Assembly (NCBI RefSeq): GCF_015207455.1 | Contig: NZ_JADEWV010000004.1 | Coordinates: forward strand, 1-64,000 | DNA: 64,000 nucleotides | From: Microcoleus sp. LEGE 07076 | GTDB taxonomy: Bacteria > Cyanobacteriota > Cyanobacteriia > Cyanobacteriales > Microcoleaceae | Direction: 5' to 3' | Shown: piece by piece, positions 1-64,000 of the stretch | How positions within the stretch are numbered: the first letter of the stretch is position 1 | Layout: each line of letters starts with the position of its first letter | Notes under the pieces: generated by a model | Database searches by the model: none | What the model saw: the letters and a program-made list of their open reading frames with translations, nothing else | Told to the model about the DNA's origin: nothing | Translations under genes and position numbers: made by a program

Positions 1-136
1 CTTCTACAGTACCCCACTCTCCCAACTGTTCGCGAATGTATTGCTGGACATAGAAATGCCCTGCGGACGCGAGGTATGGGTTGCGATCGCGTACAATTTG
101 AATTAGGTGGCCCTGCAGACGTTCTTTGAGATCCAT
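1..136 (-). CDS. N-terminus of probable M28-family peptidase (partial)
   Basis: The frame starts with ATG at 136 and stays open to the left edge, giving 45 residues beginning MDLKERLQGHLIQIVRDRNP. The block RDRNPYLASAGHFYVQQYI followed by REQLGEWG resembles, from memory, the N-terminus of cyanobacterial M28 zinc aminopeptidases, where it precedes the catalytic domain. The metal-binding domain lies outside the window, so the assignment rests on the N-terminal block alone. The gene is divergent from the ATPase gene that starts at 184, with a 47-bp shared promoter region. Confidence 0.55.
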   Translation of the reverse strand, partial: MDLKERLQGHLIQIVRDRNPYLASAGHFYVQQYIREQLGEWGTVE

Positions 137-183
137 GCGATCGCAGATACAATGAGTACACTCAGATTATATGGGATTGAATT

Positions 184-1323
184 ATGATTGGAGAAGTCAG
201 AATCGAAAATTATAAGTCCATTCAAAAGCTGAAGCTAGAATTAGGACGAGTAACTGTATTGATTGGTGAAAATGGCTGCGGCAAGAGTAATATCCTAGAG
301 GCGATCGCCCTTGCTTCTGCGGCGGCAGATGATAAGCTGGATAACGAGTTTTTAGCATCTAGGGGCATCAGAGTTACAGAACCTCAATTTATGCGATCGG
401 CTTTTGAAAAGGAAAATTTAGATAAAGATATCAGCATTGAAATTAGAGGAAATAATGACACAATAAAAATATGGTTTATTTTAAATAACGATAATACACC
501 CTATGCTCGATGGAGAAATCATTTTTACTATGGGATTTCAGAAGAAGAACGGAATTTAGAAAGAGCCTATAGGCCGCTTGCTGCTTGGGAATATAATAGT
601 TTTTTAGACAGCCGAGATCGACAATATCAATTTATCCGCAAAACAAATATCAAAACACTTAAAATACAGGAATTTATCATTTACTCTCCTGAAAATATCG
701 CCTTACGTACTTTTGAAAAAGAAGGGCAAATTCAACCATTAGGGATTAATGGAGAAGGCTTGTTTAAACTTTTAAAATTTTTGAATTCAGACAACCAGGA
801 ACAGCTTAATGAAATTCAAAAAAAGCTGCAACTGATAGATTGGTTTCAAGATTTTGAATCTCCTCCAAATTTATCAAGTATTCAAAACTCACTTCAAATT
901 AAAGATAGATACTTAGATCCAGATTTAGCTTACTTTGACCAAAGAAGTTCTAATGAAGGCTTTTTATTTTTGCTATTTTACTTTGCTTTATTTATTAGCG
1001 AACTCACGCCTAATTTTTTTGCAATTGACAACATTGACGCTTCCCTCAATCCTCGATTATGCCGCCGATTAATCGAAGAATTAGTCGAACTAGCAAAAAA
1101 GAATGATAAACAAGTCATCTTAACAACTCACAACCCGGCAGTTTTGGATGGTTTGGATTTAGATGATGATGAACAGCGGCTGTTTGCAATTTCCCGCAAC
1201 CAATTAGGCTATACTAAAGCTACAGGCATTCTCAAACCTCAACCTTTGGAGGGACAAGAACTTGTGAAATTATCAGAGGCATTTTTGAGAGGTTATATCG
1301 GCGGACTTCCTAAGAATTTTTAA
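184..1323 (+). CDS. AAA-type (RecF/OLD-like) ATPase
   Basis: A 379-residue SMC/RecF-like ATPase. The N-terminal strand IGEVRIENYKSI leads into a Walker A motif, GENGCGKS at residues 28-35. The C-terminal third has a Walker-B-like strand (FFAIDNIDASLNPRL, with an unusual IDN where IDE/DE is expected) and the switch motif TTHNPAVLD. No TOPRIM nuclease domain is seen, so this is an ATPase-only member of the AAA_21-like group often paired with a nuclease gene. The coding sequence is visibly more AT-rich than flanking housekeeping genes, which hints at horizontal acquisition. It is followed within 2 bp by a 21-codon ORF that looks like the start of such a partner gene. A role in phage defence is inference from the family and the adjacent toxin-antitoxin pair. 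Confidence 0.8.
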   Translation: MIGEVRIENYKSIQKLKLELGRVTVLIGENGCGKSNILEAIALASAAADDKLDNEFLASRGIRVTEPQFMRSAFEKENLDKDISIEIRGNNDTIKIWFILNNDNTPYARWRNHFYYGISEEERNLERAYRPLAAWEYNSFLDSRDRQYQFIRKTNIKTLKIQEFIIYSPENIALRTFEKEGQIQPLGINGEGLFKLLKFLNSDNQEQLNEIQKKLQLIDWFQDFESPPNLSSIQNSLQIKDRYLDPDLAYFDQRSSNEGFLFLLFYFALFISELTPNFFAIDNIDASLNPRLCRRLIEELVELAKKNDKQVILTTHNPAVLDGLDLDDDEQRLFAISRNQLGYTKATGILKPQPLEGQELVKLSEAFLRGYIGGLPKNF

Positions 1324-1324
1324 T

Positions 1325-1390
1325 ATGATTAGTTTTGGATTGATTGCAGAGGAACTTGCCAAATTTTTATGTCATATAATAGAAACATAG
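1325..1390 (+). pseudogene. Possible truncated start of the ATPase partner (DUF4276/TOPRIM-like)
   Basis: ATG at 1325 follows the ATPase stop by one base and opens a 21-codon frame, MISFGLIAEELAKFLCHIIE plus T, ending in TAG. The opening MISFGLIAE resembles, from memory, the first residues of small TOPRIM/DUF4276-like proteins encoded directly behind AAA ATPases (pattern GLIxEGxTD). Here the expected Gly-x-Thr-Asp is missing and the frame ends at once, so it would be a remnant left by deletion. It could equally be a chance short ORF. Confidence 0.3.
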
Positions 1391-1405
1391 TTATCGGAGA
1401 TTACC

Positions 1406-1696
1406 ATGCAAGCATACAAACTTAGAGGTAAAATCGATGCAACTGGCAACTTGGTAGTTGTGGAACCCGTGAATATGCCGCCGGGAGATGTAGAAATCAT
1501 CGTTTGGCCGGTAGCTGATGCGGTTGTCAGTTCCCCAGAGTTAGTAGTTGAGTCGCAGGAAGCAAATCCCAAAAGAAAAGTAAAAACTAAAATCAAGGCT
1601 TTGCAAGCCTGGTTTGAGAATACTCAGCCTGTCTCGCCTGAGTTCGATGCAGAGGAAGCTAGATGGGAAGCTTTGAAGGAGAAACACAATCTATGA
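1406..1696 (+). CDS. Probable antitoxin of a PIN-domain TA pair
   Basis: A 96-residue acidic protein directly upstream of a PIN-domain toxin and overlapping it by the four bases ATGA (1693-1696), so the pair is translationally coupled. The N-terminal part (YKLRGKIDATGNLVVVEPVN) looks beta-rich. The C-terminal half is charged and helical, with QAWFENTQPVSPEFDAEEARWE, as in antitoxin tails that wrap a PIN active site. I recognise the layout rather than a named family. A GGAG ribosome-binding site stands just before the ATG. Confidence 0.7.
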   Translation: MQAYKLRGKIDATGNLVVVEPVNMPPGDVEIIVWPVADAVVSSPELVVESQEANPKRKVKTKIKALQAWFENTQPVSPEFDAEEARWEALKEKHNL

Positions 1697-2112
1697 AAAT
1701 CTTGCTAGATACTAACATCATCTTAGATATCGCCCTCGAACGACAGCAATTTTTTGGTGAAAGCGAACAAGTTTTGTCCTTTGTTGAACAGGGACACCTA
1801 GAAGGCTATATTTCAGCCTCTACTTTTGGCGACCTTTACTACATCATACGTAAAGTTAAAAGTCGAGATTCAACGCTTGAGTTTTTGAGACATATAGCCA
1901 CATTTTGTCAAGTCGCAACAGTAGATAACTCTGTTATTTCAATGGCATTAACTTGCAACTTCAAGGATTTTGAAGATGCGATTCAGTACAGCACTGCTGT
2001 AATCAATCGAATTGATGCCATTGTCACCCGCAACCCGCGAGATTTTCCGGTTACTACTCCTAGGATTGTAACTCCAAATCAGTTAATTCAAGAGTTAACC
2101 AATTCTCCCTAA
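1693..2112 (+). CDS. PIN-domain toxin (VapC-like ribonuclease)
   Basis: A 139-residue PIN-domain protein. It opens with KILLDTNIILDIALER, containing the first PIN acidic residue in LDTNIILD. Further acidic residues expected for metal binding sit in CNFKDFEDAIQY and INRIDAIVTRNPRDF, the latter being the typical TRN-xxDF motif near the PIN C-terminus. The start at 1693 is preferred over an in-frame ATG at 1663 because it gives the canonical PIN N-terminus and the ATGA overlap with the antitoxin. PIN toxins of this kind cleave RNA when freed from the antitoxin. The RNA target cannot be read from the sequence. Confidence 0.85.
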   Translation: MKILLDTNIILDIALERQQFFGESEQVLSFVEQGHLEGYISASTFGDLYYIIRKVKSRDSTLEFLRHIATFCQVATVDNSVISMALTCNFKDFEDAIQYSTAVINRIDAIVTRNPRDFPVTTPRIVTPNQLIQELTNSP

Positions 2113-2125
2113 ATTTCCCAAATCC

Positions 2126-3196
2126 CTAAACTTCCGACTCCAATTCTGTAGCCCGAACTTGCACGGGAAATTCAACTGCATTCAACTCCGACGACTCTAA
2201 TAACTGCACTTTCTCCTCAGAATTCGCTGCACTCTTCCGGCCTTTTCCCAATTTTTCCGCCAAAGTATCCCTCTGATTAATCAAATAAATACTCACCAAA
2301 GTCAGCCCCACCCCCATCGATTGCAGCGGATTCAACACCTCGCCCAACAACAAATTGCCGAACAGCAAAGCAAAAATCGGGGTAAGAAAGGTAAGAGAAC
2401 TTAAACTTGTGAGACTGCCGCTGGAAGCAAAATAAAAGAATAAACCGTAGGCGATCGCACTCCCAAAAATAGTAGAATAAGCTAACGCCATCCATCCCGA
2501 AAAATCGATATTTACAAACTGTTCGGACTCAGTTGCTGCCGAAATTGCCAACAGTGGCAAACCGCCCAAAATCATGTGCCAGCCAGTCGCCACCACCGGG
2601 TCAACATAACGGCAAACCCAGCGCACCAAAACCGTACCCACAGCCATCGACAAAGCCGCCAACAGCATCAACCATTCCCCACCCTGAAACACACTTTCGA
2701 TACCCGCAGAAACCTGCGCGCTTTCAGGAGAAAACAGCCCCAAAATCCAGCCATCCGGCAACCCAATTAAACTGATGCCGATCACGCCAATTACTAATCC
2801 CAACCAGCCCCAAAAGCCAATTTTTTCTTGAAACAACCACAAACACAAAATCGCCACAGCTAGCGGTTGAGAATCAATCATCACCGAACCCAAACCCGCA
2901 CCGGTTCTGTTCAAACCTTCGGCTAAAAAGCCTTGAAACAAAGTAGCGTCAACTACAGCAAACAGTGAAATCCACAGCCAAGCTTTCGGGCCCTGTGGCT
3001 GCGGTTTTCCCATCAGCGCCGCCGCCAACAAAACTAACACGCCCGCAGGTACTAAACGCACAAATGCTACAAACAGGGGTGTCGTGTGTGGCATGACTCC
3101 TTTCATGGCTACCATTGCCGTTCCCCACAGGAAAAACGGCGCAATTAGCAACAGCGGGGCAAAAGGTAGTTTAGAACCGGTCAGTTTTAGCTGCAT
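2126..3196 (-). CDS. DMT/EamA-family permease
   Basis: A 356-residue membrane protein with about ten hydrophobic helices arranged as two EamA repeats. The first is LLIAPFFLWGTAMVAMKGV, and the second starts near LLAALSMAVGTVLVRWV, with a GSLTSLSSLTFLTPIFALLFG signature in the penultimate region. The WGTAMVAMK motif is typical of the drug/metabolite transporter superfamily. A hydrophilic tail of about 50 residues extends past the last helix. The substrate cannot be predicted. It converges with the PIN toxin gene, the two stops being about 13 bp apart. Confidence 0.85.
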   Translation of the reverse strand: MQLKLTGSKLPFAPLLLIAPFFLWGTAMVAMKGVMPHTTPLFVAFVRLVPAGVLVLLAAALMGKPQPQGPKAWLWISLFAVVDATLFQGFLAEGLNRTGAGLGSVMIDSQPLAVAILCLWLFQEKIGFWGWLGLVIGVIGISLIGLPDGWILGLFSPESAQVSAGIESVFQGGEWLMLLAALSMAVGTVLVRWVCRYVDPVVATGWHMILGGLPLLAISAATESEQFVNIDFSGWMALAYSTIFGSAIAYGLFFYFASSGSLTSLSSLTFLTPIFALLFGNLLLGEVLNPLQSMGVGLTLVSIYLINQRDTLAEKLGKGRKSAANSEEKVQLLESSELNAVEFPVQVRATELESEV

Positions 3197-3311
3197 GGCG
3201 GGGACTCCAAATGATTGATGAGAGCTGCTCTCAGAAAAATAATGTAGATTTGTTAAGCAATTTTTACAATTATATATTATTGATGTTGGGTTAAGTGCGA
3301 TCGAACGGGCA

Positions 3312-3475
3312 ATCTAGAACGGGCAAGATGCCGGTTCCACAAAATCAAGGTGGAACAGGCCCGACAGCCTGTTGCTGAGAATCTAGAACAGGCAAGATGC
3401 CCGTTCCACAAAATCAAGGTGGAACAGGCCCGACAGCCTGTTGCTGAGAATCTAGAACAGGCTGTCGGGCCTGTT
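3312..3475. repeat. 69-bp direct repeat with palindromic CCTGTTC/GAACAGG motifs
   Basis: Two full copies and one partial copy of a 69-bp unit start at the ATCTAGAAC boxes at 3312, 3381 and 3450. Each unit carries inverted GGAACAGGC / GCCTGTTG arms that can fold into hairpins. Related GGAACAGGC-GCCTGTTCC palindromes occur at about 23057-23121 and in part near 25265 and 57945, so this belongs to a dispersed family. The short reading frames here come from the repeat and are not genes. Confidence 0.85.
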
Positions 3476-3561
3476 GCGAACACGATCGCAACATCTACCC
3501 CGATCGATAAGGCACACTATAAGTTAGCTACAAAATTTCATACATTGCCTGTAAACTGCCC

Positions 3562-4380
3562 ATGATTTGGCCATTCAAGCCCCGCTACCGCAAACAAATC
3601 GCCCGCATCGAAGTCACCGGTGCCATTGCCGGAGAAACTCGCAAACGAGTTCTCGAAGCCCTCAAAACTGTTGAAGAACGCAAATTTCCCGCTTTGCTGC
3701 TGCGGATAGACAGCCCTGGGGGGACAGTCGGCGATTCCCAGGAAATTTACAGCGCCCTCAAGCGCTTGCAAGAAAAAATCAAAATAGTCGCCAGTTTCGG
3801 CAATATTTCAGCTTCTGGCGGAGTCTACATCGGCATGGGAGCCCAACATATTGTTTCCAATCCCGGTACAATTACTGGCAGCATCGGGGTGATTATCCGG
3901 GGTAACAATATAGAAGGGCTGCTAGAAAAAGTCGGCGTTTCTTTTGAGGTGATTAAATCCGGGCCGTATAAAGATATCTTGGCATTCGATCGACAATTGA
4001 CCGAACCCGAACAGCAAATTCTGCAAGACTTAATCGACACTACCTACCAGCAATTCGTGGAAACCGTTGCCGAAGCCCGTTCCCTACCGGTTGAAAAAGT
4101 CAAAACTTTTGCCGACGGTCGCATTTTTAGCGGTCAGCAAGCCTTAGAATTGGGTGTGGTCGATCGGCTCGGAACAGAAGAGGACGCTCGCCGCTGGACA
4201 GCCGAACTCGCCGGCCTCGACCCGGAAAAAACCGAATGCTGCACCCTAGAAAAGCCAAAACCTTTCCTAAATCGGGTCTTGGGGAGTAGTCTGGATACAT
4301 CGGGAATTTCAGCTTACAAGAATTTGCTGGAATTTGAGATGTCTACTAGCGGTTTACCGCTGTGGCTGTATCGCCCGTGA
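3562..4380 (+). CDS. sppA: Signal peptide peptidase SppA, short form (S49)
   Basis: A 272-residue S49 serine protease of the short, single-domain type. Such enzymes are thought to degrade signal peptides and membrane-protein fragments at the membrane. Seen here: RIDSPGGTVGDSQEIY around residue 50, the nucleophile region GNISASGGVYIGMG with Ser85, the GTITGSIGV turn, and SGPYKD with Lys137 as the likely general base. The N-terminus IWPFKPRYRKQIARI lacks a clear transmembrane helix. A second, long SppA lies at 33400. The aroH gene follows on the same strand after a tandem-repeat spacer. Confidence 0.9.
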   Translation: MIWPFKPRYRKQIARIEVTGAIAGETRKRVLEALKTVEERKFPALLLRIDSPGGTVGDSQEIYSALKRLQEKIKIVASFGNISASGGVYIGMGAQHIVSNPGTITGSIGVIIRGNNIEGLLEKVGVSFEVIKSGPYKDILAFDRQLTEPEQQILQDLIDTTYQQFVETVAEARSLPVEKVKTFADGRIFSGQQALELGVVDRLGTEEDARRWTAELAGLDPEKTECCTLEKPKPFLNRVLGSSLDTSGISAYKNLLEFEMSTSGLPLWLYRP

Positions 4381-4387
4381 TTTAATA

Positions 4388-4652
4388 GTCAGTTATTTGT
4401 TAGTTGTTATTTGTTATTTGTTATTTGTTATTTGTTATTTGTTATTTTTTGGTTATAATTCCGAATTACCAATTACTACTGACAACTAACAACTAATAAC
4501 TAACGACTAACGAATAACAACTAATGGCAGTGGGGTGTTGGCAGTTATTTGTTATTTGTTATTTTTTGGTTCTAATTCCGAATTACCAATTCCTACTAAC
4601 AACTAACGACTAACAACTAACGACTAACGACTAACAACTAACAACTAACAAA
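4388..4652. repeat. Short tandem repeats of GTTATTT and AACAACTA types
   Basis: Low-complexity heptamer-like repeats fill the gap between sppA and aroH. A GTTATTT run at about 4393-4447 and another at 4543-4565 are each followed by CTAACAA/CTAACGA runs of roughly complementary sequence (4485-4524 and 4596-4652). This makes a large imperfect inverted arrangement. The same type of repeat occurs at 33172-33395, 40409-40905 and 54960-55010. No gene is visible in it. Confidence 0.85.
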
Positions 4653-4655
4653 AAC

Positions 4656-5063
4656 ATGAAAAATATTGGCGTGGAGTGGCAAGTGCGGGCGATTCGCGGG
4701 GCAACTACTGCTAGCGATAATTCGGTGGCAGCAATTAGAGAAGCGGTGAGAGAATTGTTAGATGAATTAGAAGCAAAAAATGATATTAATCCAGAATTAA
4801 TTATTAGTGCTACGTTTTCTGCTACTCGCGATTTAGATGCTATCTTTCCGGCCGCGATCGCCCGCGAACGTCCTCACTGGTGCAATGTTCCTTTGTTGGA
4901 TGTCCAGCAAATGCACGTTGAGGGTTCTTTACCGCGCTGCATTCGGTTCTTGATTCACGTCAATTGGCCGGCACAGGTTGAAATTTATCATCCTTATTTG
5001 CGGGGAGCTCAAAATTTGCGGCCGGATTGGAATTTGGCGGTGGCTGCGGCTGGGGAAAAGTAG
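4656..5063 (+). CDS. aroH: Chorismate mutase, AroH class
   Basis: A 135-residue monofunctional chorismate mutase of the Bacillus AroH type, which converts chorismate to prephenate for phenylalanine and tyrosine synthesis. The family signatures are VRAIRGATTASDNSVAAI at the N-terminus (with the active-site Arg of RGATT), ISATFSATRDLDAIFPA, and the C-terminal VPLLDVQQMHVEGSLPRCIR with LPRCIR forming part of the active site. Length matches the family (about 120-135). It sits downstream of sppA on the same strand. Confidence 0.93.
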   Translation: MKNIGVEWQVRAIRGATTASDNSVAAIREAVRELLDELEAKNDINPELIISATFSATRDLDAIFPAAIARERPHWCNVPLLDVQQMHVEGSLPRCIRFLIHVNWPAQVEIYHPYLRGAQNLRPDWNLAVAAAGEK

Positions 5064-5250
5064 ATTTGGCGATGGTGAAAGTCGATCGCCCGGACAATTC
5101 ATAAAGGGCGATCGGCAGATTTCTTTCTCAAGGGGTTGACAAGTTGCAAGTTAAGGTGTATGTTGGTGAGTGTGCGAGTTGCAAAAACCGCTCCAGAATT
5201 TTGAAAATTGCATAGTTTTTTTTGGGATCTGCAGCTAGTTTCAGTGTCGC

Positions 5251-5450
5251 AGAATGTCAATCGACGCACCTCGGGCGATCGGTCAAACCCTGATTTTCTC
5301 GTTGAGGTGCGTCGATGACTCTCATAGCAAGGGTTACGGCTTGCCAGCAACTGAGCTTATTGCTGATTTTACCCTCTTATTGACAACAAAAAAAAGGTGC
5401 GTCGATTTGAGGCTTGAAACCCTTTCTGGGTAAGGCTTCCTGGACGAACA
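5251..5450 (+). promoter_or_regulatory. CRISPR leader with 12-bp inverted repeat
   Basis: AT-rich DNA directly before the first CRISPR repeat, on the side opposite the terminal end. It holds three copies of the 12-mer AGGTGCGTCGAT. The first, at 5260-5271, is inverted. The second, at 5305-5316, forms a perfect 12-bp inverted repeat with it. The third, at 5395-5406, lies 44 bp before the array. A TTGACA at about 5380-5385 could be a -35 box for array transcription. The rest of 5064-5250 holds no gene I can support. Confidence 0.6.
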
Positions 5451-6531
5451 GTCTCCTTTACCACTTCCCCGAGAGGGGATTGAAACACTCTAAATTAGAA
5501 TCCTGCATTACAAACAAAAATGTTGAGTCTCCTTTACCACTTCCCCGAGAGGGGATTGAAACCAGGTGGTGCGCCAGGGGCGTCGCGCCCAGGCACGCTA
5601 TCGTCTCCTTTACCACTTCCCCGAGAGGGGATTGAAACAACAGTATTGCGGTATGGTTCGTCATTCCCGTATTTTGTCTCCTTTACCACTTCCCCGAGAG
5701 GGGATTGAAACAAGAAGGTCCTGACTGTTGGCCAGGATAGGGAACAGTCTCCTTTACCACTTCCCCGAGAGGGGATTGAAACTTCTCTTTTTGAAACTAG
5801 GGAGTGACAGGAGCATCGAATAGGTCTCCTTTACCACTTCCCCGAGAGGGGATTGAAACTCAAGGGAGGTAGTAGTTTTAAAAGCGAGAAACTCAAGGTC
5901 TCCTTTACCACTTCCCCGAGAGGGGATTGAAACAATTTGGGGGTTCATAGCCTTCCTCGTCAATAAAAGTCTCCTTTACCACTTCCCCGAGAGGGGATTG
6001 AAACTTTGGGTTTCTTCTTGCGTTTGACTCATTTTTTCACTCGTCTCCTTTACCACTTCCCCGAGAGGGGATTGAAACCGGTAGAGGTCTGCGGTTTCCT
6101 CCAGAGACATAGGTTCAGTCTCCTTTACCACTTCCCCGAGAGGGGATTGAAACACTTGAGTTGTCAGAACTTGAGTTGTCAGAACTTGACTGTCTCCTTT
6201 ACCACTTCCCCGAGAGGGGATTGAAACACCTACTGCTTCAAGGAATGCGGAAAAAACTGTTAGACCGTCTCCTTTACCACTTCCCCGAGAGGGGATTGAA
6301 ACACTAGAGAGGAATCCATATTTAGAATGGTGGGTGTGCCGTGTCTCCTTTACCACTTCCCCGAGAGGGGATTGAAACTTGCGGAATCCCGATGGGTAAC
6401 ACACAATTGTGTCTGACCCGTCTCCTTTACCACTTCCCCGAGAGGGGATTGAAACCCCACTCCTGTAGCAAACGTTCCAACTTGGTCGTTAGCTGGTCTC
6501 CTTTACCACTTCCCCGAGAGGGGATTGAAAC
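5451..6531 (+). CRISPR. CRISPR array, 15 repeats of 36 bp, 14 spacers
   Basis: Fifteen identical 36-bp repeats begin GTCTCCTTTACC, contain the hairpin CCCCGAGAGGGG, and end GGATTGAAAC. They start at 5451, 5527, 5603, 5676, 5747, 5824, 5898, 5969, 6043, 6118, 6192, 6267, 6343, 6420 and 6496. Spacers are 35-41 bp and all differ. The 3' end ATTGAAAC is the usual 8-nt crRNA 5' handle of type III and I-D systems, which sets the transcribed strand as plus. That subtype reading is inference. No repeat is degenerate at the trailing end. No cas gene occurs in the window, so the array is orphan here or served in trans. All reading frames inside are repeat artefacts. Confidence 0.98.
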
Positions 6532-6626
6532 TTTAATGATTGCCTTTTCGGCATCTGATAGCCAAGACACCAGGCGGTTGAAACCGCTGCTACACAGTCA
6601 AAGTCCGCCTGCGCGGACTAAAGATT

Positions 6627-6942
6627 AACTGGATTTGGTATTATTTCAAAGTCCGCGCAGGCGGACATCGTTTGTGTAGACGCGGTTTCAACCACCTCCT
6701 TCATAAACTGGATTTGGTATTATTTCAAAGTCCGCGCAGGCGGACATCGTTTGTGTAGACGCGGTTTCAACCACCTCCTTCATAAACTGGATTTGGTATT
6801 ATTTCAAAGTCCGCGCAGGCGGACATCGTTTGTGTAGACGCGGTTTCAACCACCTCCTTCATAAACTGGATTTGGTATTATTTCAAAGTCCGCGCAGGCG
6901 GACATCGTTTGTGTAGACGCGGTTTCAACCGCCTCCTTGATA
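6627..6942. repeat. 79-bp tandem repeat, four copies
   Basis: Four near-perfect 79-bp units start at 6627, 6706, 6785 and 6864. Each holds the palindrome GTCCGCGCAGGCGGAC and a CGCGGTTTCAACC box. The last copy differs near its end (GCCTCCTTGA instead of ACCTCCTTCA). The unit is built from two motifs seen dispersed elsewhere: GCGGTTTCAACCGCC (also at 35240-35475 and, inverted, at 57870) and the AGTCCGCGCAN-type box. No coding potential is seen. Confidence 0.9.
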
Positions 6943-6958
6943 AACTGACGCAGGGTGT

Positions 6959-7021
6959 CAGAAACCGGGTTTTTTCGAGAATACCCTTACAGCCGACAAA
7001 AATCCGAAAAACCCGGTTTCT
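6959..7021. repeat. Long inverted repeat around AAACCCGGTTT
   Basis: GAAACCGGGTTTTTTCG near 6961 is matched by CGAAAAACCCGGTTTC near 7006, separated by about 30 bases, so a large hairpin can form. The same ACCCGGTTT/AAACCGGGT arms appear at 7062-7094, 35493-35521 and 38415-38505, which shows a dispersed palindromic family often placed just behind genes. Confidence 0.6.
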
Positions 7022-7061
7022 TTGATTTTGATGCGTAAGTCCCAAAACTCATAAACTACAA

Positions 7062-7094
7062 AAAAACCCGGCTTCTCAAAGAAACCGGGTTTTA
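7062..7094 (-). terminator. Hairpin terminator behind crtR
   Basis: Read on the minus strand, AAAACCCGGTTTCT and AGAAGCCGGGTTTT form a stem of about 14 bp with one mismatch and a tetraloop-sized gap, followed by a run of T. It starts 2 bp after the crtR stop codon, the normal place for an intrinsic terminator. Confidence 0.65.
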
Positions 7095-7095
7095 A

Positions 7096-7986
7096 TTAAT
7101 CAGTGGCTTTCTTGCGATGCAGCCTAATCCCTAAAAAGATGTCATATATAAAACTCCAAAAGTCCTTTTTCCCTTCCAATATTCCCAAACTTTGAGGAGA
7201 ACCTTTCTCATCCAACAGCGGCTTCACAGCTTCGTAAGCTGGCTTGTAATTGTACCAAGGAATTGAAGGCCACAAATGATGGATCAGATGATAGTTCTGT
7301 CCCAAAATTAAGATATTCAGAATTGGACTAGGATATACTCTGGCATTTTTCCAACGATCGCGATCGTGAAACGGACGGTGCGGCAAATAATCAAAAAATA
7401 ACCCCAACGCCAACCCCACCACCAAAGCCGGAGAAAACCAAAAATTCAACACGTAACCTAAATGGTCGTATTGAATCGAGATATACACGATCGTAATCAC
7501 AAACAAGCGGCTGAAAAACCATTCCCACAGTTCATTCTTTCGCCACAACTTGCGCTTGAAAAAGAAAATCTCGTGGTAAAAAAACCTCGCAGCAATCAAC
7601 CACAAAGGCCCGCCAGTCGAAACATAATGGTCTGGATCGTTTTCGGGATCGTTAACGTGGGCGTGATGCTGCATATGTACCCGCGTAAACACCGGGAACG
7701 CAAAGCCCAACATCAGGGCGCTACCGTGTCCCAAAATAGCATTCATCGTGCGATCGCGATGGGCTGCATTGTGAGACGCATCGTGAATCACCGTTCCAGC
7801 CATGTGCAAAGCCAACACATTCAATGAAAAACAGCACCATTGGGGCCATTCCCAAAACCAGAAACCCATAAAAGAAATTCCGATAATCCCCACGGCACTC
7901 AAAAACAGCAGCAGCGTCGGATTGAAGTCACCGGGAGGACTCAGAAACTCTTTCGGCACTGTCAGCGGCCGTCCTGCCTCCGACAT
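7096..7986 (-). CDS. crtR: Beta-carotene hydroxylase CrtR
   Basis: A 296-residue membrane di-iron hydroxylase of the fatty-acid-desaturase fold. In cyanobacteria CrtR adds 3-hydroxyl groups to beta-carotene (zeaxanthin) and related carotenoids. The N-terminus MSEAGRPLTVPKEFL and PPGDFNPTL is characteristic of CrtR. Histidine boxes are HDASH, HMQHHAH and HLIHH, with an additional PHRPFHDRDRW. At least four hydrophobic helices are visible. ATG at 7986 is chosen over an upstream in-frame ATG (7998) because it gives the family N-terminus. A hairpin terminator follows the stop. Confidence 0.9.
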   Translation of the reverse strand: MSEAGRPLTVPKEFLSPPGDFNPTLLLFLSAVGIIGISFMGFWFWEWPQWCCFSLNVLALHMAGTVIHDASHNAAHRDRTMNAILGHGSALMLGFAFPVFTRVHMQHHAHVNDPENDPDHYVSTGGPLWLIAARFFYHEIFFFKRKLWRKNELWEWFFSRLFVITIVYISIQYDHLGYVLNFWFSPALVVGLALGLFFDYLPHRPFHDRDRWKNARVYPSPILNILILGQNYHLIHHLWPSIPWYNYKPAYEAVKPLLDEKGSPQSLGILEGKKDFWSFIYDIFLGIRLHRKKATD

Positions 7987-8452
7987 CTTTGTTAACACTC
8001 CTTAATATTTCACCCTTGCGTAGTATAAGATACAACTCTGTCAATAGTAAACTTTCGTAAAAAAACTGAATCTAATATGGCGCGCACAAAGTTTTGAGAT
8101 TTCTGTGCACTCAAACTCGTCGGTACGCGGGGCCGCTTCTCAAATCTCAAATCCCAAATTTTAAATTGTTTGACCCGAAACTTGACAAACTTGTGTAGAG
8201 GGGATATTTAAAAGTTCCCCCGATCGCAAATTCGATCGACACAATGATAGAGTTTTTGTAGTAGAGGCATCTTGACCCCACCAAAAACGGATACAAGTTT
8301 CCGACAGGAGTCGCGATAGTGCCCCAAATTTTAGACTAAGAGTTTCCGCTCCCAGATTCATCTGTAGAGTAAATCTCTGATTCTTCAATCATTTAATCTA
8401 AAATCTCAAATCCACCGACTGTCTTTCCACCCGCCTCCCCTGAACACCGCTG
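7987..8452. other. Intergenic region between crtR and pyk with a dispersed element
   Basis: The divergent promoter region of crtR and pyk. No gene is supported. From about 8267 to 8400 it carries a dispersed element (ACCCCACCAAAAACGG, TTTCCGAC, CCAAATTTTAGAC, CGCTCCCAGATTCA, GTAAATCT in that order). Related copies are at about 43790-43990 and, inverted, at 47575-47650. Confidence 0.6.
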
Positions 8453-10240
8453 ATGCAATTGCCAAAAGCCCTACGCCGAACTAAAATTGTCGCCACCATT
8501 GGCCCTGCCACATCCAACCCACAAGTGCTGCGAAACCTCATAGAAGCTGGTGCTACAACTTTGCGACTCAACTTTTCCCACGGAACAGAAGATGACCACC
8601 TTCGCAGCATTCGCTTAATCCGGCAAACCTCCTTTGAACTCAACCAGCCAGTCGCCATCCTCCAAGACCTCCAAGGGCCAAAAATTCGTTTGGGGCGCTT
8701 TGAAAAAGGCTCTATAGCTGTCAAAAACGGCGCTCCTTTCATTTTGACCAGCCGCCCGGTACTCGGCACAGAGCTGATTTCCTCCGTCACCTACGAACCC
8801 CTAGCTTCGGAAGTCCCAGAAGGAGCGCTGATTTTGCTAGACGACGGGAAAGTGGAAATGCGCGTGGAAAAAGTAGACCCCGGCGCGGGAGAACTCTACT
8901 GCCGCGTTGTCGTCGGCGGGCCACTTTCCAACAACAAAGGCGTGAATTTTCCGGGAGTGTACCTGTCAATTAAGGCGCTCACAGATAAAGACCGCAAAGA
9001 TTTAATGTTCGGCCTCGACCAAGGTGTCGATTGGGTGGCCCTGAGCTTTGTCCGCAATCCCCAGGATATGCTCGAAATCAAAGAATTGATTGCCAGTGCG
9101 GGCAAGCAAGTACCGGTGATTGCTAAGATCGAAAAGCACGAGGCGATCGAACAAATGGAAGAAATTCTCGCCCTTTGCAACGGCGTGATGGTCGCCCGCG
9201 GCGATTTGGGAGTGGAACTGCCCGCCGAAGACGTGCCGATTTTGCAAAAGCGCTTGATTGCCACATCCAACCGCATGGGGATTCCGGTGATTACCGCTAC
9301 CCAGATGCTCGACAGCATGGTGAAAAACCCCCGTCCTACCCGCGCCGAGATTTCCGACGTTGCCAACGCGATTCTGGACGGAACTGACGCGGTGATGCTC
9401 TCGAACGAAACAGCCGTGGGCGACTTCCCTGTCGAAGCGGTGGCGACAATGGCGAGAATTGCGGTGCGGATGGAGAGAGAAGGCATTAAGCGGAATATTA
9501 GAAATGTAGAAGATGTTGGTCGATCGATCCCCAACGGCATCAGCCAAGCAGTCAGCCAAATCTCCGAACAGCTAAACGCCGCCGCCATCATGACATTGAC
9601 CAAAACCGGCTCGACAGCCCGCAACGTCTCGAAGTTCCGACCAAAAACTCCAATTTTGGCAGTTACTCCTCACGTAGACGTAGCCCGACAACTGCAATTA
9701 GTCTGGGGAGTCAAACCCCTGTTGGTGCTAGATTTGCCCTCCACCGGCCAGACATTTCAATCTGCGATCAATGTCGCCCAAGAAAAAAAATTATTGTCCG
9801 ACGGAGATTTAGTGGTGATGACCGCCGGTACTTTGCAAGGGGTGGCCGGATCGACGGATTTGATCAAAGTTGAGATAGTCACAGCCGTTTTAGGCAAAGG
9901 CACCGGTGTCGGTTTGGGATCGGTAAGCGGGATGGCCAGAGTTGCTCGCACTGCAGCAGATGTGTCGAATTTCCACGCCGGAGACATTTTGGTAGTGCAG
10001 CGCACTAGCGCCGATTTTGTGGACATGATTCGCAAAGCAGCCGGTGTGGTGACTGAAGAGGACAGTTTGACTTCTCACGCTGCAATTATCGGGTTGCGCT
10101 TGGGCGTGCCGGTGATGGTGGGCGTGGAGAATGCGATGCGGGTAATTCGGGACGGCACTATGCTGACGCTGGATATGCAGCGGGGTTTGGTTTATTCCGG
10201 GGCCATAGCCGGCTCAACAGACGGAGAACTTGCCGTTTAA
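8453..10240 (+). CDS. pyk: Pyruvate kinase with C-terminal PEP-utilising domain
   Basis: A 595-residue pyruvate kinase, which makes pyruvate and ATP from phosphoenolpyruvate and ADP in glycolysis. It opens with the catalytic barrel (RRTKIVATIGPATSNP, TLRLNFSHGTEDDH, PVIAKIEKHEA, MVARGDLGVELP, ITATQMLDSM, DAVMLSNETAVGDFPVEAV). It is longer than the usual 470 residues because of a C-terminal swivelling domain like that of PEP-utilising enzymes (ILVVQRTSADF, then TSHAAIIGLRLGVPVMVG), with the TSHAAI motif intact. This extension is common in cyanobacterial and Bacillus-type enzymes. Convincing minus-strand ORFs inside are codon-usage shadows. Confidence 0.97.
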   Translation: MQLPKALRRTKIVATIGPATSNPQVLRNLIEAGATTLRLNFSHGTEDDHLRSIRLIRQTSFELNQPVAILQDLQGPKIRLGRFEKGSIAVKNGAPFILTSRPVLGTELISSVTYEPLASEVPEGALILLDDGKVEMRVEKVDPGAGELYCRVVVGGPLSNNKGVNFPGVYLSIKALTDKDRKDLMFGLDQGVDWVALSFVRNPQDMLEIKELIASAGKQVPVIAKIEKHEAIEQMEEILALCNGVMVARGDLGVELPAEDVPILQKRLIATSNRMGIPVITATQMLDSMVKNPRPTRAEISDVANAILDGTDAVMLSNETAVGDFPVEAVATMARIAVRMEREGIKRNIRNVEDVGRSIPNGISQAVSQISEQLNAAAIMTLTKTGSTARNVSKFRPKTPILAVTPHVDVARQLQLVWGVKPLLVLDLPSTGQTFQSAINVAQEKKLLSDGDLVVMTAGTLQGVAGSTDLIKVEIVTAVLGKGTGVGLGSVSGMARVARTAADVSNFHAGDILVVQRTSADFVDMIRKAAGVVTEEDSLTSHAAIIGLRLGVPVMVGVENAMRVIRDGTMLTLDMQRGLVYSGAIAGSTDGELAV

Positions 10241-10435
10241 CAAGTTTATTGCCGTTCGCCTGCGGGATCAAAAACCAGGTTTGGGCCTGTGCGAGTCGAT
10301 CGTCAGCCAGATTTTTCAGCACAAACGGGATTTTTACAGCCCAGCTTTCTCAAGTCCTGAGTTGTGGAATTTTTAATAAAAATTATACAACTCATTGCTT
10401 TTTTTTTAATTTGTGCTATTATTGAAAGTCGTCTT

Positions 10436-10507
10436 GCCGATGTAGCTCAGTGGTAGAGTAACCGATTCGTAATCGGTCGGTCGCGGGTTCAAATCCCGCC
10501 ATCGGCT
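10436..10507 (+). tRNA. tRNA-Thr (anticodon CGT)
   Basis: A 72-nt cloverleaf. The acceptor stem GCCGATG pairs with CATCGGC at 10500-10506, with discriminator T. The anticodon stem-loop is ACCGA-TTCGTAA-TCGGT with anticodon CGT, and the T arm is GCGGG-TTCAAAT-CCCGC. CCA is not encoded. No intron is present. Confidence 0.95.
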
Positions 10508-10597
10508 CTGGGTTTGGGCCATTTTTGCCAAACCAAAGCAATAAAATTAACGGTTAATTAGGTTTGTAGTCAGGACTTTAGTCCTGATTAATTCATT

Positions 10598-11656
10598 TTA
10601 TTTCCTCGGCCGCGGTACGCGAAAACTCAGGGGACTGAGGATTTGATTCAGGGCGCGCAATTGTTCGGCGGTGCCCAAACAAATCAACCTATCTCCTCCT
10701 TCGATCGCCGTTTCTCCAGTTGGCCCGACAATCAAATTGCCCTCACGCTGCCGAATTGCTAACACCAAAGCCCCCGATTGCGATCGCAGTTTTGCATTTC
10801 TCAAAGTTTGTCCGACGTACACGCAACTGTTAGGATCTACCAGAAATTCTTCCATGTAAAAAGAGCGATCGGTTCCTGTCAAAATGCCGTCCACAAAATC
10901 CATAACCTGAGGCCGCAAAGCAGCCGCAGCCATGCGTTTTCCGCCCGTAATGTAGGGGGATACGACAGCATCTGCGCCGCCCCGCTGTAACTTCTTGACG
11001 GCTTCTTCTGTGGTGGCGCGGGCGATCGCCCGTACCTTCGGATTCAGAGTTTTCGCCGACATCACAGTATATAAATTCTCCGCATCCGAGGGCAAAGCTG
11101 CTACTATGCAAATTGCGCGATCGATCCCCACATTCAGCAAAGTTTCATCGAGTGTCGCGTCTCCCTGCACCGCTGTGTATCCCAGCGCCAAAGCAGCCTC
11201 AATCGACTGTACCGCCGAATCTACCACCACAAAAGGGATATTTTCGGCCTCAAATTCCAAGGCAATCTGCCGCCCAGTGCGGCCAAAACCGCAGAGAATG
11301 TAATGCCCCACCAAAGAATCTACCAAACGGTGCTGCTGCCTAATTCTTGCTCCTTCTTGAAAATAGCCTTGGATCAGCGCTTCTGTAAAGCGGTTAACGA
11401 TATAACCAATCACCATGACACCCATTAAAATCAGGCACATGGTAAACATTCGCCCGCGTCTGCCGAGGGGGTGAATTTCGCCGTAGCCGACAGTGGCTAA
11501 GGTAAATACTGTCATGTAAGCCGCATCCAGCAGAGACCATTTTTCGATCTGCCAATACCAGAGAGTACCGGTGCATAAAATTCCGCCCAGGGCGATCGCG
11601 CCGCCCCTTAACTCTTTTTCCAGATGCTGATATTTTTGTTCGAGAATAGAATACAC
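10598..11656 (-). CDS. Potassium channel with RCK (TrkA-N/TrkA-C) domain
   Basis: A 352-residue two-helix K+ channel fused to a regulatory RCK domain, MthK-like in layout. The first transmembrane helix lies near residues 18-35. The pore helix and filter read AYMTVFTLATVGYGEIHP (TVGYGE), and a second helix MCLILMGVMVIGYIV follows. The cytoplasmic part starts GHYILCGFGRTGRQIALEFE with the Rossmann GxGxxG nucleotide site, then VQGDATLDETL. It ends in a TrkA-C-like module (GQTLRNAKLRSQSGALVLAIRQ). RCK channels are gated by nucleotides or divalent cations; the ligand here is unknown. Confidence 0.92.
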   Translation of the reverse strand: MYSILEQKYQHLEKELRGGAIALGGILCTGTLWYWQIEKWSLLDAAYMTVFTLATVGYGEIHPLGRRGRMFTMCLILMGVMVIGYIVNRFTEALIQGYFQEGARIRQQHRLVDSLVGHYILCGFGRTGRQIALEFEAENIPFVVVDSAVQSIEAALALGYTAVQGDATLDETLLNVGIDRAICIVAALPSDAENLYTVMSAKTLNPKVRAIARATTEEAVKKLQRGGADAVVSPYITGGKRMAAAALRPQVMDFVDGILTGTDRSFYMEEFLVDPNSCVYVGQTLRNAKLRSQSGALVLAIRQREGNLIVGPTGETAIEGGDRLICLGTAEQLRALNQILSPLSFRVPRPRK

Positions 11657-11741
11657 CGCTCGGGCTCACCTATTGCCTATTATGTGCTACCAAGTTTAGC
11701 TATTTTTAGCGTACTTATGGCGATCGATTAATCTTTGCCAG

Positions 11742-14258
11742 CTAGGGCTTGTGGATAGGCGATCGCACTTTTTGCTGATTTATAATTTCGTCGCACAAGT
11801 GGCGATCGCTTTCAGTAAGCACCGACTTAACCTGAAGAGAATTGCGAGTTAAATTACAACCCTGCGCCAGCAAATCATCCACATTCAAATTCCACAATAT
11901 CACAGTACCATCGGCAGCCGCACTAGCGATAGTCTTGCCATCTGGACTAAAACTCGCACTCCAAACTGCACTCTTGTGTCCCTTTAAAGTTTTGAGCAAT
12001 GTACCGTCAATTTTCCACAGTCTCACCATTTTGTCTGCACTCGCCGATACCAGTATTTGGCGATCGGGACTAAAATTAATATTTGCAACTTGACTGGGAT
12101 GTTTAAACATACTCATTAGTCTACCGTTTGAGCTCAAAATTTTCACATCTTTCTCGCCTAAGACTGAGGCAGTTATTTGATTGTTTTGCTTAAAATCGTC
12201 ATTTTTTACTTGGTTTTTCTCTTGCTTGAAAGTTTCAATTAGCTTGCCATCAACCTGCCAATTTTTAACTACACGATCGTCGCTAACTGAAATCAGCCTC
12301 TGACTATCCGCACTAAAACTTACCTTGACAATTCGAGCATCATGACCTTTCAACACAGCTTTCAAGCTGCCGTTTGTCTGCCAAATTTTAATCGTCCTAT
12401 CCTCGTTAGTTATTGCCAGCATTTGACTGTCTGGGCTAAAAACAACCAAAGCTAACTTATTGGCTGAATTCAAAAGAATTAGGCGTTTATTAAAACTGTA
12501 AACAACTTGTTCTAGTGCAGTTAAAATCCTAACTTGGATATCTGATGTCACTCCTAGCGATCGGTTCATTTCTTGAACTGCTTTAATGCTTTCGATTAAA
12601 GCTTCAGGTTTTTTATCCGCTGCAAATAGGGTTTCGGAAAACAAACTGAGAGTCAGGATTTTGTGATTTCGTTCCTCAATTGAAGGTTTAATCCAAAAAG
12701 CAACAAGTAAGATAGAAATCAGTAATGCTGAACTTACCGTGAAAATTTGTACTTTAAGTCTTTGTTCGCGCCAGAGTTTAAGTTGAGTAGCTTTTCTAAG
12801 TTTTTGCTGTTCGGCTAATTCTTCTAATAACTGTTTTTCCCGACGCAACAGTTCTATTTCTGCTTGAGTTAGTTGTTCGCGATCGCGCAATTGAGTAAAT
12901 TCTGCCTCTTGACTAGCCGCTAAAAAATGATAATCTTGGGTACTCAAACTTTTACCAGCAGCCCATTCTCGCGCATCTTGCAATGCTTGACCGCGCAACA
13001 ATCGAGATTCATCTTGACAATTCGATCCTATCCATGCTGTTAGAGATTCGGCGTAGGGCCGCAAGTCGCAAAGAGCTTTTTCTACCCAGTTTTGGTTAAA
13101 TATAGCTGCGTAAATGCGGTTATTTACCGTTAATTTGCCACCTCGTTTTACCACCAATCCGCTGAGGCGCAGTTCAGTTTGTTCTGGAGTATCATCGGCA
13201 TCGATCCCCCCAGCCCCCCTTAAGAAGGAGGGTTCTGAAACAGGCAATATTTTTTCGATCCCCCCAGCCCCCCTTAAGAAGGGGGGTTCTGAAACGAGCA
13301 ATATTTTTTGGTATAGTCCTAATAATCTACTAGCGCGGTGCTGATTTCTGAGGAGGCGATCGCGAATTGTCTTCAAATGCACTGGTTCATCAGCAGCTTC
13401 CCAATTATTAATAATCTGAGATTGCACTATCTCCCCAATCAACAATCGGTTCGTAGTAAGGACTTCAGTCCTTCTTCCTAACTCCTGCCCTTGAACAATC
13501 AATTTACAAAGCTTTTGAGTCAGAAACGGTTGACCACCCGTCCACTCCAAAATCTCTTGTAAAACTTCTTGATAATTGTCAACTTTACCCTCAAACCCCT
13601 TGACCAAAGGCAAAGATTCGTGTAACTTAAAACCCTGAAGTTCGATCGCGCGACCAATATTAAACGGCGTGCGAGTGGCATCGCTAATTAAATCCGACGG
13701 CGTAGCGACTCCCAGCAACACAAATGTCAACCGCTGATATTCTGATTTGTGAGCGCGTTTATTGTAGCACGATCTAATCAAGGCAAAAAAATCATCAAGG
13801 GATTCTTTGAAACTGAGAACGCTATCAACTTCATCAATAAAAATGACAATGTTTTGAGAAATCTTTACCAGCAATAACTCTTCAATTAACTCTCCTAAAC
13901 GTTGGACTGGGGACATCAATTCTCTCTCCCGCCACCAAGTCATAAACTCGACTGCGTTAAACAGGTTGAAATTGCACAAAAGTTTGTAAGCGACACCGCC
14001 GTACCACTTGTCGAGGGAGACTTGCTGGTTGCCAATGTCCGAAAGGTCGATCGTAGCACAAGCAACGCCATCAGCCGAGAGCTTTTGTACAGTTCGCACC
14101 AACAAACTAGATTTGCCCATTTGTCGGGAATTGAGCACATAACAAAACTCTCCCGCTTTCAGGGCTTGATAAAGTTCCGAGTCAGCTTGTCGCACCACAT
14201 AGGTAGGCGCATCTTGCGGGAGACTGCCGCCGATTTGATATTGGTAATCGACTGTCAT
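11742..14258 (-). CDS. AAA_35 ATPase with transmembrane helix and WD40 repeats
   Basis: An 838-residue multidomain protein. The N-terminal AAA-like (AAA_35) ATPase has the motif VLNSRQMGKSSLL (Lys49, Ser50) and a Walker B strand NIVIFIDEVDSVLSF near residue 140. A winged-helix-like part follows, then a charged coiled region (residues 440-500), one transmembrane helix (near FTVSSALLISILLVAFWIK) and about five WD40 blades (IKIWQ, VKNWQ, VRLWK, VILWN endings). The middle carries two in-frame insertions made of dispersed repeat DNA (13201-13309 and about 13449-13476). It is the last gene of a leftward unit, 19 bp after a pilin-like gene. Signalling at the membrane is likely, but the trigger is unknown. 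Confidence 0.88.
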   Translation of the reverse strand: MTVDYQYQIGGSLPQDAPTYVVRQADSELYQALKAGEFCYVLNSRQMGKSSLLVRTVQKLSADGVACATIDLSDIGNQQVSLDKWYGGVAYKLLCNFNLFNAVEFMTWWRERELMSPVQRLGELIEELLLVKISQNIVIFIDEVDSVLSFKESLDDFFALIRSCYNKRAHKSEYQRLTFVLLGVATPSDLISDATRTPFNIGRAIELQGFKLHESLPLVKGFEGKVDNYQEVLQEILEWTGGQPFLTQKLCKLIVQGQELGRRTEVLTTNRLLIGEIVQSQIINNWEAADEPVHLKTIRDRLLRNQHRASRLLGLYQKILLVSEPPFLRGAGGIEKILPVSEPSFLRGAGGIDADDTPEQTELRLSGLVVKRGGKLTVNNRIYAAIFNQNWVEKALCDLRPYAESLTAWIGSNCQDESRLLRGQALQDAREWAAGKSLSTQDYHFLAASQEAEFTQLRDREQLTQAEIELLRREKQLLEELAEQQKLRKATQLKLWREQRLKVQIFTVSSALLISILLVAFWIKPSIEERNHKILTLSLFSETLFAADKKPEALIESIKAVQEMNRSLGVTSDIQVRILTALEQVVYSFNKRLILLNSANKLALVVFSPDSQMLAITNEDRTIKIWQTNGSLKAVLKGHDARIVKVSFSADSQRLISVSDDRVVKNWQVDGKLIETFKQEKNQVKNDDFKQNNQITASVLGEKDVKILSSNGRLMSMFKHPSQVANINFSPDRQILVSASADKMVRLWKIDGTLLKTLKGHKSAVWSASFSPDGKTIASAAADGTVILWNLNVDDLLAQGCNLTRNSLQVKSVLTESDRHLCDEIINQQKVRSPIHKP
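13201..13309 (-). repeat. Two 54-bp palindromic repeat copies inside the coding frame
   Basis: Two copies of a CCCCCCAGCCCCCCTTAAGAAG-type element start at 13201 and 13255. The 54-bp period equals 18 codons, so the frame is kept. On the coding strand they yield two copies of a segment containing SEPPFLRGAGGI / SEPSFLRGAGGI. Related intergenic copies are at 16899-16980 and about 57995-58035. Confidence 0.9.
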
Positions 14259-14277
14259 AATTTTGCCTATAGTTGAA

Positions 14278-14781
14278 TTATTTGGTCACTTGTGTTGTGC
14301 CTTTACCGCAAATAACTTTGCCATTTAGATAAATTGGTTCTGCTGGTTTAATTGTACCGTCAGAATCAGTTTCGCACAAGATGGATGTTGTTGTCATTTC
14401 ATCTTGAGCAGCATTTGGCTCAACTGCTTTAGCAGGAACTACAAACACACCGCCGACATAACTTTTAGGTCCTTCTTGCTTGGATACTCCGTAATTAAAG
14501 GCTGCCTTATCAGTAGCGCGAATTGAATATTTGTACCATTTTGTTTTTGTTTCAATGTCAAGTCCTAAATCAGGAATATGATCGCTAAAAGCACCTTTTT
14601 TTGCAAATTTAGCTTGCTGAGTTTTGTTCATAAAACTAATATAATGTTTGCCTTCCGATTGCTTACCACCATTTACACTACTCAGATAAGATGGTAGAGC
14701 GATCGCGGTCAATACTCCAATGCACATTAAAAGCACTAAACATCCGCAACCATTAACTGGCTTAGAATTTTCTTGACGCAT
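14278..14781 (-). CDS. Type IV pilin-like protein (Pilin_GH type) 1
   Basis: A 167-residue protein with a short polar N-terminus, one hydrophobic helix (CLVLLMCIGVLTAIALPSYL) and a globular domain. The ALPSYLSSV end of the helix and the later pattern KHYISFMNKTQQAKF, AAFNYGVS, SYVGGVFVVPAKAVEPNAA match the cyanobacterial 'type IV pilin-like G and H' family. The normal prepilin site (G-F-T-x-x-E) is not intact: NGCGCLVLL has no Glu at +5. Assembly into pili is therefore doubtful. Its C-terminus holds a likely disulphide pair (SILCETDSDG and KVICGKG). Its closest relatives in view are the genes at 14889 and 19427. Confidence 0.8.
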   Translation of the reverse strand: MRQENSKPVNGCGCLVLLMCIGVLTAIALPSYLSSVNGGKQSEGKHYISFMNKTQQAKFAKKGAFSDHIPDLGLDIETKTKWYKYSIRATDKAAFNYGVSKQEGPKSYVGGVFVVPAKAVEPNAAQDEMTTTSILCETDSDGTIKPAEPIYLNGKVICGKGTTQVTK

Positions 14782-14799
14782 GGTATTAGTCTCCTATTT

Positions 14800-14823
14800 G
14801 TTTGTAGTAAGGACTTTAGTCCT
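14800..14823. repeat. Short palindromic element AGGACTTTAGTCCT
   Basis: A 24-bp copy of a dispersed element built on AGGACT-TT-AGTCCT preceded by GTTTGTAGT. Other copies are at about 10563-10588, 15420-15445 and 43639-43663, with a coding copy at 13449-13476. Here it stands just upstream of a pilin-like gene. Confidence 0.75.
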
Positions 14824-14888
14824 CAAAAAGTGAATTAAATGCCGATTTGAGTTTGTAATCTGCTGTCATTATCCGCCCTAGAATTCGA

Positions 14889-15404
14889 TTATTCTGTTAC
14901 TGCTGTCGTGCCTTTACCGCAAGCAGTTTTACCATTTTGATAAGTGGGTTCTGGCGGTTGAATTGAACCGGGAGAATCAGCTTTACACAATATGGCTAAT
15001 GTCTTGAGTTCATCTTTTGCAGCATTTGGCTCAACTTCTTTAGCAGGAAATACAAAGACACCGCCGACATAACTTATACTTTTTGAGTGCTTGGATACTC
15101 CGTAATTAAATGCTGCTTGCTTGGTGGCGCGAACTAAATACTTGTAATTTGGGGTTTCAGTTTGAATGCCTATTCCCAACGCTTCAACCGAATTAGCCAA
15201 AGTATTTTTTTGAGCAAAATAGGCTTTCTGCTCTCTGTTCATTGAGCTAACATACTGTTTTGGTTCCGAGGGAATTTCCAGAATTACCTCATTAATAAAT
15301 GAGGGGCGAGCTAGCACGCCAATTACTCCGACGTAGATTAAAAACAGCAAGCATTCGTAACGATAAAGTGAAAGGTTAGATAACAGATTTTTTTTGGGAC
15401 TCAT
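14889..15404 (-). CDS. Type IV pilin-like protein (Pilin_GH type) 2
   Basis: A 171-residue paralogue of the gene at 14278. The globular part is clearly homologous (KQYVSSMNREQKAYFAQK, AAFNYGVSKHSKS, YVGGVFVFPAKEVEPNAAKDE, ILCKADSPGSIQPPEP, ACGKGTTAV). The N-terminal helix (YECLLFLIYVGVIGVLARPSFI) is a degraded pilin helix without the Gly/Glu processing signals. It is probably a membrane-anchored ectodomain protein rather than a pilus subunit. It lies between pilin-like gene 1 and the SPFH gene, all leftward. Confidence 0.78.
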   Translation of the reverse strand: MSPKKNLLSNLSLYRYECLLFLIYVGVIGVLARPSFINEVILEIPSEPKQYVSSMNREQKAYFAQKNTLANSVEALGIGIQTETPNYKYLVRATKQAAFNYGVSKHSKSISYVGGVFVFPAKEVEPNAAKDELKTLAILCKADSPGSIQPPEPTYQNGKTACGKGTTAVTE

Positions 15405-15546
15405 GGTATTGCATCCTCTTTGTTTGTAGTCAGGACTTTAGTCCTAAAATCTCAATTAAATGCAGCGAGGCAGAGCCTCTGGATCTGCGTCACCAGGCGG
15501 AGCCTGGTAACGAGGAGGAACGAGGAGGAGTAGGTAAGAATAATCC

Positions 15547-16107
15547 CTAATATCGCAACTTTTGTGCTTGTTTTTTGTCGGAATATTCGGGTTTAATCGC
15601 TTTACTGCCGATCGCAAAATCGCGCAACTCCACCCTCGTAAACTTCACACCCCACGGATCGGTGGTTGTATCCAACTCCTCCACTAAAGTATTATTGAGT
15701 TGATGGCGAGCTGTATGAAGTTCCTCGACACTTAATTGAGCAATCTGAGTCCGAATCGAAAGAATCAGCATATTGAACATCGCTTCCTTGAGATTCTGCA
15801 CTTTGTAGGAAGCTTTTTCTAAGTCAATTACTCGCCAGTACACAATAAATTCAAGGGTGACAAAAACCCGATCGCGAGTTGCACATTGTTGCGGTGGCAG
15901 TTTTAACATTTGCTCGCGCAGAGTTTGTTTGTAAGCGACTGTTTCGACAAACGGAATCAGAAATGTTAAACCGGGTTCGAGTTTTTTGCGATCGTACTTT
16001 CCGAAAATCTCAACTAAAGCTTCATCTCCTTGACGGACGATTTTAACGCTACTGACTAAAGATACTCCAGTGATTGCAAACAACACCATCAAAAAATACT
16101 GATACAT
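15547..16107 (-). CDS. Short SPFH/band-7 (stomatin-like) protein
   Basis: A 186-residue band-7 protein. An N-terminal membrane hairpin (YQYFLMVLFAITGVSLVSSV) is followed by the SPFH core (VRQGDEALVEIFGKYDRKKLEPGLTFLIPF in parts, then LPPQQCATRDRVFVTLEFIVYWRV and the end motif WGVKFTRVELRDF). Full-length family members run to about 300 residues with a coiled-coil and oligomerisation tail. This one stops soon after the SPFH domain, so it is a trimmed version. The adjacent NfeD gene is the classic SPFH partner. Such pairs organise membrane microdomains and protease access; that role is family knowledge. Confidence 0.88.
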   Translation of the reverse strand: MYQYFLMVLFAITGVSLVSSVKIVRQGDEALVEIFGKYDRKKLEPGLTFLIPFVETVAYKQTLREQMLKLPPQQCATRDRVFVTLEFIVYWRVIDLEKASYKVQNLKEAMFNMLILSIRTQIAQLSVEELHTARHQLNNTLVEELDTTTDPWGVKFTRVELRDFAIGSKAIKPEYSDKKQAQKLRY

Positions 16108-16204
16108 AGTGAATCTCCTGGTAAATAGTTGATAGTTGATTTCTTAGTCTCGCGTTGCGCGGACTTTGTTTGACAAGAAGCGATTTCAATCGCCGCTCAA
16201 GCAG

Positions 16205-16744
16205 TTAACTGTTGCTAATTAATCTGTCAGGTATCACAATCAGCGTGTTTCCTTCCCGGCGCAAAACGTAAACTTTTTGTCTGGGTGCGATTCCTTGGGA
16301 ATCTTCATTGCGAGCTTTCCAAGAAGCACCTTCATAAATCACCATTCCGATTTCTCCCGATAAAATTTCGGAGATAGTTGTGGCTGCGGTGGCTTCGGGA
16401 ATTACAAACTTTTTGCGAACAATGAAAATCGGTCTAATCCAGATACTTAGGGCGAGAGAAATTCCCATCCAGTAGGATATCTGCCAGTCAAAATCTTCAT
16501 ACATTACGTTCGCCCAATCAAACTGAAATGCTACTGATCCTCTCCACAAAATAAAGGATGAAATTAGAGCAGCAACTCCCATCATCAGCGCGTAAAACCT
16601 GTATCTTTGGGGCTGAGTTTTTTGGATAAATAGATCGATCGCACTTAGTACAACCCCTAGCAGCAACCAAAACATCGGCGGTGTGAAAGCGAAACCCGGT
16701 TGATTAGTGGCTAACGCTAGCGACCAAATTAGGAGAGAATGCAC
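16205..16744 (-). CDS. NfeD-like membrane protein
   Basis: A 179-residue protein with about four hydrophobic helices in the first 120 residues (including MFWLLLGVVLSAIDLFI and YALMMGVAALISSFIL). It has a C-terminal OB-fold-like domain with the NfeD pattern (LSGEIGMVIYEGASWKARNEDSQGI, then KVYVLRREGNTLIVIP). It is the short NfeD form without the ClpP-type protease domain. It is the first gene of the leftward unit that continues with the SPFH gene. Its start is about 93 bp from a two-copy iteron cluster at 16837-16857. Confidence 0.8.
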   Translation of the reverse strand: MHSLLIWSLALATNQPGFAFTPPMFWLLLGVVLSAIDLFIQKTQPQRYRFYALMMGVAALISSFILWRGSVAFQFDWANVMYEDFDWQISYWMGISLALSIWIRPIFIVRKKFVIPEATAATTISEILSGEIGMVIYEGASWKARNEDSQGIAPRQKVYVLRREGNTLIVIPDRLISNS

Positions 16745-16836
16745 AATGCTTTTACCTCGTTTTGATGCGATTCAACCTTGTTATTTCTCATCTAATCAGG
16801 CCGCTATTTGAGTTCGTGAGTGACTTCTTCGAGAAT

Positions 16837-16857
16837 TCATCGACTTTTCATCGACTT
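16837..16857 (-). promoter_or_regulatory. Iteron cluster A (2 copies, 11-bp phase)
   Basis: TCATCGACTT at 16837-16846 and 16848-16857 (AAGTCGATGA on the minus strand), 11 bp apart. It is positioned about 93 bp upstream of the leftward NfeD start and in the same orientation relative to that gene as cluster C is to the pilin-like gene at 19427. Confidence 0.65.
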
Positions 16858-16898
16858 TAGGAGTAGTTACAGAATCTTGGCAAGACTACTAGATTTCG

Positions 16899-16980
16899 AT
16901 CCCCCCTAGCCCCCCCTTAAGAAGGGGGGGACCGGAAGTGTTCAAAGTCCCCCTTTTTAAGGGGGATTTAGGGGGATCTA
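16899..16980. repeat. GGGGGATC-type palindromic dispersed repeat
   Basis: Two adjacent hairpin units: CCCCCCTTAAGAAGGGGGG and then AGTCCCCCTTTTTAAGGGGGA, bounded by GATCCCCC and GGGGGATC. It lies between iteron clusters A and B. The family also occurs inside the coding sequence at 13201-13309 and near 57995-58035. Confidence 0.85.
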
Positions 16981-17020
16981 GACTTGCCGTAACAACGATA
17001 TTTCTCAATATTTGAGTCTT

Positions 17021-17052
17021 AAATCGACTTTTCATCGACTTTTTATCGACTT
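17021..17052 (-). promoter_or_regulatory. Iteron cluster B (3 copies, 11-bp phase)
   Basis: Three copies of NNATCGACTT start at 17021 (AAATCGACTT), 17032 (TCATCGACTT) and 17043 (TTATCGACTT), with an exact 11-bp period. The cluster ends 50 bp before the start of the HTH-AAA_35 gene, where an operator would be expected. One helical turn per copy places all three on the same DNA face. Confidence 0.7.
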
Positions 17053-17102
17053 TGGGGACGGTGGCATTTATGATGGTTTTAGTGTCTCGATCGTTATAAG
17101 CA

Positions 17103-18479
17103 ATGCCTCGATCGCTCAGGCTGCGTCTCCAGTGCATTCCCGCAATTAAATCGTCTCTGCTGAGAAATGGCTTCCCCAGTCAGAAAATCTTGGCTGAGGA
17201 TTTAGGGATAGCCCAATCTACTGTCAGTCATTTCCTGAATGGCAAACCTGTGGATTATGCCAATTTCATCGAAATTTGTCGCGGATTGGGCCAGGAATGG
17301 CGCGATATAGCCGATTTTGAGGCGGAATCGGCGCTCGATGAGGTGTTGCCAATATCTGCAAAAATTGCGATCGCCCAATCCAGTCCAGGCCATGAATTAG
17401 CTGTCAATTTAAGCAATATTCCTACCACAAAACAGTCAATAATTCAACCCTTGCCAGCAGCCGCACCAGAATTGCCGGGAGGACAAGTAGATTTAGCTTC
17501 TTATTTTTATATCGATCGCCCTCCCATCGAATCTCGCTGTTATGAAACCGTCCTCCAACCGGGGGCGCTGATCCGCATCAAAGCTCCCAGACAGATGGGC
17601 AAAACTTCTTTAATGGCGCGGATTTTGCATCATGCAGAACAGCAAGGTTCTCGGACAGTAGCGCTGAGTTTTCAATTAGCAAATAGGAGAGTTTTTGCTA
17701 ATTCAGATACGTTTTTGCAGTGGTTTTGTGCTAGCGTCGGTCAAGAATTGGAAATGCTGGAACAGTTGCCTAAATGCTGGGAATTAGCAGATTTAATTGG
17801 CAGCAATCAGTGCTGCAAGGCTTTCTTTGAACAGTATTTACTGTCAGAATCGTCAGCGCCTCTGACATTGGGTTTGGATGAGTGCGATCGCCTGTTTGAA
17901 TGCCCGGAAATTGCCGACGACTTTTTTGGATTGTTGCGGGCTTTGCACGAAGAAGCCAAGCGGCGAGATATCTGGAAAAAGTTTCGCTTAATTGTAGTGC
18001 ATTCTACAGAAGTTTATATCCCACTGGATGTGAATAAATCGCCGTTTAATGTGGGATTGCCGATCGAATTGCCGGAGTTTGATGGGCAGCAAGTGCAAGA
18101 TTTGGCACTGCGGCACGGATTGAATTGGAGTGCGGAGGACATTGCCGAATTAATGGGTTTAGTAGGCGGAAATCCTTATTTAGTGCGGCTGGGAATGTAT
18201 CATATTGCGCGTCAAGATGTGACTTTAAATCAGTTGGTGAAATCTTCAGCTACTGAAGCGGGAATTTACAGCGATCATTTGCGGCGGCATTTGTGGAATT
18301 TAGATAAATATGCGGAATTGATGGAGGCGATGAGAGAGGTTGTGAGTGTTTCCCAGCCAGTGCGATTGAGGTCAGAATTGGGGTTTAAGTTAAATAGTAT
18401 GGGGTTGGTGAAATTGGAGGGAAATGATTGTATTGCGAGATGTCGGTTGTATCAGGAGTATTTTGGCGATCGGCTATAA
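17103..18479 (+). CDS. HTH regulator fused to AAA_35 ATPase
   Basis: A 458-residue protein. Residues 15-65 form an Xre-like helix-turn-helix (SQKILAEDLGIAQSTVSHFL followed by NGKPVDYANFIEICRGLG). After a linker, an AAA_35 ATPase starts near residue 130 (VDLASYFYIDRPPIESRCYE), with P-loop IKAPRQMGKTSLMARIL and Walker B APLTLGLDECDRLFECPEI. The C-terminal part is winged-helix-like (DLALRHGLNWSAEDIAELMG, GGNPYLVRLGMYHIA). There is no transmembrane segment or repeat domain, so it is likely a cytoplasmic DNA-binding NTPase. Iterons directly upstream suggest autoregulation, which is inference. It is paralogous in its ATPase to the gene at 11742. Confidence 0.87.
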   Translation: MPRSLRLRLQCIPAIKSSLLRNGFPSQKILAEDLGIAQSTVSHFLNGKPVDYANFIEICRGLGQEWRDIADFEAESALDEVLPISAKIAIAQSSPGHELAVNLSNIPTTKQSIIQPLPAAAPELPGGQVDLASYFYIDRPPIESRCYETVLQPGALIRIKAPRQMGKTSLMARILHHAEQQGSRTVALSFQLANRRVFANSDTFLQWFCASVGQELEMLEQLPKCWELADLIGSNQCCKAFFEQYLLSESSAPLTLGLDECDRLFECPEIADDFFGLLRALHEEAKRRDIWKKFRLIVVHSTEVYIPLDVNKSPFNVGLPIELPEFDGQQVQDLALRHGLNWSAEDIAELMGLVGGNPYLVRLGMYHIARQDVTLNQLVKSSATEAGIYSDHLRRHLWNLDKYAELMEAMREVVSVSQPVRLRSELGFKLNSMGLVKLEGNDCIARCRLYQEYFGDRL

Positions 18480-18592
18480 TGCAAATAATCCTGAAATCAA
18501 AAAATAATGCAACTCTAAGCAAACTTCAAACCCATATCCACTAAGTCATTCCCAAATCTAAAATCTAAAATCTAAAATGGTATAATCCTTAT

Positions 18593-19153
18593 TTAGCCGA
18601 TCGCCAAATCCACACTAACTACAAATTCGGGAAAAGCCAGCGGCGAAACTTTGTCGCCCCGCCAAAACCTGAGCATTAAACTGTAACCGTTAACAGTCGG
18701 CTGGCGGTAAACTTCCAAGCAGTTTTCCTGTAAATTGACTATCCATACTTCCTGAATTTGCGATCGGGCATAAATAGGAAGTTTCACGTCTCTGTCATAA
18801 TCTATTGAAGTGTCAGCTACTTCTATTAATAGTAAAACTTCCGATGGGAGGGGGTGGGCGGTTGAATAATAATCGGCGCGAGGTTGTAACAATACTAGAT
18901 CGGGTTGCGGCTCAGTGCGATCGCTCAACTGAACGGGGTTCTGCACGTCAAAAGTAGCCAAATTTTCGGGAATTTGGCTGCACAGTCTGGCTAAGCGCCT
19001 CACAGAGGAAGCATGACGAGTTCCAATAGCAGCCATTTGCACAAGTTCTCCTTCTATCAATTCTATGCGATCGCCCTCTGAAAGAATCCCAGCTTTACAC
19101 ATTTGATGGTATTCTTCTACTGTGAAAAGTCTTTTGAGCAACTGCACAGCCAT
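18593..19153 (-). CDS. Uma2-family PD-(D/E)xK nuclease-like protein
   Basis: A 186-residue member of the Uma2 (DUF820) family, abundant in cyanobacteria. It shows the N-terminal LFTVEEYHQMCKAGILSEGDRIELIEGELVQM and the nuclease core: TEPQPDLVLLQP with the acidic residue, LLLIEVADTSIDYDRDVKLPIYA containing the E-x-A/D...K signature, and the terminal strand QEVWIVNLQENCLEVYRQP. The active-site residues look intact. The natural substrate of the family is unknown. It is convergent with the HTH-AAA_35 gene, and its start faces iteron cluster C about 69 bp away. Confidence 0.88.
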   Translation of the reverse strand: MAVQLLKRLFTVEEYHQMCKAGILSEGDRIELIEGELVQMAAIGTRHASSVRRLARLCSQIPENLATFDVQNPVQLSDRTEPQPDLVLLQPRADYYSTAHPLPSEVLLLIEVADTSIDYDRDVKLPIYARSQIQEVWIVNLQENCLEVYRQPTVNGYSLMLRFWRGDKVSPLAFPEFVVSVDLAIG

Positions 19154-19221
19154 AACTTACTGTTCCTCTAATCATTTATTCAATTATAGTCAGTAGCGCT
19201 ATTAAATGCCAGTGATGTCTA

Positions 19222-19253
19222 AAGTCGATGAGAAGTCGATGAGAAGTCGATGA
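19222..19253 (+). promoter_or_regulatory. Iteron cluster C (3 copies, 11-bp phase)
   Basis: AAGTCGATGA repeated perfectly at 19222, 19233 and 19244 (11-bp period). It sits between the divergent Uma2 gene (start 19153) and the repeat-pilin gene (start 19427). The motif is the same as clusters A and B but in the opposite orientation. Confidence 0.7.
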
Positions 19254-19426
19254 GAACTCAAATAGTCACGTGATTTAATAGAAATAAGGTAGAAAGTGCG
19301 ATCGCCCAGGTTGGCAAATCCTCGATCGAAGGTCAAAGAGGCGCTACTTCAAAGCTGAATATCGCACATCGCCTCAAACGAATCATCGTCTGAAAACCTC
19401 TGGTGTAAAACATTTGGAGAACTATT

Positions 19427-20386
19427 ATGCAGCTTAAAGAAAAGCCTGAACTCAATCAAATCAACCAAAAATCGGAAGCTTCGGTAAAAACTTATCAACC
19501 CGATCGGCCCATCAAAGAACGTAAATCTGTCACTACAAGCCATCGGCAAGATTTGCAACCCATCACAGAACCTAAATCTGTCGCCACAGTCGATCGCACA
19601 AACTTGCAACCCCTCAAAGAACGCAAATCTGTCGCCACAACCGAGTGGCCCGATTTGCCACCCCTAAAAGAACGTAAATCTGTCGCCACAACCGATCCGC
19701 AGCCCAGAGAAAAGCTTGACCTAAATCAAATCAACCAAAAATTGAAAGTTTTGGTAAAAACCGATCGCACAAATTTGCAACCTATCAAACAACGTAAATC
19801 TGTCGCAACAGTCGATCGGCAAGATTTGCGATCGATAAAAAAGCTTAAATCTGTGGCAAAAACTTATCAGCCAGATTTGCGTTCCATAAATGAATATAAA
19901 TCTGGTGGAGGAACTTCACGGATTATTGACTTTTTTGTAGTTGTGATAATTATTGGGATACTTAGTGCGATCGCCCTCCCTGAATTTGCCCGTTGTAAGC
20001 CGTATAAAGCCATGCAGATTCAAGCTAAGCAATATGTTTCCTCAATGAACAAAGGTCAGGAAGCTTCTTTTGCGGAAAATAGTGCTTTTGGCAATTCTAT
20101 TTCTGCTTTAGGACTTGGCATTAAAACTCAGACAACCAACTATAACTATTCATCCATAGCTACCAAAAATGCTGCGTTTAGTTATGCGGTATCTCGCAAC
20201 AATAATCTTCGTAGCTATGTCGGGGCTGTATTTTTAGTACCTGTTTCCCCAGCAGCTAACAATGACAAGACTACTACAGCTATTCTGTGTGAAGCAAATT
20301 CTCCGGGGGATACCCAACCGCCAGATCCTATCATTGAGAATGATCGTCCTGTCTGTGGTGATGGCACTGTGGAAGTGAGCAAGTAA
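19427..20386 (+). CDS. Pilin-like protein with N-terminal 17-residue repeat domain
   Basis: A 319-residue protein. Residues 1-165 hold seven copies of a 17-residue repeat with core LQPIKERKSVATxDR. They fall in two blocks, of four and three copies, each introduced by a LNQINQK...VKT segment, which shows a higher-order duplication. A pilin-type helix follows (IIDFFVVVIIIGILSAIALP), then the Pilin_GH ectodomain (KQYVSSMNKGQEASF, AAFSYAVSRNN, YVGAVFLVPVSP, AILCEANSPGDTQPPDP). The residue at the prepilin cleavage position is Thr rather than Gly, so the basic repeat domain is probably retained on the cytoplasmic side. Function is unknown. The sequence suggests a single-pass receptor or scaffold. 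Confidence 0.82.
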   Translation: MQLKEKPELNQINQKSEASVKTYQPDRPIKERKSVTTSHRQDLQPITEPKSVATVDRTNLQPLKERKSVATTEWPDLPPLKERKSVATTDPQPREKLDLNQINQKLKVLVKTDRTNLQPIKQRKSVATVDRQDLRSIKKLKSVAKTYQPDLRSINEYKSGGGTSRIIDFFVVVIIIGILSAIALPEFARCKPYKAMQIQAKQYVSSMNKGQEASFAENSAFGNSISALGLGIKTQTTNYNYSSIATKNAAFSYAVSRNNNLRSYVGAVFLVPVSPAANNDKTTTAILCEANSPGDTQPPDPIIENDRPVCGDGTVEVSK

Positions 20387-20401
20387 ATATCAACAAAAAT
20401 C

Positions 20402-21703
20402 ATGCCAGAAGTAGTCAAAGGTTTCCTCATCTTAACTTGCATCTTCATGCCCCTCGAAAGAATCTTTTCCTTGCACAATCAAAAGATATTCCGTCTCGGA
20501 TGGGCAACCGATGCTACCTATTTTTTTACAGGTCACTTTATTGGCAGAGCTGGCGCTCTTGTTGTGGCTGTAACCTTGTCCATGATGACTGATTTACTCA
20601 ACCCGGAATTGCAAAGCAAAATAGCCTCTCAACCAATCTGGTTGCAGTTTTTAGAAGCAATTGTAATTTCCGACATGGCATATTATATTGCTCACCGAAT
20701 GCTGCATGAAGTACCCTGGCTTTGGCAATTTCATGCAGTCCATCACAGCATTGAACACATGGATTGGTTGGCAGCAGTGCGGGTGCATCCCTGCGAGCAA
20801 CTCTTTACTCAGATTTGCAAAATGATGCCTCTTTACTGGTTGGGATTTACTAAGGAAGCTTTTGCGGTTTATGCTCTTTATTCGGCGGCGATCGCCTTTT
20901 TAATTCATGCTAACATTACTATCAAGTTTGGCCCGCTCAAATGGTTCGTCGCCACGCCGCAATTCCATCACTGGCATCACAGTAAAAGTCCTAAAATCCA
21001 CAACAAAAATTTTGCCGTTCAGTTGCCGCTGTTAGATTTACTATTTGGCACCCTCTATATGCCAACAAAAAAAATGCCCGATCGATATGGTGTCTCTAAT
21101 TCGATACCTGCTGGCTATCTCGGACAAATACTCTATCCATTTATCAGAAAAATTAAAATGCTAAATAACAGGTTAAAACTAGGTATCGATCGCTATTTTC
21201 GCCCCTTACCTGTAATTCTTGGTCTGAGTTCGATCGCGATTAGTTCTTTGACTGTAATGGCTTTAATCAATCACATGGACATCCCTACTTTTATTGCCAG
21301 TTGGAATTCTCAACAAGTAACTGTTGCCGAATTGCAGCAAGGTAAGTTGAAACCGGTGATTTTGATTGACGTGCGATCGCCCGAAGAGTACGCAGAAGAT
21401 CGCATCGGTGAAAGTCCGCTGGTTCCCCTGATTGACATTGAAGCTGGATTCGGTATCAAGCAAGTGCAAGCTATTGCTCGATCGATTGTCAAATCCAATC
21501 AACCTCAACCAACGATTGTACTTTATTGTGCGCGGGGAGGGCGATCGGTTAAAGCATACCAAAAATTGCAAAAAACTAATTTGAAGTTAGCTTTCCTCTC
21601 TGGCGGTATCACAGCGTGGCGGGAAGCTGTGCCTGCTAAACAAGACGCTGAAATATTAGCGCCAATTACTCGATCGCTCCCAGAGACAGTCAGAAGTAAT
21701 TAG
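20402..21703 (+). CDS. Sterol-desaturase-family hydroxylase fused to rhodanese domain
   Basis: A 433-residue fusion. The N-terminal part (about residues 1-270) is a membrane fatty-acid-hydroxylase/sterol-desaturase with histidine clusters HRMLH, HAVHHS and HHWHHS and several hydrophobic helices. The C-terminal part (about 300-420) is a rhodanese: VILIDVRSPEEYAEDRI, catalytic loop YCARGGRS with Cys376, and LSGGITAWREAVP. Hydroxylases of this type use a di-iron centre on lipid or carotenoid-like substrates; rhodanese carries sulfane sulfur. The substrate is unknown. It begins 15 bp after the repeat-pilin gene on the same strand, so the two are probably co-transcribed. Confidence 0.87.
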   Translation: MPEVVKGFLILTCIFMPLERIFSLHNQKIFRLGWATDATYFFTGHFIGRAGALVVAVTLSMMTDLLNPELQSKIASQPIWLQFLEAIVISDMAYYIAHRMLHEVPWLWQFHAVHHSIEHMDWLAAVRVHPCEQLFTQICKMMPLYWLGFTKEAFAVYALYSAAIAFLIHANITIKFGPLKWFVATPQFHHWHHSKSPKIHNKNFAVQLPLLDLLFGTLYMPTKKMPDRYGVSNSIPAGYLGQILYPFIRKIKMLNNRLKLGIDRYFRPLPVILGLSSIAISSLTVMALINHMDIPTFIASWNSQQVTVAELQQGKLKPVILIDVRSPEEYAEDRIGESPLVPLIDIEAGFGIKQVQAIARSIVKSNQPQPTIVLYCARGGRSVKAYQKLQKTNLKLAFLSGGITAWREAVPAKQDAEILAPITRSLPETVRSN

Positions 21704-21882
21704 TTAGCTAAAGCAAAAGCAGAGAATAAGGAAAACTAAAAAATATCTATCAATAGAAAGGTGTATCGGGGTGAATGATTCGGTATCTTGAAAATAAGCA
21801 GCAAAAAAAATATTCAGCAATCTGCAACGGTTGGCTGTGCTGGCAAGCTGCACAATAATTTGAGTTAACATAACTTGATTCC

Positions 21883-22983
21883 ATGCAAAATACCGCAGAC
21901 TTACTCCCCAAAATCGACTCGCCGAGTCTTCCTAAAAAGCAACCCGCACTTCCAAATTATGAAGCAGCCGATCGCCAATTTGTCAACTTATTAGAGGTGG
22001 ATGATTTAGACAAAACGGTGGCTGCAAAACCGTTACTTGTTAGCGATTTTGAAAGTGCGATCGCCTTTGCGCTGCGCCAGGCCTATCAGGAACCGGACGG
22101 CGACGATAGCGCCCACCGCTTCTTGCAGCGCGTGCTGTACCGCATCAACAGACTCAACTTATTTTGGTACGACGATTTGCGCCGCTACAACAACGAGCGA
22201 TCGCACTATTTGCGTTCCGTGCGCGATCGCATCGAAGCATCTTGGCAGGAGTGGGAAAGCGCCCAAATCGACGTTGCAGCCCTGCAAAACATCGAGGATG
22301 TCAAGCAAGCCCTGCGCGATCGCGCCGCCGCCGATGTCGATCCAGAACTCACCGAGATCGACCGCTATTTGCGAGAACAGATGACAGAAGCGGGATACAG
22401 ACACCTGCTGGCGATCGCCTCCTTCGACGGTTTAGTCGAAGCCAGCCGGGTTTCTCGCATCATCGGCGGTGCCGGCAACGAAATTCAGTCAACCCTGACG
22501 CGGGTGCTGATCGAAGAATACGGCGGCGGTCGCTTAGCCCGCAAGCACTCCACCTATTTTGCCCAAATGCTGGCAGAATTCGGCATGAGCACGGAACCCG
22601 AAGCCTACTTTGATTTAGTACCTTGGGAAGTCCTCGCCAGCATCAACCACAACTTCTTGCTTACCGAACGCAAGCGCCATTTTCTGCGCTACAACGGCGG
22701 ACTCACCTATTTTGAAGTAGCCGGGCCCGTCGCTTACCGCAATTATCTCGCCGCCGCCAAGCGGCTGAACCTCTCGCAAGCTGCAATGGGTTACTGGGAA
22801 CTGCACATCCGCGAAGACGAACGTCACGGGCGCTGGATGCTTGATGAAGTGGCGATCCCGCTGGCTGACAAATACCCGCAGGAAGCGTGGGAACTGGTGT
22901 TGGGCTACGATCAGGAGAAGTCGATCGGCGATCGGGCTGGGGCTGCTGTGGTGCGATCGATCCAAGCCGCACAACAAAATTAA
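21883..22983 (+). CDS. Iron-containing redox enzyme (haem-oxygenase-like fold)
   Basis: A 366-residue protein of the 'iron-containing redox enzyme family', helical haem-oxygenase-like di-iron proteins. Supporting features are the long all-helical sequence, the segment LIEEYGGGRLARKHSTYFAQML with the acidic-His motif (EEY...H), FLLTERKRHFLRYNGGLTYFE, and GYWELHIREDERHGRWML with the E-x-H...E-D-x-x-H ligand cluster. Family members catalyse oxidative lipid or amino-acid cleavage reactions; the substrate here is unknown. It is a monocistronic gene with its own 180-bp upstream region. Confidence 0.75.
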   Translation: MQNTADLLPKIDSPSLPKKQPALPNYEAADRQFVNLLEVDDLDKTVAAKPLLVSDFESAIAFALRQAYQEPDGDDSAHRFLQRVLYRINRLNLFWYDDLRRYNNERSHYLRSVRDRIEASWQEWESAQIDVAALQNIEDVKQALRDRAAADVDPELTEIDRYLREQMTEAGYRHLLAIASFDGLVEASRVSRIIGGAGNEIQSTLTRVLIEEYGGGRLARKHSTYFAQMLAEFGMSTEPEAYFDLVPWEVLASINHNFLLTERKRHFLRYNGGLTYFEVAGPVAYRNYLAAAKRLNLSQAAMGYWELHIREDERHGRWMLDEVAIPLADKYPQEAWELVLGYDQEKSIGDRAGAAVVRSIQAAQQN

Positions 22984-23166
22984 CAGCTATCTCGCAGGGT
23001 GCGTCAGAGACTGATGCACCCTAGATATTGCACCGTTCTCAATAAGCCTTTGAGGAACAGGCTGTCCGGCCTGTTCCTAAAAGAGTGTATTTCTTGTGGA
23101 ACAGGCCGGACAGCCTGTTGCTGACAATGGTGCAACATCTCAGATGCACCCAACCCAACCTGTATT

Positions 23167-23916
23167 TTAAAAAGCAGTCATTAATTGAATTAGCTCGATC
23201 GACAAATCTCTTTGCGACTTTTGCTGCTGCTTAAACAAAACACCCGCCAGCAGATAGATATTTTCCGAATAAAAAGCCATTCCCTGTTTGCGGAGACTGG
23301 CGATCGCGCTTTTCACCTTTGGTTCCGAACTGTAATAGCCAAAATTTAAAGGTGCAATCTCAAAATTCGCCACCGAGTAGCCTTGTTCCAAAGCATAATC
23401 GATCAAACCCACAGGATTAGAATAGCTAGAAACCATCAGCAAAACTTGGTCGCAGCCCAAAGATAAAAGTTTTCTAGCAATTGTAGAACCATCACTCCCG
23501 CCGTGCAACAGCGGTTGATAAATCTTGTTATCCACCGCAGGCAAATAAGGCGGATTCGAGATTATACAATCCGCCGAATCGTATAAAGGCGAATCAAAAA
23601 AAGAACAATTGTTGACCTTGTATTTTTCGCTGAGTTGATATTGCTTAATTTGAGACTGAGCAATTTTCCAAGCTACATTATTTAGCTCAAATCCCTGTAT
23701 TTCCCCGTCAAAATCTGTTCTCAGCAAAGACTTAATAACTGGACTTCCCTCACCAGAACCAAACTCTACGATAAGTCGAGAATTGTCGCTGGCATTTAAC
23801 ACTAAACTTTCCAAGCAGTGCGAGTAAAAATCCGATTCTTCCGGGCAGTGGAATACCTGTTTTAGAGGAGTGGATGAAGTGAGCATAAATTCTGTAACAA
23901 AGTTTACTGTTTTCAA
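23167..23916 (-). CDS. SAM-dependent methyltransferase (NPPY type)
   Basis: A 249-residue class I methyltransferase. The SAM-binding motif is LIVEFGSGEGSPVIKSLL, and the catalytic post-motif is DCIISNPPYLPAVDN, the NPPY signature of N6-adenine and glutamine methyltransferases (HemK, TrmN6-like). The C-terminal part (YSVANFEIAPLNFGYYSSEPKVKSAI) is not recognisable to a specific subfamily. The substrate could be an RNA, a protein or a small molecule. It stands alone between palindromic repeats and a decayed gene. Confidence 0.75.
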   Translation of the reverse strand: MKTVNFVTEFMLTSSTPLKQVFHCPEESDFYSHCLESLVLNASDNSRLIVEFGSGEGSPVIKSLLRTDFDGEIQGFELNNVAWKIAQSQIKQYQLSEKYKVNNCSFFDSPLYDSADCIISNPPYLPAVDNKIYQPLLHGGSDGSTIARKLLSLGCDQVLLMVSSYSNPVGLIDYALEQGYSVANFEIAPLNFGYYSSEPKVKSAIASLRKQGMAFYSENIYLLAGVLFKQQQKSQRDLSIELIQLMTAF

Positions 23917-24135
23917 AATATCGAATAATTAATAGTGCAGCCATCTGTCGCAAGAGCTATTTTTTGAATTATCAGTCATCCATACACTACTGGGTTTGCA
24001 GTTAGGACTTCATACTAAATCCGGGAAAAAACCCCTCGATCGTCCATGACTGTCTAGGGTGCGGCTCCACAAACAAATACCGCGGATGGCGAATAGCCGA
24101 GCGACGCACTTTTGCTACAGCATAAAAAGGGTATG

Positions 24136-24237
24136 TTACTCGGTAGCGCTCTTAAAAGTAGCCTAAAAAATTTGCTGCGCCCCTTGGGGAAATTCTTGTG
24201 CTTGTGAAGGTAATGTGTCAAATTGCTGTTCGGACAT
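24136..24237 (-). pseudogene. ChaB-like pseudogene fragment
   Basis: From ATG at 24237 the frame reads MSEQQFDTLPSQAQEFPQGA then QQIF, stop TAG (24163-24165), and continues in the same frame ATFKSATE before a second stop TAA at 24136. Across the first stop the pattern (L/F)PxxAQxIFxxxFxSA matches the ChaB family start, as in E. coli ChaB (LPSHAQDIYKEAFNSA). The downstream part of the family is gone. It is probably a decayed gene. Confidence 0.55.
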
Positions 24238-24435
24238 AATGGTCTTCAATTATTAAAAACTAATTCTATCTTATCTACTATAAACAACTAACTTCCTCTC
24301 TCTAAAAGGCCTTTTAAGACAAAACTTATCTCAATCTTAGGACAGATGTAATATTTAAATTATTGCCACCGTAAACATAAATGTTTTGGTGGCTGGTTCA
24401 GCAAAGTGTGGGTAATTTACCCGCTAAAACATGGA

Positions 24436-24915
24436 TTAATCAGACTTGGTTTTTTTGACCTGCGAACTCAGAAAATACGTCAGCGAAGCTATTACTAAAG
24501 CGATACTTGCTCCGAGGGGAAGGATGTTAGTCGCGCCGTTCCACCTCACTACCTCCGCGAGAAACAATACGCTCAATACGACGACAATCACGCTGGTGAG
24601 TTTGGTTTTGAGGTCGTCGATGGTGTGAATTTCCAGCCAGATGGGTACTTTAATGCGCTCATCAATAAACAGCTCGTAAAGTCCGAGTGCCGTAATGTAA
24701 AATACTGTGGCTAACAGAAACAAATCTACAACTTCCACACAGGACAAAATCAGTTTTTTTGAGTTTTCACTGGAAATCGATCCTGTAGTTGTGTGCGCGA
24801 TCGTAGTGATAGTTTCCAGGGCACCGTAAATCAAAAGCGTCACAGAAGCTGCAAAAGAACCGATTACAGCAATTAACATTAGATACCGACTTTTGGCAAG
24901 AATTCGATGCAGCAT
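24436..24915 (-). CDS. YqhA-family membrane protein (UPF0114)
   Basis: A 159-residue integral membrane protein with four hydrophobic helices (YLMLIAVIGSFAASVTLLIY, VVDLFLLATVFYITALGLYELF, a helix around VIVVVLSVLFLAEV, and ILPLGASIALVIASLTYFLS). The pattern ALGLYELFIDERIKVPIWLEI and TIDDLKTKLTSVIVVVLSV is the UPF0114/YqhA signature. Its biochemical role is unknown. Upstream is a 490-bp region without genes. Confidence 0.82.
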   Translation of the reverse strand: MLHRILAKSRYLMLIAVIGSFAASVTLLIYGALETITTIAHTTTGSISSENSKKLILSCVEVVDLFLLATVFYITALGLYELFIDERIKVPIWLEIHTIDDLKTKLTSVIVVVLSVLFLAEVVRWNGATNILPLGASIALVIASLTYFLSSQVKKTKSD

Positions 24916-25406
24916 AGTTGATGTCCGGTGGAAAATTTGTTAGAGAACAACCTTTCTGTGGCGTACCTTTGGCTTTACTATATCAGGGTTTGCCCGATCG
25001 CACTCACAAGTAATTATGCTTAGGAATGAGAATTAAATAACTTAAAATTTTTATTATTCTTGTGGGATGGGCTCTCCCGCCCGTCCCACAAATATGTGTA
25101 AATTATTTAATTCACGATCCTTAGACGTTCTGCTGCTGGTTAATCTCAGATCACACGATTTAGACTCCGATAGCCCTGAGTTAGCCTTCGGAGTTGACGG
25201 CGAAAGTCAAACCAAGCGCATTTCAGTAGACATCTCCTAAAAAGATAGTCAAAAACAGACTCTCGGGCCTGTTCCACAATAATTATGCCAGAGGTCTAAT
25301 CAGAGCTTTGACAAAAGTGCGATCGCCCGTTACCAAAGCCCCCCTACAGGGGCTACACGAAGAAGACCGAGCTTCACCCCGATTTATTCAAACAACACAA
25401 AATTAA
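24916..25406. other. Gene-free region with MITE-like hairpin
   Basis: No gene is supported. At about 25020-25116 lies a palindromic unit. Outer arms GAATTAAATAA (25030-25040) and TTATTTAATTC (25103-25113) enclose inner arms TTGTGGGATGGGC and CGCCCGTCCCACAA around TCTCC. A fragment of the GGCCTGTTCC family is near 25265. Confidence 0.55.
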
Positions 25407-25775
25407 TTAGTCTTCAGTTTCCACAAAAACAGTCACAGCCGCCACAGCAATCAGCATTTCATCATTTTTATCATTCAAAGAGGCGATCGCCCTTCCGGCC
25501 ACCACCATCCCCCCTTGCTCGACAATCAGAGTTTTGCTACCAAAAGGCAGCACCGCCAATACCTCATCGGGCCGCACTTGTTCCGGGTAAGGAACAGCCA
25601 CCTTAACCTCCACAATCATTTGATTTGGATCGCTCAAACCCGCCACTTCCCAGACACCCAGCAAAGCATTGTGGGCGATCGCATTCCGTACAGCCCTTGC
25701 ACAGGCTACAGTCGGTTCCTGTCCGTGCTGGTCAATACCCATCCCCATTTCAATGATGAAACATTTACGTGCCAC
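25407..25775 (-). CDS. Lin0512-family conserved hypothetical protein
   Basis: About 123 residues if started at the GTG at 25775 (VARKCFIIEMGMGIDQHGQE). An upstream in-frame ATG at 25805 adds ten residues that do not look conserved. The block EMGMGIDQHGQEPTVACARAVRNAIAHN and the later VEVKVAVPYPEQVRPDEVLAVLPFG in two parts match the Lin0512 family of small proteins with no assigned function. It stands alone. Confidence 0.72.
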   Translation of the reverse strand: MARKCFIIEMGMGIDQHGQEPTVACARAVRNAIAHNALLGVWEVAGLSDPNQMIVEVKVAVPYPEQVRPDEVLAVLPFGSKTLIVEQGGMVVAGRAIASLNDKNDEMLIAVAAVTVFVETED

Positions 25776-26132
25776 AGTTACCCCTGGGTTAATTTTTGTT
25801 AGCAATAGTTAGCGCCAGCTTTCGCGATCCGTCCCCTCTTCAGAGCAAAGCCCCCCGTACTGAGGCTGCGCCAACAAAGACGATCGCACTCTCAACCAAA
25901 ACAATTATCCACCAAATCTACCGCAATTTAGATTATTTTATCGATCGACACAACCACAAAACAATCATCATAATTTAAACAAAGAATACAACTGCATCCA
26001 AGCGCCAAAGCCCGACACTCATCAATCATTCTCAATCCAATCAAATCTCAAGTCTCAAATCGTCCAACTTATGGTAATATAACCAAATTCATCATTCCTC
26101 GCGGACAGCCCAACTCATTGCCAGCTTCAATC

Positions 26133-27047
26133 ATGGATAGTTTTCTACCAATTGCCTACTTTCAAAACCAATTTCTCCCATTTACCGACGCCAACATTTC
26201 CATAGCCACTCACGCACTGCACTACGGAACCGGAGTATTAGGCGGGTTGCGAGGAATACCCGACCCCGAAAATGCCGATCGCATCCTCCTATTTAGATTA
26301 GACCGCCACTGTCAAAGATTAAGTCAAAGTGCCCGATTCCTCAACTGCGATTTACCCGCCGACAAAATTCAACAAATCATCATTGATTTTGTCAAAAAAA
26401 ACCAGCCAACACAATCATTTTACATCCGCCCTTTCGTCTACACATCCAGCTTAGGAATTGCCCCCCGACTGCACAACGTCGAAACAGACTTCTTTGTCTA
26501 CGGACTAGAACTCTCAGACTACTTACCCAAAGCAGGAGTCAACTGTAGAATCAGTTCTTGGTATCGCCAAGAAGACCGCAGCTTACCCTTGAGAGGCAAA
26601 ATTAGCGGCGCTTACATCACCTCAGCCTTAGCCAAAACAGAAGCAGTAGAATCCGGCTTCGACGAAGCAATTATGATGAACACCCAAGGAAAAGTCAGCG
26701 AAGCTTCAGGAATGAACATATTTGTCGCCAGAAATGGTAAATTAGTGACTCCAGGTTTCGATCAAGATATCCTCGAAGGAATCACCAGAGACAGCGTGAT
26801 AACTATCGCCAGAGACTTAGGAATAGAAGTCACAGAAAGACCAGTAGACAAATCAGAACTGTTGATTGCAGACGAGATTTTTCTGTGCGGAACCGCCGCC
26901 AAAGTTACCCCAATTAACCGAGTAGAAAACTATCAATTGCCCAAAAACCGACCAATCACCGAAAAGATTTTGAACCAACTGACGGGAATCATCGAAAATC
27001 GCGATCGCAAGTACAAAAAGTGGGTATTTGCGATCGATCTCAAATAA
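26133..27047 (+). CDS. Class IV PLP aminotransferase, IlvE-like
   Basis: A 304-residue fold-type IV aminotransferase, probably acting on branched-chain amino acids. It shows LPFTDANISIATHALHYGTG, the PLP-lysine region LRGKISGAYITSALAKTEAV in which the Lys of ALAKTEA is expected to bind PLP, then GFDEAIMMNTQGKVSEASGMN with the family Glu, and LEGITRDSVI. D-amino-acid transaminase or aminodeoxychorismate lyase are alternatives, but the YIRPFVYTS and the GxxxEA(S)GMN pattern favour branched-chain type. ATG at 26133 is preferred to the TTG at 26118. Confidence 0.85.
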   Translation: MDSFLPIAYFQNQFLPFTDANISIATHALHYGTGVLGGLRGIPDPENADRILLFRLDRHCQRLSQSARFLNCDLPADKIQQIIIDFVKKNQPTQSFYIRPFVYTSSLGIAPRLHNVETDFFVYGLELSDYLPKAGVNCRISSWYRQEDRSLPLRGKISGAYITSALAKTEAVESGFDEAIMMNTQGKVSEASGMNIFVARNGKLVTPGFDQDILEGITRDSVITIARDLGIEVTERPVDKSELLIADEIFLCGTAAKVTPINRVENYQLPKNRPITEKILNQLTGIIENRDRKYKKWVFAIDLK

Positions 27048-27048
27048 G

Positions 27049-27760
27049 ATTGTAGGGTGCGTCAGTTTAGCCATTATCAATCATCACTCCTAATTCCATT
27101 CTGACGCACCATTTATTCGAGAAGTGCTAAGATTGTAGGGTGCGTCAGTGTAGTAATTCTCAATCATCGCCAAAAGTCGAATTATGACGCACCATTTATT
27201 CGAGGAACTCTCAAATAAGATTGTAGGGTGCGTCAATTTAGCAATTATCAATCATCACTCCTAATTCCATTGTGACGCACCATTTATTCGAGGAGCTCTC
27301 AAATAAGATTGTAGGGTGCGTCAATTTAGCAATTATCAATCATCACTCATAATCCCATTCTGACGCACCATTTATTCGAGAAGTGCTAAGATTGTAGAGT
27401 GCGTCAATTTAGCAATTATCAATCATCGCCAAAAGTCGAATTATGACGCACCATTTATTCGAGAAGTGCTAAGATTGTAGGGTGCGTCAATTTAGCAATT
27501 ATTAATCATCACTCCTAATTCCATTGTGACGCACCATTTATTCGAGGAGTGCGTCAGTTTCGAGATTGTTAATTTGTTGCTAAAACCTCTCTCTGACGCA
27601 CCCTACTTCTCAATTAACCATCTCCAGGTGCGTCAGTGTAGTAATTCTCAATCATCGCCAAAAGTCGAATTATGACGCACCATTTATTCGAAGAGTGCGT
27701 CAGTTTTGAAATTCTGGGTTTTTCGCAAAAATCTTGGTAACTGACGCACCCTACTTCAGG
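27049..27760. repeat. Array of 83/88-bp hairpin repeats (GGTGCGTCA...TGACGCACC)
   Basis: At least six units start with ATTGTAG at 27049, 27132, 27220, 27308, 27391 and 27474, with spacing 83 or 88 bp, then more degenerate ones to 27760. Each unit has outward arms GGTGCGTCA and TGACGCACC that can pair, and a TTTATTCGAG tail. Two interior variants alternate (CATCACTCCTAATTCCATT and CATCGCCAAAAGTCGAATTA). Single copies also occur near 22996 and 54800-54870. No gene is seen. Confidence 0.88.
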
Positions 27761-27776
27761 GTTTATTTTTCAAATT

Positions 27777-28631
27777 TTACTCGCACAAAACAGCAGCATG
27801 AAATTGCATATGTTCCTCAATAAAACTAGCTACAAAATAATAGCTGTGATCGTAACCTTCCTGCATCCTTAAAGTCAGCGGCTGTCCCGCTTTTGTACAA
27901 GCTGCTGCGAACACATCCGGCAACAATTGCCCCTCAGCTAGATACGAATCATCAGTACCGCAGTCAATCAAAATCGGACGCTTGTATTGCTGTTCCATAA
28001 CTAATTCGCTAGCATCCCAAGCCCGCCAACTCTCCTTGTTATTGCCGAGGTAGTGTCCAAATATTTTTTGTCCCCAAGGGCAGCGCATGGGCGCGCAAAT
28101 AGGCGCAAAAGCGGAAACTGAAAGATAGCGATCGCCATTTTTTAACGCGCAAATTAAAGCTCCATGTCCGCCCATCGAATGACCGAAAATTCCTTGTTTT
28201 TCCGGTATGACTGGAAAATTTTCAGCAATTAATTTAGGCAATTCCTCCACAACGTAACTGTACATTTGATAGTGAGAATTCCAAGGTGTGGCTGTCGCAT
28301 CAATATAAAAACCCGCACCACTTCCCAAATCCCAATTGTCGTCTTCCTCGGGAATGCCAGTATTGCGCGGGCTAGTGTCGGGCGCCACCAGCATTAACCC
28401 GTATTTTGCTGCCCATTGTTGCGCCCCGGCTTTTGCCATAAAATTCTCTTCCGTGCAGGTTAATCCTGATAAAAAATACAGGATTGGTACGGGTTGATGT
28501 TTGGCTTGCGGCGGTTGGTAAACGGCGAATTTCATTTCGCTGTTGCAGGCAGAGGATTGATGGCTGTAAAAACCGAGTTTACCGCCGAAGCTTTCATGTT
28601 CTTTTTGTAGTTGGATAGTTTTTAACACCAT
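27777..28631 (-). CDS. fghA: S-formylglutathione hydrolase
   Basis: A 284-residue esterase-D-type alpha/beta hydrolase that releases formate and glutathione from S-formylglutathione, the second step of glutathione-dependent formaldehyde detoxification. The serine nucleophile is in FGHSMGGHGALI, the acid in LIDCGTDDSYL and the histidine in GYDHSYYFVASF. The N-terminal part SGLTCTEENFMAKAGAQ is typical of the family. The first-step enzyme (frmA) is at 30101-31210, on the same strand, with one unrelated gene in between. Confidence 0.94.
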   Translation of the reverse strand: MVLKTIQLQKEHESFGGKLGFYSHQSSACNSEMKFAVYQPPQAKHQPVPILYFLSGLTCTEENFMAKAGAQQWAAKYGLMLVAPDTSPRNTGIPEEDDNWDLGSGAGFYIDATATPWNSHYQMYSYVVEELPKLIAENFPVIPEKQGIFGHSMGGHGALICALKNGDRYLSVSAFAPICAPMRCPWGQKIFGHYLGNNKESWRAWDASELVMEQQYKRPILIDCGTDDSYLAEGQLLPDVFAAACTKAGQPLTLRMQEGYDHSYYFVASFIEEHMQFHAAVLCE

Positions 28632-28790
28632 TCACCAGGTCGCTAAAGAGTAGAAAATATTGTCACAATTATAGGACTTACGCAGTGAGAATGATTTTTG
28701 GTCAGTGTGAGCCAAGCAAAGAATCTCAATCCCTGACTTTCCTATTATAATACGTAAATCCTGCATTTATTGAGATTAAATCAAACAGGA

Positions 28791-29975
28791 CTATTCCCGC
28801 CTCTGTCCCAACAAATTTATCAATTCATTTGTCGATAACTGAGGCGATCGATCTAATAACAACCTCAATTCTTCTCCCGGCAATGCCAATAGATTAGTCA
28901 TAACTATTGCCAACATATCGCCTAATTCATATCCCCGCATTCTCAAAAAATTTTCAGCTAATAATCCGATCGCTTGTTGGCGACCAGCTTCATCTACTGT
29001 CAGCATCGATATTGAAAATAATATCATCGTAAATTCAGCAGCAGGTAAAGTCGATAAGGTTGACAAGAAAGCTGTCATTTTCTCGTCTAATTGCCCAAAT
29101 CTGACCAGGAAAAAGTTTTCTAGAATTAAGCGTTGCTGTTCTTGTCGTCCTCGTTCCAATCCTTGTTCAATTCCTTGTTCAATTCCTTGTTCAATTCCCT
29201 GTTCAATACCTTCTTCTCTACCTTGTTGAATACCTTCCTGCAATCCTTGCTGTTTTGCTGCTTGTAACTGCTCTTGAAATAGAGGTGCTATAGCCATAAT
29301 TAACTCCCGATCTTCTTGATCTGCTTGAGGAATAGTTGCTAAATTCGCTTGCAGATTTGCTTGCAAGTTGTACAATAATTCTAACGCATTAGATCGCAAT
29401 GGATTATTCACAGACAAAGCAGTTAACTCAGCGATCGCTTCCTGCTGTACCCGACCCCTACCTAACATCCGCAACCACATCGTCTGCGGAACCTTAGGTA
29501 ACTGGTGAATCGCGATCAACCCGACTCGCCAATCTTTGGATAAAAAATAAACTCCTCTCCCCCAACCCTCTGACTCTTCTGGCATCCGAAAACCCAAATT
29601 TTCTAATAAAGTTTCCGAAGCAGTGGGAGTGAGAATCCACAAGAAGGGTAATTCACGTGACTCTAAACGTTGCTCTTCTCTATTAGCTTTTCGCAAGAAG
29701 TCTGCTCTGGTATTTAATAATTTCGTCACGCCACTGAAAATGCCGTCACGATTAACTGGGTTGCGAAAAGGTTCAATGATTGCGACTGTCGCTGCTATTT
29801 TACCTAATAAACCCAAGGTTTGTGCGTATTCAGAATTAACAGAAGTAGGTTGAAAGAAAACATCAATTTCTCTCACTTCCGCAGTGACATCTTTACTCGT
29901 TTCTACTTGTCCGAGAGGTGATAATAACTCTTGAAGATATTCTTTGGCAAACTGGTCGTGGGGAAATTTCGTCAT
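28791..29975 (-). CDS. Nuclease-like (Rpn/DUF4351-type) protein with EGIEQG repeats
   Basis: A 394-residue protein of a type common in cyanobacteria and often labelled as Rpn-like transposase or 'flagellar assembly protein H'. The N-terminus HDQFAKEYLQELLSPLGQVE leads to the putative nuclease strand VREIDVFFQP. The middle has about five short repeats of EGIEQG (residues about 255-275), likely a coiled coil. The C-terminal third is helical with a LLAENFLRMRGYEL segment. Function is unknown. It separates fghA from frmA, so it may be a secondary insertion. About 115 bp of spacer separates it from frmA. Confidence 0.6.
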   Translation of the reverse strand: MTKFPHDQFAKEYLQELLSPLGQVETSKDVTAEVREIDVFFQPTSVNSEYAQTLGLLGKIAATVAIIEPFRNPVNRDGIFSGVTKLLNTRADFLRKANREEQRLESRELPFLWILTPTASETLLENLGFRMPEESEGWGRGVYFLSKDWRVGLIAIHQLPKVPQTMWLRMLGRGRVQQEAIAELTALSVNNPLRSNALELLYNLQANLQANLATIPQADQEDRELIMAIAPLFQEQLQAAKQQGLQEGIQQGREEGIEQGIEQGIEQGIEQGLERGRQEQQRLILENFFLVRFGQLDEKMTAFLSTLSTLPAAEFTMILFSISMLTVDEAGRQQAIGLLAENFLRMRGYELGDMLAIVMTNLLALPGEELRLLLDRSPQLSTNELINLLGQRRE

Positions 29976-30100
29976 TTTTGTTAACTTATTGCTCTTTCCT
30001 AGGACTTACGCAGTTTCGACGCTTTTTATGATAGGTTAGAGATTATTTGTAACACTTGTAAGTGACAGAATTACGTTGCCACGCGTAAGTCCTGTTTTGT

Positions 30101-31972
<1,872 letters not shown>

Positions 31973-32112
31973 TATAGCAACAGAAAACAGAATTTGCGAT
32001 CTCTCTTTTCTACTCCTCTGCGCCCTCTGCGCCCTCTGCGGTAAAAAAACACTCAAAACTGAAATAAAATTGCTATATTCCTAACTCAAAACTCTCTCCC
32101 CAAATAGCCACT

Positions 32113-33162
32113 GTGAACTTGCCATTAACCTCACCCTCGCAAACAGAAACCCGCAAAGCAGACCACATCAGGATCTGTCTCGAAGAAGACGTACAATTTC
32201 GCGAAACTACCAGCGGACTAGAAAACTACCGTTTTGCTCACTGCTGTTTACCAGAACTCGATCGCGCCCAAATCGATTTAACATCCACATTTCTCGGCAA
32301 AAAACTAGCCGTTCCCCTGCTAATATCCTCAATGACAGGCGGCACAGAACTAGCCCAGACAATCAATTATCGCCTCGCTGATGTCGCTCAGGAATACAAA
32401 CTCGCAATGGGAGTAGGTTCCCAGCGCATCGCCGTAGAACATCCTCAACTAGCTCCTACATTTGCCGTCCGCCGCCGCGCTCCAGATATTCTGCTGTTTG
32501 CTAACATCGGAGCAGTTCAGTTAAACTATAATTATGGTTTAGAAGAGTGTCAAAAAATTATCGATATTCTGGAAGCTGATGCCCTTATTTTACACCTAAA
32601 TCCGCTGCAAGAGTGCGTTCAAACCGAAGGTGATACTAACTTTAAAGGACTGCTAGATAAAATTGCTAAATTGTGCGAAAAATTACCAGTACCGGTGATT
32701 GCTAAAGAAGTTGGCAACGGTATTTCAGGGAAAATGGCACAGAAATTGCGATCGGCTGGGGTAAGTGCGATCGACATTGCCGGAGCCGGAGGCACTTCTT
32801 GGGCGAAAATAGAAGGAGAGCGAGCCACAGATGCCAAGCAGCGCCGTTTGGGTGCCACCTTTGCTGACTGGGGAATCCCGACAGCCGAGTGCGTTGTCAG
32901 CACCCGCGCCGCAGCGCCAGATGTTGCCCTAATTGCCTCTGGAGGCTTGCAAAACGGGTTGGATGCAGCCAAGGCGATCGCCCTCGGCGCGGATGTGGCG
33001 GGGCTGGCGCGGCCGTTTCTGCAAGCAGCAGCGCAATCGGAATCAGCCTGTGCCTTGCTAGCGGAAGTTTTAATTGCAGAGATTGCCACAGCGATGTTCT
33101 GTACAGGCTGCGCTAACTTGGATGAGTTAAAACATTCTGGGGTTTTGGAAAGGTTAAGATAG
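32113..33162 (+). CDS. fni: Isopentenyl-diphosphate delta-isomerase, type 2 (FMN)
   Basis: A 349-residue FMN-dependent IPP isomerase, interconverting IPP and DMAPP for carotenoid and other isoprenoid synthesis. Features: [46 protein letters not shown], the [15 protein letters not shown] segment with substrate and metal residues, [11 protein letters not shown] and the flavin-phosphate loop [15 protein letters not shown] plus [20 protein letters not shown] in parts. Translation starts at GTG 32113. Repeats fill the 3' spacer. Confidence 0.95.
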
Positions 33163-33171
33163 AAGGATGTC

Positions 33172-33395
33172 AGTTGGCAGTCGTTAGTTGTTAGTTGTTA
33201 GTTGTTGGTCGTTAGTTGTTAGTTCCTACCAATAACCACTAACCAATAACCACTAACCAATAACCACTAACCAATAACCACTAACCAAAGTTGTTAGTCG
33301 TTACTCGTTAGTTGTTAGTTCCTACCAATAACCAATAACCAATAACCACTAACGAATAACGAATAACCAATAACCAATAACCACTAACCAATTAT
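33172..33395. repeat. TTAGTTG/CCAATAACCACTAA tandem repeats
   Basis: Short heptamer-like tandem repeats between fni and sppA: TTAGTTGT runs near 33184-33222 and 33302-33322, then runs of AATAACCACTAACC at 33230-33290 and 33326-33391, forming complementary halves. They run to within about 5 bp of the sppA start. Confidence 0.85.
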
Positions 33396-33399
33396 CTAA

Positions 33400-35220
33400 A
33401 TGAAAGATTTCCTAAAATATACTTGTGCAAGTTTGCTGGGAACCTTCCTCGGATTGTTGCTGCTAGGCGGCATCGGATTGGGAGGACTGGTACTGCTAAT
33501 TGCTCTGGCGGCATCGTCGTCTAAAGATTCGGGCCCGCAAGTTAAAGATAAGTCGGTATTGGTATTAGACCTTTCACTCAATATCACCGATAGCAAACCG
33601 AGCCGCAGCACGAGCGCGGCAATTCAAGAAGCGCTTTCGGACGAGTCGGGCGAAGCTGTGACGCTGCGGACTGTTTTAGACGCGATCGAATCTGCGAAAA
33701 AAGACCCCAAAATCGTGGGCATTTATCTCGAAGGCAGTTCGGATGCTAGCAGTAGCGGGTTTGCTAATCTCAAAGAAGTTCGATCGGCCTTGCAGCGTTT
33801 CCGAGATGCCAAAAAACCCATTTTTGCTTACGAAATGGACTGGAGCGAGCGAGATTATTACCTCGGTTCCGTTGCTAACACAATCGCAGTCAATCCTTAC
33901 GGCTCTCTAACACTCAACGGTTTTAGCAGTCAAGCCATGTTTTGGACTGGTGCTTTGGAAAAATACGGCGTGGGAGTGCAAGTGACTCGCGTCGGCAAAT
34001 ACAAGTCAGCCGTCGAACCGTTTTTGCTCAAAAAAATGAGCCAGGAAAATCGCCAGCAAACTCAAAAATTGCTCGGAGATATTTGGGGCGAATACCTGAA
34101 AACTGTCGGCCCAAACCGCAAATTGACCGTGCCGCAACTGCAAGCGGTGGCAGATAATGGCGGAACTTTGATGGCTGAGGAAGCTCTCAAAAGCAAGTTA
34201 GTTGATAAAGTTGTATATTTCGATCAAATTGCGGCGGAACTCAAAAAACTGACAGGAACTGACGCAGAAGACAAATCTTTTAAGCAAATTAGCTTGAAAA
34301 ACTACGCGAGAGTTGCTGAGAGTAAAGACTCAACTCGCGCTGACAAGAAAAACCAGATTGCTGTACTTTACGCCGAGGGAGAGATTGTAGACGGGGAAGG
34401 CGGCCCGACTCAAGTAGGGGGCGATCGCATTGCTAAAGAATTGCGGAAAATCCGACAAGATGACGACGTAAAAGCAGTAGTTTTGCGCGTTAACAGCCCA
34501 GGAGGCAGCGTGACGGCTGCGGAAGTCATCGGGCGCGAAGTCGCGCTGACGGGCAAAAAAAAGCCTGTTATCGTGTCGATGGGCAATTTAGCAGCTTCCG
34601 GCGGCTATTGGATTTCGATGGGTTCGAGCAAAATCTTTGCCGAAGCCAATACGATTACTGGTTCCATCGGCGTTTTTGGGATGCTATTCAATGCCGAAAA
34701 GTTGGCGGATAACAACGGCATAACTTGGGATGTGGTGAAAACCGCTCGCTTTGCGGATACTAACACGGTTTCCCGCCCGAAAAATCCTCAAGAATTGGCG
34801 AATATTCAGAGAGTAGTCGATCGCATTTACGATCGATTTATCACCAAAGTCGCCGACTCCCGCAAACTGCCGAAAAACAAAGTGCAAGAAATTGCTCAAG
34901 GCAGAGTTTGGTCTGGTACTGCCGCCAAACAGTTGGGTTTAGTCGATGAAATTGGCGGGCTTGAAGATGCTGTTAGAGAAGCGGCTAAGCAAGCTAAACT
35001 AGGCGACGATTGGCAGTTAGAAGAATATCCAAAAAGTCGCACTTTGGAGGAGCGAATTTTGGAAAGAATTTCAGGGGTTCGCGTTTTGAAACCAGCCGCC
35101 AAACTCGACCCGCTAACGGCGGAATTTAAGAAAATGCAGGAGGAATTGGCTGTTGTCAAATCCATGAATGACCCGCAAGGGATTTACGTTCGCTTACCTT
35201 TCGATTTGCGGATTGATTAA
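33400..35220 (+). CDS. sppA: Signal peptide peptidase SppA, long form (protease IV)
   Basis: A 606-residue double-domain S49 protease with a signal-anchor helix at residues about 12-36 (LLGTFLGLLLLGGIGLGGLVL). The first domain holds the catalytic Lys202 in RVGKYKSAVEPF. The second holds Ser400 in SMGNLAASGGYWISMG, followed by NTITGSIGVFGM. This split Lys/Ser arrangement is the protease IV signature, active as a membrane-bound tetramer in E. coli. The cyanobacterial homologue has been linked to light acclimation; that is family knowledge. A hairpin and repeats follow the gene. Confidence 0.95.
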   Translation: MKDFLKYTCASLLGTFLGLLLLGGIGLGGLVLLIALAASSSKDSGPQVKDKSVLVLDLSLNITDSKPSRSTSAAIQEALSDESGEAVTLRTVLDAIESAKKDPKIVGIYLEGSSDASSSGFANLKEVRSALQRFRDAKKPIFAYEMDWSERDYYLGSVANTIAVNPYGSLTLNGFSSQAMFWTGALEKYGVGVQVTRVGKYKSAVEPFLLKKMSQENRQQTQKLLGDIWGEYLKTVGPNRKLTVPQLQAVADNGGTLMAEEALKSKLVDKVVYFDQIAAELKKLTGTDAEDKSFKQISLKNYARVAESKDSTRADKKNQIAVLYAEGEIVDGEGGPTQVGGDRIAKELRKIRQDDDVKAVVLRVNSPGGSVTAAEVIGREVALTGKKKPVIVSMGNLAASGGYWISMGSSKIFAEANTITGSIGVFGMLFNAEKLADNNGITWDVVKTARFADTNTVSRPKNPQELANIQRVVDRIYDRFITKVADSRKLPKNKVQEIAQGRVWSGTAAKQLGLVDEIGGLEDAVREAAKQAKLGDDWQLEEYPKSRTLEERILERISGVRVLKPAAKLDPLTAEFKKMQEELAVVKSMNDPQGIYVRLPFDLRID

Positions 35221-35239
35221 CTTTAGTCTTTAACCCGCT

Positions 35240-35475
35240 TATGGTGGGTTTTGTTTGTGTAGTAGCGGTTTCAACCGCCAAGTTTGTCTTTACTCTTCAA
35301 CCCGCTCCCGTCGCGTGAGTGTTTGTGTAGCAGCGGTTTCAACCGCCCAGTTTCTCTTCAACCCGCTCCCGTCGCGTGAGTGTTTGTGTAGCAGCGGTTT
35401 CAACCGCCGAGTTTCTTCAACCCGCTCCCGTCGCGTGAGTGTTTGTGTAGCAGCGGTTTCAACCGCCGAGTCCGA
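35240..35475. repeat. About 60-bp repeats with GCGGTTTCAACCGCC
   Basis: Four units containing GTGTAGYAGCGGTTTCAACC boxes at about 35254, 35323, 35388 and 35445, alternating with TTCAACCCGCTCCCGTCGCG. GGCGGTT/AACCGCC can pair. The same box occurs inverted near 6577-6595 and at 57870, and in the 79-bp minisatellite. Confidence 0.8.
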
Positions 35476-35492
35476 TATACTGAAAAACTGAA

Positions 35493-35521
35493 AAACCCGG
35501 TTTCTTCAAGAAACCGGGTTT
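35493..35521. terminator. Hairpin terminator between sppA and glsB-type gene
   Basis: AAACCCGGTTTCTT-CAAG-AAACCGGGTTT gives a strong stem of at least 11 bp. T-rich DNA follows on the plus side and A-rich DNA precedes it, so it could serve either strand. It matches the dispersed ACCCGGTTT family. Confidence 0.55.
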
Positions 35522-35565
35522 ATGAATACCCTAAAAATCTGCAGAGTCTGAATTGGCAATATTTG

Positions 35566-35835
35566 TTATGCAGCACGCTGAGTTAACAATCCCCAGATGA
35601 AAAGTACCACGATCGCACCGATGACTGCAAAAGCTATGCTGGGTAGAGTTAATGCTCCGAAGGAAGCTCCCGCGCTAGTCCCCACAAAGACTTGACCTAA
35701 ATAACCTCCCACTAGCGCGCCCACAATTCCTAAAACTGTTGTGGCAATAAAACCGCCGCCTTGAGTTCCCGGATAAATAGCCTTGGCGATCGCACCGGCA
35801 ATCAGTCCTAAAACGATCCAAGCAATAATTCCCAT
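35566..35835 (-). CDS. GlsB/YeaQ/YmgE-family membrane protein
   Basis: An 89-residue small membrane protein with three hydrophobic, glycine-rich helices. The pattern GIIAWIVLGLIAGAIAKAIYPG, then GFIATTVLGIVGALVGGYLG and AVIGAIVVLFIWGLL is the transglycosylase-associated/GlsB family signature, often stress-induced. Exact function is unknown. The strand and convergent orientation relative to sppA are clear. Confidence 0.9.
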   Translation of the reverse strand: MGIIAWIVLGLIAGAIAKAIYPGTQGGGFIATTVLGIVGALVGGYLGQVFVGTSAGASFGALTLPSIAFAVIGAIVVLFIWGLLTQRAA

Positions 35836-36219
35836 TTCTCTTTCTCCTGAATGCTTAACTTATGTTCTGCCTTGTCTTATGTTCTAAGAATAACAATCGC
35901 TATCGGGCCCTTACCTCTACCGTAAGGAAGAATCGAAAGTGGTAGGATTTTCGATCTATCCTGCGAATTTAAAGCTTGCTTGTGTGTCAAAAGAGTTAAC
36001 CCAATTATTTTCGCGAAGAAAGGTACTTGATTTGAGATTGGGGCATTGAAGGTTTGAGATTTGAGATGGGGATCGCGGATCGCTGTTGAGGTTTGCAGCA
36101 CGGGCATTGAGTCATATTATTTTTTTTAGCTGGTAGAGGAGAATGCTTTCTGGGACTTTTTGTGTTTTACTGGTAAAAAAATTACAATTATTGTGTGAAA
36201 TGAGGAAAGTTTGCGCCCG

Positions 36220-37407
36220 ATGGACCTGACACTGTGCACGATCGTGAAAAATGAAGAGACAACACTGTCGCGGACTTTGGACAGCGTTAAGGGTGTTGTT
36301 GACGAAATAGTTGTAGTAGATACCGGTTCGCGCGATCGCACTCGTGAAATAGCCCGAGAATCCGGCGCGAGGGTTTATGACTTTGAATGGTGCGACGACT
36401 TCGCAGCGGCGCGCAACGAGTCACTGAAGCACGCCCAGGGCGACTGGATTTTGGTTTTGGATGCCGATGAGGTGCTCGTACCCGAGATTGTACCTCTTCT
36501 TAAGCAGGCAATTAAGAGCGATCGACTGTTGCTAATCAATCTCATCCGCCAAGAAATCGGTGCATCTCAATCACCCTATTCCCTAGTATCGCGTTTGTTT
36601 CGCAATCGCCCCGGCATCCGCTTTTCTCGCCCTTACCACGCCATGGTAGACGACAGCGTAGCTGAGATTTTGCAGCGCCAACCGGAATGGAAAATAGCTT
36701 CTCTCCCCAATGTGGCGATTTGGCACTCTGGTTATCACAAAGATGCGATCGCCGCCAAAAGTAAATTCCAAAAAGCTCAAGCAGCAATGGAACGCTATAT
36801 AACTTATTATCCAAATGACGCTTATGCTTGCAGCAAATTGGGCGCGCTGTACGTAGAAAGCGGACAACTTGGGCGAGGAATTAATTTATTAACTAAAGGC
36901 TTGACGGATGCCGCAATTGATGATTCTATTGTTTATGAACTCAACTATCATTTAGGAATTGCCTACGGTCAGCAGCAGCAGTTTGTTAAAGCCAAAGAAC
37001 ACTATCAACTCGCAATTAATACGAAGGTTTTCCCGGCGCTGAAGTTGGGTGCTTACAATAATTTGGGCAATTTGCTCAAAGATGAAGGAGATTTGCCCGC
37101 CGCAGAAAAAGCTTACAAAGCAGCCTTAAAAATTGACCCCAATTTTGCGACAGGTCACTACAATTTGGGACTGACGCTGAAAGCATCCGGAAATTTAGCA
37201 GATGCGATCGCCTACTACCGACAAGCCATTAAAATCGATCCCCAACACGCCGAAGCTCATCAAAACTTGGCAGTAGCGCTGCTAAAAATTGGCAAAATGC
37301 CAGAGAGTTTAGCAGAATTCAAAAGAGCGATCGCCCTTCACCAACACCGCCGCCCGTTTGAAGCAGAACGCCTGCGCCGGGGGCTGCAAGAAATGGGCTT
37401 AATGTAA
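36220..37407 (+). CDS. Family 2 glycosyltransferase with TPR tail
   Basis: A 395-residue protein. The GT2 domain starts LTLCTIVKNEETTLSRTLDS, with VVDTGSRDRTREIA and the DxD-type metal motif WILVLDADEVLVPEI. From about residue 200 it has tetratricopeptide repeats (YNNLGNLLKDEGDLPAAEKAY, HYNLGLTLKASGNLADAIAYY, HQNLAVALLKIGKMPESLAEF). The architecture is common in cyanobacteria for cell-surface glycan synthesis, but acceptor and sugar are unknown. ATG at 36220 is preferred over TTG at 36211. The 384 bp ahead of it holds no supported gene. Confidence 0.9.
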   Translation: MDLTLCTIVKNEETTLSRTLDSVKGVVDEIVVVDTGSRDRTREIARESGARVYDFEWCDDFAAARNESLKHAQGDWILVLDADEVLVPEIVPLLKQAIKSDRLLLINLIRQEIGASQSPYSLVSRLFRNRPGIRFSRPYHAMVDDSVAEILQRQPEWKIASLPNVAIWHSGYHKDAIAAKSKFQKAQAAMERYITYYPNDAYACSKLGALYVESGQLGRGINLLTKGLTDAAIDDSIVYELNYHLGIAYGQQQQFVKAKEHYQLAINTKVFPALKLGAYNNLGNLLKDEGDLPAAEKAYKAALKIDPNFATGHYNLGLTLKASGNLADAIAYYRQAIKIDPQHAEAHQNLAVALLKIGKMPESLAEFKRAIALHQHRRPFEAERLRRGLQEMGLM

Positions 37408-37454
37408 ACTTGCATCTCTACTTTATTACCAATGATGTTCTCGATCGGGGACAG

Positions 37455-37650
37455 GACTAATGACTAATGACGTTGGACTAATGACAACTAAGAGGGCGGG
37501 CACTCACAGGCACCGCTGACTAATGACGTTGGACTAATGACGTTGGACTGATGACTGATGACTAATGACTTCTTCCTTCTTCCTTCTTCCCTCTTCCTAA
37601 TGACTAATGACGTTGGACTAATGACTAATGACGTTGGACTAATGACTTAC
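37455..37650. repeat. ACTAATGACGTTGG tandem repeats
   Basis: Irregular copies of ACTAATGACGTTGGACTAATG fill the gap between the GT2-TPR gene and the carbonic anhydrase, interrupted by CTTCTTCCTTCTTCC pyrimidine tracts near 37568-37597. No gene is visible. Confidence 0.8.
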
Positions 37651-37658
37651 CAACAAAA

Positions 37659-38378
37659 TCAAGCAATAATCTCTACTTTGCCGCTGTCGAGATCGTAGCG
37701 CCCCCCAACAACTTTAAGCTTGCCCGCTTTCACAGCTTCAGCCAAAATAGGCGACGAAGATGTTAACTTCTTGACATTCATTTTCACATTAGCTCTGACT
37801 GCATTATCCCAAGCATCGCCTTTGTCACCTTTTGTGCTATCAACTGCCGGTTTGATCGCCGCCACCAAAGTCCCAATGTGACCCGGCACAGCCTTCCCAT
37901 CTAAAGCAGCTTTCACCGCACCGCAGCGTTCGTGACCCAAAATTACTAATAGCGGAACCCCTAATTCTACTGCGGCATATTCCATATTTCCCAGAACCCC
38001 ATCGTCTAGAAAATTTCCAGCAACTCGGATATCAAATAAATCCCCTAATCCTTGGTCGAAAATAATTTCCGGAGCCACCCGCGAATCAGAACAAGCAAGG
38101 ATGGTAGCAAACGGATGTTGACCCTCTGCTACTTCGACAATTCGCGATCGGGCTTGGTCTGGAAAAGTCCGTTTTTGCTCAATGTACCGTTGATTCCCCT
38201 CCATCAATTTCTGGAGAGCACCGTCGGGACTAATGTCAGAGATCGTATCTCCTTTTGCCGATCGAGCTAGTAAAAGCGCAGGTGCAATGCTGGCCGCCAG
38301 CATACCTGCACCAGCCCTCAACATTAAATTGCGTCGCGAAATCATACCTGTTTTTTCGCTTTCACTCATTGTTTGCAA
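37659..38378 (-). CDS. Tat-exported beta-carbonic anhydrase
   Basis: A 239-residue beta-class carbonic anhydrase (CO2/HCO3- interconversion). Zinc ligands are in LACSDSRVAPE (Cys, with Asp-Arg dyad) and HERCGAVKAAL (His, Cys). The N-terminus has a twin-arginine signal: MISRRNLMLRAGAGMLAASI followed by APALLLA, so the enzyme is probably folded in the cytoplasm and exported to the periplasm or thylakoid lumen. Start is ATG at 38378, with an alternative ATG three codons on. A periplasmic role fits EcaB-like enzymes known from cyanobacteria, but close identity is not shown. Confidence 0.9.
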   Translation of the reverse strand: MQTMSESEKTGMISRRNLMLRAGAGMLAASIAPALLLARSAKGDTISDISPDGALQKLMEGNQRYIEQKRTFPDQARSRIVEVAEGQHPFATILACSDSRVAPEIIFDQGLGDLFDIRVAGNFLDDGVLGNMEYAAVELGVPLLVILGHERCGAVKAALDGKAVPGHIGTLVAAIKPAVDSTKGDKGDAWDNAVRANVKMNVKKLTSSSPILAEAVKAGKLKVVGGRYDLDSGKVEIIA

Positions 38379-38414
38379 CTCTGTTCAATTTTTTGTATTT
38401 TAGTCCAAGACGCA

Positions 38415-38505
38415 CCCCAACACAAAAACCGGGTTTTTGAACTCTCCCAACAAGGTTTAAAAGAGGGTTTTAAGCAAATATTTTGGTGAAAAACCCGGTT
38501 TTTGG
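38415..38505. repeat. ACCCGGTTT family inverted repeat
   Basis: AAAACCGGGTTTTTGA near 38425 and AAAAACCCGGTTTTTGG near 38490 are complementary arms about 50 bases apart, so a large hairpin is possible upstream of the carbonic anhydrase gene. The rest of 38379-38718 holds AT-rich DNA with no gene. Confidence 0.55.
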
Positions 38506-38718
38506 TCGCCCCTGCGTCCAAGACTATATTTTATAGCATAATATTTACCACAAAATCGATCGTAATTATTTAATTTTTGTTTACAAACAGCTATTGCAGA
38601 ATTTACACTTCAAAAAAACTGCCCTTTTTTATTTAACAAAGTCAACAGCCGTCATCGTTCTGTCGGCAGAGGATGCTATAGTGTATCTAAAAAGACAATT
38701 ATTTATAAATGAATCGAA

Positions 38719-39534
38719 ATGTCTTACGTTGCCAGCATTCATATCTATCCGGTCAAGTCCCTTGACGGCATAGCAGTCAGTCAAGCCACTATTCTTGCTA
38801 GCGGAGCTCTAGAAGGCGATCGATCTTTTGCAATCTGCGACGAAGCAGGAGAAGTTATTAACACTAAACGCAACAGCGGAATCCATTTTCTGCGCCTCTC
38901 ATTTGACATCAAAAAAAGAATTGCCGGCCTGAAAATTCAAGACACCGAACAAGAAATCTTTTTTCATATAGATAGAGAACGCCCGGGAATAGAATATTGG
39001 TTGAGTAGCTACTTCGGTTTCCCAGTCAAATTAATTGAAAACTTGCTGACAGGCTTTCCCGACGATACCGCAGCACCGGGGCCAAGCATTATCGGTACCC
39101 AAACAATTGCCGAAGTTGCATCTTGGTTTCCAAGAGTTTGCGTTAACGAGATGCGACATCGCTTGCGAGCTAATATTGAAATAGGAGATGTCCCAGCTTT
39201 TTGGGAAGACAAACTTTTCCCAGAAGCCGATCAACTTGTCAGGTTTAAAATAGGCACAGTAATATTTGAAGCAATTAATCCCCGTGGGCCCTCTCTCCTA
39301 TCGAGGCGAAATTCGTCCGCGAAAGAAGCTTATCCAAATTTAAAAAATGTCCTAATAGCCAAGCACAAGGAAATCATGCCTGACTTGGTAAAACAAGGAG
39401 GTTTAAATCACTTTAGTCGGCTGATAGTAAACACGCGAGTGTCACCGCAAGCAACCGGAAAAATAGTACGCATCGGAGACGAAGTTCAAATCCTCAGCGT
39501 CACCAAATCCCTATTTAATACCATTCCTGATTAG
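38719..39534 (+). CDS. MOSC-domain protein lacking the usual active-site cysteine
   Basis: A 271-residue protein with an N-terminal MOSC beta-barrel (VASIHIYPVKSLDGIAVSQA, GDRSFAICDEAGEVINTKRN) and a C-terminal MOSC domain (NEMRHRLRANIEIG, FKIGTVIFEAINPRGPSLLS, and near the end TGKIVRIGDEVQIL). Related mARC/YcbX enzymes bind the molybdenum cofactor through a cysteine in an R-C-x-x-P-T motif. At that place this protein reads NPRGPSLLSRR, with no cysteine, so cofactor binding as in mARC is doubtful. The start has an AT-rich leader only. Confidence 0.82.
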   Translation: MSYVASIHIYPVKSLDGIAVSQATILASGALEGDRSFAICDEAGEVINTKRNSGIHFLRLSFDIKKRIAGLKIQDTEQEIFFHIDRERPGIEYWLSSYFGFPVKLIENLLTGFPDDTAAPGPSIIGTQTIAEVASWFPRVCVNEMRHRLRANIEIGDVPAFWEDKLFPEADQLVRFKIGTVIFEAINPRGPSLLSRRNSSAKEAYPNLKNVLIAKHKEIMPDLVKQGGLNHFSRLIVNTRVSPQATGKIVRIGDEVQILSVTKSLFNTIPD

Positions 39535-39553
39535 TTGTAGCGCACGAGTCGGG

Positions 39554-40408
39554 TTAATCCGGCGGCAACTCCAAACTAAGCTCACCCAAAACACCAGTTC
39601 TAAAATCATTCAACATCTGTCGCGCCGTTCGTTCGACATCTCCTTTATACCTGTCTTTTGCTACCTCGTGCAAATAATCTTCACCGTTACTAGATCCTAT
39701 ATCTACTTTATACCTGGATTTGAAACCAGATAATGAGATCAAAGAGTCATCAGTTGCCTCAAGCTTTAGGAGCAAATCTACCATAGCTGCGGCTACTACC
39801 TGATTGTCGTAAGCTGCTTCCCCAATATCTTCGCAAATAGCTAATTTTATGGCATTTTCTTGATTGTTAATGCGGGTGGGAATTACTCCGGGAGCATCCA
39901 ATAACTCAATTTCGTCAGAAATCCGAATCCATCGGAGCGATCGAGTAACTCCAGCTCTGCGCGCACTGTCCACCACTCTCCGCCCTAACAGCCGATTAAT
40001 TAAAGCAGATTTTCCGACATTCGGAAAGCCCATCACCACAGCCCGAACAGGACGGGGCAGCATACCCCGATCGAACCTTCGCTTATTTAACTGCACCCCA
40101 GCATCCTGCACAGCATCCGCAACATGATGTACTCCTTGCCCGTGTTCGGCATTGGTAAAATAGGCAGTTTCCCCCTGTGACTCAAACCATCTTTCCCACG
40201 CCTCGATCGCCCGAGGCGCAATCATATCCATACGGTTGACGACCAATACTCGCGGCTTACCCCCCACCCAGCTAGGCATTTGCGGATGGTAAGTAGCCAG
40301 TGGAATGCGGGCATCTCGGACTTCCAGCACCACATCTACCCGCTTTAGCTGTTCTTTTAATGCCCGCTCAGCTTTGGCAATGTGACCCGGATACCAGTGA
40401 ATTTTCAT
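39554..40408 (-). CDS. rbgA: Ribosome biogenesis GTPase RbgA/YlqF
   Basis: A 284-residue circularly permuted GTPase acting in late assembly of the large ribosomal subunit. Motif order is permuted: G4 VNRMDMI first, then G1 GFPNVGKSALINRL, then G3 LLDAPGVIP, with a C-terminal RNA-binding-like domain. The N-terminus KIHWYPGHIAKAERAL is typical of the family. The extreme 5' end of the gene (about the first 22 bases) is duplicated twice in the upstream repeats at 40537 and 40652. Confidence 0.94.
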   Translation of the reverse strand: MKIHWYPGHIAKAERALKEQLKRVDVVLEVRDARIPLATYHPQMPSWVGGKPRVLVVNRMDMIAPRAIEAWERWFESQGETAYFTNAEHGQGVHHVADAVQDAGVQLNKRRFDRGMLPRPVRAVVMGFPNVGKSALINRLLGRRVVDSARRAGVTRSLRWIRISDEIELLDAPGVIPTRINNQENAIKLAICEDIGEAAYDNQVVAAAMVDLLLKLEATDDSLISLSGFKSRYKVDIGSSNGEDYLHEVAKDRYKGDVERTARQMLNDFRTGVLGELSLELPPD

Positions 40409-40905
40409 TAGTTAGTTGACTGTTGACTGTTGACTGTTGACTGTTGGCTGTTGACTGTTGACTGTTGTTATTGGTTAGTTGTTAGTTGACAGTTGTTAGT
40501 TGTTAAGCTGTTATACATTTAAATTGTATGTTAAAACCGGATACCAGTGAATTTTCATTAGTTAGTTGACTGTTGACTGTTGTTATTGGTTAGTTGTTAG
40601 TTGACAGTTGTTAGTTGTTAAGCTGTTATACATTTAAATTGTATGTTAAAACCGGATACCAGTGAATTTTCATTAGTTAGTTGACTGTTGGCTGTTGACA
40701 GTTGTTAAGCTGTTATACATTTAAATTGTATGTTAAAAAACGATCGCACAATTAGTGGGGTGTCCCGCCCGCCCTGAATATACAATTTAAATGCGCGACA
40801 GCTTAGTTGTTAGTTGTTAGTTGTTAATAATCAGTGATTTAATTACAACTGCCAACAGTCAACTGCCAACAGTCAACTGCCAACTGCCAACAGTCAACAG
40901 TCAAC
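40409..40905. repeat. Upstream repeats including copies of the rbgA 5' end
   Basis: Tandem TTAGTTGACTGTTGACTGTTG repeats plus two longer units of about 115-150 bp. These carry a copy of the rbgA start region (CCGGATACCAGTGAATTTTC at 40537 and 40652, original at 40387). The units also hold an AAGCTGTTATACATTTAAAT box, partially inverted near 40778-40805. The complementary ACAGTCAACTGCCA run lies at 40853-40905. No gene is supported. Confidence 0.85.
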
Positions 40906-40908
40906 GAA

Positions 40909-41319
40909 CTAAGGCACAATCAAAACCGCACAAGGAGACAGATTAATCACCCGACTGGTAACGCTGTCAGACGCCCCATCATCAGTTAAACCCATCCCCC
41001 GACAGCCCATCACAATCAAATCGGCCCCGATTTCGTCAGCCACATCACAAATCGTGAAAGGCGGTTTGCCTTCTCGTTCAATGATTTCAGCTTCAATTCC
41101 CTGCTGGGAAAACATCGATTGGGCCTCAGACAGCAGCTTGGCGACTGCTTCGGGCGAACTCATCACCTCTGGCGGCGCGTCGCCCACCTCGGCCGGGAGT
41201 TCGACTACCGACAGAATAACTAAACGAGAGCCGTAGGTTTTCACAATATTGACCACCTTTTCGGCAGCTTCGCGGGCTTCTCGGCTTTGATCTACAGGAA
41301 ATAAGACAGTCTTGAACAT
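40909..41319 (-). CDS. Universal stress protein (UspA family)
   Basis: A 136-residue single-domain Usp. It begins FKTVLFPVDQSREAREAAEK with the typical Asp of the ATP site, and ends with the nucleotide-binding loop VMGCRGMGLTDDGASDSVTSR followed by NLSPCAVLIV, in place of the G-x2-G-x9-G-S/T motif. ATG at 41319 is preferred over two upstream in-frame starts (41370 and 41328), since it gives the standard N-terminus. Its stress trigger is unknown. Confidence 0.9.
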   Translation of the reverse strand: MFKTVLFPVDQSREAREAAEKVVNIVKTYGSRLVILSVVELPAEVGDAPPEVMSSPEAVAKLLSEAQSMFSQQGIEAEIIEREGKPPFTICDVADEIGADLIVMGCRGMGLTDDGASDSVTSRVINLSPCAVLIVP

Positions 41320-41489
41320 AGTGCACATCTCCCGGGCACGGACTCCGATAAAATGTTTAGGTTGAACCAATGAGTGCCGTTTGTTTTATCCTCCGTTTTT
41401 TGTACGGACGCGGTTGAATGCGTCCGAGGCCCCAAGTGCAAGTGACGAGTGCCGCCATTTCAACGGAATTAGACAAAAACACAAATATT

Positions 41490-41495
41490 AGGAGG
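41490..41495 (+). promoter_or_regulatory. Ribosome-binding site deciding the pgk GTG start
   Basis: AGGAGG lies 8 bp before the GTG at 41504 and supports this non-ATG start for phosphoglycerate kinase. Confidence 0.85.
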
Positions 41496-41503
41496 TTAAT
41501 CCT

Positions 41504-42703
41504 GTGACCAAAAAAACTGTAGCAAATTTATCAGCATCGGACTTATCGGGCAAACGGGTATTGGTGCGGGCGGACTTTAACGTGCCGCTCGACAACGGCA
41601 ATATCACCGATGATACTCGCATCCGGGCTGCTCTGCCGACTATTCAAGATTTAGCCTCCAAGGGCGCTAAGGTGATTTTGTGCAGCCACTTCGGGCGTCC
41701 CAAGGGCGTGACGGAGAAGCTGCGCTTGACACCGGTTGCGAAGCGGCTGTCGGAATTGTTGGGGAAAGAGGTCAAAAAGACTGATGACTGCATCGGCGAT
41801 GACGTGGCTGCTACAGTGGCGGCGATGGCGGATGGCGATGTGGTTTTGCTGGAAAATGTCCGCTTCTACTCAGAAGAGGAGGCAAATGACTCGGAATTTG
41901 CCAAGAAGTTAGCTTCAGTGGCCGATTTGTATGTCAATGATGCTTTTGGTACGGCTCACCGGGCTCACGCTTCTACTGAGGGCGTTACTAAATATCTGAG
42001 TCCTTCTGTGGCTGGGTTTTTGATGGAGAAGGAATTGCAGTATCTCGGTAGTGCGATCGACAATCCTCAGCGTCCTTTAGCTGCTATCATTGGCGGTTCT
42101 AAGGTTTCGAGCAAGATTGGAGTCATTGAAAAACTGCTCGAAAAGTGCGACAAACTGCTGCTGGGCGGCGGCATGGTTTTCACGTTCTACAAAGCTCGCG
42201 GTTTGAGCGTTGGCAAGTCTTTGGTGGAAGATGACAAGCTGGAATTGGCGAAGTCTTTGGAAGCTAAAGCCAAGGAACGAGGAGTTACTTTTCTGTTACC
42301 TACCGATGTGGTAGTTGCTGACAAGTTTGCTGCTGATGCCAATACTCAAATTGTCCCTGTTGAAAGCATTCCCGACGGTTGGATGGGTTTGGACATCGGC
42401 CCAGATTCTGTGAAAACTTTCCAAGATGCTTTGGCCGATTGCAAAAGTGTAATCTGGAACGGGCCGATGGGCGTGTTTGAGATGGAGAAGTTTGCGGCTG
42501 GAACTGAAGGTATCGCTCATACTTTGGCTGGACTTACTAAAACTGGTACTACCACCATTATCGGTGGCGGTGACTCGGTGGCGGCTGTGGAACAGTTAAA
42601 TTTGGGGCCAGAAATGAGCCACATTTCTACTGGTGGCGGCGCTAGTTTGGAACTGCTCGAAGGTAAGGAATTGCCTGGTGTTGCGGCTTTGGATGAGGCT
42701 TGA
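41504..42703 (+). CDS. pgk: Phosphoglycerate kinase
   Basis: A 399-residue enzyme of glycolysis and the Calvin cycle, converting 3-phosphoglycerate and ATP to 1,3-bisphosphoglycerate. Seen: [55 protein letters not shown], the [15 protein letters not shown] hinge, [11 protein letters not shown], and [12 protein letters not shown] plus [18 protein letters not shown] at the ATP site. Start is GTG with an AGGAGG site. A perfect GGCGGGC-GCT-GCCCGCC hairpin follows the gene. Confidence 0.97.
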
Positions 42704-42716
42704 TTTAGTTAAGTAT

Positions 42717-42733
42717 GGCGGGCGCTGCCCGCC
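42717..42733 (+). terminator. Hairpin after pgk
   Basis: GGCGGGC (42717-42723), loop GCT, GCCCGCC (42727-42733) form a perfect 7-bp GC stem 13 bp after the pgk stop. No strong T tract follows, so it may stabilise the message rather than terminate. Confidence 0.55.
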
Positions 42734-42890
42734 TTGCTGTAAGCAGGTCTAAATCTTTGGCTGCGAATGCTGTTTTTTTTTACCGCAGAGAGCGCAGAGA
42801 GCGCAGAGAGGGAGAAAAGAGAGAAAGAAATGGGTTGAAATTCTACTGTTTGCGAGTACGATCGATCTGAAGTGGCAGTGAGGTTTGTTT

Positions 42891-43604
42891 GTGAAACTTA
42901 AAATCTTGGCAAGTGTAGCAGTTTTAGCTCCGTTTTTGCTGGCAGCTCCCGTCAAAGCTCAAAATCCCGATTCTGTGCGGCAGTTGCTCGAAAGTAACGA
43001 GTGTGAAGGCTGCGATTTGAGAAATGCTGATTTGTTTAAAGCGAGTTTGTATAGAGCTAATTTAAGAGGTGCTGATTTAAGCGGTGCAAATCTCTATGAA
43101 GCTAATTTGCTAGAAGCTGATTTAAGTGGTGCTAATTTGGCAAATGCTAACTTGGTTAATGCGGAGATGTACGGTGCTGACTTGGACAGTGCTAATTTGC
43201 GAAATGCGGATTTGTCTAATGCTTTTTTGGGGCGGGCGAATCTGACGAGAGCTGATTTGCGCGGTGCTAAACTTTTTAATGCTAATTTGGGCGAATCTTA
43301 TTTGCTGCAAGCTAATTTGTCCAATGCGGATTTGAGGCGTTCGCTGCTGTTTAGGGTGAATTTGAGTCGCGCGAATTTAAGCGGAGCGGATATGTCTTAT
43401 GCTGACGTGCGCGATACTAATTTGCAGAATGCTATTCTGTCAAATACCAGGCTTCCTAAAGCTCAATTGACTGGGACAAATATCGATGCAGCTAGTAACG
43501 TGCGACAGGCTGATTTGCAACGTGCCAACTTGCGGGGTACGAATTTGGGGCCGGGGGTTTGCGTGATAACTACTTTTCCTGATTGTGTTTTAAATTTGGA
43601 GTAA
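42891..43604 (+). CDS. Secreted pentapeptide-repeat protein
   Basis: A 237-residue protein with a signal peptide (KLKILASVAVLAPFLLAAPVKAQ, with AKAQ-like cleavage) followed by about 30 tandem pentapeptide repeats of A(D/N)Lxx type, which form a right-handed beta-helix. A Cys pair in SNECEGCDLRNAD at the start and another in GVCVITTFPDCV at the end may be disulphides capping the helix in the periplasm or lumen. Start is GTG at 42891, preceded by GTGAGG. The function of such lumenal pentapeptide proteins in cyanobacteria is unknown. Confidence 0.9.
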   Translation: MKLKILASVAVLAPFLLAAPVKAQNPDSVRQLLESNECEGCDLRNADLFKASLYRANLRGADLSGANLYEANLLEADLSGANLANANLVNAEMYGADLDSANLRNADLSNAFLGRANLTRADLRGAKLFNANLGESYLLQANLSNADLRRSLLFRVNLSRANLSGADMSYADVRDTNLQNAILSNTRLPKAQLTGTNIDAASNVRQADLQRANLRGTNLGPGVCVITTFPDCVLNLE

Positions 43605-44032
43605 GATTGTGTCGGGTCAAACTACCACAATCAGATTGGTTTGCAGTCAGGACTTTAGTCCTCTTCCATGACTGGGACTAAAGTCCGAACGAGGGAACCT
43701 TTACAGATTGCGGGTAATTGATAGGAAATTATCTGATTGACATTGGAGTGCGTCGGCGATGATTTTCGCAGCTAGGGGATTTTTTGACAGTCCCAAAAAC
43801 GGGTACTTTCCGACGTTCCCGATATCATGTCCGGTCAATAGACTTCACTGCGAACCGTTTTTGTTACCGTAATTGACTGGACATGATAAAAGTAGTGAAT
43901 TTCCAATTTTAGACTTTTGTTCCCGCTCCCAGATTCACGGCGCTGCAAGTAAATCTAAAATCTAAAATCTAAAATCTAAAATCTAAACTTTACTGATTGG
44001 CTGGCGCACCTGAAGTTGAGATGAGTTTTGAG
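43605..44032. other. Gene-free region with dispersed element copies
   Basis: It contains an AGGACTTTAGTCCT palindrome and its inverse GGGACTAAAGTCC at about 43650-43687. From about 43790 to 43990 it has a second copy of the element found at 8267-8400 (CCCAAAAACGGGTACTTTCC, TTTTAGAC, CGCTCCCAGATTCA, AGTAAATCTAAAATC). An inverted pair TCATGTCCGGTCAAT / ATTGACTGGACATGA flanks 43826-43886. No coding frame is supported. Confidence 0.55.
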
Positions 44033-44698
44033 CTAAGTTTGAGGTGGTTTGTATCCCCTTTCTAAGGCGAATTTCACAAGTTGGGCGCGATTTTCTAGCT
44101 GTAGTTTGCTGAAAATGCTGCTTAAATGAGCTTGTACAGTCCGGGGGCTAATAAACAGTTGATTGCTAATTTGTTTGTTAGTATAACCCTGAATAGCCTC
44201 CCAAAAAACTCTTTCCTCTGCTGGTGTTAAAGGCAAAGGTGCACGCTCTGGCAATACTGCGACTACTGTTGGCTGCGGTGCCTGGGCGGTAGAAATTTGG
44301 AGCATTCGGACAATCTCGGCGTGAACGCGGTGAGCACGTTCTAACTGCGCCTTCACCTTAGCTAAGATTTCTTCAGACTGAAAAGGTTTTACCAGATAAT
44401 CGTCAGCTCCGAGCTTGTGACCTTTAACTTTTGACTCCATTTCGCCTTGACCGGACAAAAATATAAAGGGCACCAACTGTCCCAAACGGCTAGTACGCAA
44501 GCTGCGGCACAACTCAAACCCGTCCATTTCCGGCATCATCACATCGGAAATTACCAAATCGGGCTGGGCATTTTCAAAAACTGAGAGCGCCTCTATTCCT
44601 GAATTAGCGCATTCAACCTGGTATCCTTGGCTTTCCAGGTACATTGCTAGGACTGTTTGACAGTCTGCTTCGTCGTCCACCACTAATATTCTTTCCAT
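44033..44698 (-). CDS. LuxR/NarL-type response regulator
   Basis: A 221-residue two-domain regulator. The receiver domain has LVVDDE at the start and the phospho-acceptor Asp52 in LVISDVMMPEMDG, with LVKPFQSEEIL carrying the conserved Lys. The C-terminal LuxR helix-turn-helix reads PLTPAEERVFWEAIQGYTN then KQISNQLFISPRTVQAHLSS and IFSKLQL. No histidine kinase is adjacent, so it is an orphan partner. The 314 bp upstream of it holds no gene. It is followed by the REC-EAL gene further upstream on the same strand. Confidence 0.9.
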   Translation of the reverse strand: MERILVVDDEADCQTVLAMYLESQGYQVECANSGIEALSVFENAQPDLVISDVMMPEMDGFELCRSLRTSRLGQLVPFIFLSGQGEMESKVKGHKLGADDYLVKPFQSEEILAKVKAQLERAHRVHAEIVRMLQISTAQAPQPTVVAVLPERAPLPLTPAEERVFWEAIQGYTNKQISNQLFISPRTVQAHLSSIFSKLQLENRAQLVKFALERGYKPPQT

Positions 44699-45012
44699 GA
44701 GAGCGTTGCACCAATTCAGTTGACAGTTATTGAAAGTGCGGCTTCCAATGTAGGAACTTAAATGAGTTTACCTGCTGCAACTTGATAAAATATCGCGATT
44801 TCAAGACGCCACAATTTCTCAAATAGTCCAATTACTGGCGCCGCTCGCATAAAATTGGAAGAAGTAGAGGAATATTGGGGAAAATCTCCTTTTTTTATTT
44901 GCCTTTATTATGAAAAAGTTATAACTTTTGAGCAAGCAGGGTCAACTTTTTCACAGAAAATAGCAGCTAAAAGTGATAATTTTGTTTTATTATACACAAA
45001 TTCTGGTAAGAC

Positions 45013-46359
45013 TTAGACTATTCCTAGGCTCGACATGGAAAGGTTTTTACATTTTTCTGGTTCGGATAGGGGTACAAAGGGGATGGGGCGAGCGGTAACT
45101 GCTGCTACGGGTGGCGCGAACAAACGCCTGTCGGCAACTAGCATACTTTCAAGTATGGGTGCGGGTTCGGGACGGCTGAACAGATACCCCTGGATGATAT
45201 CGCAGTTGTGCTGTCTCAAAAATGCTAGTTCTGCTTCTGTTTCTACCCCTTCAGCAATTACTGTCATGTTCAAGCTGTGACCGAGTAAAATTACTGCTGT
45301 AGTAATGGCAGCATTTTGAGAGTCTACGTTGGCATTGCGGACGAAAATTCGATCGATCTTTAAGCTGTCAAAAGCAAATAGCTTGAGATATCCTAGAGTG
45401 GCATAACCGGTGCCGAAGTCGTCAATCGCAATCCGAATTCCTAGAGCTTTAAGTTCGTTTAAAGTAGCGCCTGCGACTGTGGCATTTTCCACTAAAGCGC
45501 TTTCGGTCATTTCTAGTTCTAAATTAGCCGGCTCTAAGCCTGTGGTTTCTAATATTTGCACGATTCGCGCTTTGAGTTCGGGGTCGGACAACTGCCGAGC
45601 CGACAAATTTACTGATATTCTAAAGGGCGAAAACCCCGCAGCCAGCCAACTAGCGGCTTGAGCGCAAGCTGAAAGCAGTACCCACTCGCCAATTTGAATA
45701 ATTAAACCTGTTTCTTCTGCTAAGGGAATAAATTCGGCGGGAGAAATTATACCTCGATCGGGATTTTGCCAGCGCACCAAAGCTTCGGCGCCGATAACTT
45801 GTCCGGTAGCGAGATCGACTTGCGGCTGATAGTATACCTGAAACTCACCTTGTGCCAAAGCGCGGCGCAACAGAGCTTCCAGAGCCAACTTTTCGGGAGA
45901 GAGGACACAAACTTTGGTGGATTCGTTAACTAAATCTTTGAGTCTGGCTTCTGCTTGGTGAAGCGCGAATGTCAGTGGCTGAGTAATTGTTTGCCGTTTC
46001 GAGACGCGAGAAGCAATGGCTCCGAGCAATTCCGCCTTAGTAAAGGGCTTTGTCAGGTAATCGTCGGCTCCCAATTCCATGCCGCGACGAAAATCGGTTT
46101 TGCAACTTTGAGCTGTAAGGAAAATGAAGGGAATTGTTGCAGCTAGGGAGTTTTGTCGCAAGGTTCGCAATACGTCATAACCGTCGATTTCCGGCATCTG
46201 CACGTCGCACAAAATTAGATCGGGGATTTCTGAAAGTGCCATCTGCACTCCAAAGCGACCGTTTTCGGCTACAATCACCCGGTAGCTGTGAGATTCCAGG
46301 AGTTGCACAAGAGTTTCCCGGATTAATTCGTCGTCCTCAATAACCAGAATTTTTAGCAT
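45013..46359 (-). CDS. Receiver-EAL c-di-GMP phosphodiesterase
   Basis: A 448-residue response regulator with an EAL output domain that hydrolyses cyclic di-GMP. The receiver has phospho-acceptor Asp52 in [12 protein letters not shown]. The EAL domain has [11 protein letters not shown] (residues 190-200), [45 protein letters not shown] and [14 protein letters not shown], so the catalytic and metal residues appear complete. The C-terminal tail of about 40 residues is low-complexity. No GGDEF domain is present. Confidence 0.93.
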
Positions 46360-47209
46360 GATAGTTTAGATTACAGATGGCACTATATATCAGAACCTGA
46401 CTAACTCTAGCATACTCAAACTAAGGAGTTAGTGATTAGGCCAATTAGCCAATAAAAGATTAGCCATTTGGCTAATCATTGTGCATCAGTTCTTAAATCA
46501 CTGTCATAGCTTTGGAAAAATTGGGAAGGGTTCGATATTTTTCAATAGCATGACACTGCGGCGCGAGACTCGTTTTATAAATTTTCCTTGCAAAATATTC
46601 TATTTTTTTCATAAAGTAGGATTAAGCCTTGAAAAGTCGTTTTGTTGGACAATCGCTGTTGCTCTTGGAGAGAGGGCTCTCCTGAGTTTGTGGTGATAAA
46701 CAAACCGCATATCCTTACTCCAAGGGCATCACAGAATCGCGAACAGTTGTGTCTGATACCGTATTCATGATAAACCCAGGAGAGCCGGAGAGATATCGAT
46801 CGAGAAACTGGATTTTTGGGCTCGGATGCGTCAGATCAATTCGGGTTGCACTCCTCATGACTGGTGACTGTTGACTCTATTTTATGATTCCGATGCCACC
46901 GGAAAGGATATGATTGCAGGATTGAAGACTTGAAAAATGAGAATTTTACTTGCAGCATTTAATTTGGAAAGTCAAACAAAGTTCTCAATCTTTTGAACGA
47001 TTTGCAACAGCTTTGGGGGGATTTTCTGGTTTTTGGGCCTGGTCGCTCCGCAGGTGACGGCAATTATTTAATATGATGTCTGGTGTATTCCAGATAACAA
47101 AATTTGTCCGCTTTTTGCGAAGGCAATGCGTGAGATTGTGAATAGTTGCATTGGGAACTATCGAACCAATGTAATTGTTGTTTTGGCGGACAGGATGGGC
47201 GACTCTGAC
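46360..47209. other. Long gene-free region with a possible coding remnant
   Basis: 850 bp with no complete gene. The region 46740-46820 holds dispersed-type sequence. From 47072 an open frame without a start runs on the plus strand and reads DNKICPLFAKAMREIVN and NYRTNVIVVLADRMGDSD before a stop near 47284, overlapping the minus-strand gene at 47210. It looks like decayed protein-coding DNA of unknown origin. Confidence 0.35.
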
Positions 47210-47479
47210 TTAATTGACAGGCTGAGTGGAATTAGCGCAAAATTTGCGATCGACCTTTGCAGAATTGATAGTGACTGCCTGCATTGAGGATGATGGAAAA
47301 AGCAGGTTTTGGGGGACTACAACTGTCTTTTTACAAACAAGTTCGCTGCTGCCTACAGAGGCAAAGTTCCAAGCATAAAATTCGGGATTGCTGACTGTGG
47401 CACTGGCGGGATGTAAACCAAATGCTGTGAGTAATACTAATCCCAAAGTTACTAAAGCTACGATCGCAAATCTAAACAT
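47210..47479 (-). CDS. Small secreted hypothetical protein
   Basis: An 89-residue protein with an N-terminal signal peptide (FRFAIVALVTLGLVLLTAFG then LHPASA) and a short mature part holding two cysteines (ELVCKKTVVV and DRKFCANS), possibly a disulphide. I do not recognise a family. It is not in an obvious operon; the upstream neighbour is the kinase on the same strand, about 195 bp away. Confidence 0.55.
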   Translation of the reverse strand: MFRFAIVALVTLGLVLLTAFGLHPASATVSNPEFYAWNFASVGSSELVCKKTVVVPQNLLFPSSSMQAVTINSAKVDRKFCANSTQPVN

Positions 47480-47574
47480 ATTGTTTTTGTGAATCGGAAA
47501 ATTTACTGGATGGGGATTACTTTATTATTACCCGATCGCACTCAGAGCGTCAATAGCCATGATTCGGTTTGAAA

Positions 47575-47650
47575 TTGGGGGATTGAAGAGTTGAGATTTA
47601 CTTGTACAGATGAATCTGGGAGCAAGAACTTCGACGGACAATCAGGGGAG
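47575..47650 (-). repeat. Third copy of the dispersed CCCAGATTCA element
   Basis: On the minus strand it reads TTGCTCCCAGATTCATCTGT, then a GTAAATCTC stretch and TTCAATC, matching the core of the elements at 8345-8400 and 43918-43960. It lies behind the kinase gene. Confidence 0.6.
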
Positions 47651-47673
47651 CGAGATCGGTTTTTGGGCTGGGG

Positions 47674-49581
47674 TTATTTTGCTGCCAGATTCAACTCGTA
47701 GGCGATCGGCTCCGATGACTGAGAAACTACCACGAATTCATAAAAACCAGTATCGTCGAGCAATCCAGACCAACTCAGCTCCTGTGCATCTTGGAGCAAA
47801 GCTCGAGCTTTGCTGGTCTTCCCTGGAGAATAAATTGACAGCAAAGTAGACCTTCGCGGAGCTTGTAAATTCACGCGCAAAGTTTGATTTTGAGCTAACC
47901 GGGCAATATAGGCTTTCCCTTCTCCGGGTTTGAGATTGCCGGTGAGGGTTTTGCTGGCAGCTCGGCTGTCAAGTTCGATGCTTTCGAGAGTTGCTCCTGC
48001 TTGCAAAGATGCGAGGGTGTCGGCGGTAATGGCTTGCCAAATTTGTCCGATCGGCAAACCAATGAGATTGCGCTCGCGCGACTGTCGCGGAAACCAATAA
48101 AAGAACTTAGCATCAGCCAAATCGTAGAGGGCGCGACTGCTCAAAAAAAGCTTGTTAACCTCTGTTTTCCAGCGATCGATATCGGCGATGTTGTAACTCC
48201 CCAACCGCGCTCTAGCGTCGCTGCTGAGGTTTTGGAGCTTGTCGAGCAACTCGTCGCCGACTTTTTGCCATCTTTCGCGCCACTGGCGATCGTCCTCACC
48301 TTCTTTTAGCAGTCGCCCGCGCAATTCCGGATATTTGGCATAGAAAGTCTCGTCTACAAGGCTGACGTAACCGTTATAAAATCGATCGTCAATTCCGAGC
48401 TTGGAAAAGCGATCGCGCAAAGCATCTTCTTGCTGCTGCTTCGGGCCCGGAGTTTGGGGAATTTTCTGCACTTTTGATTGCAGGTTTAACACATAATTGC
48501 CTGCAAACCAGCCAACTCCCCCCATACTTAAAAGCACCGCTACCACAAACAAAACCATTTGCCAAGCAGGCGTCTTTTGCTGATTTTTATTCGCAGCTCG
48601 TACCGGAGTTCCCGGCAGTTGCGGCGGGGCGGGTACGGGTACGGGCGAGTGTTCCGGCGGCGCAGTCGCCGCCGGAAAATACGCTGGCGGAGGCGGTTGT
48701 GGCGGAGGCTGCAAAGGCGGATTCCCCGACAGGGCGAGCATTACCTCGCGAGCCGAGGAGTAACGCTGGCGAGGCTGCTGAGCGAGCATTTTATCCAGCA
48801 CCAGGGACAAATTGGGAGATAGAGAACATTCTGCCCGCCAGTTCCAATTGAGCGTCTGGCTATCGAGCAACTGGTGCGGTTCCTTCGCCGTCAGCAACAC
48901 CAAAACTGTGGCCGCCAGAGCGTACAAATCGCTGTGGGGATTGACGATGCCCATTTGCATTTGTTCGAGGGGAGCGTAGCCGAGCTTCCCGATGCGAGTG
49001 GCGGGGGCGGGAGTACCGTTAGCTTCAGCAAACAGAGATTCTACGGTGGCGGCGACTTGTTTGACTCCGCCGAAGTCAATTAGCACTGGCATTCCGTCAG
49101 ACAAGCGCAGAATCAGGTTGTCGGGGGAGATGTCGCGGTGGATCACTCCCAAAGAGTGAATGTATTCGAGCACTGGCAAAATCTGGAGCAGCAGTTGATT
49201 TATTTCTGCTTCTATGAACCGCAAACCCTGACGCTTGCGGGCATCCAGCAGGAAGCGGTAGGTTTGACCGGGTACGTAGTCTTGGACGAGAAATAGGTAG
49301 CCTCGATCGCTAATACTGACTCGAAACAGTTCGCGGAAGCGCGGGATTTGATTGTGTTGCAGCTTGTAGAGGACTCCGGCTTCTCGCTCGAAGAGTTCCT
49401 CGGATTTTTGTAAGGCGTAACTTCCGTGTACTTGGGGCGCAAATTCTTTTAAAACGCAGGGTTCGTTAAATCGGTGGGCATCTTCAGCTAGGTAGGTGCG
49501 TCCGAAGCCTCCGTGTCCCAATTCGCGGACGATGCGGTAGTGGTGGTTGAGAGTTATGCCGGGGTAGATGGGATTGTTCAT
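47674..49581 (-). CDS. Hanks-type Ser/Thr protein kinase with membrane anchor
   Basis: A 635-residue kinase. The kinase domain (residues about 10-275) has the Gly loop LGHGGFGRTYLAE, catalytic Lys in CVLKEFAP, the HRD loop VIHRDISPDNLILR and DFGGVKQVAA. A Pro-rich linker (PPPQPPPPAYFP) precedes one transmembrane helix (VLFVVAVLLSMGGVGWFAG near residue 345). The C-terminal periplasmic part has a helical region and a beta-rich domain (GKAYIARLAQNQTLRVNLQA, then LLDDTGFYEFVVVS) like prepeptidase-type sensor domains. The architecture suggests a membrane receptor kinase; the ligand is unknown. Confidence 0.93.
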   Translation of the reverse strand: MNNPIYPGITLNHHYRIVRELGHGGFGRTYLAEDAHRFNEPCVLKEFAPQVHGSYALQKSEELFEREAGVLYKLQHNQIPRFRELFRVSISDRGYLFLVQDYVPGQTYRFLLDARKRQGLRFIEAEINQLLLQILPVLEYIHSLGVIHRDISPDNLILRLSDGMPVLIDFGGVKQVAATVESLFAEANGTPAPATRIGKLGYAPLEQMQMGIVNPHSDLYALAATVLVLLTAKEPHQLLDSQTLNWNWRAECSLSPNLSLVLDKMLAQQPRQRYSSAREVMLALSGNPPLQPPPQPPPPAYFPAATAPPEHSPVPVPAPPQLPGTPVRAANKNQQKTPAWQMVLFVVAVLLSMGGVGWFAGNYVLNLQSKVQKIPQTPGPKQQQEDALRDRFSKLGIDDRFYNGYVSLVDETFYAKYPELRGRLLKEGEDDRQWRERWQKVGDELLDKLQNLSSDARARLGSYNIADIDRWKTEVNKLFLSSRALYDLADAKFFYWFPRQSRERNLIGLPIGQIWQAITADTLASLQAGATLESIELDSRAASKTLTGNLKPGEGKAYIARLAQNQTLRVNLQAPRRSTLLSIYSPGKTSKARALLQDAQELSWSGLLDDTGFYEFVVVSQSSEPIAYELNLAAK

Positions 49582-49817
49582 GGAACTTGGTGCGTCGGAT
49601 TTTCACGCTTGACTGAGACTGGGACTTGTGGGCGATCGGGCTAATTAATCTTGACATAGTGTGTCCGTGTTGATGTGCCGATCGACCGCAACGGTCATCT
49701 CCTGCGGTTATTGTTGTTCAAAAAGGCTGTTTCGGGCACGCAAGCTTGCCGGCTGTGCGATTTTGGCGACCTCGAATACACCAAGCCATCAACCGTGTTT
49801 TTGCGAGGAACCGGGCG

Positions 49818-50555
49818 CTAAATTGTATCTGGATCGATATTTAGTTCTCGCAGTTTCGCGGCCAGGCGATCGGCTCGTTGAGCTTCTTGTCCGGCTCGTT
49901 GAGCTTCTTGTCCGGCTCGTTGAGCCTCCCTTTCTGCAACCTCTTGAGGAGTAGGAACAAGCTCTCCTTCTGCTGTAAAGAAACGCAATTTTCCCCCACA
50001 AATTCCCAAACTCAAATCGAGCTGCTGACTCCGCAGATGCCCGGATTCGTTTGGTGCGATCGCTTCATATTCCCCGTCAACCAAATGAAACCCAGCTAAT
50101 TCTAAAGTTTCTGGATCAAACCAAAAGTAATCGTGAGTGCGAAAAGTATCTTGATAGAGTTGTTTTTTAAAGTTTTTGTCTGTATCCGCTGTTTTGGGCG
50201 ACAGGATTTCGACGATAATATTGGGGTACTTTCCCTCTTCATCCCAAACTACCCAGCTTTTCCGAGTTTTGCGTTCAGTTCCGAGTACCACAAAAAAGTC
50301 TGGGCCTCGGAAGTCTTTTGATTTGAGTTGTTTGGGACTGTAATAAATGGTGAGGTTTCCAGCAGCATAGAAATTGTTTCTATCTCGCCACAGCCATTCT
50401 AGACAGTTGAACAGTAGGATTATTTGTCTCAGATGCAGTTCTGTTTCCACGGGAGGTTCGTCACTGTATAAGTCGCCGGGAGGAAAGATAAAGTTTTCTA
50501 GTATCTCTTGTTCTAGTATCTCTTGGGTAGTAGCTAATTCTGCGGTTGCGGACAT
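49818..50555 (-). CDS. Uma2-family nuclease-like protein
   Basis: A 245-residue Uma2-type protein. The core SKDFRGPDFFVVLG carries the acidic residue, and IIVEILSPKTADTDKNFKKQLY contains the E...K signature, followed by YFWFDPETLELAGFHL. The C-terminal tail has three copies of EAQRAGQ/EAQRADR leading into LAAKLRELNIDPDTI, a typical Uma2 coiled tail. ATG at 50555 is preferred over one at 50672, which would add a non-conserved leader. It lies 155 bp downstream of the second ParB-like gene on the same strand. Confidence 0.85.
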   Translation of the reverse strand: MSATAELATTQEILEQEILENFIFPPGDLYSDEPPVETELHLRQIILLFNCLEWLWRDRNNFYAAGNLTIYYSPKQLKSKDFRGPDFFVVLGTERKTRKSWVVWDEEGKYPNIIVEILSPKTADTDKNFKKQLYQDTFRTHDYFWFDPETLELAGFHLVDGEYEAIAPNESGHLRSQQLDLSLGICGGKLRFFTAEGELVPTPQEVAEREAQRAGQEAQRAGQEAQRADRLAAKLRELNIDPDTI

Positions 50556-50709
50556 GGCTGCTCGGTGAGGAGTAAGAGGTTGTGTGTCTATTTTAGCAAG
50601 CTTTTCATATCTGTGTCCAGGACTGTTCTGAAAGCCCGATCGCGCTTTTGGTCTAAAAACGCGATCGAACACCGAACAATTAGTCTTTAACTATTAGCAA
50701 TTGCCCCCT

Positions 50710-51801
50710 TTATTGCGCGTCAAATTCTCTGAGAGCCGCCAGAATTTCCGGTCGTTTCATGCGCGCGTAGCCCCGCACTTTCCGGTCTTTGCACATCGCC
50801 TTCAACCGTCTCAGCGAAAGATTTTCGTACTCTTCATCTTCTTGAGGCGCAAACGGCAACGACAACTGCAACTGCGGTAACTGAGGTTTCTGCTGGATCT
50901 TCGACTGCTTCTGACGCTGAGTCTTCAACGGCTTTTTTCGCTGTGTTTCTGGCTGTATTTCTGAGTCAGTCGCAGCCTCGCAAATTTGGCTGCGGAGCGT
51001 TGCGATTTGATTTTTTAGGTCGTTTTCTACGTCTTCAATCGCATCGGCAACAAACTGATTAATAGTTTGGACAGTGCGTTCTAATTTTATTGAAATCAGT
51101 TTTTCTAGTTCATCCAATTGGATCAATGCACCTTCACAATTCAGCTCAGATATCACCGCAGAATTCTGAGAATTGTCGCTACCGGGCTGCTCAATTTTTT
51201 TAGCCAATTTATCTACCTTTTCGTGAAATGTTTTTTCAACTTGTTCGAGCAGACGCTTGATTTCTTCTATTCTGTCACTTTCAAAGTTCCGTTCAGTTAA
51301 AGCTTTTACTTGCTTTTTTAGCAAATCTTCATTTTTTTTAACAGATTGTTCTATTTGTTTAGCTAGACTCTCTACTTTTTTTTGAAATGATAGCTCAAAT
51401 TGTTGCAGTAGAGTCTCAATTTGTGCAGTTTTCTGAGTTGGTTGCGGCGCTAAATGCTCCATTTGTGCTTGAGCCGCAGCTACCTCCTCGTCGGTCATTT
51501 CAAAAACCCAAGCCCACATTTGCTCGATGCCGAGTTCTTTGGCAACAATACACCAATCTGAGCCGCAGATTACTTCATATTCTTCTTCGTTGCTGTAAGC
51601 TTCTGTAGGGCGCACAATTAAAGGAATTAAGTTGCTACCTTGCTCGATGAGACTTCTTCTGAGAGCTTCGCGGCGTTCGCGAATAATTTCTTTTCCCTGA
51701 GTCTCTGGTACTGCAATTTGGGAAGTATAAATCTGACTGTGACTAACTGGCTTAATCCGCAAATATTCAACTATTCGGTTGTGATCTTGCGATCGCTCCA
51801 T
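50710..51801 (-). CDS. ParB-like coiled-coil protein 2 with Rho_N-like tail
   Basis: A 363-residue protein in three parts. Residues 1-120 resemble a ParB/Spo0J N-terminal domain (IYTSQIAVPETQGKEIIRER, IPLIVRPTEAYSNEEEYEVI then CGSDWCIVAKELGIEQ), but the usual GERRxRA box is replaced by GSDWCIVA. Residues 120-300 are long amphipathic helices rich in Lys, Glu and Leu (coiled coil). The C-terminus (LSLRRLKAMCKDRKVRGYAR, then MKRPEILAALREF) resembles the Rho N-terminal/SAP-like helical domain that can bind nucleic acid. It lies downstream of the ParA-ParB pair. Direct DNA recognition is inference. Confidence 0.6.
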   Translation of the reverse strand: MERSQDHNRIVEYLRIKPVSHSQIYTSQIAVPETQGKEIIRERREALRRSLIEQGSNLIPLIVRPTEAYSNEEEYEVICGSDWCIVAKELGIEQMWAWVFEMTDEEVAAAQAQMEHLAPQPTQKTAQIETLLQQFELSFQKKVESLAKQIEQSVKKNEDLLKKQVKALTERNFESDRIEEIKRLLEQVEKTFHEKVDKLAKKIEQPGSDNSQNSAVISELNCEGALIQLDELEKLISIKLERTVQTINQFVADAIEDVENDLKNQIATLRSQICEAATDSEIQPETQRKKPLKTQRQKQSKIQQKPQLPQLQLSLPFAPQEDEEYENLSLRRLKAMCKDRKVRGYARMKRPEILAALREFDAQ

Positions 51802-52322
51802 CTTGTTACAAGTCCCCTTTTGTCATTAAAATCAGGTGTTTGGGTAATTATGTATATTGGCAGTTTACAGCTTAGGTTTTAAGTGCTGGGAGACTAACCC
51901 AAGAACTCTAATTGTATGGTGCGAGACAAACACCTTACCCAGGCTGTGCGCTTGGGAGACATATCGTCGCATTGCTTTACTGTGCGAGTGGCTGTGCGCT
52001 GACAACCCGATCGACAAAATTGACTGCAATTCCTACAAAAAATCGACTGTGATGAGTTTAACTGCCTGCGGGACACCAACGATACACTGCTTTACTCATC
52101 TTTACTTTTTTTGGCTGTGGGGCGAGCTTCTTTCTTGGTGCAGCCCCCACAGGGCGGGCTTTCCTAGCCTTCAGAAACGGCTTCGGGGCGGAGGCGAAAG
52201 CTAACGCAGTCTGGGCTGGCGTTTTTCGGTATTTTCACCATACTCAATTACCTTGGAAAAATCTAGTTTCAACTTTTGTGGCGCGGGCTTCGACGCCTCC
52301 GGAAAAATACAATTTAGACGGT
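51802..52322. other. Gene-free spacer in the ParA/ParB-like cassette
   Basis: 521 bp. A plus-strand reading frame through it (51857-52204) is cysteine- and tryptophan-rich with no protein signature and is not called. A stem CTGTGGGG (52115-52122) and CCCCACAG (52145-52152) encloses a 22-nt loop, and a GC-rich block with GGCTTCGGGGCGG follows. It might hold a small RNA or a centromere-like site; nothing decisive is visible. Confidence 0.4.
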
Positions 52323-53201
52323 TCACAACTTATGAGTATTTTCCCAGTAATCAATAATTTTAATCATTCTGTTATCAGATAACCCTTTAATACGTTCTAC
52401 CACATTTGCAAATGACACAAACTGCCGCAAATCTCGCTCTTTGAATATGAGCTTTATAACTTGGTCGTTCAGCCCAACATTTTTCAAACTCGCCTTCAGT
52501 CGATCTTTCTCTTGAGTATTCAGTGCAGTCAACAGCGACAGCCGTTGAGCAGTTACCTGTTCAACTTCTCCTACAGTATCTACCAAAGTCGGTTTTTCCG
52601 CATTTACCTCAGATTTCAACTCATTAATTCTGTCATTTAACTGAGTTTCAATTAATAAAGGTAATTGTGAAATCTGATTTTCAAACTCTTGTATTTTCTC
52701 AGCTAACACCTTTTCTTCGCGGGTTCGCGAGGCTTTCAATTCATTGAGTTGATTTTCTAACCGAACTTCAATATTTGTCAGTCGCTGCTCTAAGCTCGAT
52801 GATGTTTGGGGAATTTCACTTTCAACCGAAGTATCAATTATTGATAGCTCTTGGGGAGTTTTATTTTCATCCGCACTCTCAGTGACTGCGGTTTTTCTGA
52901 GAATTTCCAGTTGTTCGAGGAGCAGTTTTTCATTTTCTTCTTCCAGGATGAATGCTCCGATTGTCTCGCCCTTGAGAGGTTCAATTTCCTTTGCTCTCGC
53001 CGCCGCGTAGAATTCAAAATCTCCGTCTACTATCTCGTAAGCATCCATACCGTTTCGGCGGACAATTATCGGATTAATCAATCCTCCTGAATCTAAAATT
53101 AGTCTCGCTAATTTCTCCAAATCAGGATCTGAAAAATTGGAACGGGGCACTGCGGATGTTATTTTTTTAACTGCAACCAGTGACGGAGATAATTTTTTCA
53201 T
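52323..53201 (-). CDS. ParB-like coiled-coil protein 1
   Basis: A 292-residue protein. Residues 10-90 match a ParB N-terminal domain in layout (VKKITSAVPRSNFSDPDLEK, ILDSGGLINPIIVRRNGMDA, YEIVDGDFEFYAAARAKEIE), but the catalytic GERRxRA motif reads GDFEFYAAARA. The middle (130-215) is coiled coil. The C-terminal 75 residues are helical (LKASLKNVGLNDQVIKLIF, ERIKGLSDNRMIKIIDYW). No canonical ParB helix-turn-helix is evident. The start codon overlaps the ParA stop by one base (TAATG), which indicates translational coupling. It is likely the partner of the nuclease-ParA fusion. Confidence 0.7.
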   Translation of the reverse strand: MKKLSPSLVAVKKITSAVPRSNFSDPDLEKLARLILDSGGLINPIIVRRNGMDAYEIVDGDFEFYAAARAKEIEPLKGETIGAFILEEENEKLLLEQLEILRKTAVTESADENKTPQELSIIDTSVESEIPQTSSSLEQRLTNIEVRLENQLNELKASRTREEKVLAEKIQEFENQISQLPLLIETQLNDRINELKSEVNAEKPTLVDTVGEVEQVTAQRLSLLTALNTQEKDRLKASLKNVGLNDQVIKLIFKERDLRQFVSFANVVERIKGLSDNRMIKIIDYWENTHKL

Positions 53202-54703
53202 TAGTTTTTACCTATTTTTTCCAAAACTTCTACTGCTAGCATTTCAAATTCTTGGGAGGCGATGGAATCTGGCTTGAATTCCAGCACTGAAATCGGATCG
53301 GCGATTTCCATATTTCCCACGATTTGAATTTGTTCTGCACACTTGGCTAAATCGTCTCTTTCGTAAATTACGCTGTCCATGATTTCAAGGTCGTAGCGTT
53401 TGGGAATTGCCTCCCTCCGCTTGGGCAAACTGTACTGTACAAATTTATAATTTGTGGAGATTTTGCAAGCAAGTACACCTAAAACTTCTAAAGGTTTCTT
53501 GCCAATTTGTTTTTTGAATCCATTAACTTTTTTAATAAAGTCCTTGACATTAACCAATCCTTGATTGGCAAAAGGTTTTAAATCAGAAGGAATAATTAAA
53601 TAATCCGCTGCAATCAGGGCTACTCTCGCATAAAAATTCAAAGACGGCGGCGTATCAATCAGTACAATATCGTACTTTTCTTCTACCTCTGCTAGTTTTT
53701 GAATTAAAATCATGCGGCTGTAATCTAGTTGATTGAGTTCGGTTTCATATTGCATTAAATCGATGTGGGAAGGAACTACGTCGATTTCGGGATTGCAAAA
53801 ATTAGACTTGCGTGCTACTTCGGCGATCGAGAAAAAGTCTTCTGATTGCAAAACTTGAAGAATATTATTATCTTTCAAATCGTCTTGTTCTTCATCCTCA
53901 AATTTTACTAAACCTGTCGCAAAGGTGGTATTTGCCTGACTGTCTAAGTCGATGACAAGGACTCTGTTACCTTTCTTGCTGAGGGCTGCTGCTAAATTTA
54001 CTACTGTTGTAGTTTTGCCAACGCCGCCTTTATTGTGGTAGACTGCAATTATTTTCATAGTATTTTGGCTTGTTTGGGGAACGGTTACATCGGATTTAAC
54101 TTGAAGATTAAGTGGATAATTTTCAGGTATTTTTTGGGGTTCTGAGATTTGACTTAACTTTGGTTCTGCGGTAGCGAGATTGTCCGGTTGTATTGGTACT
54201 TCGTTAATTAAATCAGGAATTAATAAATCAATATTACTATCTTCCTGTTCGAGATTTTCGGGATTTTTTAGATATTTTAAGCTTTCTCTGCCAATTAAAG
54301 CGATAATTTCATCAAGTCTAGTTTCTAGCTCTTCTCCGGCACACTGAAAAACTAGCTGAATATCATCGCTGACTTTTTCGTAAATTCTAATTTCTTTAGC
54401 GTTAGTTATGAGTCCGTAGCGAATGCTTAAACTTGTTAAGTAACGCTTGAGTCTCCTGACGTGACGGTCTAATTTTTCCTTGGGATGTTTGGCTTCGATG
54501 ACTATACTCATCTGCGAGTCTGCATCGAGCATTAAGGGGATGTATTGGATGCGAAATGAGAGGAAGTCTAGGCGAATATTCCCAAAGGCGATTTCTTGAT
54601 GCCAACTGTCGGGGGTATAGCCCAGTTTTGGCAACAGATAAGTGACTATGAGTTTGCTTTCTACTTCGCTTTCGTTGCGACAGTTATTAGGATTGAAAGC
54701 CAT
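53201..54703 (-). CDS. PD-(D/E)xK nuclease fused to ParA ATPase
   Basis: A 500-residue fusion. Residues 1-140 resemble the HsdR_N/type I restriction N-terminal nuclease domain: ESKLIVTYLLPKLGY, Asp46 in IRLDFLSF, and Glu70-x-Lys72 in SIVIEAKHPKE, forming a D...ExK triad. A poorly conserved linker (150-215) follows. From residue 216 a complete ParA/MinD-type ATPase begins as if at its own start (MKIIAVYHNKGGVGKTTT, deviant Walker A with Lys225 and Lys230), with VLVIDLDSQANTTFATG, DIVLIDTPPSLNFYARVAL and a full C-terminal half. Chromosomal ParA proteins normally lack a nuclease. The gene heads a cassette with two ParB-like proteins. No phage or plasmid genes are nearby. Function is unknown. Confidence 0.83.
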   Translation of the reverse strand: MAFNPNNCRNESEVESKLIVTYLLPKLGYTPDSWHQEIAFGNIRLDFLSFRIQYIPLMLDADSQMSIVIEAKHPKEKLDRHVRRLKRYLTSLSIRYGLITNAKEIRIYEKVSDDIQLVFQCAGEELETRLDEIIALIGRESLKYLKNPENLEQEDSNIDLLIPDLINEVPIQPDNLATAEPKLSQISEPQKIPENYPLNLQVKSDVTVPQTSQNTMKIIAVYHNKGGVGKTTTVVNLAAALSKKGNRVLVIDLDSQANTTFATGLVKFEDEEQDDLKDNNILQVLQSEDFFSIAEVARKSNFCNPEIDVVPSHIDLMQYETELNQLDYSRMILIQKLAEVEEKYDIVLIDTPPSLNFYARVALIAADYLIIPSDLKPFANQGLVNVKDFIKKVNGFKKQIGKKPLEVLGVLACKISTNYKFVQYSLPKRREAIPKRYDLEIMDSVIYERDDLAKCAEQIQIVGNMEIADPISVLEFKPDSIASQEFEMLAVEVLEKIGKN

Positions 54704-54732
54704 TAGATTTTAGATTTTAGATTTTAGTCGTA

Positions 54733-55010
54733 GGGTGTGTCGCCACAGAAAATCCCAAATAAATATCGACAATCTTATAGCGACGCACCTGACTTTTTTG
54801 TAGTAACCATAGGGTGCGTCAGGCAAAAAATTGTTGGTTTGCACGCAATATTCACGCCTGACGCACCCTACAATACTCAAAAGATTTTATAATTTATAAT
54901 TTGTTAGTTGTTAGTTGTCATTGGGAATTGGGAATCGGGAATTGGGAATTGGGAATTGGACATTTGTAGCAAATAACCAATAACCAATAACCAATAACCA
55001 ACAACCAATA
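54733..55010. repeat. GGTGCGTC and AATAACC repeats
   Basis: It contains a GGTGCGTCAGGC-GCCTGACGCACC inverted element (54811-54869), TTGGGAATTGGGAAT runs (54922-54957), and AATAACCAATAACC repeats (54967-55010), just behind the desaturase gene. No gene is visible. Confidence 0.7.
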
Positions 55011-55011
55011 A

Positions 55012-56064
55012 CTACTTAGTTTGAGCGTTGAATTCCTCTAGTGTCAGATAGCCGCCAGCCGGATTGTACAGGTGACAGTTGTCGGCAATGCGCTTCATTA
55101 AGGACCAAGAAAACTTGGTTTCGTAGAGATGAGATTGCCAGTTTTCTTTTAAGCTGCTGTGGGCGAGGCGCAGGTTGTACCAGGGAATAGCAGTTGAGAG
55201 GTGGTGGGGAACGTGGACGTTAATGTCGTGACACAGAAACTCTACCCAGCGGGGATAGTCGCAGTGAACTGTTCCTGATAGTTGCGCTTGGGCTTCGTTC
55301 CATTCTTCTGGTGCTTTGAATGAAATGTCGGGGGCTGTGTGGTGAACAATGGTGAAGGTGCTCATCCAGAAATGGTAAACCATCCAGGGCATCAACCAAA
55401 ATTTGACGAATCCCCAGATGCCTGTGGTGGCAATTAGTGTGGGAAATACGATCGCAGCACCGATTAAAACTACTAATACTGAAAACCGCACTTGTTCTTG
55501 TTTCTGTTTGCCTTTGAAGCGCCACCACATGAAGTGTACTTTTGCCCAGTGGGCGATCGAGCCTACCCACCACATTGGGCCGAAGATTAAACTGTAAGCT
55601 ATTTGTAATGCTTTGGGTGCGGCAGCGTAGTCGGCTGCTGTCATCGGCTGCCAAGCGTTGTCTTCGCCAATTTTGTTGGTGTGTTTGTGGTGATAATTGT
55701 GTCCGTGCCGCCATGCGTGGAACGGGAAAATTAAGGGTAGAAATGCCAGATGTCCGACTAAATCGTTTACCCAGCGGCGGTTAGCAAAGGATCGGTGACC
55801 GCAGTCGTGGCCGATTACAAAAAAACCGGTTAATCCGGTACCTGTGAAAATCCACATTAGGGGCAGTAAATACCAAGGAGATACTGCTAGGCCTAAATAA
55901 CCGACAGCTACTAATAAAACGTTGACGATGACTTTTGTCCAAGCTTTGCGGGGGTTTTTGACAAAGACTTCGCGGGGCAGGGTTTTGAGAATATCTTTGA
56001 GGCGCAAGTTGGAAGTGTCACTTGCGGATGTCAAATTTAGTGGTTTTTCGATCGATGCTGTCAT
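55012..56064 (-). CDS. desA: Acyl-lipid Delta-12 fatty-acid desaturase
   Basis: A 350-residue membrane desaturase. The three histidine boxes are intact: HDCGH (in [14 protein letters not shown]), HNYHHKHTN (the box is HxxHH), and HVPHH (in [14 protein letters not shown]). Two pairs of hydrophobic helices flank them. The spacing and sequence fit cyanobacterial DesA, which introduces the Delta-12 double bond into oleoyl lipids at thylakoid and cell membranes. The start ATG at 56064 is chosen over 56133 because it gives the usual [11 protein letters not shown] leader. Delta-15 desaturase is a less likely alternative. Confidence 0.88.
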
Positions 56065-56323
56065 AAATTGATTTCGATTCTCCGTATGCCATGTGGATGG
56101 CTTGACAAAATTAGCGCCATAAAAAAGCGCCATAAAACGTCAGCTCGTTGCCAGTGTGTGGGCAGACGAGTCGAGCTTCGGGCAAGCGCGTTTTAGCAAA
56201 TGCTAGCTATCGCTATCGGCAGCGCCAGAATTTATAGCACTTTCGGCAAAAAAACTGCGGGTAGCAAAACCTGAGTTTTTATAACACAGGGGCAGCAGGA
56301 TTCGCATCAGCAAGTGTTGTCTG

Positions 56324-56605
56324 CTAATTGCTGTTGCTGCCAGAAATTGGCTCGGGGGCAGAGAGTGCAGCGATCGATCGTTGCTGTGTGAGGGTTTGCA
56401 CTTGCAGCAGCAAGGAGTCGATTTCGGCTTGCAGGTGCAGGAACTTAACTTGCTGATCGGCTTGGTAGGGGCACTTAGCCGAATCTAGTTTGCGGGCCAA
56501 GCTGGTCGATCGGGTAGAAGGACTAGCCATTTCGGGATTGCTCGCGGTGACTTGAGGTCGAGAAAGAGTGGATGAATTATTTGACATTACTAATTGAGTA
56601 GACAT
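56324..56605 (-). CDS. Small conserved cyanobacterial protein of unknown function
   Basis: A 93-residue protein. Its N-terminus is Ser/Thr-rich and low-complexity. The helical segment CPYQADQQVKFLHLQAEIDS with LLLQVQTL after it resembles small cyanobacterial proteins with a KFLxLQAExExLLxQL-type helix, recalled from memory. No named domain is known to me. It is transcribed divergently from thrC, with about 120 bp between the starts. Confidence 0.6.
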   Translation of the reverse strand: MSTQLVMSNNSSTLSRPQVTASNPEMASPSTRSTSLARKLDSAKCPYQADQQVKFLHLQAEIDSLLLQVQTLTQQRSIAALSAPEPISGSNSN

Positions 56606-56726
56606 ATCTACACATTCACACCATTAAGTTACTTTAACCTGAACCGATCGTATTAAACATCAAATTAACCGATCGAGCTAAAATTGGTGTAAATTCCTCG
56701 GCCATTGCCTCAAAACCATTGACATC

Positions 56727-57851
56727 GTGACCCTGATTCTACCTGTAACTGACTCTGCTCCTAACTCCGCTGCCCGCGCAGCCATGCCGAAACACTACGG
56801 CTGGCCGGGCTTGATCGAAGCTTATCGCTCCTACCTGCCGGTGACTGAAACCACGCCGGTAGTGACACTCCAAGAAGGCAATACTCCCTTAATTCCGGCA
56901 CCGGCGATCGCCTCCTTAATCGGTAGAGACGTGCGCGTCCTCGTCAAATACGACGGCCTCAACCCCACTGGTAGTTTCAAAGACAGGGGGATGACAATGG
57001 CGATTTCTAAGGCGAAGGAAGCTGGTGCCAAGGCGGTAATCTGCGCCAGTACCGGCAATACTTCGGCCGCGGCGGCCGCCTACGCCCGACGTGGGGGGAT
57101 GCGCGCTTTTGTGTTGATTCCCGAAGGTTACGTGGCTTTGGGCAAGTTGGCCCAAGCGTTGCTGTACGGTGCGGAAGTGATTTCGATTGTCGGCAATTTC
57201 GATCGAGCCTTAGAAATTGTCCGCGAAATCGCCGAACATTATCCGGTGACTTTGGTCAACTCGGTCAATCCTTACCGACTCGAAGGGCAAAAAACCGGCG
57301 CTTTTGAAGTGGTGGACGCTTTGGGCGATGCTCCCGACTGGCTGTGCATTCCCGTAGGAAATGCGGGAAACATCACAGCATACTGGATGGGTTTTTGTCA
57401 ATACCACCAAGCGAAAAAATGTTCTCGCCTGCCGCAAATGATGGGATTTCAAGCAGCGGGGGCGGCACCGTTGGTGACTGGATCGCCTGTGTCGCACCCA
57501 GAAACTCTGGCGACGGCGATTCGGATCGGCAACCCTGCTAGCTGGAAACAGGCAGTTGCCGCTTCCGAAGCCAGCCGCGGCAGTTTTGCCGCCGTCACCG
57601 ATGCCGAAATTCTCGACGCTTACCGCTTGCTAGCATCCGAGGAAGGGATTTTCTGCGAACCAGCAAGCGCCGCTTCTGTAGCTGGTTTGCTGAAGGTAAA
57701 AGACCAAGTTCCGACAGGAGCAACAGTGGTTTGCGTGCTGACTGGTAACGGTTTGAAAGACCCAGATACGGCGATTAATCACAGCAAGAACAACTTTAAA
57801 CAAGGAATTGCTCCGAATCTGGATGCAGTGGCTGGGGCGATGGGATTTTAA
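56727..57851 (+). CDS. thrC: Threonine synthase
   Basis: A 374-residue PLP enzyme that forms threonine from O-phosphohomoserine. The PLP Lys is in [18 protein letters not shown]. Family blocks: [33 protein letters not shown], and [16 protein letters not shown] with the PLP-phosphate loop; the end has [13 protein letters not shown]. Translation starts at GTG 56727. It is the plain cyanobacterial short form without an N-terminal SAM-binding extension. Confidence 0.94.
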
Positions 57852-57854
57852 AAA

Positions 57855-58200
57855 GTGATATCAAGATTCTCGGCGGTTGAAACCGCCAGAAAGTCAAACG
57901 AAGTCCGCGCAACGCGAGACTAAGAAATAAGACAGGCTTTCTGGCCTGTTCCACTCTTAGTTAAAATCCATTGTGGGGTGGGGGACAAGAGTCTTCTCAA
58001 AGTCCCCCTTGCTTTCGGGGGATGCGAGGGGGATCGGGCCTCGACGACAAGGGACGAGTCGGGTGTCACACCCGACAAGACGGGGAATTGTTTTTTTTAC
58101 AGATAATTTATATACCGCAACAGCTTAACAGCTAACCGCCCAAAAAATCTTCGCCACAAGTAGATTTTATAATTACGTCGGGTAAATTATCGCACACAAG
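57855..58200. repeat. Gene-free region with three dispersed-repeat types
   Basis: It holds GGCGGTTGAAACCGCC (57870-57885), AGTCCGCGCAACGCGAGACT, an AACAGGCTTTCTGGCCTGTTCC hairpin (about 57931-57952) and the AAGTCCCCCTTGCTTTCGGG-type palindrome (about 58000-58035). These are the same families seen at 6577, 3312 and 13201. Confidence 0.7.
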
Positions 58201-58207
58201 ATAACTC

Positions 58208-58846
58208 CTAATTCCCAAAGGGGGGTAGATCGAGTAACTGGTTTTTTGAAGATGGAAGCTGAGCGGAATTTCGATCGGCTGGAGCGGGATTTTGGCGGAT
58301 TTCGATCGCAGTTTCGCCGGGATTTTGGGTGCGGGTAGGTACTATTTCTAAAGAATATGCTCTCTCCATTTTTGTAGTAGGAACAGTTTGTGCTTTGGTG
58401 AGCAAGTCAACTGCGTCTCCGAGGGCGGTAGTTAAATTTCTGCTAGTCTCGGCGTGACGGGCTTCTTCTTGTTTGAGGGCTTGAGTCAGTTGTTTGATTT
58501 GTTCGATCGCCCGATCGCGCTCTTGGAGAACTTCTGCTAACTTAGTTTTAAGTTGCTCAACTGTTTGCAGTTGTGCGACTTCCTGCTCGCGAGCAACTCC
58601 AGCACCGTCATCGTCGGCTACAATCGGGAAAAAATTTTGTAAATCTTCTATTTTTGCTGACAAAGCATCAATGCTTTGCTGAGCTAATTTAGCATCATTC
58701 CGGCGCTGCTCGGCTTCAGTATTGTAAAGTTGGCGCCACTGAGCCGCACTTTCACCAGCGTCATCGCGATCGCGCGAAACCTCTGTTAACTGCTGTTGCA
58801 GCCGCTTAATTTCATCTAACCACTGTCTGACATCCTGCTGAGACAT
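58208..58846 (-). CDS. Coiled-coil protein of unknown function
   Basis: A 212-residue protein with heptad-rich helices in residues 1-160 (VRQWLDEIKRLQQQLTEVSR, VEQLKTKLAEVLQERDRAIE, ARHAETSRNLTTALGDAVDLL) and a Pro/Asn-rich tail with ENQLL-type short motifs. No enzyme domain is visible. Such proteins occur in many cyanobacteria next to diverse genes, and no function is assigned. It is likely cytosolic. Confidence 0.65.
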   Translation of the reverse strand: MSQQDVRQWLDEIKRLQQQLTEVSRDRDDAGESAAQWRQLYNTEAEQRRNDAKLAQQSIDALSAKIEDLQNFFPIVADDDGAGVAREQEVAQLQTVEQLKTKLAEVLQERDRAIEQIKQLTQALKQEEARHAETSRNLTTALGDAVDLLTKAQTVPTTKMERAYSLEIVPTRTQNPGETAIEIRQNPAPADRNSAQLPSSKNQLLDLPPFGN

Positions 58847-59070
58847 ATTGTTAATTTTAGATTAAAGAATTGAAGCCTTGGGAATTGGTAATTGGTAATT
58901 GCGAATTGGGGGAGCATCCAGATTTTCTAAAAAGCATTTTTCACTTTGTGCAAGCTTCCCGTTTGCTTGCATAAATATCTAACCGCGAACTCTCCAAAGC
59001 TGACTGCTGTGAAATTTGCCCGTTACCCGGATCTATTTTCCATTTTCACCTTTCCCTTTTCCTGTGCCCT

Positions 59071-60087
59071 ATGAACATTTATTACTGGTTGCGCTACCTG
59101 ATTTTAGCTTTGTTTAAGGCGCTTTTAAAGAAGCTTCGAGCCATCACAAGAAAGTTTAGTGATTTTTTAGTGTTTTGTCGGTGTTTGACTTGGGGCACGC
59201 TTAAGGAAGTCGGCGCGCAAGCGGGAGAGCAGCGGTTGCCGGGGCTGTCTGCGGAAATGGCCTATAATTCTATACTGGCGCTATTTCCGGGGCTGTTGGC
59301 GGTGTTGTCGGCGATCGCCCTTTTTGAACCTTTGCAGTCAACACTGTATCAAATCGCCGCCCTTTTGGGCGAGGTAATACCCGATGACGTTCGCAATTTG
59401 ATTCGCGGCTTAATCAAAGAAATTTTGTTAACTCGCAATAAAGGGCTATTTTCAGTAAGCTTTTTAGCGTCACTTTGGGCATTTTCTGGGGTAATGAGCG
59501 CGGCGATGGCTGCTCTCGATCGCATCCATCAAATCCCCAGGGAGCGAACTCGATCTTTTTTGAAAGCAAAACTCATTTCTCTTTGTCTGAGTATTGGTAC
59601 AATTGTACTGTTAATTATAGCATCGGGAGCGGTATTTATCAGCGACTTAATTGTACAAGTTGTTGCCCGCCAGAGCTGCCTGCTGGAGTCCGTCGCCAAT
59701 TGCGATTTAAAAGATGTCCAAAATTGTTTGCTGCTTGCCGGCAATTGCCCTTTAGAGTCGCAACTATTAGCTGTTTGGCGACTGTGGCGGTGGCCGATTG
59801 CTTTGGGAATTGTATCAGTTGCTTTTGCCTTTGTTTACCGCTACGGGCCGAGCCGCCACCAAGCCGATATTCCGATTTTTTCGGGAGCTGTTTTTGCTGC
59901 TGTTTTGTGGGCGCTGTTTTCGGCTTTGTTTCGGTTTTATGTTTTGCATTTGGGCAATTTTAGTTGGGCTTACGGGACGATCGGCACTTTTATTGTGTTG
60001 CTGTTGTGGCTCGATATTTCTTGTTTGGCGATGTTGCTCGGAGCTCAGTTAAACGTGACAGTAGGAAAAGCCATGAAACTAAAATAA
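59071..60087 (+). CDS. YihY/virulence factor BrkB-family membrane protein
   Basis: A 338-residue integral membrane protein with about six helices. The BrkB/YihY family markers are LPGLSAEMAYNSILALFPGLLA, SFLASLWAFSGVMSAAMAALD and IYxR-type loops (LDRIHQIPRERTRSF), and near the end WAYGTIGTFIVLLLWLDISC with LLGAQLNVTVG. The biochemical function of the family is not established. A cysteine-rich insertion (SCLLESVANCDLKDVQNCLL then AGNCPLESQ) between helices is unusual and may form a disulphide-bonded loop. Confidence 0.88.
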   Translation: MNIYYWLRYLILALFKALLKKLRAITRKFSDFLVFCRCLTWGTLKEVGAQAGEQRLPGLSAEMAYNSILALFPGLLAVLSAIALFEPLQSTLYQIAALLGEVIPDDVRNLIRGLIKEILLTRNKGLFSVSFLASLWAFSGVMSAAMAALDRIHQIPRERTRSFLKAKLISLCLSIGTIVLLIIASGAVFISDLIVQVVARQSCLLESVANCDLKDVQNCLLLAGNCPLESQLLAVWRLWRWPIALGIVSVAFAFVYRYGPSRHQADIPIFSGAVFAAVLWALFSALFRFYVLHLGNFSWAYGTIGTFIVLLLWLDISCLAMLLGAQLNVTVGKAMKLK

Positions 60088-60229
60088 CGGGCATTGGGCA
60101 TTGGGCATTGGGCATTGGAGGCAGAGCCTCCTGATATGTATTCCCAGGCATACACAGCCTGGAAACAAGGATGTAACAAATAACTAATGACTAATGATTA
60201 ATGACTATTATTAATTACCGGATATGAGA

Positions 60230-60418
60230 TTACCGACGCAGTAAAGTGCTGAGGATACCCGTAACAAAAGACAGAAAAATTAGTACCCAAATAACACCGC
60301 CGGGAAGGAATGTCAAGAGGCCAACACCTCGGAGAATCCAAACTAACAAAGTGATCCCGAAAACTGTTAAGAAGATGCGGGTTGATAATCGAAGTTGAAA
60401 TCTTGAGGAATTACTCAT
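60230..60418 (-). CDS. Small two-helix membrane protein
   Basis: A 62-residue protein with two hydrophobic helices (IFLTVFGITLLVWILRGVGL and GGVIWVLIFLSFVTGILSTL). The sequence is clean and without charge in the helices, as for a real membrane peptide. Its start codon shares the CATG at 60416-60419 with the divergent gene to the right. No family is recognised. Confidence 0.6.
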   Translation of the reverse strand: MSNSSRFQLRLSTRIFLTVFGITLLVWILRGVGLLTFLPGGVIWVLIFLSFVTGILSTLLRR

Positions 60419-61079
60419 GTTGAATCTAAAAATTTTATCTGGATCGATGATAGCTGTTTTGCTGGCGATCGGCAGTTACCTCACCTTAATCTCGATTCCC
60501 GGCGCTGCTGTGGCGCGTGGGGGCGCACATAAGCTGGGGGAAACGGCCAATGCTGCTACAAAACCTTCCTCTGTAAGTTTAGCAATTTCCGATCGGGCAA
60601 TTGGCGAAGCAAAAGTGGGAATGACTTTCCGACAACTGAAACAGGCTCTCGGTTCCACGGCAAAGTTTAAGGTAGAGTCTCCTTTTATGGTAGACTTTGA
60701 TGCTGTGGCGATTAGTCGATCGGGCAAAGTGCAGTATCGGATTATCTACGCCGCCGGTACAAAGCTCAAAGATAGTGATGTTATTGAGCTTCTGATGACT
60801 GACAATCCTAATTATAAAACAGTTCAGGGCGTAGGGCCGGGAATGACTTTGAAAAAAGCAGAGGCAATTTACGGCCAAGCTACTTTATCTTATAACGTGG
60901 ACAATGAAATGAGAGAAGGAGTGGTTTTTGCCAAACAACCGACTCGAAAAATTATGTTTGTTCCCAAGGCTGATGGAAAGCAATTTGCTGGAGTTTACGG
61001 TACTGGCAAAAATGGATTTTATCAGACTAACAAATATCAGCCGAATGCTGCGATCGAGTCCGTGATGGTGCGGAAGTAA
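60417..61079 (+). CDS. Secreted hypothetical protein
   Basis: A 220-residue protein with an N-terminal signal sequence (ILSGSMIAVLLAIGSYLTLI, then an AAVA cleavage-like site). The mature part contains two similar segments with a GMTxxxA pattern (AKVGMTFRQLKQALGS and GPGMTLKKAEAIYGQ), resembling a duplicated small alpha-beta module. I know of no name for it. A GAGG site stands 9 bp ahead of the ATG at 60417, so this start is preferred over ATG at 60447. Confidence 0.65.
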   Translation: MLNLKILSGSMIAVLLAIGSYLTLISIPGAAVARGGAHKLGETANAATKPSSVSLAISDRAIGEAKVGMTFRQLKQALGSTAKFKVESPFMVDFDAVAISRSGKVQYRIIYAAGTKLKDSDVIELLMTDNPNYKTVQGVGPGMTLKKAEAIYGQATLSYNVDNEMREGVVFAKQPTRKIMFVPKADGKQFAGVYGTGKNGFYQTNKYQPNAAIESVMVRK

Positions 61080-61807
61080 ATTTAAGCGTCAGATATTAAG
61101 ATAAGTTGGTGTGGATCTAATTTTCACCATCCTGTTTCAAGAAACCATGAGTGGGGTGGGCTGGAGAGTCTGCCCCAAAAATTAAATTTAAAGGTATTTA
61201 TTAAGAAGGTTGTTGTCTGTTTGTTGTCGATCGACCTTTTGAGTAAATTGTACAACAAGTGCGATCGACCTTTTGAGTAAATTGTCCAAACGTGCGTGAA
61301 GCGCAGCTATCCTGTAGGGAATCGACGTTTCGGCTTGCATCACACATTTAAGTAAAACTACTTACATAAAAAAATTAGACTTACTTAAGCAAGGTTAGAG
61401 ACGAAGTTGTATTTTGTGCCGCTGTAAAATCACCAATTTTCTAGTCTACCGGATAGAATTTATAATCCTAGGCAACAATTACTTTTGAAGATTGTGTGAA
61501 GTCAACGGAGTATATTGTAAATATTGTGTAAACTTGACTTCACTGTACCTACATATAAATACCCGGTTGAGCATAAATTTGGGATTTAATATGAACATCA
61601 AAAAGTTCAGTAAAAATATTGATGCTGTACTCTAATAATGTTGATAGCGTGTTTGTAATCGAAATTCAGTCCAGCCGTTAAGTCGTGTAAATAGAACAGT
61701 TACAAAGCTTAATGATGTTGTCTATTTTTGATTGAGCTTTTAACTAGATACATTTGTGGCATCGTTATCAATCTTTTCATTTATAATCAGGGGCATCAGG
61801 AGGACTT
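61080..61807. other. 728-bp gene-free region with a 24-bp direct repeat
   Basis: A 24-bp sequence beginning CGATCGACCTTTTGAGTAAA occurs at 61228-61251 and again at 61262-61285 (34-bp spacing). AT-rich DNA with TTGTAAATATTGTGTAAAC follows near 61515. A short ORF at 61591 ends after 14 codons and is not called. It forms a long 5' region for the gene at 61808. Confidence 0.5.
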
Positions 61808-62140
61808 ATGAACTACTGGGGACAAGCTTACGGTAAAAACATTACTGCGACAGACGTGATTACAGACAACCATCTTTTGCTAGCTAGCAATCAGTTTTGT
61901 AGCAGTTGCCATCACACAATTGACCAAACTCCCACCATCGATCTGAAGTATGAGTTTGTGGCAGCGACTAAAAAGGAAATTGCCTCTCAACAGCACTTGC
62001 CAGAGCGTTTAAAACTGCAATTATCCTATGGTTTTCCCCCGGTAGAATGCAGAATATGCCGTCCAATTATTGGTCAAATTCTTCTTCGTCACATTGGCCT
62101 AGTTCTGCGTCGGCTCGAAATGATTGTCAGCCTGTTTTAG
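61808..62140 (+). CDS. Small protein with CxxC pairs, unknown function
   Basis: A 110-residue protein with a strong AGGAGGA site (61798-61804) close ahead of the ATG. It has a CSSCHH motif (residues 31-36) and CRIC (about residue 81), which could bind zinc or haem; the pair CxxCH fits a c-type haem site in form, but there is no signal peptide. The C-terminal 25 residues are basic and amphipathic. I do not recognise a family, and it may be a truncated version of a longer protein. Confidence 0.45.
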   Translation: MNYWGQAYGKNITATDVITDNHLLLASNQFCSSCHHTIDQTPTIDLKYEFVAATKKEIASQQHLPERLKLQLSYGFPPVECRICRPIIGQILLRHIGLVLRRLEMIVSLF

Positions 62141-62276
62141 GATATTATCGATACACTTTAGTGAAGCAGCCCCGACCTTCTAGCGGTGGCGGTAAATTAT
62201 TTTAGTTGACGGTAATTGGTGCGGCGGTGTGGTTCTGGTTTGTTCGCTGATTGTCCGGTAATTGAGAGGGCGAGCA

Positions 62277-63584
62277 ATGAGGTATTTTCTCCGGTTTTTA
62301 TTAGCTTTACTAATGGCCGCGCTTTTGGTAGTAACCTATGGAAGTATACAAGCTGTTGGCAATGAAAATTCACAACTTGAAAATGTAAAAAAGATGGCAT
62401 CTAGAAAATCTAAACGCAGCAATCAAGTTAAACAAAATGACCTTCAACTGAAAGAAAATAGCCTTCAACTGAAAATGGAATGGCCAAAAATTGTGGCAAT
62501 ATCCATCCCCGAAAACAAGCCCGGTGTCACTGCTGAATTCAGCTTTACTGTCAGCCTTACTAATAATACACCAGCCCCTGTTCCCTTGGCTATAGATTAT
62601 GATGCTTTAATTCCAGAAATATTCGGACCAGATGGTCAAGCACTGCACCGAATAGAACCGATAAATAGGCAAATTGGGAACGGAGAATATCATGGCTCGT
62701 TAGTTGGGGTCAGACAGCAGATATCCACCTCTATGGAGGGAAGACTGTCTTGGCAAAATAATTTACTTCAACTGATATTACATCGCCCCACCTACGATGA
62801 AAGCCCTATTGATATCGATAAATCTTGGTCTTTTGATACTCTTGGGTCTGGGGAATATCAGGTTCGATTCACTTATGAAACTCCGACTGGGATAATAGTA
62901 TACACAAATCCATTCACTCTTTTTAACATTAAAGAACTACTAGATGGAAAAGAAGTGCCTCTAGAGAGAATAGAAGTAACTGGGAGAGGTCAGTTGGTAA
63001 CTCCCTTCGCTAATTTTCGCCTACTTCAACCTGTGGGATTGAATAACAGCGCCGTGGAAGTAGATGGTATTCGTTTTGAAACTTTCATACCGGAGCAATT
63101 GTTAACCCTGCCACATAAGAATGACAATTCCTACCAATCTGTACAGATTGGTATGCGGATTACCAACAACACACCAACCCCATTTTACTTCAGCTTTTAT
63201 GGCAGTTTTTACCCAGAACTTATAATGCCAGATGGTCAGGTACAGCGAAGAGGCTATGCTACCGACTGGATGAGAGGGCCTGAAGAATCTGACTTTCTGT
63301 TAGTCACACCTGGAAAGAGTGTGACATTTTTTCCAGATATCAGCCTCTTCTCGACTAACCATAGCCAATTTTCGCTTGGTGTCTCTAGCGGATATGGTGG
63401 CTCATGCTCTTTTGACCAACTCAAGCCAGGTATATATCACTTCCGCTTCCAGTATTACAATACGAGTGATACCATACCGAAGAAAAATCTTGCTGGGGAG
63501 TCGATTGAAAGTCTGCCAATAGAAAAAGTTTGGACTGGGTGGGTGGATACTCCCTTTGTTGAATTCCGCTTAATCGAGCTTTGA
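62277..63584 (+). CDS. Membrane-anchored protein with two Ig-like repeats
   Basis: A 435-residue protein with an N-terminal signal anchor (RYFLRFLLALLMAALLVVTY). Two homologous domains follow: one around VSLTNNTPAPVPLAIDYDAL and IPEIFGPDGQALHR, closing with LGSGEYQVRFTYETPTG; the second around MRITNNTPTPFYFSFYGSFY and PELIMPDGQVQRRG, closing with LKPGIYHFRFQYYNT. Both contain an (R/S)LTNNTPxPxxxxxY core and look like beta-sandwich modules. No enzyme site is visible, so a cell-envelope binding role is inferred. ATG at 62277 is used instead of the TTG at 62262. Confidence 0.65.
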   Translation: MRYFLRFLLALLMAALLVVTYGSIQAVGNENSQLENVKKMASRKSKRSNQVKQNDLQLKENSLQLKMEWPKIVAISIPENKPGVTAEFSFTVSLTNNTPAPVPLAIDYDALIPEIFGPDGQALHRIEPINRQIGNGEYHGSLVGVRQQISTSMEGRLSWQNNLLQLILHRPTYDESPIDIDKSWSFDTLGSGEYQVRFTYETPTGIIVYTNPFTLFNIKELLDGKEVPLERIEVTGRGQLVTPFANFRLLQPVGLNNSAVEVDGIRFETFIPEQLLTLPHKNDNSYQSVQIGMRITNNTPTPFYFSFYGSFYPELIMPDGQVQRRGYATDWMRGPEESDFLLVTPGKSVTFFPDISLFSTNHSQFSLGVSSGYGGSCSFDQLKPGIYHFRFQYYNTSDTIPKKNLAGESIESLPIEKVWTGWVDTPFVEFRLIEL

Positions 63585-63634
63585 ATGGCGAATCACTATT
63601 TCTTTTTGTTTAATTTGCCCAATAGGTAAAAACA

Positions 63635-64000
63635 ATGCAATTCAGAAAACTTTTCTTCGTATTATCAACTAGCTCCATTATCATGCTTTTTGGGCAATCT
63701 AGTAGTGCGTTTACTCTCAGACAGAATGCAGGAATACTCATATCTAAATCTAAGTTGCCCAATGGAACAGGCTATACTTCTTTAATTGCACTCGATCCCG
63801 ATGGGCCTATTAACTTAAATAAGGCTAACCTCTTCGTTAGCGAGATAAAACGAGGAGGTACAAACAGCTTCCTAGACACTCTCAGAACAACTTACAACGT
63901 AGCAACAGGTTGGACTTTTAAGAAAGGAAAGAATTTAAAAGGGAGTTTTAATGTAAGGCTTCAGTACCCATGCGGTATTGACACCGATTGTGGTTTGGGG
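63635..64000 (+). CDS. Secreted protein, partial at right edge
   Basis: From ATG at 63635 the frame is open for 122 codons to the window edge. It begins QFRKLFFVLSTSSIIMLFGQ followed by SSSAF, a clear signal peptide, and continues with mixed polar sequence (LPNGTGYTSLIALDPDGPIN, TYNVATGWTFKKGKNLKGSF). The last residues contain YPCGIDTDCGLG. It follows the Ig-like repeat gene by 50 bp on the same strand, probably in one unit. The family cannot be determined from the fragment. Confidence 0.5.
   Translation, partial: MQFRKLFFVLSTSSIIMLFGQSSSAFTLRQNAGILISKSKLPNGTGYTSLIALDPDGPINLNKANLFVSEIKRGGTNSFLDTLRTTYNVATGWTFKKGKNLKGSFNVRLQYPCGIDTDCGLG

Follow-up and report, generated by a model that had tools for sequence, protein, structure and literature searches.

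In Anabaena sp. PCC 7120, Reimann and colleagues are said to have sorted the orphan arrays, in 2020, according to which of two Cas6 proteins processes them. That organism offers a likeness to the strain described here, being a filamentous cyanobacterium in which several arrays without cas genes depend on Cas proteins coded elsewhere; the Microcoleus case, in contrast, is built on a site shared by three species, a leader family, and overlapping spacers, and not on biochemistry. Adaptation in trans between CRISPR types has been demonstrated by cas1 deletion in Flavobacterium columnare (PMC8092290). There, an array without adaptation genes of its own gains spacers through the Cas1 of another type, whereas in Microcoleus we infer adaptation in trans, with no effector or adaptation gene found nearby. 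Arrays that share a repeat are also reported to be filled irrespective of their distance to cas genes, in work whose analysis as shown left out orphan-array genomes (PMC12814883). In the type I-D leader of Synechocystis 6803, which at about 200 bp resembles our cyanobacterial leader in length, three motifs raise spacer uptake (Kieper et al. 2019, via the review PMC10212523), and one of the three I-D motifs resembles an integrase anchoring site, according to that review. Plasmid pMIC7113.03 (NC_019740) of Allocoleopsis franciscana PCC 7113 carries an array with a homologous leader and a repeat that shares CACTTCCCCG..AGGGGAT.GAAAC with ours. Its III-D operon agrees in core gene order with an operon on contig C215 of our genome, seven proteins of which match at 56-82% identity. 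The Allocoleopsis array adjoins its effector, whereas in Microcoleus the two lie on separate contigs. On the same plasmid (L035:12046-17630), TnsA-like, ATPase, and TniQ genes lie between two short arrays sharing a repeat core, beside the III-D operon, and this stretch could be a transposon associated with a type III array.

The array that we describe lies in a 64-kb window, meaning the whole stretch of Microcoleus sp. LEGE 07076 DNA that was analyzed, which starts at base 1 of contig C71 (71,777 bp) in an assembly of 6.79 Mb, 495 contigs, and 99.6% completeness. All copies of the repeat GTCTCCTTTACCACTTCCCCGAGAGGGGATTGAAAC are identical, the last included, and the spacers are unique and 35-41 nt long (mean, 38.6 nt), just as the original prediction had described them. 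Direct repeats of about 36 nt and unique spacers of similar length are accompanied on one side by a leader that is homologous to the leaders of other arrays (Table 1). The repeat folds into a 5-bp hairpin with a tetraloop (UCCCC-GAGA-GGGGA) and ends in GAAAC, as do the other repeats of this genome that were folded. For this repeat alone, the folding energy was no better than that of shuffles (z -0.8), and the Rfam model CRISPR-DR18 scored 26.9 bits against the repeats, under its cut-off of 50. Promoter-like boxes similar to the one listed in Table 1 were seen by eye in two relatives, G012 and G013.

Table 1. Features in and around the array (positions within the window)
Feature	Position	Strand	Remarks
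Promoter-like TTGACA-N17-TATGTT	5136..5164	+	Upstream of leader; weak (1 found vs 1.8 expected from shuffles)
Leader	5241..5450	+	90-92% identical over 208 bp to the G012 and G013 leaders
Leader word copy 1, inverted, GGTGCGTCGAT	5260..5270	-	11-mer triplet search
Leader word copy 2, direct, GGTGCGTCGAT	5306..5316	+	11-mer triplet search
Leader word copy 3, direct	5396..5406	+	About 55 bp before first repeat
CRISPR array	5451..6531	+	15 identical 36-nt repeats, 14 spacers
Spacer 2	5563..5602	+	Last 29 nt are the first 29 nt of a C66 spacer (C66:1694-1730)
Probable truncated-spacer remnant	6532..6563	+	Suggested by the missing terminal degenerate repeat; end coordinate a guess

The claim that no cas gene lies to the left or right of the array held across the 71.8 kb of C71, on which the left flank amounts to 5.4 kb before the contig ends. 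Whole-genome searches with Cas1, Cas10, Csx10, and Csm4 profiles gave matches on other contigs only, none of them on C71, and 17 Cas-related protein queries (tblastn) matched neither the window nor C71:64001-71777. When 53 C71 proteins were scanned with PADLOC, comprising 48 of the 49 window reading frames (the array-internal one was excluded) and five from the right end of the contig, no Cas family was present among the matches listed (25 of 111 families). A cas operon just outside the window, which would have made the locus an ordinary one, was found neither in the remaining 7.8 kb of C71 nor in the DNA surrounding the orthologous arrays (30 kb in G012, 40 kb in G013), where the 17 queries also had no match. 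In none of the three genomes was a cas gene found linked to the array. Other features of the left flank are an intact AriA/AAA_15-like ATPase gene at window 184-1400 (PADLOC PDC-M31A, AriA), whose follower in G013 (230 aa, L070:5944-6636) seems, by eye, to be reduced in the window to a short start. This seems to be a candidate two-gene defence pair that is broken in the window strain. A PIN-domain gene (PF13470) with a small upstream reading frame forms a toxin-antitoxin-like pair at 1406-2112, and CTAACAACTAAC / GTTATTT microsatellites lie at 4380-4655, between a peptidase gene and the chorismate mutase gene; a similar microsatellite run is found at the start of L103.

The repeat was found in 3 of the 196 genomes searched (our own included), all of one genus: the window strain, G012, and G013. 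In both relatives the array occupies the same site as in the window, between the genes for chorismate mutase and a fatty-acid desaturase, with pyruvate kinase beyond. The chorismate mutase site could be located in 28 of the 29 genomes of the genus, and leader and array are present at three of the 28. Fourteen have a short empty site, with the desaturase gene 57-197 bp away and neither leader nor array. The other 11 have no leader or array within the 1.5 kb examined; in 7 of these the desaturase gene is present in part, farther away, and in 4 no portion of it lies within 1.5 kb. The arrays of the window strain, G012, and G013 have no spacer in common.

A search of the rest of the genome for cas genes, interpreted with PADLOC models, located III-A, III-B, III-D, and I-D-type genes on other contigs. 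A III-B system with Cas1 and an array is on C125, I-D-like modules are on C103 and C272 (C18 has a related array together with a fragment of Cas1), and Cas1-Cas2 array modules are on C43 and, with a CARF protein, on C411. Effector operons of type III-A, with Cas6, and of type III-D are on C108 and C215, respectively, and no array was found on either contig. Contig C215 is 13 kb long and its operon extends right up to the end, beyond which there could be an array belonging to that operon. A suitable effector, Cas6, and Cas1-Cas2 are thus all coded elsewhere in the genome. Together with homologous leaders near III-D genes in other cyanobacteria, these genes support the original prediction of supply in trans by a type III and/or I-D system.

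We consider it likely that the locus is a true CRISPR array with its own leader that functions with no cas genes next to it, being transcribed, processed, loaded onto III-D (or III-A), and filled by a I-D Cas1-Cas2. The array would serve as a small memory bank whose place in the chromosome is the same in at least three species of Microcoleus. Transcription would proceed from the leader on the plus strand, and the repeats would be cut by a Cas6 coded elsewhere to give crRNAs with a predicted 5' AUUGAAAC tag. These crRNAs would load a type III complex, for which the III-D operon of C215 is the best candidate and the III-A operon of C108 an alternative or an addition. New spacers would enter at the leader end via a Cas1-Cas2 coded elsewhere, the best candidate being a I-D module of the C272 kind. 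The data show the array and its leader, their common site in three species with no cas gene detected close by, type III effectors on contigs that yielded no array, the turnover of spacers, and the overlapping captures in two arrays with one type of leader; transcription, processing, and the choice of effector and of integrase are the parts of this scheme that we infer.

The least expected result is that the leader contains an 11-bp word in three copies that varies in concert between leaders. GGTGCGTCGAT has three occurrences in the 64-kb window, all within the array leader. Matches to the leader, many of them short, were present in 56 of the 196 genomes, our own included (E 0.01). We searched 26 leaders (25 chosen plus the I-D leader of Synechocystis) for one inverted and two direct 11-mer copies and compared each with 60 mononucleotide shuffles. 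The triplet score was matched by none of the 60 shuffles in 21 of the 26 leaders and by 1 of 60 in another, and it did not stand out in the leaders of G034, G041, our C411, and our C272 (5, 58, 36, and 2 of 60 shuffles). Across the 22 triplet leaders, the proximal direct copy starts 51-57 bp before the first repeat, a shared layout that is partly due to descent given that most leaders were found by similarity to the window leader. The words themselves differ, being for instance GAGCCTCGCA in our III-B leader, GGTTGACGAAA in one of our I-D leaders, AGGTAGGTTAA in G074, and GTGGTGTCGAT in Allocoleopsis. Copies inside one leader tend to change together, and descent gives neither this concert nor the difference between words for free. 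The within-leader match for any of the three pairings of fixed zones was reached by none of 5,000 permutations across 21 leaders (6 of the 26 were dropped, including G034, G041, and C411, one C43-like leader was added, and related leaders were permuted as independent), while a forward-orientation control was at chance (2,325 of 5,000 permutations).

The I-D leaders share this form in part. The pSYSA I-D leader has a triplet score of 29 of 33, with the proximal copy 56 bp before the repeat. In the three I-D leaders the middle zone matches at only 6-7 of 11 positions, the middle copy being elsewhere or not found, and in the C272 leader the first and third zones also agree at 6 of 11. The orphan leader word GGTGCGTCGA is unlike the I-D words GGTTGACGAAA (C103), AGGTTGGCGAA (C272, by eye), and GGTTTGCCAAA (Synechocystis), and the middle copy lies nearer the repeat in Microcoleus than in the two scoring I-D leaders. 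The motifs of I-D leaders may be one instance of a more general form, the concerted triplet; a literature search that covered few subscription papers found no closer published leader of the triplet kind. We tentatively propose, at somewhat less than even confidence, that the leader carries an address code, a concertedly evolving three-copy word read by an adaptation complex or its partner, with the inverted copy starting 178-200 bp, the middle direct copy 132-166 bp, and the proximal direct copy 51-57 bp before the repeat. If this is true, different words would direct different Cas1-Cas2 complexes to different arrays, cas-less ones included, and orphan arrays could be assigned to an integrase from sequence alone.

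A second array of the same repeat, which the original prediction had suggested looking for, was absent from the 6.79-Mb assembly at up to 3 mismatches. Among the contigs examined there was instead another orphan array, on C66, whose leader is of the same type as that of the window array; it has 10 repeats, one of them a variant, of CTTTCCGAAACCACTTCCCCGCAAGGGGACGGAAAC and no match to any of the 17 Cas queries in its surroundings. Its counterpart in G022 is an orphan array amid the same neighboring genes. In that G022 array (L104:11295-12716), spacers 3 and 15 are the same and spacer 16 contains the opening 24 nt of spacer 4, which suggests an internal duplication. Spacer 2 of the window array and the C66 spacer share 29 nt exactly, with an 11-nt offset and in the same orientation relative to the repeats, and a 29-mer of window spacer 2, searched against our own genome at up to 3 mismatches, matched only the array itself. 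The 29-nt overlap is the sole one of at least 16 nt between arrays among the 253 spacers of the eight arrays of this genome that were examined, and the C71-C66 combination makes up 126 of the 25,298 cross-array spacer pairs (0.5%). The two spacers are separate captures from one source, and such captures in both arrays of one leader type suggest that one machinery fills both.

That the spacers are unmatched within the window was borne out (E 0.01, the array itself excepted), and in the other DNA examined at the same threshold the one C66 spacer was the only match. A search of phage and plasmid DNA, recommended by the original prediction, gave no nameable target: the array had no match among phage records and one weak match among plasmid records, 49 bp at 84% to a Borrelia plasmid (E 0.008), which involves AT-rich spacer 8 and part of the repeat and was taken as chance. 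Plasmid and phage matches to a 48-nt spacer-2 region were weak and were set aside (cover, 56-73%; E 0.07-0.9; best 10 of 43 plasmid records). The IMG/VR viral contigs contained no credible protospacer for the exact 20-mers queried, one from each of 8 of the 14 spacers. The contig matching spacer 2 was rejected; its identity is limited to the queried 20 nt, and it is GC-rich and proteobacterial-phage-like by eye.

For the integrase, we searched for Cas1 in eight leader-positive genomes (our own, G001, G008, G010, G012, G013, G017, and G022). A C272-related Cas1 is present in all eight, at 62-98% identity in the other seven, and is the only Cas1 match in G010, G012, G013, and G017. The single matches in G012 and G013 are 80-81% identical to the C272 Cas1 and are linked to C272-like Cas4 and Cas6; the Cas1 of this module is thus found in every carrier of the array (our own genome, G000, and G012 and G013). 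Cas3d, Cas4d, and Cas6d mark the C272 module as I-D, while the Cas1 of C272 scores best with a Cas1c model. The presence of Cas1 alone is weak evidence, given that 26 of the 29 genomes of the genus have some Cas1; a sole Cas1 in carriers with fully different spacers is better evidence, although another Cas1 could have been lost from them after the last insertion.

The alternative that survives best takes up this last point: another Cas1-Cas2, for instance with a Cas1 like that of G020, G033, and G051, would have adapted the array and since been lost, acquisition having stopped in some carriers. A leader of the same family stands directly after cas1-cas2 in G033, G051, and G020, the word GGTGCGTCG scored in the G051 and G020 leaders, and the G020/G033/G051 Cas1 clade has no members from the window genome, G012, or G013 in a Cas1 tree of eight genomes plus three leader-linked loci. 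The spacers of G012 and G013, however, are wholly different although each genome has only the C272-like Cas1, an argument that is not strong given that later loss is possible. On balance we find this alternative unlikely, if still the most serious of those considered, and a C272-like Cas1-Cas2 remains our preferred supplier. Two modules of our own genome were also set aside. The cas1-cas2 of C43 is an unlikely supplier because a deletion there seems to have joined cas2 to the array and removed the leader, while G022 (L151) and G008 (L148) retain cas2, leader, and array; at L027:45-1203 (C43), cas2 is apparently cut short and fused to the first repeat with no leader between. The repeat of the C411 module is similar, but no word triplet emerged from the leader there. 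Between a CARF-TM gene and the C411 array lie tandem units of about 74 nt with GGTGCGTCGC and its inverse, followed by a 63-aa fragment resembling Cas1 (L031:9829-10478 and 10519-10707).

The effector is less easily assigned. Arrays of the leader family lie near III-D genes on the Allocoleopsis plasmid (0.5 kb) and at two G074 loci (about 0.5 and 7 kb), which gives three III-D-linked leader loci (L035, L108, and L113). These homologous leaders make III-D, acting in trans, the best candidate for the partner, albeit an uncertain one. In G012 the III-D operon has no array in the 20 kb examined, and on one contig of G008 a distance of about 20 kb separates an orphan array from the III-D operon, which looks like a locus that has come apart. 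Leaders of the family are not exclusive to III-D, being found also beside III-B-like cas1-cas2 or Cmr genes (L036, L097-L099), and most leaders are silent on the partner given that 8 of 12 leader stretches examined had no match to any of the 17 queries. Nor does every carrier have a III-D effector: G013 has a Csm4 match and none to Csx10, whereas G012 has a Csx10 match and none to Csm4, and this split keeps the assignment from being clean. Within the genus, leader-positive and leader-negative genomes did not differ significantly in Csx10 (8 of 14 vs 5 of 15; p 0.27) and differed in Csm4 (5 of 14 vs 0 of 15; p 0.017), in tests that ignore phylogeny and count partial matches as leaders. These co-occurrence statistics were weak or contradictory.

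We considered, second, that the III-A operon of C108, with its own Cas6, and not III-D could be the main user of the array. This would fit the III-A operon of G013, the carrier lacking a Csx10 match, in which Cas6 (L188:6187-6948) and its C108 counterpart are 91% identical, compared with 55% for Csm4 and 61% for Cas10 of these operons, and it would fit the restriction of Csm4 to leader-positive genomes of the genus. G012, however, carries the array without a Csm4 match, and no leader locus examined adjoins a match to our Csm4, whereas three lie near III-D genes. We judge III-A as the main user to be rather improbable, roughly one chance among several, and keep III-D as the preferred partner.

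Whether the array is active bears on a third alternative. Uniform repeats had been read in the original prediction as a sign of recent activity, an argument that, as put there, does not carry far. The G012 and G013 arrays end in a degenerate distal repeat (..GGGGATTGATAT) that is absent from the window array, which seems therefore to have lost its oldest end; identity of the repeats, including the last, thus owes as much to the missing distal end as to a young age. Directly downstream, at window 6540-6940, lie MITE-like tandem 79-bp units with the inverted repeat GTCCGCGCAGGCGGAC, in which a related hairpin (6597-6620) matches Rfam CRISPR-DR28 just under the cut-off. Better signs of activity are the complete turnover of spacers relative to two relatives and the overlapping captures in two arrays.

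The array could still be a dying relic of a type III locus that has lost its once-linked cas genes, persisting unused and no longer acquiring spacers. Such decay would account for the lack of cas genes beside it, its shortness (15 repeats), the apparent deletion of its distal end, and its retention at only 3 of the 28 loci. The first repeat of G012 has one substitution, otherwise found only in its degenerate last repeat, which suggests no recent insertion in that array. In comparisons of the window with G012 and G013, the leader is 85-96% identical in stretches and the DNA farther upstream 79-82%, whereas between G012 and G013 the leader (91-100%) is not more conserved than the upstream DNA (95-98%). 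A decaying array, however, should gather repeat mutations, and all 15 repeats are identical; it should keep old shared spacers, and these have been wholly replaced among the three carriers; and one capture overlaps with that in C66. We regard a relic as improbable, more so than a different integrase or effector. That the locus is a chance or tandem DNA repeat and not a CRISPR array can be dismissed with near certainty, in view of the exact 36-nt repeats, the unique spacers of uniform length, the GAAAC end, and a leader homologous to those of cas-linked arrays.

In summary, the cas-less array of Microcoleus is probably used in trans, and as such it is an ordinary kind of thing seen in a clear form: the array and its control region are shared with two relatives and the likely partner proteins are coded elsewhere, which makes the locus a good illustration of an arrangement already known. 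The finding points to a CRISPR system whose parts are scattered, arrays and effectors lying apart, and which is nevertheless kept at one site in several species. The concerted leader word may provide a testable rule with which to pair stray arrays with the proteins that fill them.

Follow-up and report, generated by a model that had tools for sequence, protein, structure and literature searches.

A phased repeat around an HTH-AAA_35 gene

What reads a short repeat that recurs every 11 bp beside neighbouring genes of a cyanobacterium, and which genes does it serve? The question arises in a stretch of 64,000 bp from Microcoleus sp. LEGE 07076 (the whole stretch analysed, called the window below), where the unit AAGTCGATGA is clustered around a gene for an HTH-AAA_35 protein. 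A sequence-only reading had placed three 11-bp-phased clusters here. Our search of the window confirmed them, with six exact copies of AAGTCGATGA inside: on the minus strand at 16837-16846, 16848-16857 and 17032-17041, and on the plus strand at 19222-19231, 19233-19242 and 19244-19253. The middle cluster had been counted as three copies; it does hold three units, but only one is exact, the other two being AAGTCGATAA (17043-17052) and AAGTCGATTT (17021-17030). As had also been claimed, the window has no further cluster: elsewhere there are one isolated exact copy (53946) and three copies with one mismatch. When one mismatch was allowed, AAGTCGATGA matched 11 times against 4.1 expected, a count reached in none of 100 shuffles.

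The arrays are longer than was first seen, as degenerate half-sites extend each of them toward a promoter -10. All clusters are directional: the left two are oriented towards NfeD (away from the HTH gene), the right one towards a pilin gene. The E-values below are from R1, a model of the array together with its -10.

16810-16857, minus strand: NfeD-facing array; two exact units (16857-16837), then degenerate half-sites down to AACTC (16814-16810); R1 E 6e-18
17021-17052, minus strand: three-unit array (AAGTCGATAA, AAGTCGATGA, AAGTCGATTT), 51 bp upstream of the HTH gene ATG
17103-18479, plus strand: HTH-AAA_35 gene (458 aa), the proposed regulator; XRE-like HTH (residues about 1-71) and STAND/AAA_35 ATPase, no TIR domain
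19222-19259, plus strand: pilin-facing array; three exact units, then an AACTC half-site (19255-19259); R1 E 1.9e-12

Across the 6.8-Mb genome we found seven copies of the tandem form AAGTCGATNNNAAGTCGAT, grouped in five clusters. Its reversed control does not occur there at all, and relaxing the 21-mer search to three mismatches added no cluster. R1 likewise gave exactly five matches in this genome, two of them without linkage to the HTH gene. Of the two clusters outside the window, one is on contig C31 and the other on C200; both are upstream of a gene for a large DUF4347/FG-GAP-type surface protein.

Other repeats are present as well. A MITE-like repeat (CCCCCTTAAGAAGGGGGG / GATCCCCCTAAATCCCCC) occupies 16900-16985, between the two left arrays, and similar sequence is found at 13201-13309. 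Long tandem repeats of 79 bp (four copies, 6627-6947) and 83 bp (six copies, 27045-27552) and many heptamer repeats occur elsewhere in the window.

The array and the -10 form one promoter element

Aligned sites show an array of four to six half-sites, two or three of them exact AAGTCGATGA and the following ones degenerate, of the form A-N-(C/G)-T-C. Measured from the penultimate exact unit in 71 sites, half-sites fall at modal offsets of 0, 11, 22 (range 20-22), 31-32 and 43, the spacing of half-sites 3 to 5 being imperfect. The last half-site lies 19 bp before a -10 hexamer (TTTAAT, TTAGAT, CTTAAT or similar) in 59 of the 67 assignable sites, a peak that is partly built in because the search for the -10 was confined to 18-21 bp from the half-site. 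The distance from the first unit to the -10 is free of that constraint; its three main classes, at 52-53, 62-63 and 73 bp, differ by about one helical turn. Such steps, together with the fixed -10, indicate that array and -10 are a single promoter element that gains or loses whole turns. The final two bases of the -10 (AT) are invariant in the model alignment (A4).

16790-16795, minus strand: -10 (TTAGAT) of the NfeD-side operon; 62 bp from the first unit, 19 bp from the last half-site
17046-17051, plus strand: putative -35 (TCGACT) of the HTH gene promoter, inside array unit 1; -10 TATGAT at 17069-17074, spacing 17
19274-19279, plus strand: -10 (TTTAAT) of the pilin-side operon; 52 bp from the first unit, 19 bp from the last half-site

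We found no recognisable -35 in the operon promoters. Since the last half-site sits 19 bp before the -10, the array takes the place of the operon -35. The HTH gene has its own promoter on the opposite strand: in 28 of 39 orthologues the unit nearest the gene holds TCGACT, and 17 or 18 bp farther on comes a hexamer that matches TATAAT at five of six positions, so the array covers the -35 of this gene. An array that lies over the regulator's own -35 and replaces that of the operon is the usual anatomy of an autoregulated divergent regulator.

The same geometry bears on the sign of regulation. An HTH-AAA_35 protein that mainly represses the operons from the arrays, and is released on a signal, would be in keeping with arrays that overlap the HTH gene's -35 and, in the operon promoters, the place of the -35. 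We regard this as unlikely, although it is the most credible of the alternatives weighed here, because promoters that have no recognisable -35 and carry a half-site at fixed spacing have the anatomy of activator-dependent promoters.

At the middle array (17021-17052) the operon -10 is missing, and ACTCAAATA is joined to TTGAGAAATA when compared with the congeneric genomes G001 and G167. Next to this array relatives have ACTCAAATAGCGGCCTGATTAGATGAGAAATA where the window reads ACTCAAATATTGAGAAATA; R1 matched it over model positions 2-55 with 26 bits. Judged by its sequence, the middle array faces the NfeD side without an operon -10, and NfeD appears to be served by the second array at 16837-16857.

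The targets are mostly envelope and surface genes

The genes downstream of the two outer arrays, and the gene divergent from the right one, are as follows.

11742-14258, minus strand: AAA_35-WD40 protein at the end of the left operon (Pfam); position conserved in relatives
14278-14781, minus strand: type IV pilin-like G/H protein, left target operon (Pfam Pilin_GH 1.1e-23)
14889-15404, minus strand: type IV pilin-like G/H protein, left target operon (Pfam Pilin_GH 2.7e-23)
15547-16107, minus strand: SPFH/Band_7 protein, left target operon (Pfam 4.5e-27)
16205-16744, minus strand: NfeD-domain membrane protein, first gene of the left target operon (Pfam NfeD 2.3e-10)
18593-19153, minus strand: Uma2 protein, divergent from the right array (Pfam Uma2 1.1e-33); place conserved in the same genus only
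19427-20386, plus strand: repeat-bearing type IV pilin-like G/H protein, right target (Pfam Pilin_GH 6.2e-27)
20402-21703, plus strand: fatty-acid hydroxylase/rhodanese protein (Pfam); gene order conserved in relatives

The fatty-acid hydroxylase/rhodanese gene is, from its placement, probably co-transcribed with the right-hand pilin gene; whether the Uma2 gene is a member of the regulon is uncertain. The N-terminal part of the right-hand pilin gene contains about four coding repeats of 51 bp (17 aa) at 19508-19701. Outside the window, the C200 target has DUF4347/FG-GAP, Calx-beta and RTX repeats by Pfam, and the C31 target was assigned by its similarity to the C200 protein.

Across genomes, the first genes downstream of the sites code for NfeD followed by SPFH, for pilin-like G/H proteins (alone, in tandem or as long repeat forms), for DUF4347/FG-GAP adhesins and, in some relatives, for Ser/Thr kinases, one of which has VIT and VWA domains. 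C39 peptidase genes and AAA_35-WD40 genes follow farther down the target operons. Relatives also have two conserved operon proteins without a Pfam match (262 aa, L049 6783-7571, and 165 aa, L049 5653-6150). In a panel of 11 genomes, the close NfeD homologue was limited to those with the HTH gene. The target set thus belongs mostly to the envelope and cell surface. The proposed link of an NTPase to pilin-like and SPFH/NfeD genes is supported, with the amendment that the NTPase is a STAND ATPase that carries a TIR domain in most relatives and has lost it here.

The arrays occur with the HTH-AAA_35 gene

Across 196 genomes of the same order, 25 genomes from 13 genera have an orthologue of the 17103 gene. 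Full-length orthologues scored more than 1000 bits and aligned along nearly all of the 587 positions; the short forms reached 749-777 bits, and paralogues, which matched only from about position 70 on, at most 735 bits. A genome-wide search for array runs (21-mer, at most two mismatches) found them in 24 of the 25 genomes with an orthologue and in 8 of the 171 without one (Fisher p = 7e-23, with genomes treated as independent and relatedness ignored), which bears out the co-occurrence that the sequence-only reading had proposed to test. In the 25th genome (G065) the array upstream of the orthologue is degraded. The reversed control pattern was found in about a dozen of the 196 genomes, and the eight arrays without an orthologue are near this background; clusters widespread in the absence of the regulator, which would have spoken against the reading, were not seen. 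Its picture of a self-contained local regulon is supported as to the regulon and not as to its being local, since two more targets lie on other contigs.

The same association was seen at finer scale. In the window's genus, the window genome and G001, G033 and G167 have the HTH gene, the arrays and the close NfeD; G092, G109 and G180 have none of them. A panel of 18 genomes scanned with the model of array plus -10 gave sites in all 12 with the gene and, among the six without, one partial match; this 22-bit match in G075 lies inside a coding ORF and was taken as chance. An independent GTDB scan with the HTH domain returned 43 relatives in cyanobacteria, whose range runs from Microcoleus, Tychonema, Lyngbya, Oscillatoria, Laspinema, Microseira and Coleofasciculus to Iningainema, Rhizonema and Calothrix; two weak matches in Atribacteria were disregarded. 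Among the 41 GTDB orthologues with at least 300 bp of upstream sequence, 37 have an array scoring at least 15/20 within 700 bp upstream, in a single orientation and most often 50-62 bp from the start codon, and the remaining four have one 1-2 kb away. The opposite strand upstream of these 41 never scored above 13/20, and about 98% of random 700-bp pieces, including pieces that contain other real sites, scored at most 14/20.

Could the arrays be bound by another, unlinked regulator such as an OmpR/PhoB-type response regulator, with the HTH-AAA_35 gene as just one more target? Direct repeats of 11 bp beside a -10 are typical of OmpR-fold regulators and used by many of the OmpR/PhoB type, the SARP activator AfsR acts on two 11-bp direct repeats that overlap the -35 close to the -10 (PMC10936776), and the promoter of the HTH gene itself bears an array. 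With a general regulator, however, arrays would be expected at other genes even where the cassette is absent, and in such genomes they occur at about the control rate. Even where arrays and HTH gene lie apart (G002, G101 and G074), they are within one genome. We therefore consider such a regulator improbable. A further regulator that was lost each time along with the cassette is possible, and less economical. The HTH-AAA_35 protein is the only recognised DNA-binding candidate that recurs beside the arrays, and it is present wherever they are common, which argues that it is their regulator.

Mobile or selfish repeats that were copied into several promoters and have no regulatory role are a very improbable explanation of the arrays. 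The blocks of promoter plus array do look duplicated, the site at 19222 sharing a long tail with the C31 and C200 sites, and MITE-like GGGGGATT repeats adjoin the middle cluster. Against this stand the small number of sites (five per genome), their fixed orientation and -10 distance, length steps of a helical turn, conservation between genera and functionally coherent targets.

Some arrays are found in genomes without the HTH gene. Two of the eight, those of G140 and G148 (L185, about 2800, and L186, about 2460), look like relics: the G140 array adjoins a gene that flanks the cassette in the sister genome G125, with a MITE-like GGGGGATT repeat in the promoter's place, and the G148 array lies upstream of rhodanese and pilin-like genes. 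Separately, AAGTCGATGAC/GGC arrays with no promoter tail occur in three genomes of a single genus (g41), none of which has the HTH gene; their context is unrelated, upstream of a repeated gene family beginning MENLKSTFNN (L057 7895, L058 7471 and L059 4091).

The candidate regulator is a STAND ATPase with a predicted XRE-type head

The 17103 protein matched Pfam AAA_35 at 1.6e-141 (471 bits). Its HTH_3 match (1.7e-4) is below the Pfam threshold, and the N-terminal HTH domain matched HipB/XRE weakly (E 0.09-0.17). With 580-630 aa, most orthologues are longer and have an extra domain between HTH and ATPase that is absent from the window copy and a few others. This domain scored 39.5 bits (L123) and 28.4 bits (L119) against the Pfam TIR_2 cut-off of 28 and was sub-threshold in L103; the TIR_2 match reached 9e-10 in one orthologue. 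The full-length protein is therefore an XRE-type HTH, a TIR domain and a STAND ATPase (AAA_35), and the window copy has lost the TIR domain.

An AlphaFold model of one full-length orthologue has a five-helix N-terminal domain (pLDDT about 90), an alpha/beta domain and a STAND ATPase, whose relative placement is uncertain given a mean pLDDT of 78 and a pTM of 0.49. The best Foldseek match of the full-length orthologue was the TIR-NLR RPP1 (4e-12). With a structural aligner the nearest structures were archaeal STAND ATPases (Z 20.3 and 19.7; 2qen/SSO1545 with Z 20.3 over 305 residues), and CED-4/NLR matches were also returned; RPP1 aligned over model residues 89-596 with Z 17.9 and an rmsd of 14.7, a high value that is expected if the domain arrangement differs. 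The ATPase domain dominated these fold searches, and the TIR domain was therefore confirmed through Pfam. Walker A (GKTS) and Walker B (LGLDE) are conserved among orthologues, and the recognition region QSTVS(N/H)FLNGKPVDY is nearly invariant. By its P-loop, Walker motifs and fold the protein is a STAND ATPase of the AAA_35 branch, and by the fusion of a DNA-binding domain (predicted, with a sub-threshold HTH match) to the STAND core it is a STAND-class transcription regulator.

Several other assignments were rejected. The protein is not a TIR NADase of the usual kind, as the position expected for the catalytic glutamate, aligned by motif in 31 sequences, holds Q in 17, E in 5, N in 3, D in 2 and other residues in 4. 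It does not belong to the SARP family: there was no Pfam match to an OmpR-type winged HTH or BTA domain, and the N-terminal domain of the AF2 model is XRE-like and helical. Nor does the cassette correspond to an anti-phage system in PADLOC, which gave no match for the HTH-AAA_35, NfeD and SPFH proteins or their neighbours; for the AAA_35-WD40 protein it gave a HEAT-ARM_XIII match that was partial and one to AriA that was weak (E 0.009).

The 17103 gene is the only close HTH relative in the window genome. Two HTH-AAA_35-like paralogues in this genome have no 11-bp array of the AAGTCGATGA type. Directly before the start of one paralogue (contig C450, 621 aa, HTH 35% identical) are about four 9-bp TTGTCAGAC units (L182 1885-1932). 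Other family members may have operators of their own.

Discussion

We consider it likely, from the sequence comparisons above, that the HTH-AAA_35 protein uses the arrays as its operators. This STAND-class ATPase has an XRE-type head, followed in most relatives by a TIR insertion. Co-occurrence and promoter geometry suggest that the protein may bind the phased repeats and activate transcription; the geometry further points to activation of the operons combined with self-repression, and the STAND fold and phased half-sites would fit oligomerisation. On a signal and NTP binding, the STAND module would oligomerise and set its HTH heads side by side on the four to six half-sites, along one face of the helix. 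The last half-site, at the -35 position 19 bp before the operon -10, would let the oligomer recruit RNA polymerase to promoters without a good -35, and the first, over the -35 of the protein's own divergent promoter, would limit its synthesis. The genes switched on would be those for the envelope and surface: NfeD/SPFH, pilin-like G/H proteins, DUF4347/FG-GAP adhesins and, in some relatives, Ser/Thr kinases. Counting against this scheme are the sub-threshold HTH match, the degenerate and imperfectly spaced half-sites 3 to 5, and the similar arrays in the three g41 genomes; in addition, XRE domains usually bind palindromes, and the arrays are direct repeats.

By comparison with known systems the protein would work most like AfsR and MalT. 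MalT, a STAND activator of E. coli, oligomerises on phased direct repeats. It shares the STAND ATPase, and the MalT-system structure 8bob was among the fold matches of the full-length orthologue; MalT differs in its C-terminal LuxR/GerE HTH, its sensor domain, the lack of a TIR domain and a different operator. The large SARP regulators of Streptomyces (SARP-NOD-TPR), AfsR among them, likewise have a DNA-binding head on a STAND/NOD ATPase and use 11-bp direct repeats. AfsR has an OmpR-type winged HTH with a BTA domain, a TPR sensor and two repeats, whereas here there are an XRE-type HTH, an AAA_35 module, a TIR insertion, no TPR, four to six half-sites and a divergent promoter of its own. The Pho boxes of PhoB/OmpR-type regulators are also 11-bp-phased direct repeats upstream of a -10, but their sequence is different and no response regulator was seen in the cassette. 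Plant TIR-NLRs (RPP1, Roq1 and WRR4A) and bacterial Avs STAND proteins share the TIR plus STAND core; they serve as immune receptors and have active effectors as well as LRR or repeat sensors, in contrast to the N-terminal HTH, the absence of a sensor repeat and the unconserved TIR glutamate here. Tentatively, a TIR-STAND protein with the architecture of plant TIR-NLRs may have become a transcription factor whose filament-like oligomer is scaffolded by helically phased DNA repeats rather than by a receptor complex, with the loss of the TIR glutamate and, in the window copy, of the whole domain marking the change of job.

In the literature searched, which covered few subscription papers, we found no earlier description of the array motif, of a role for AAA_35 or of the NfeD, SPFH and pilin cassette. 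Among papers that contain the 10-mer, those listed were unrelated. Two STAND/TIR surveys mention HTH fusions, and a term search of them did not return NfeD, pilin or AAA_35. A STAND regulator that combines an XRE head with a TIR insertion is a new variant, with no prior report in that literature. Filamentous cyanobacteria have many AAA_35 proteins, to which the papers searched assign no function. For one clade of them there are now a defined candidate operator, the geometry of its promoters and a proposed regulon that is small, coherent and conserved across 13 genera of the sampled order, and TIR/STAND proteins, otherwise studied in immunity, would be tied to gene regulation.
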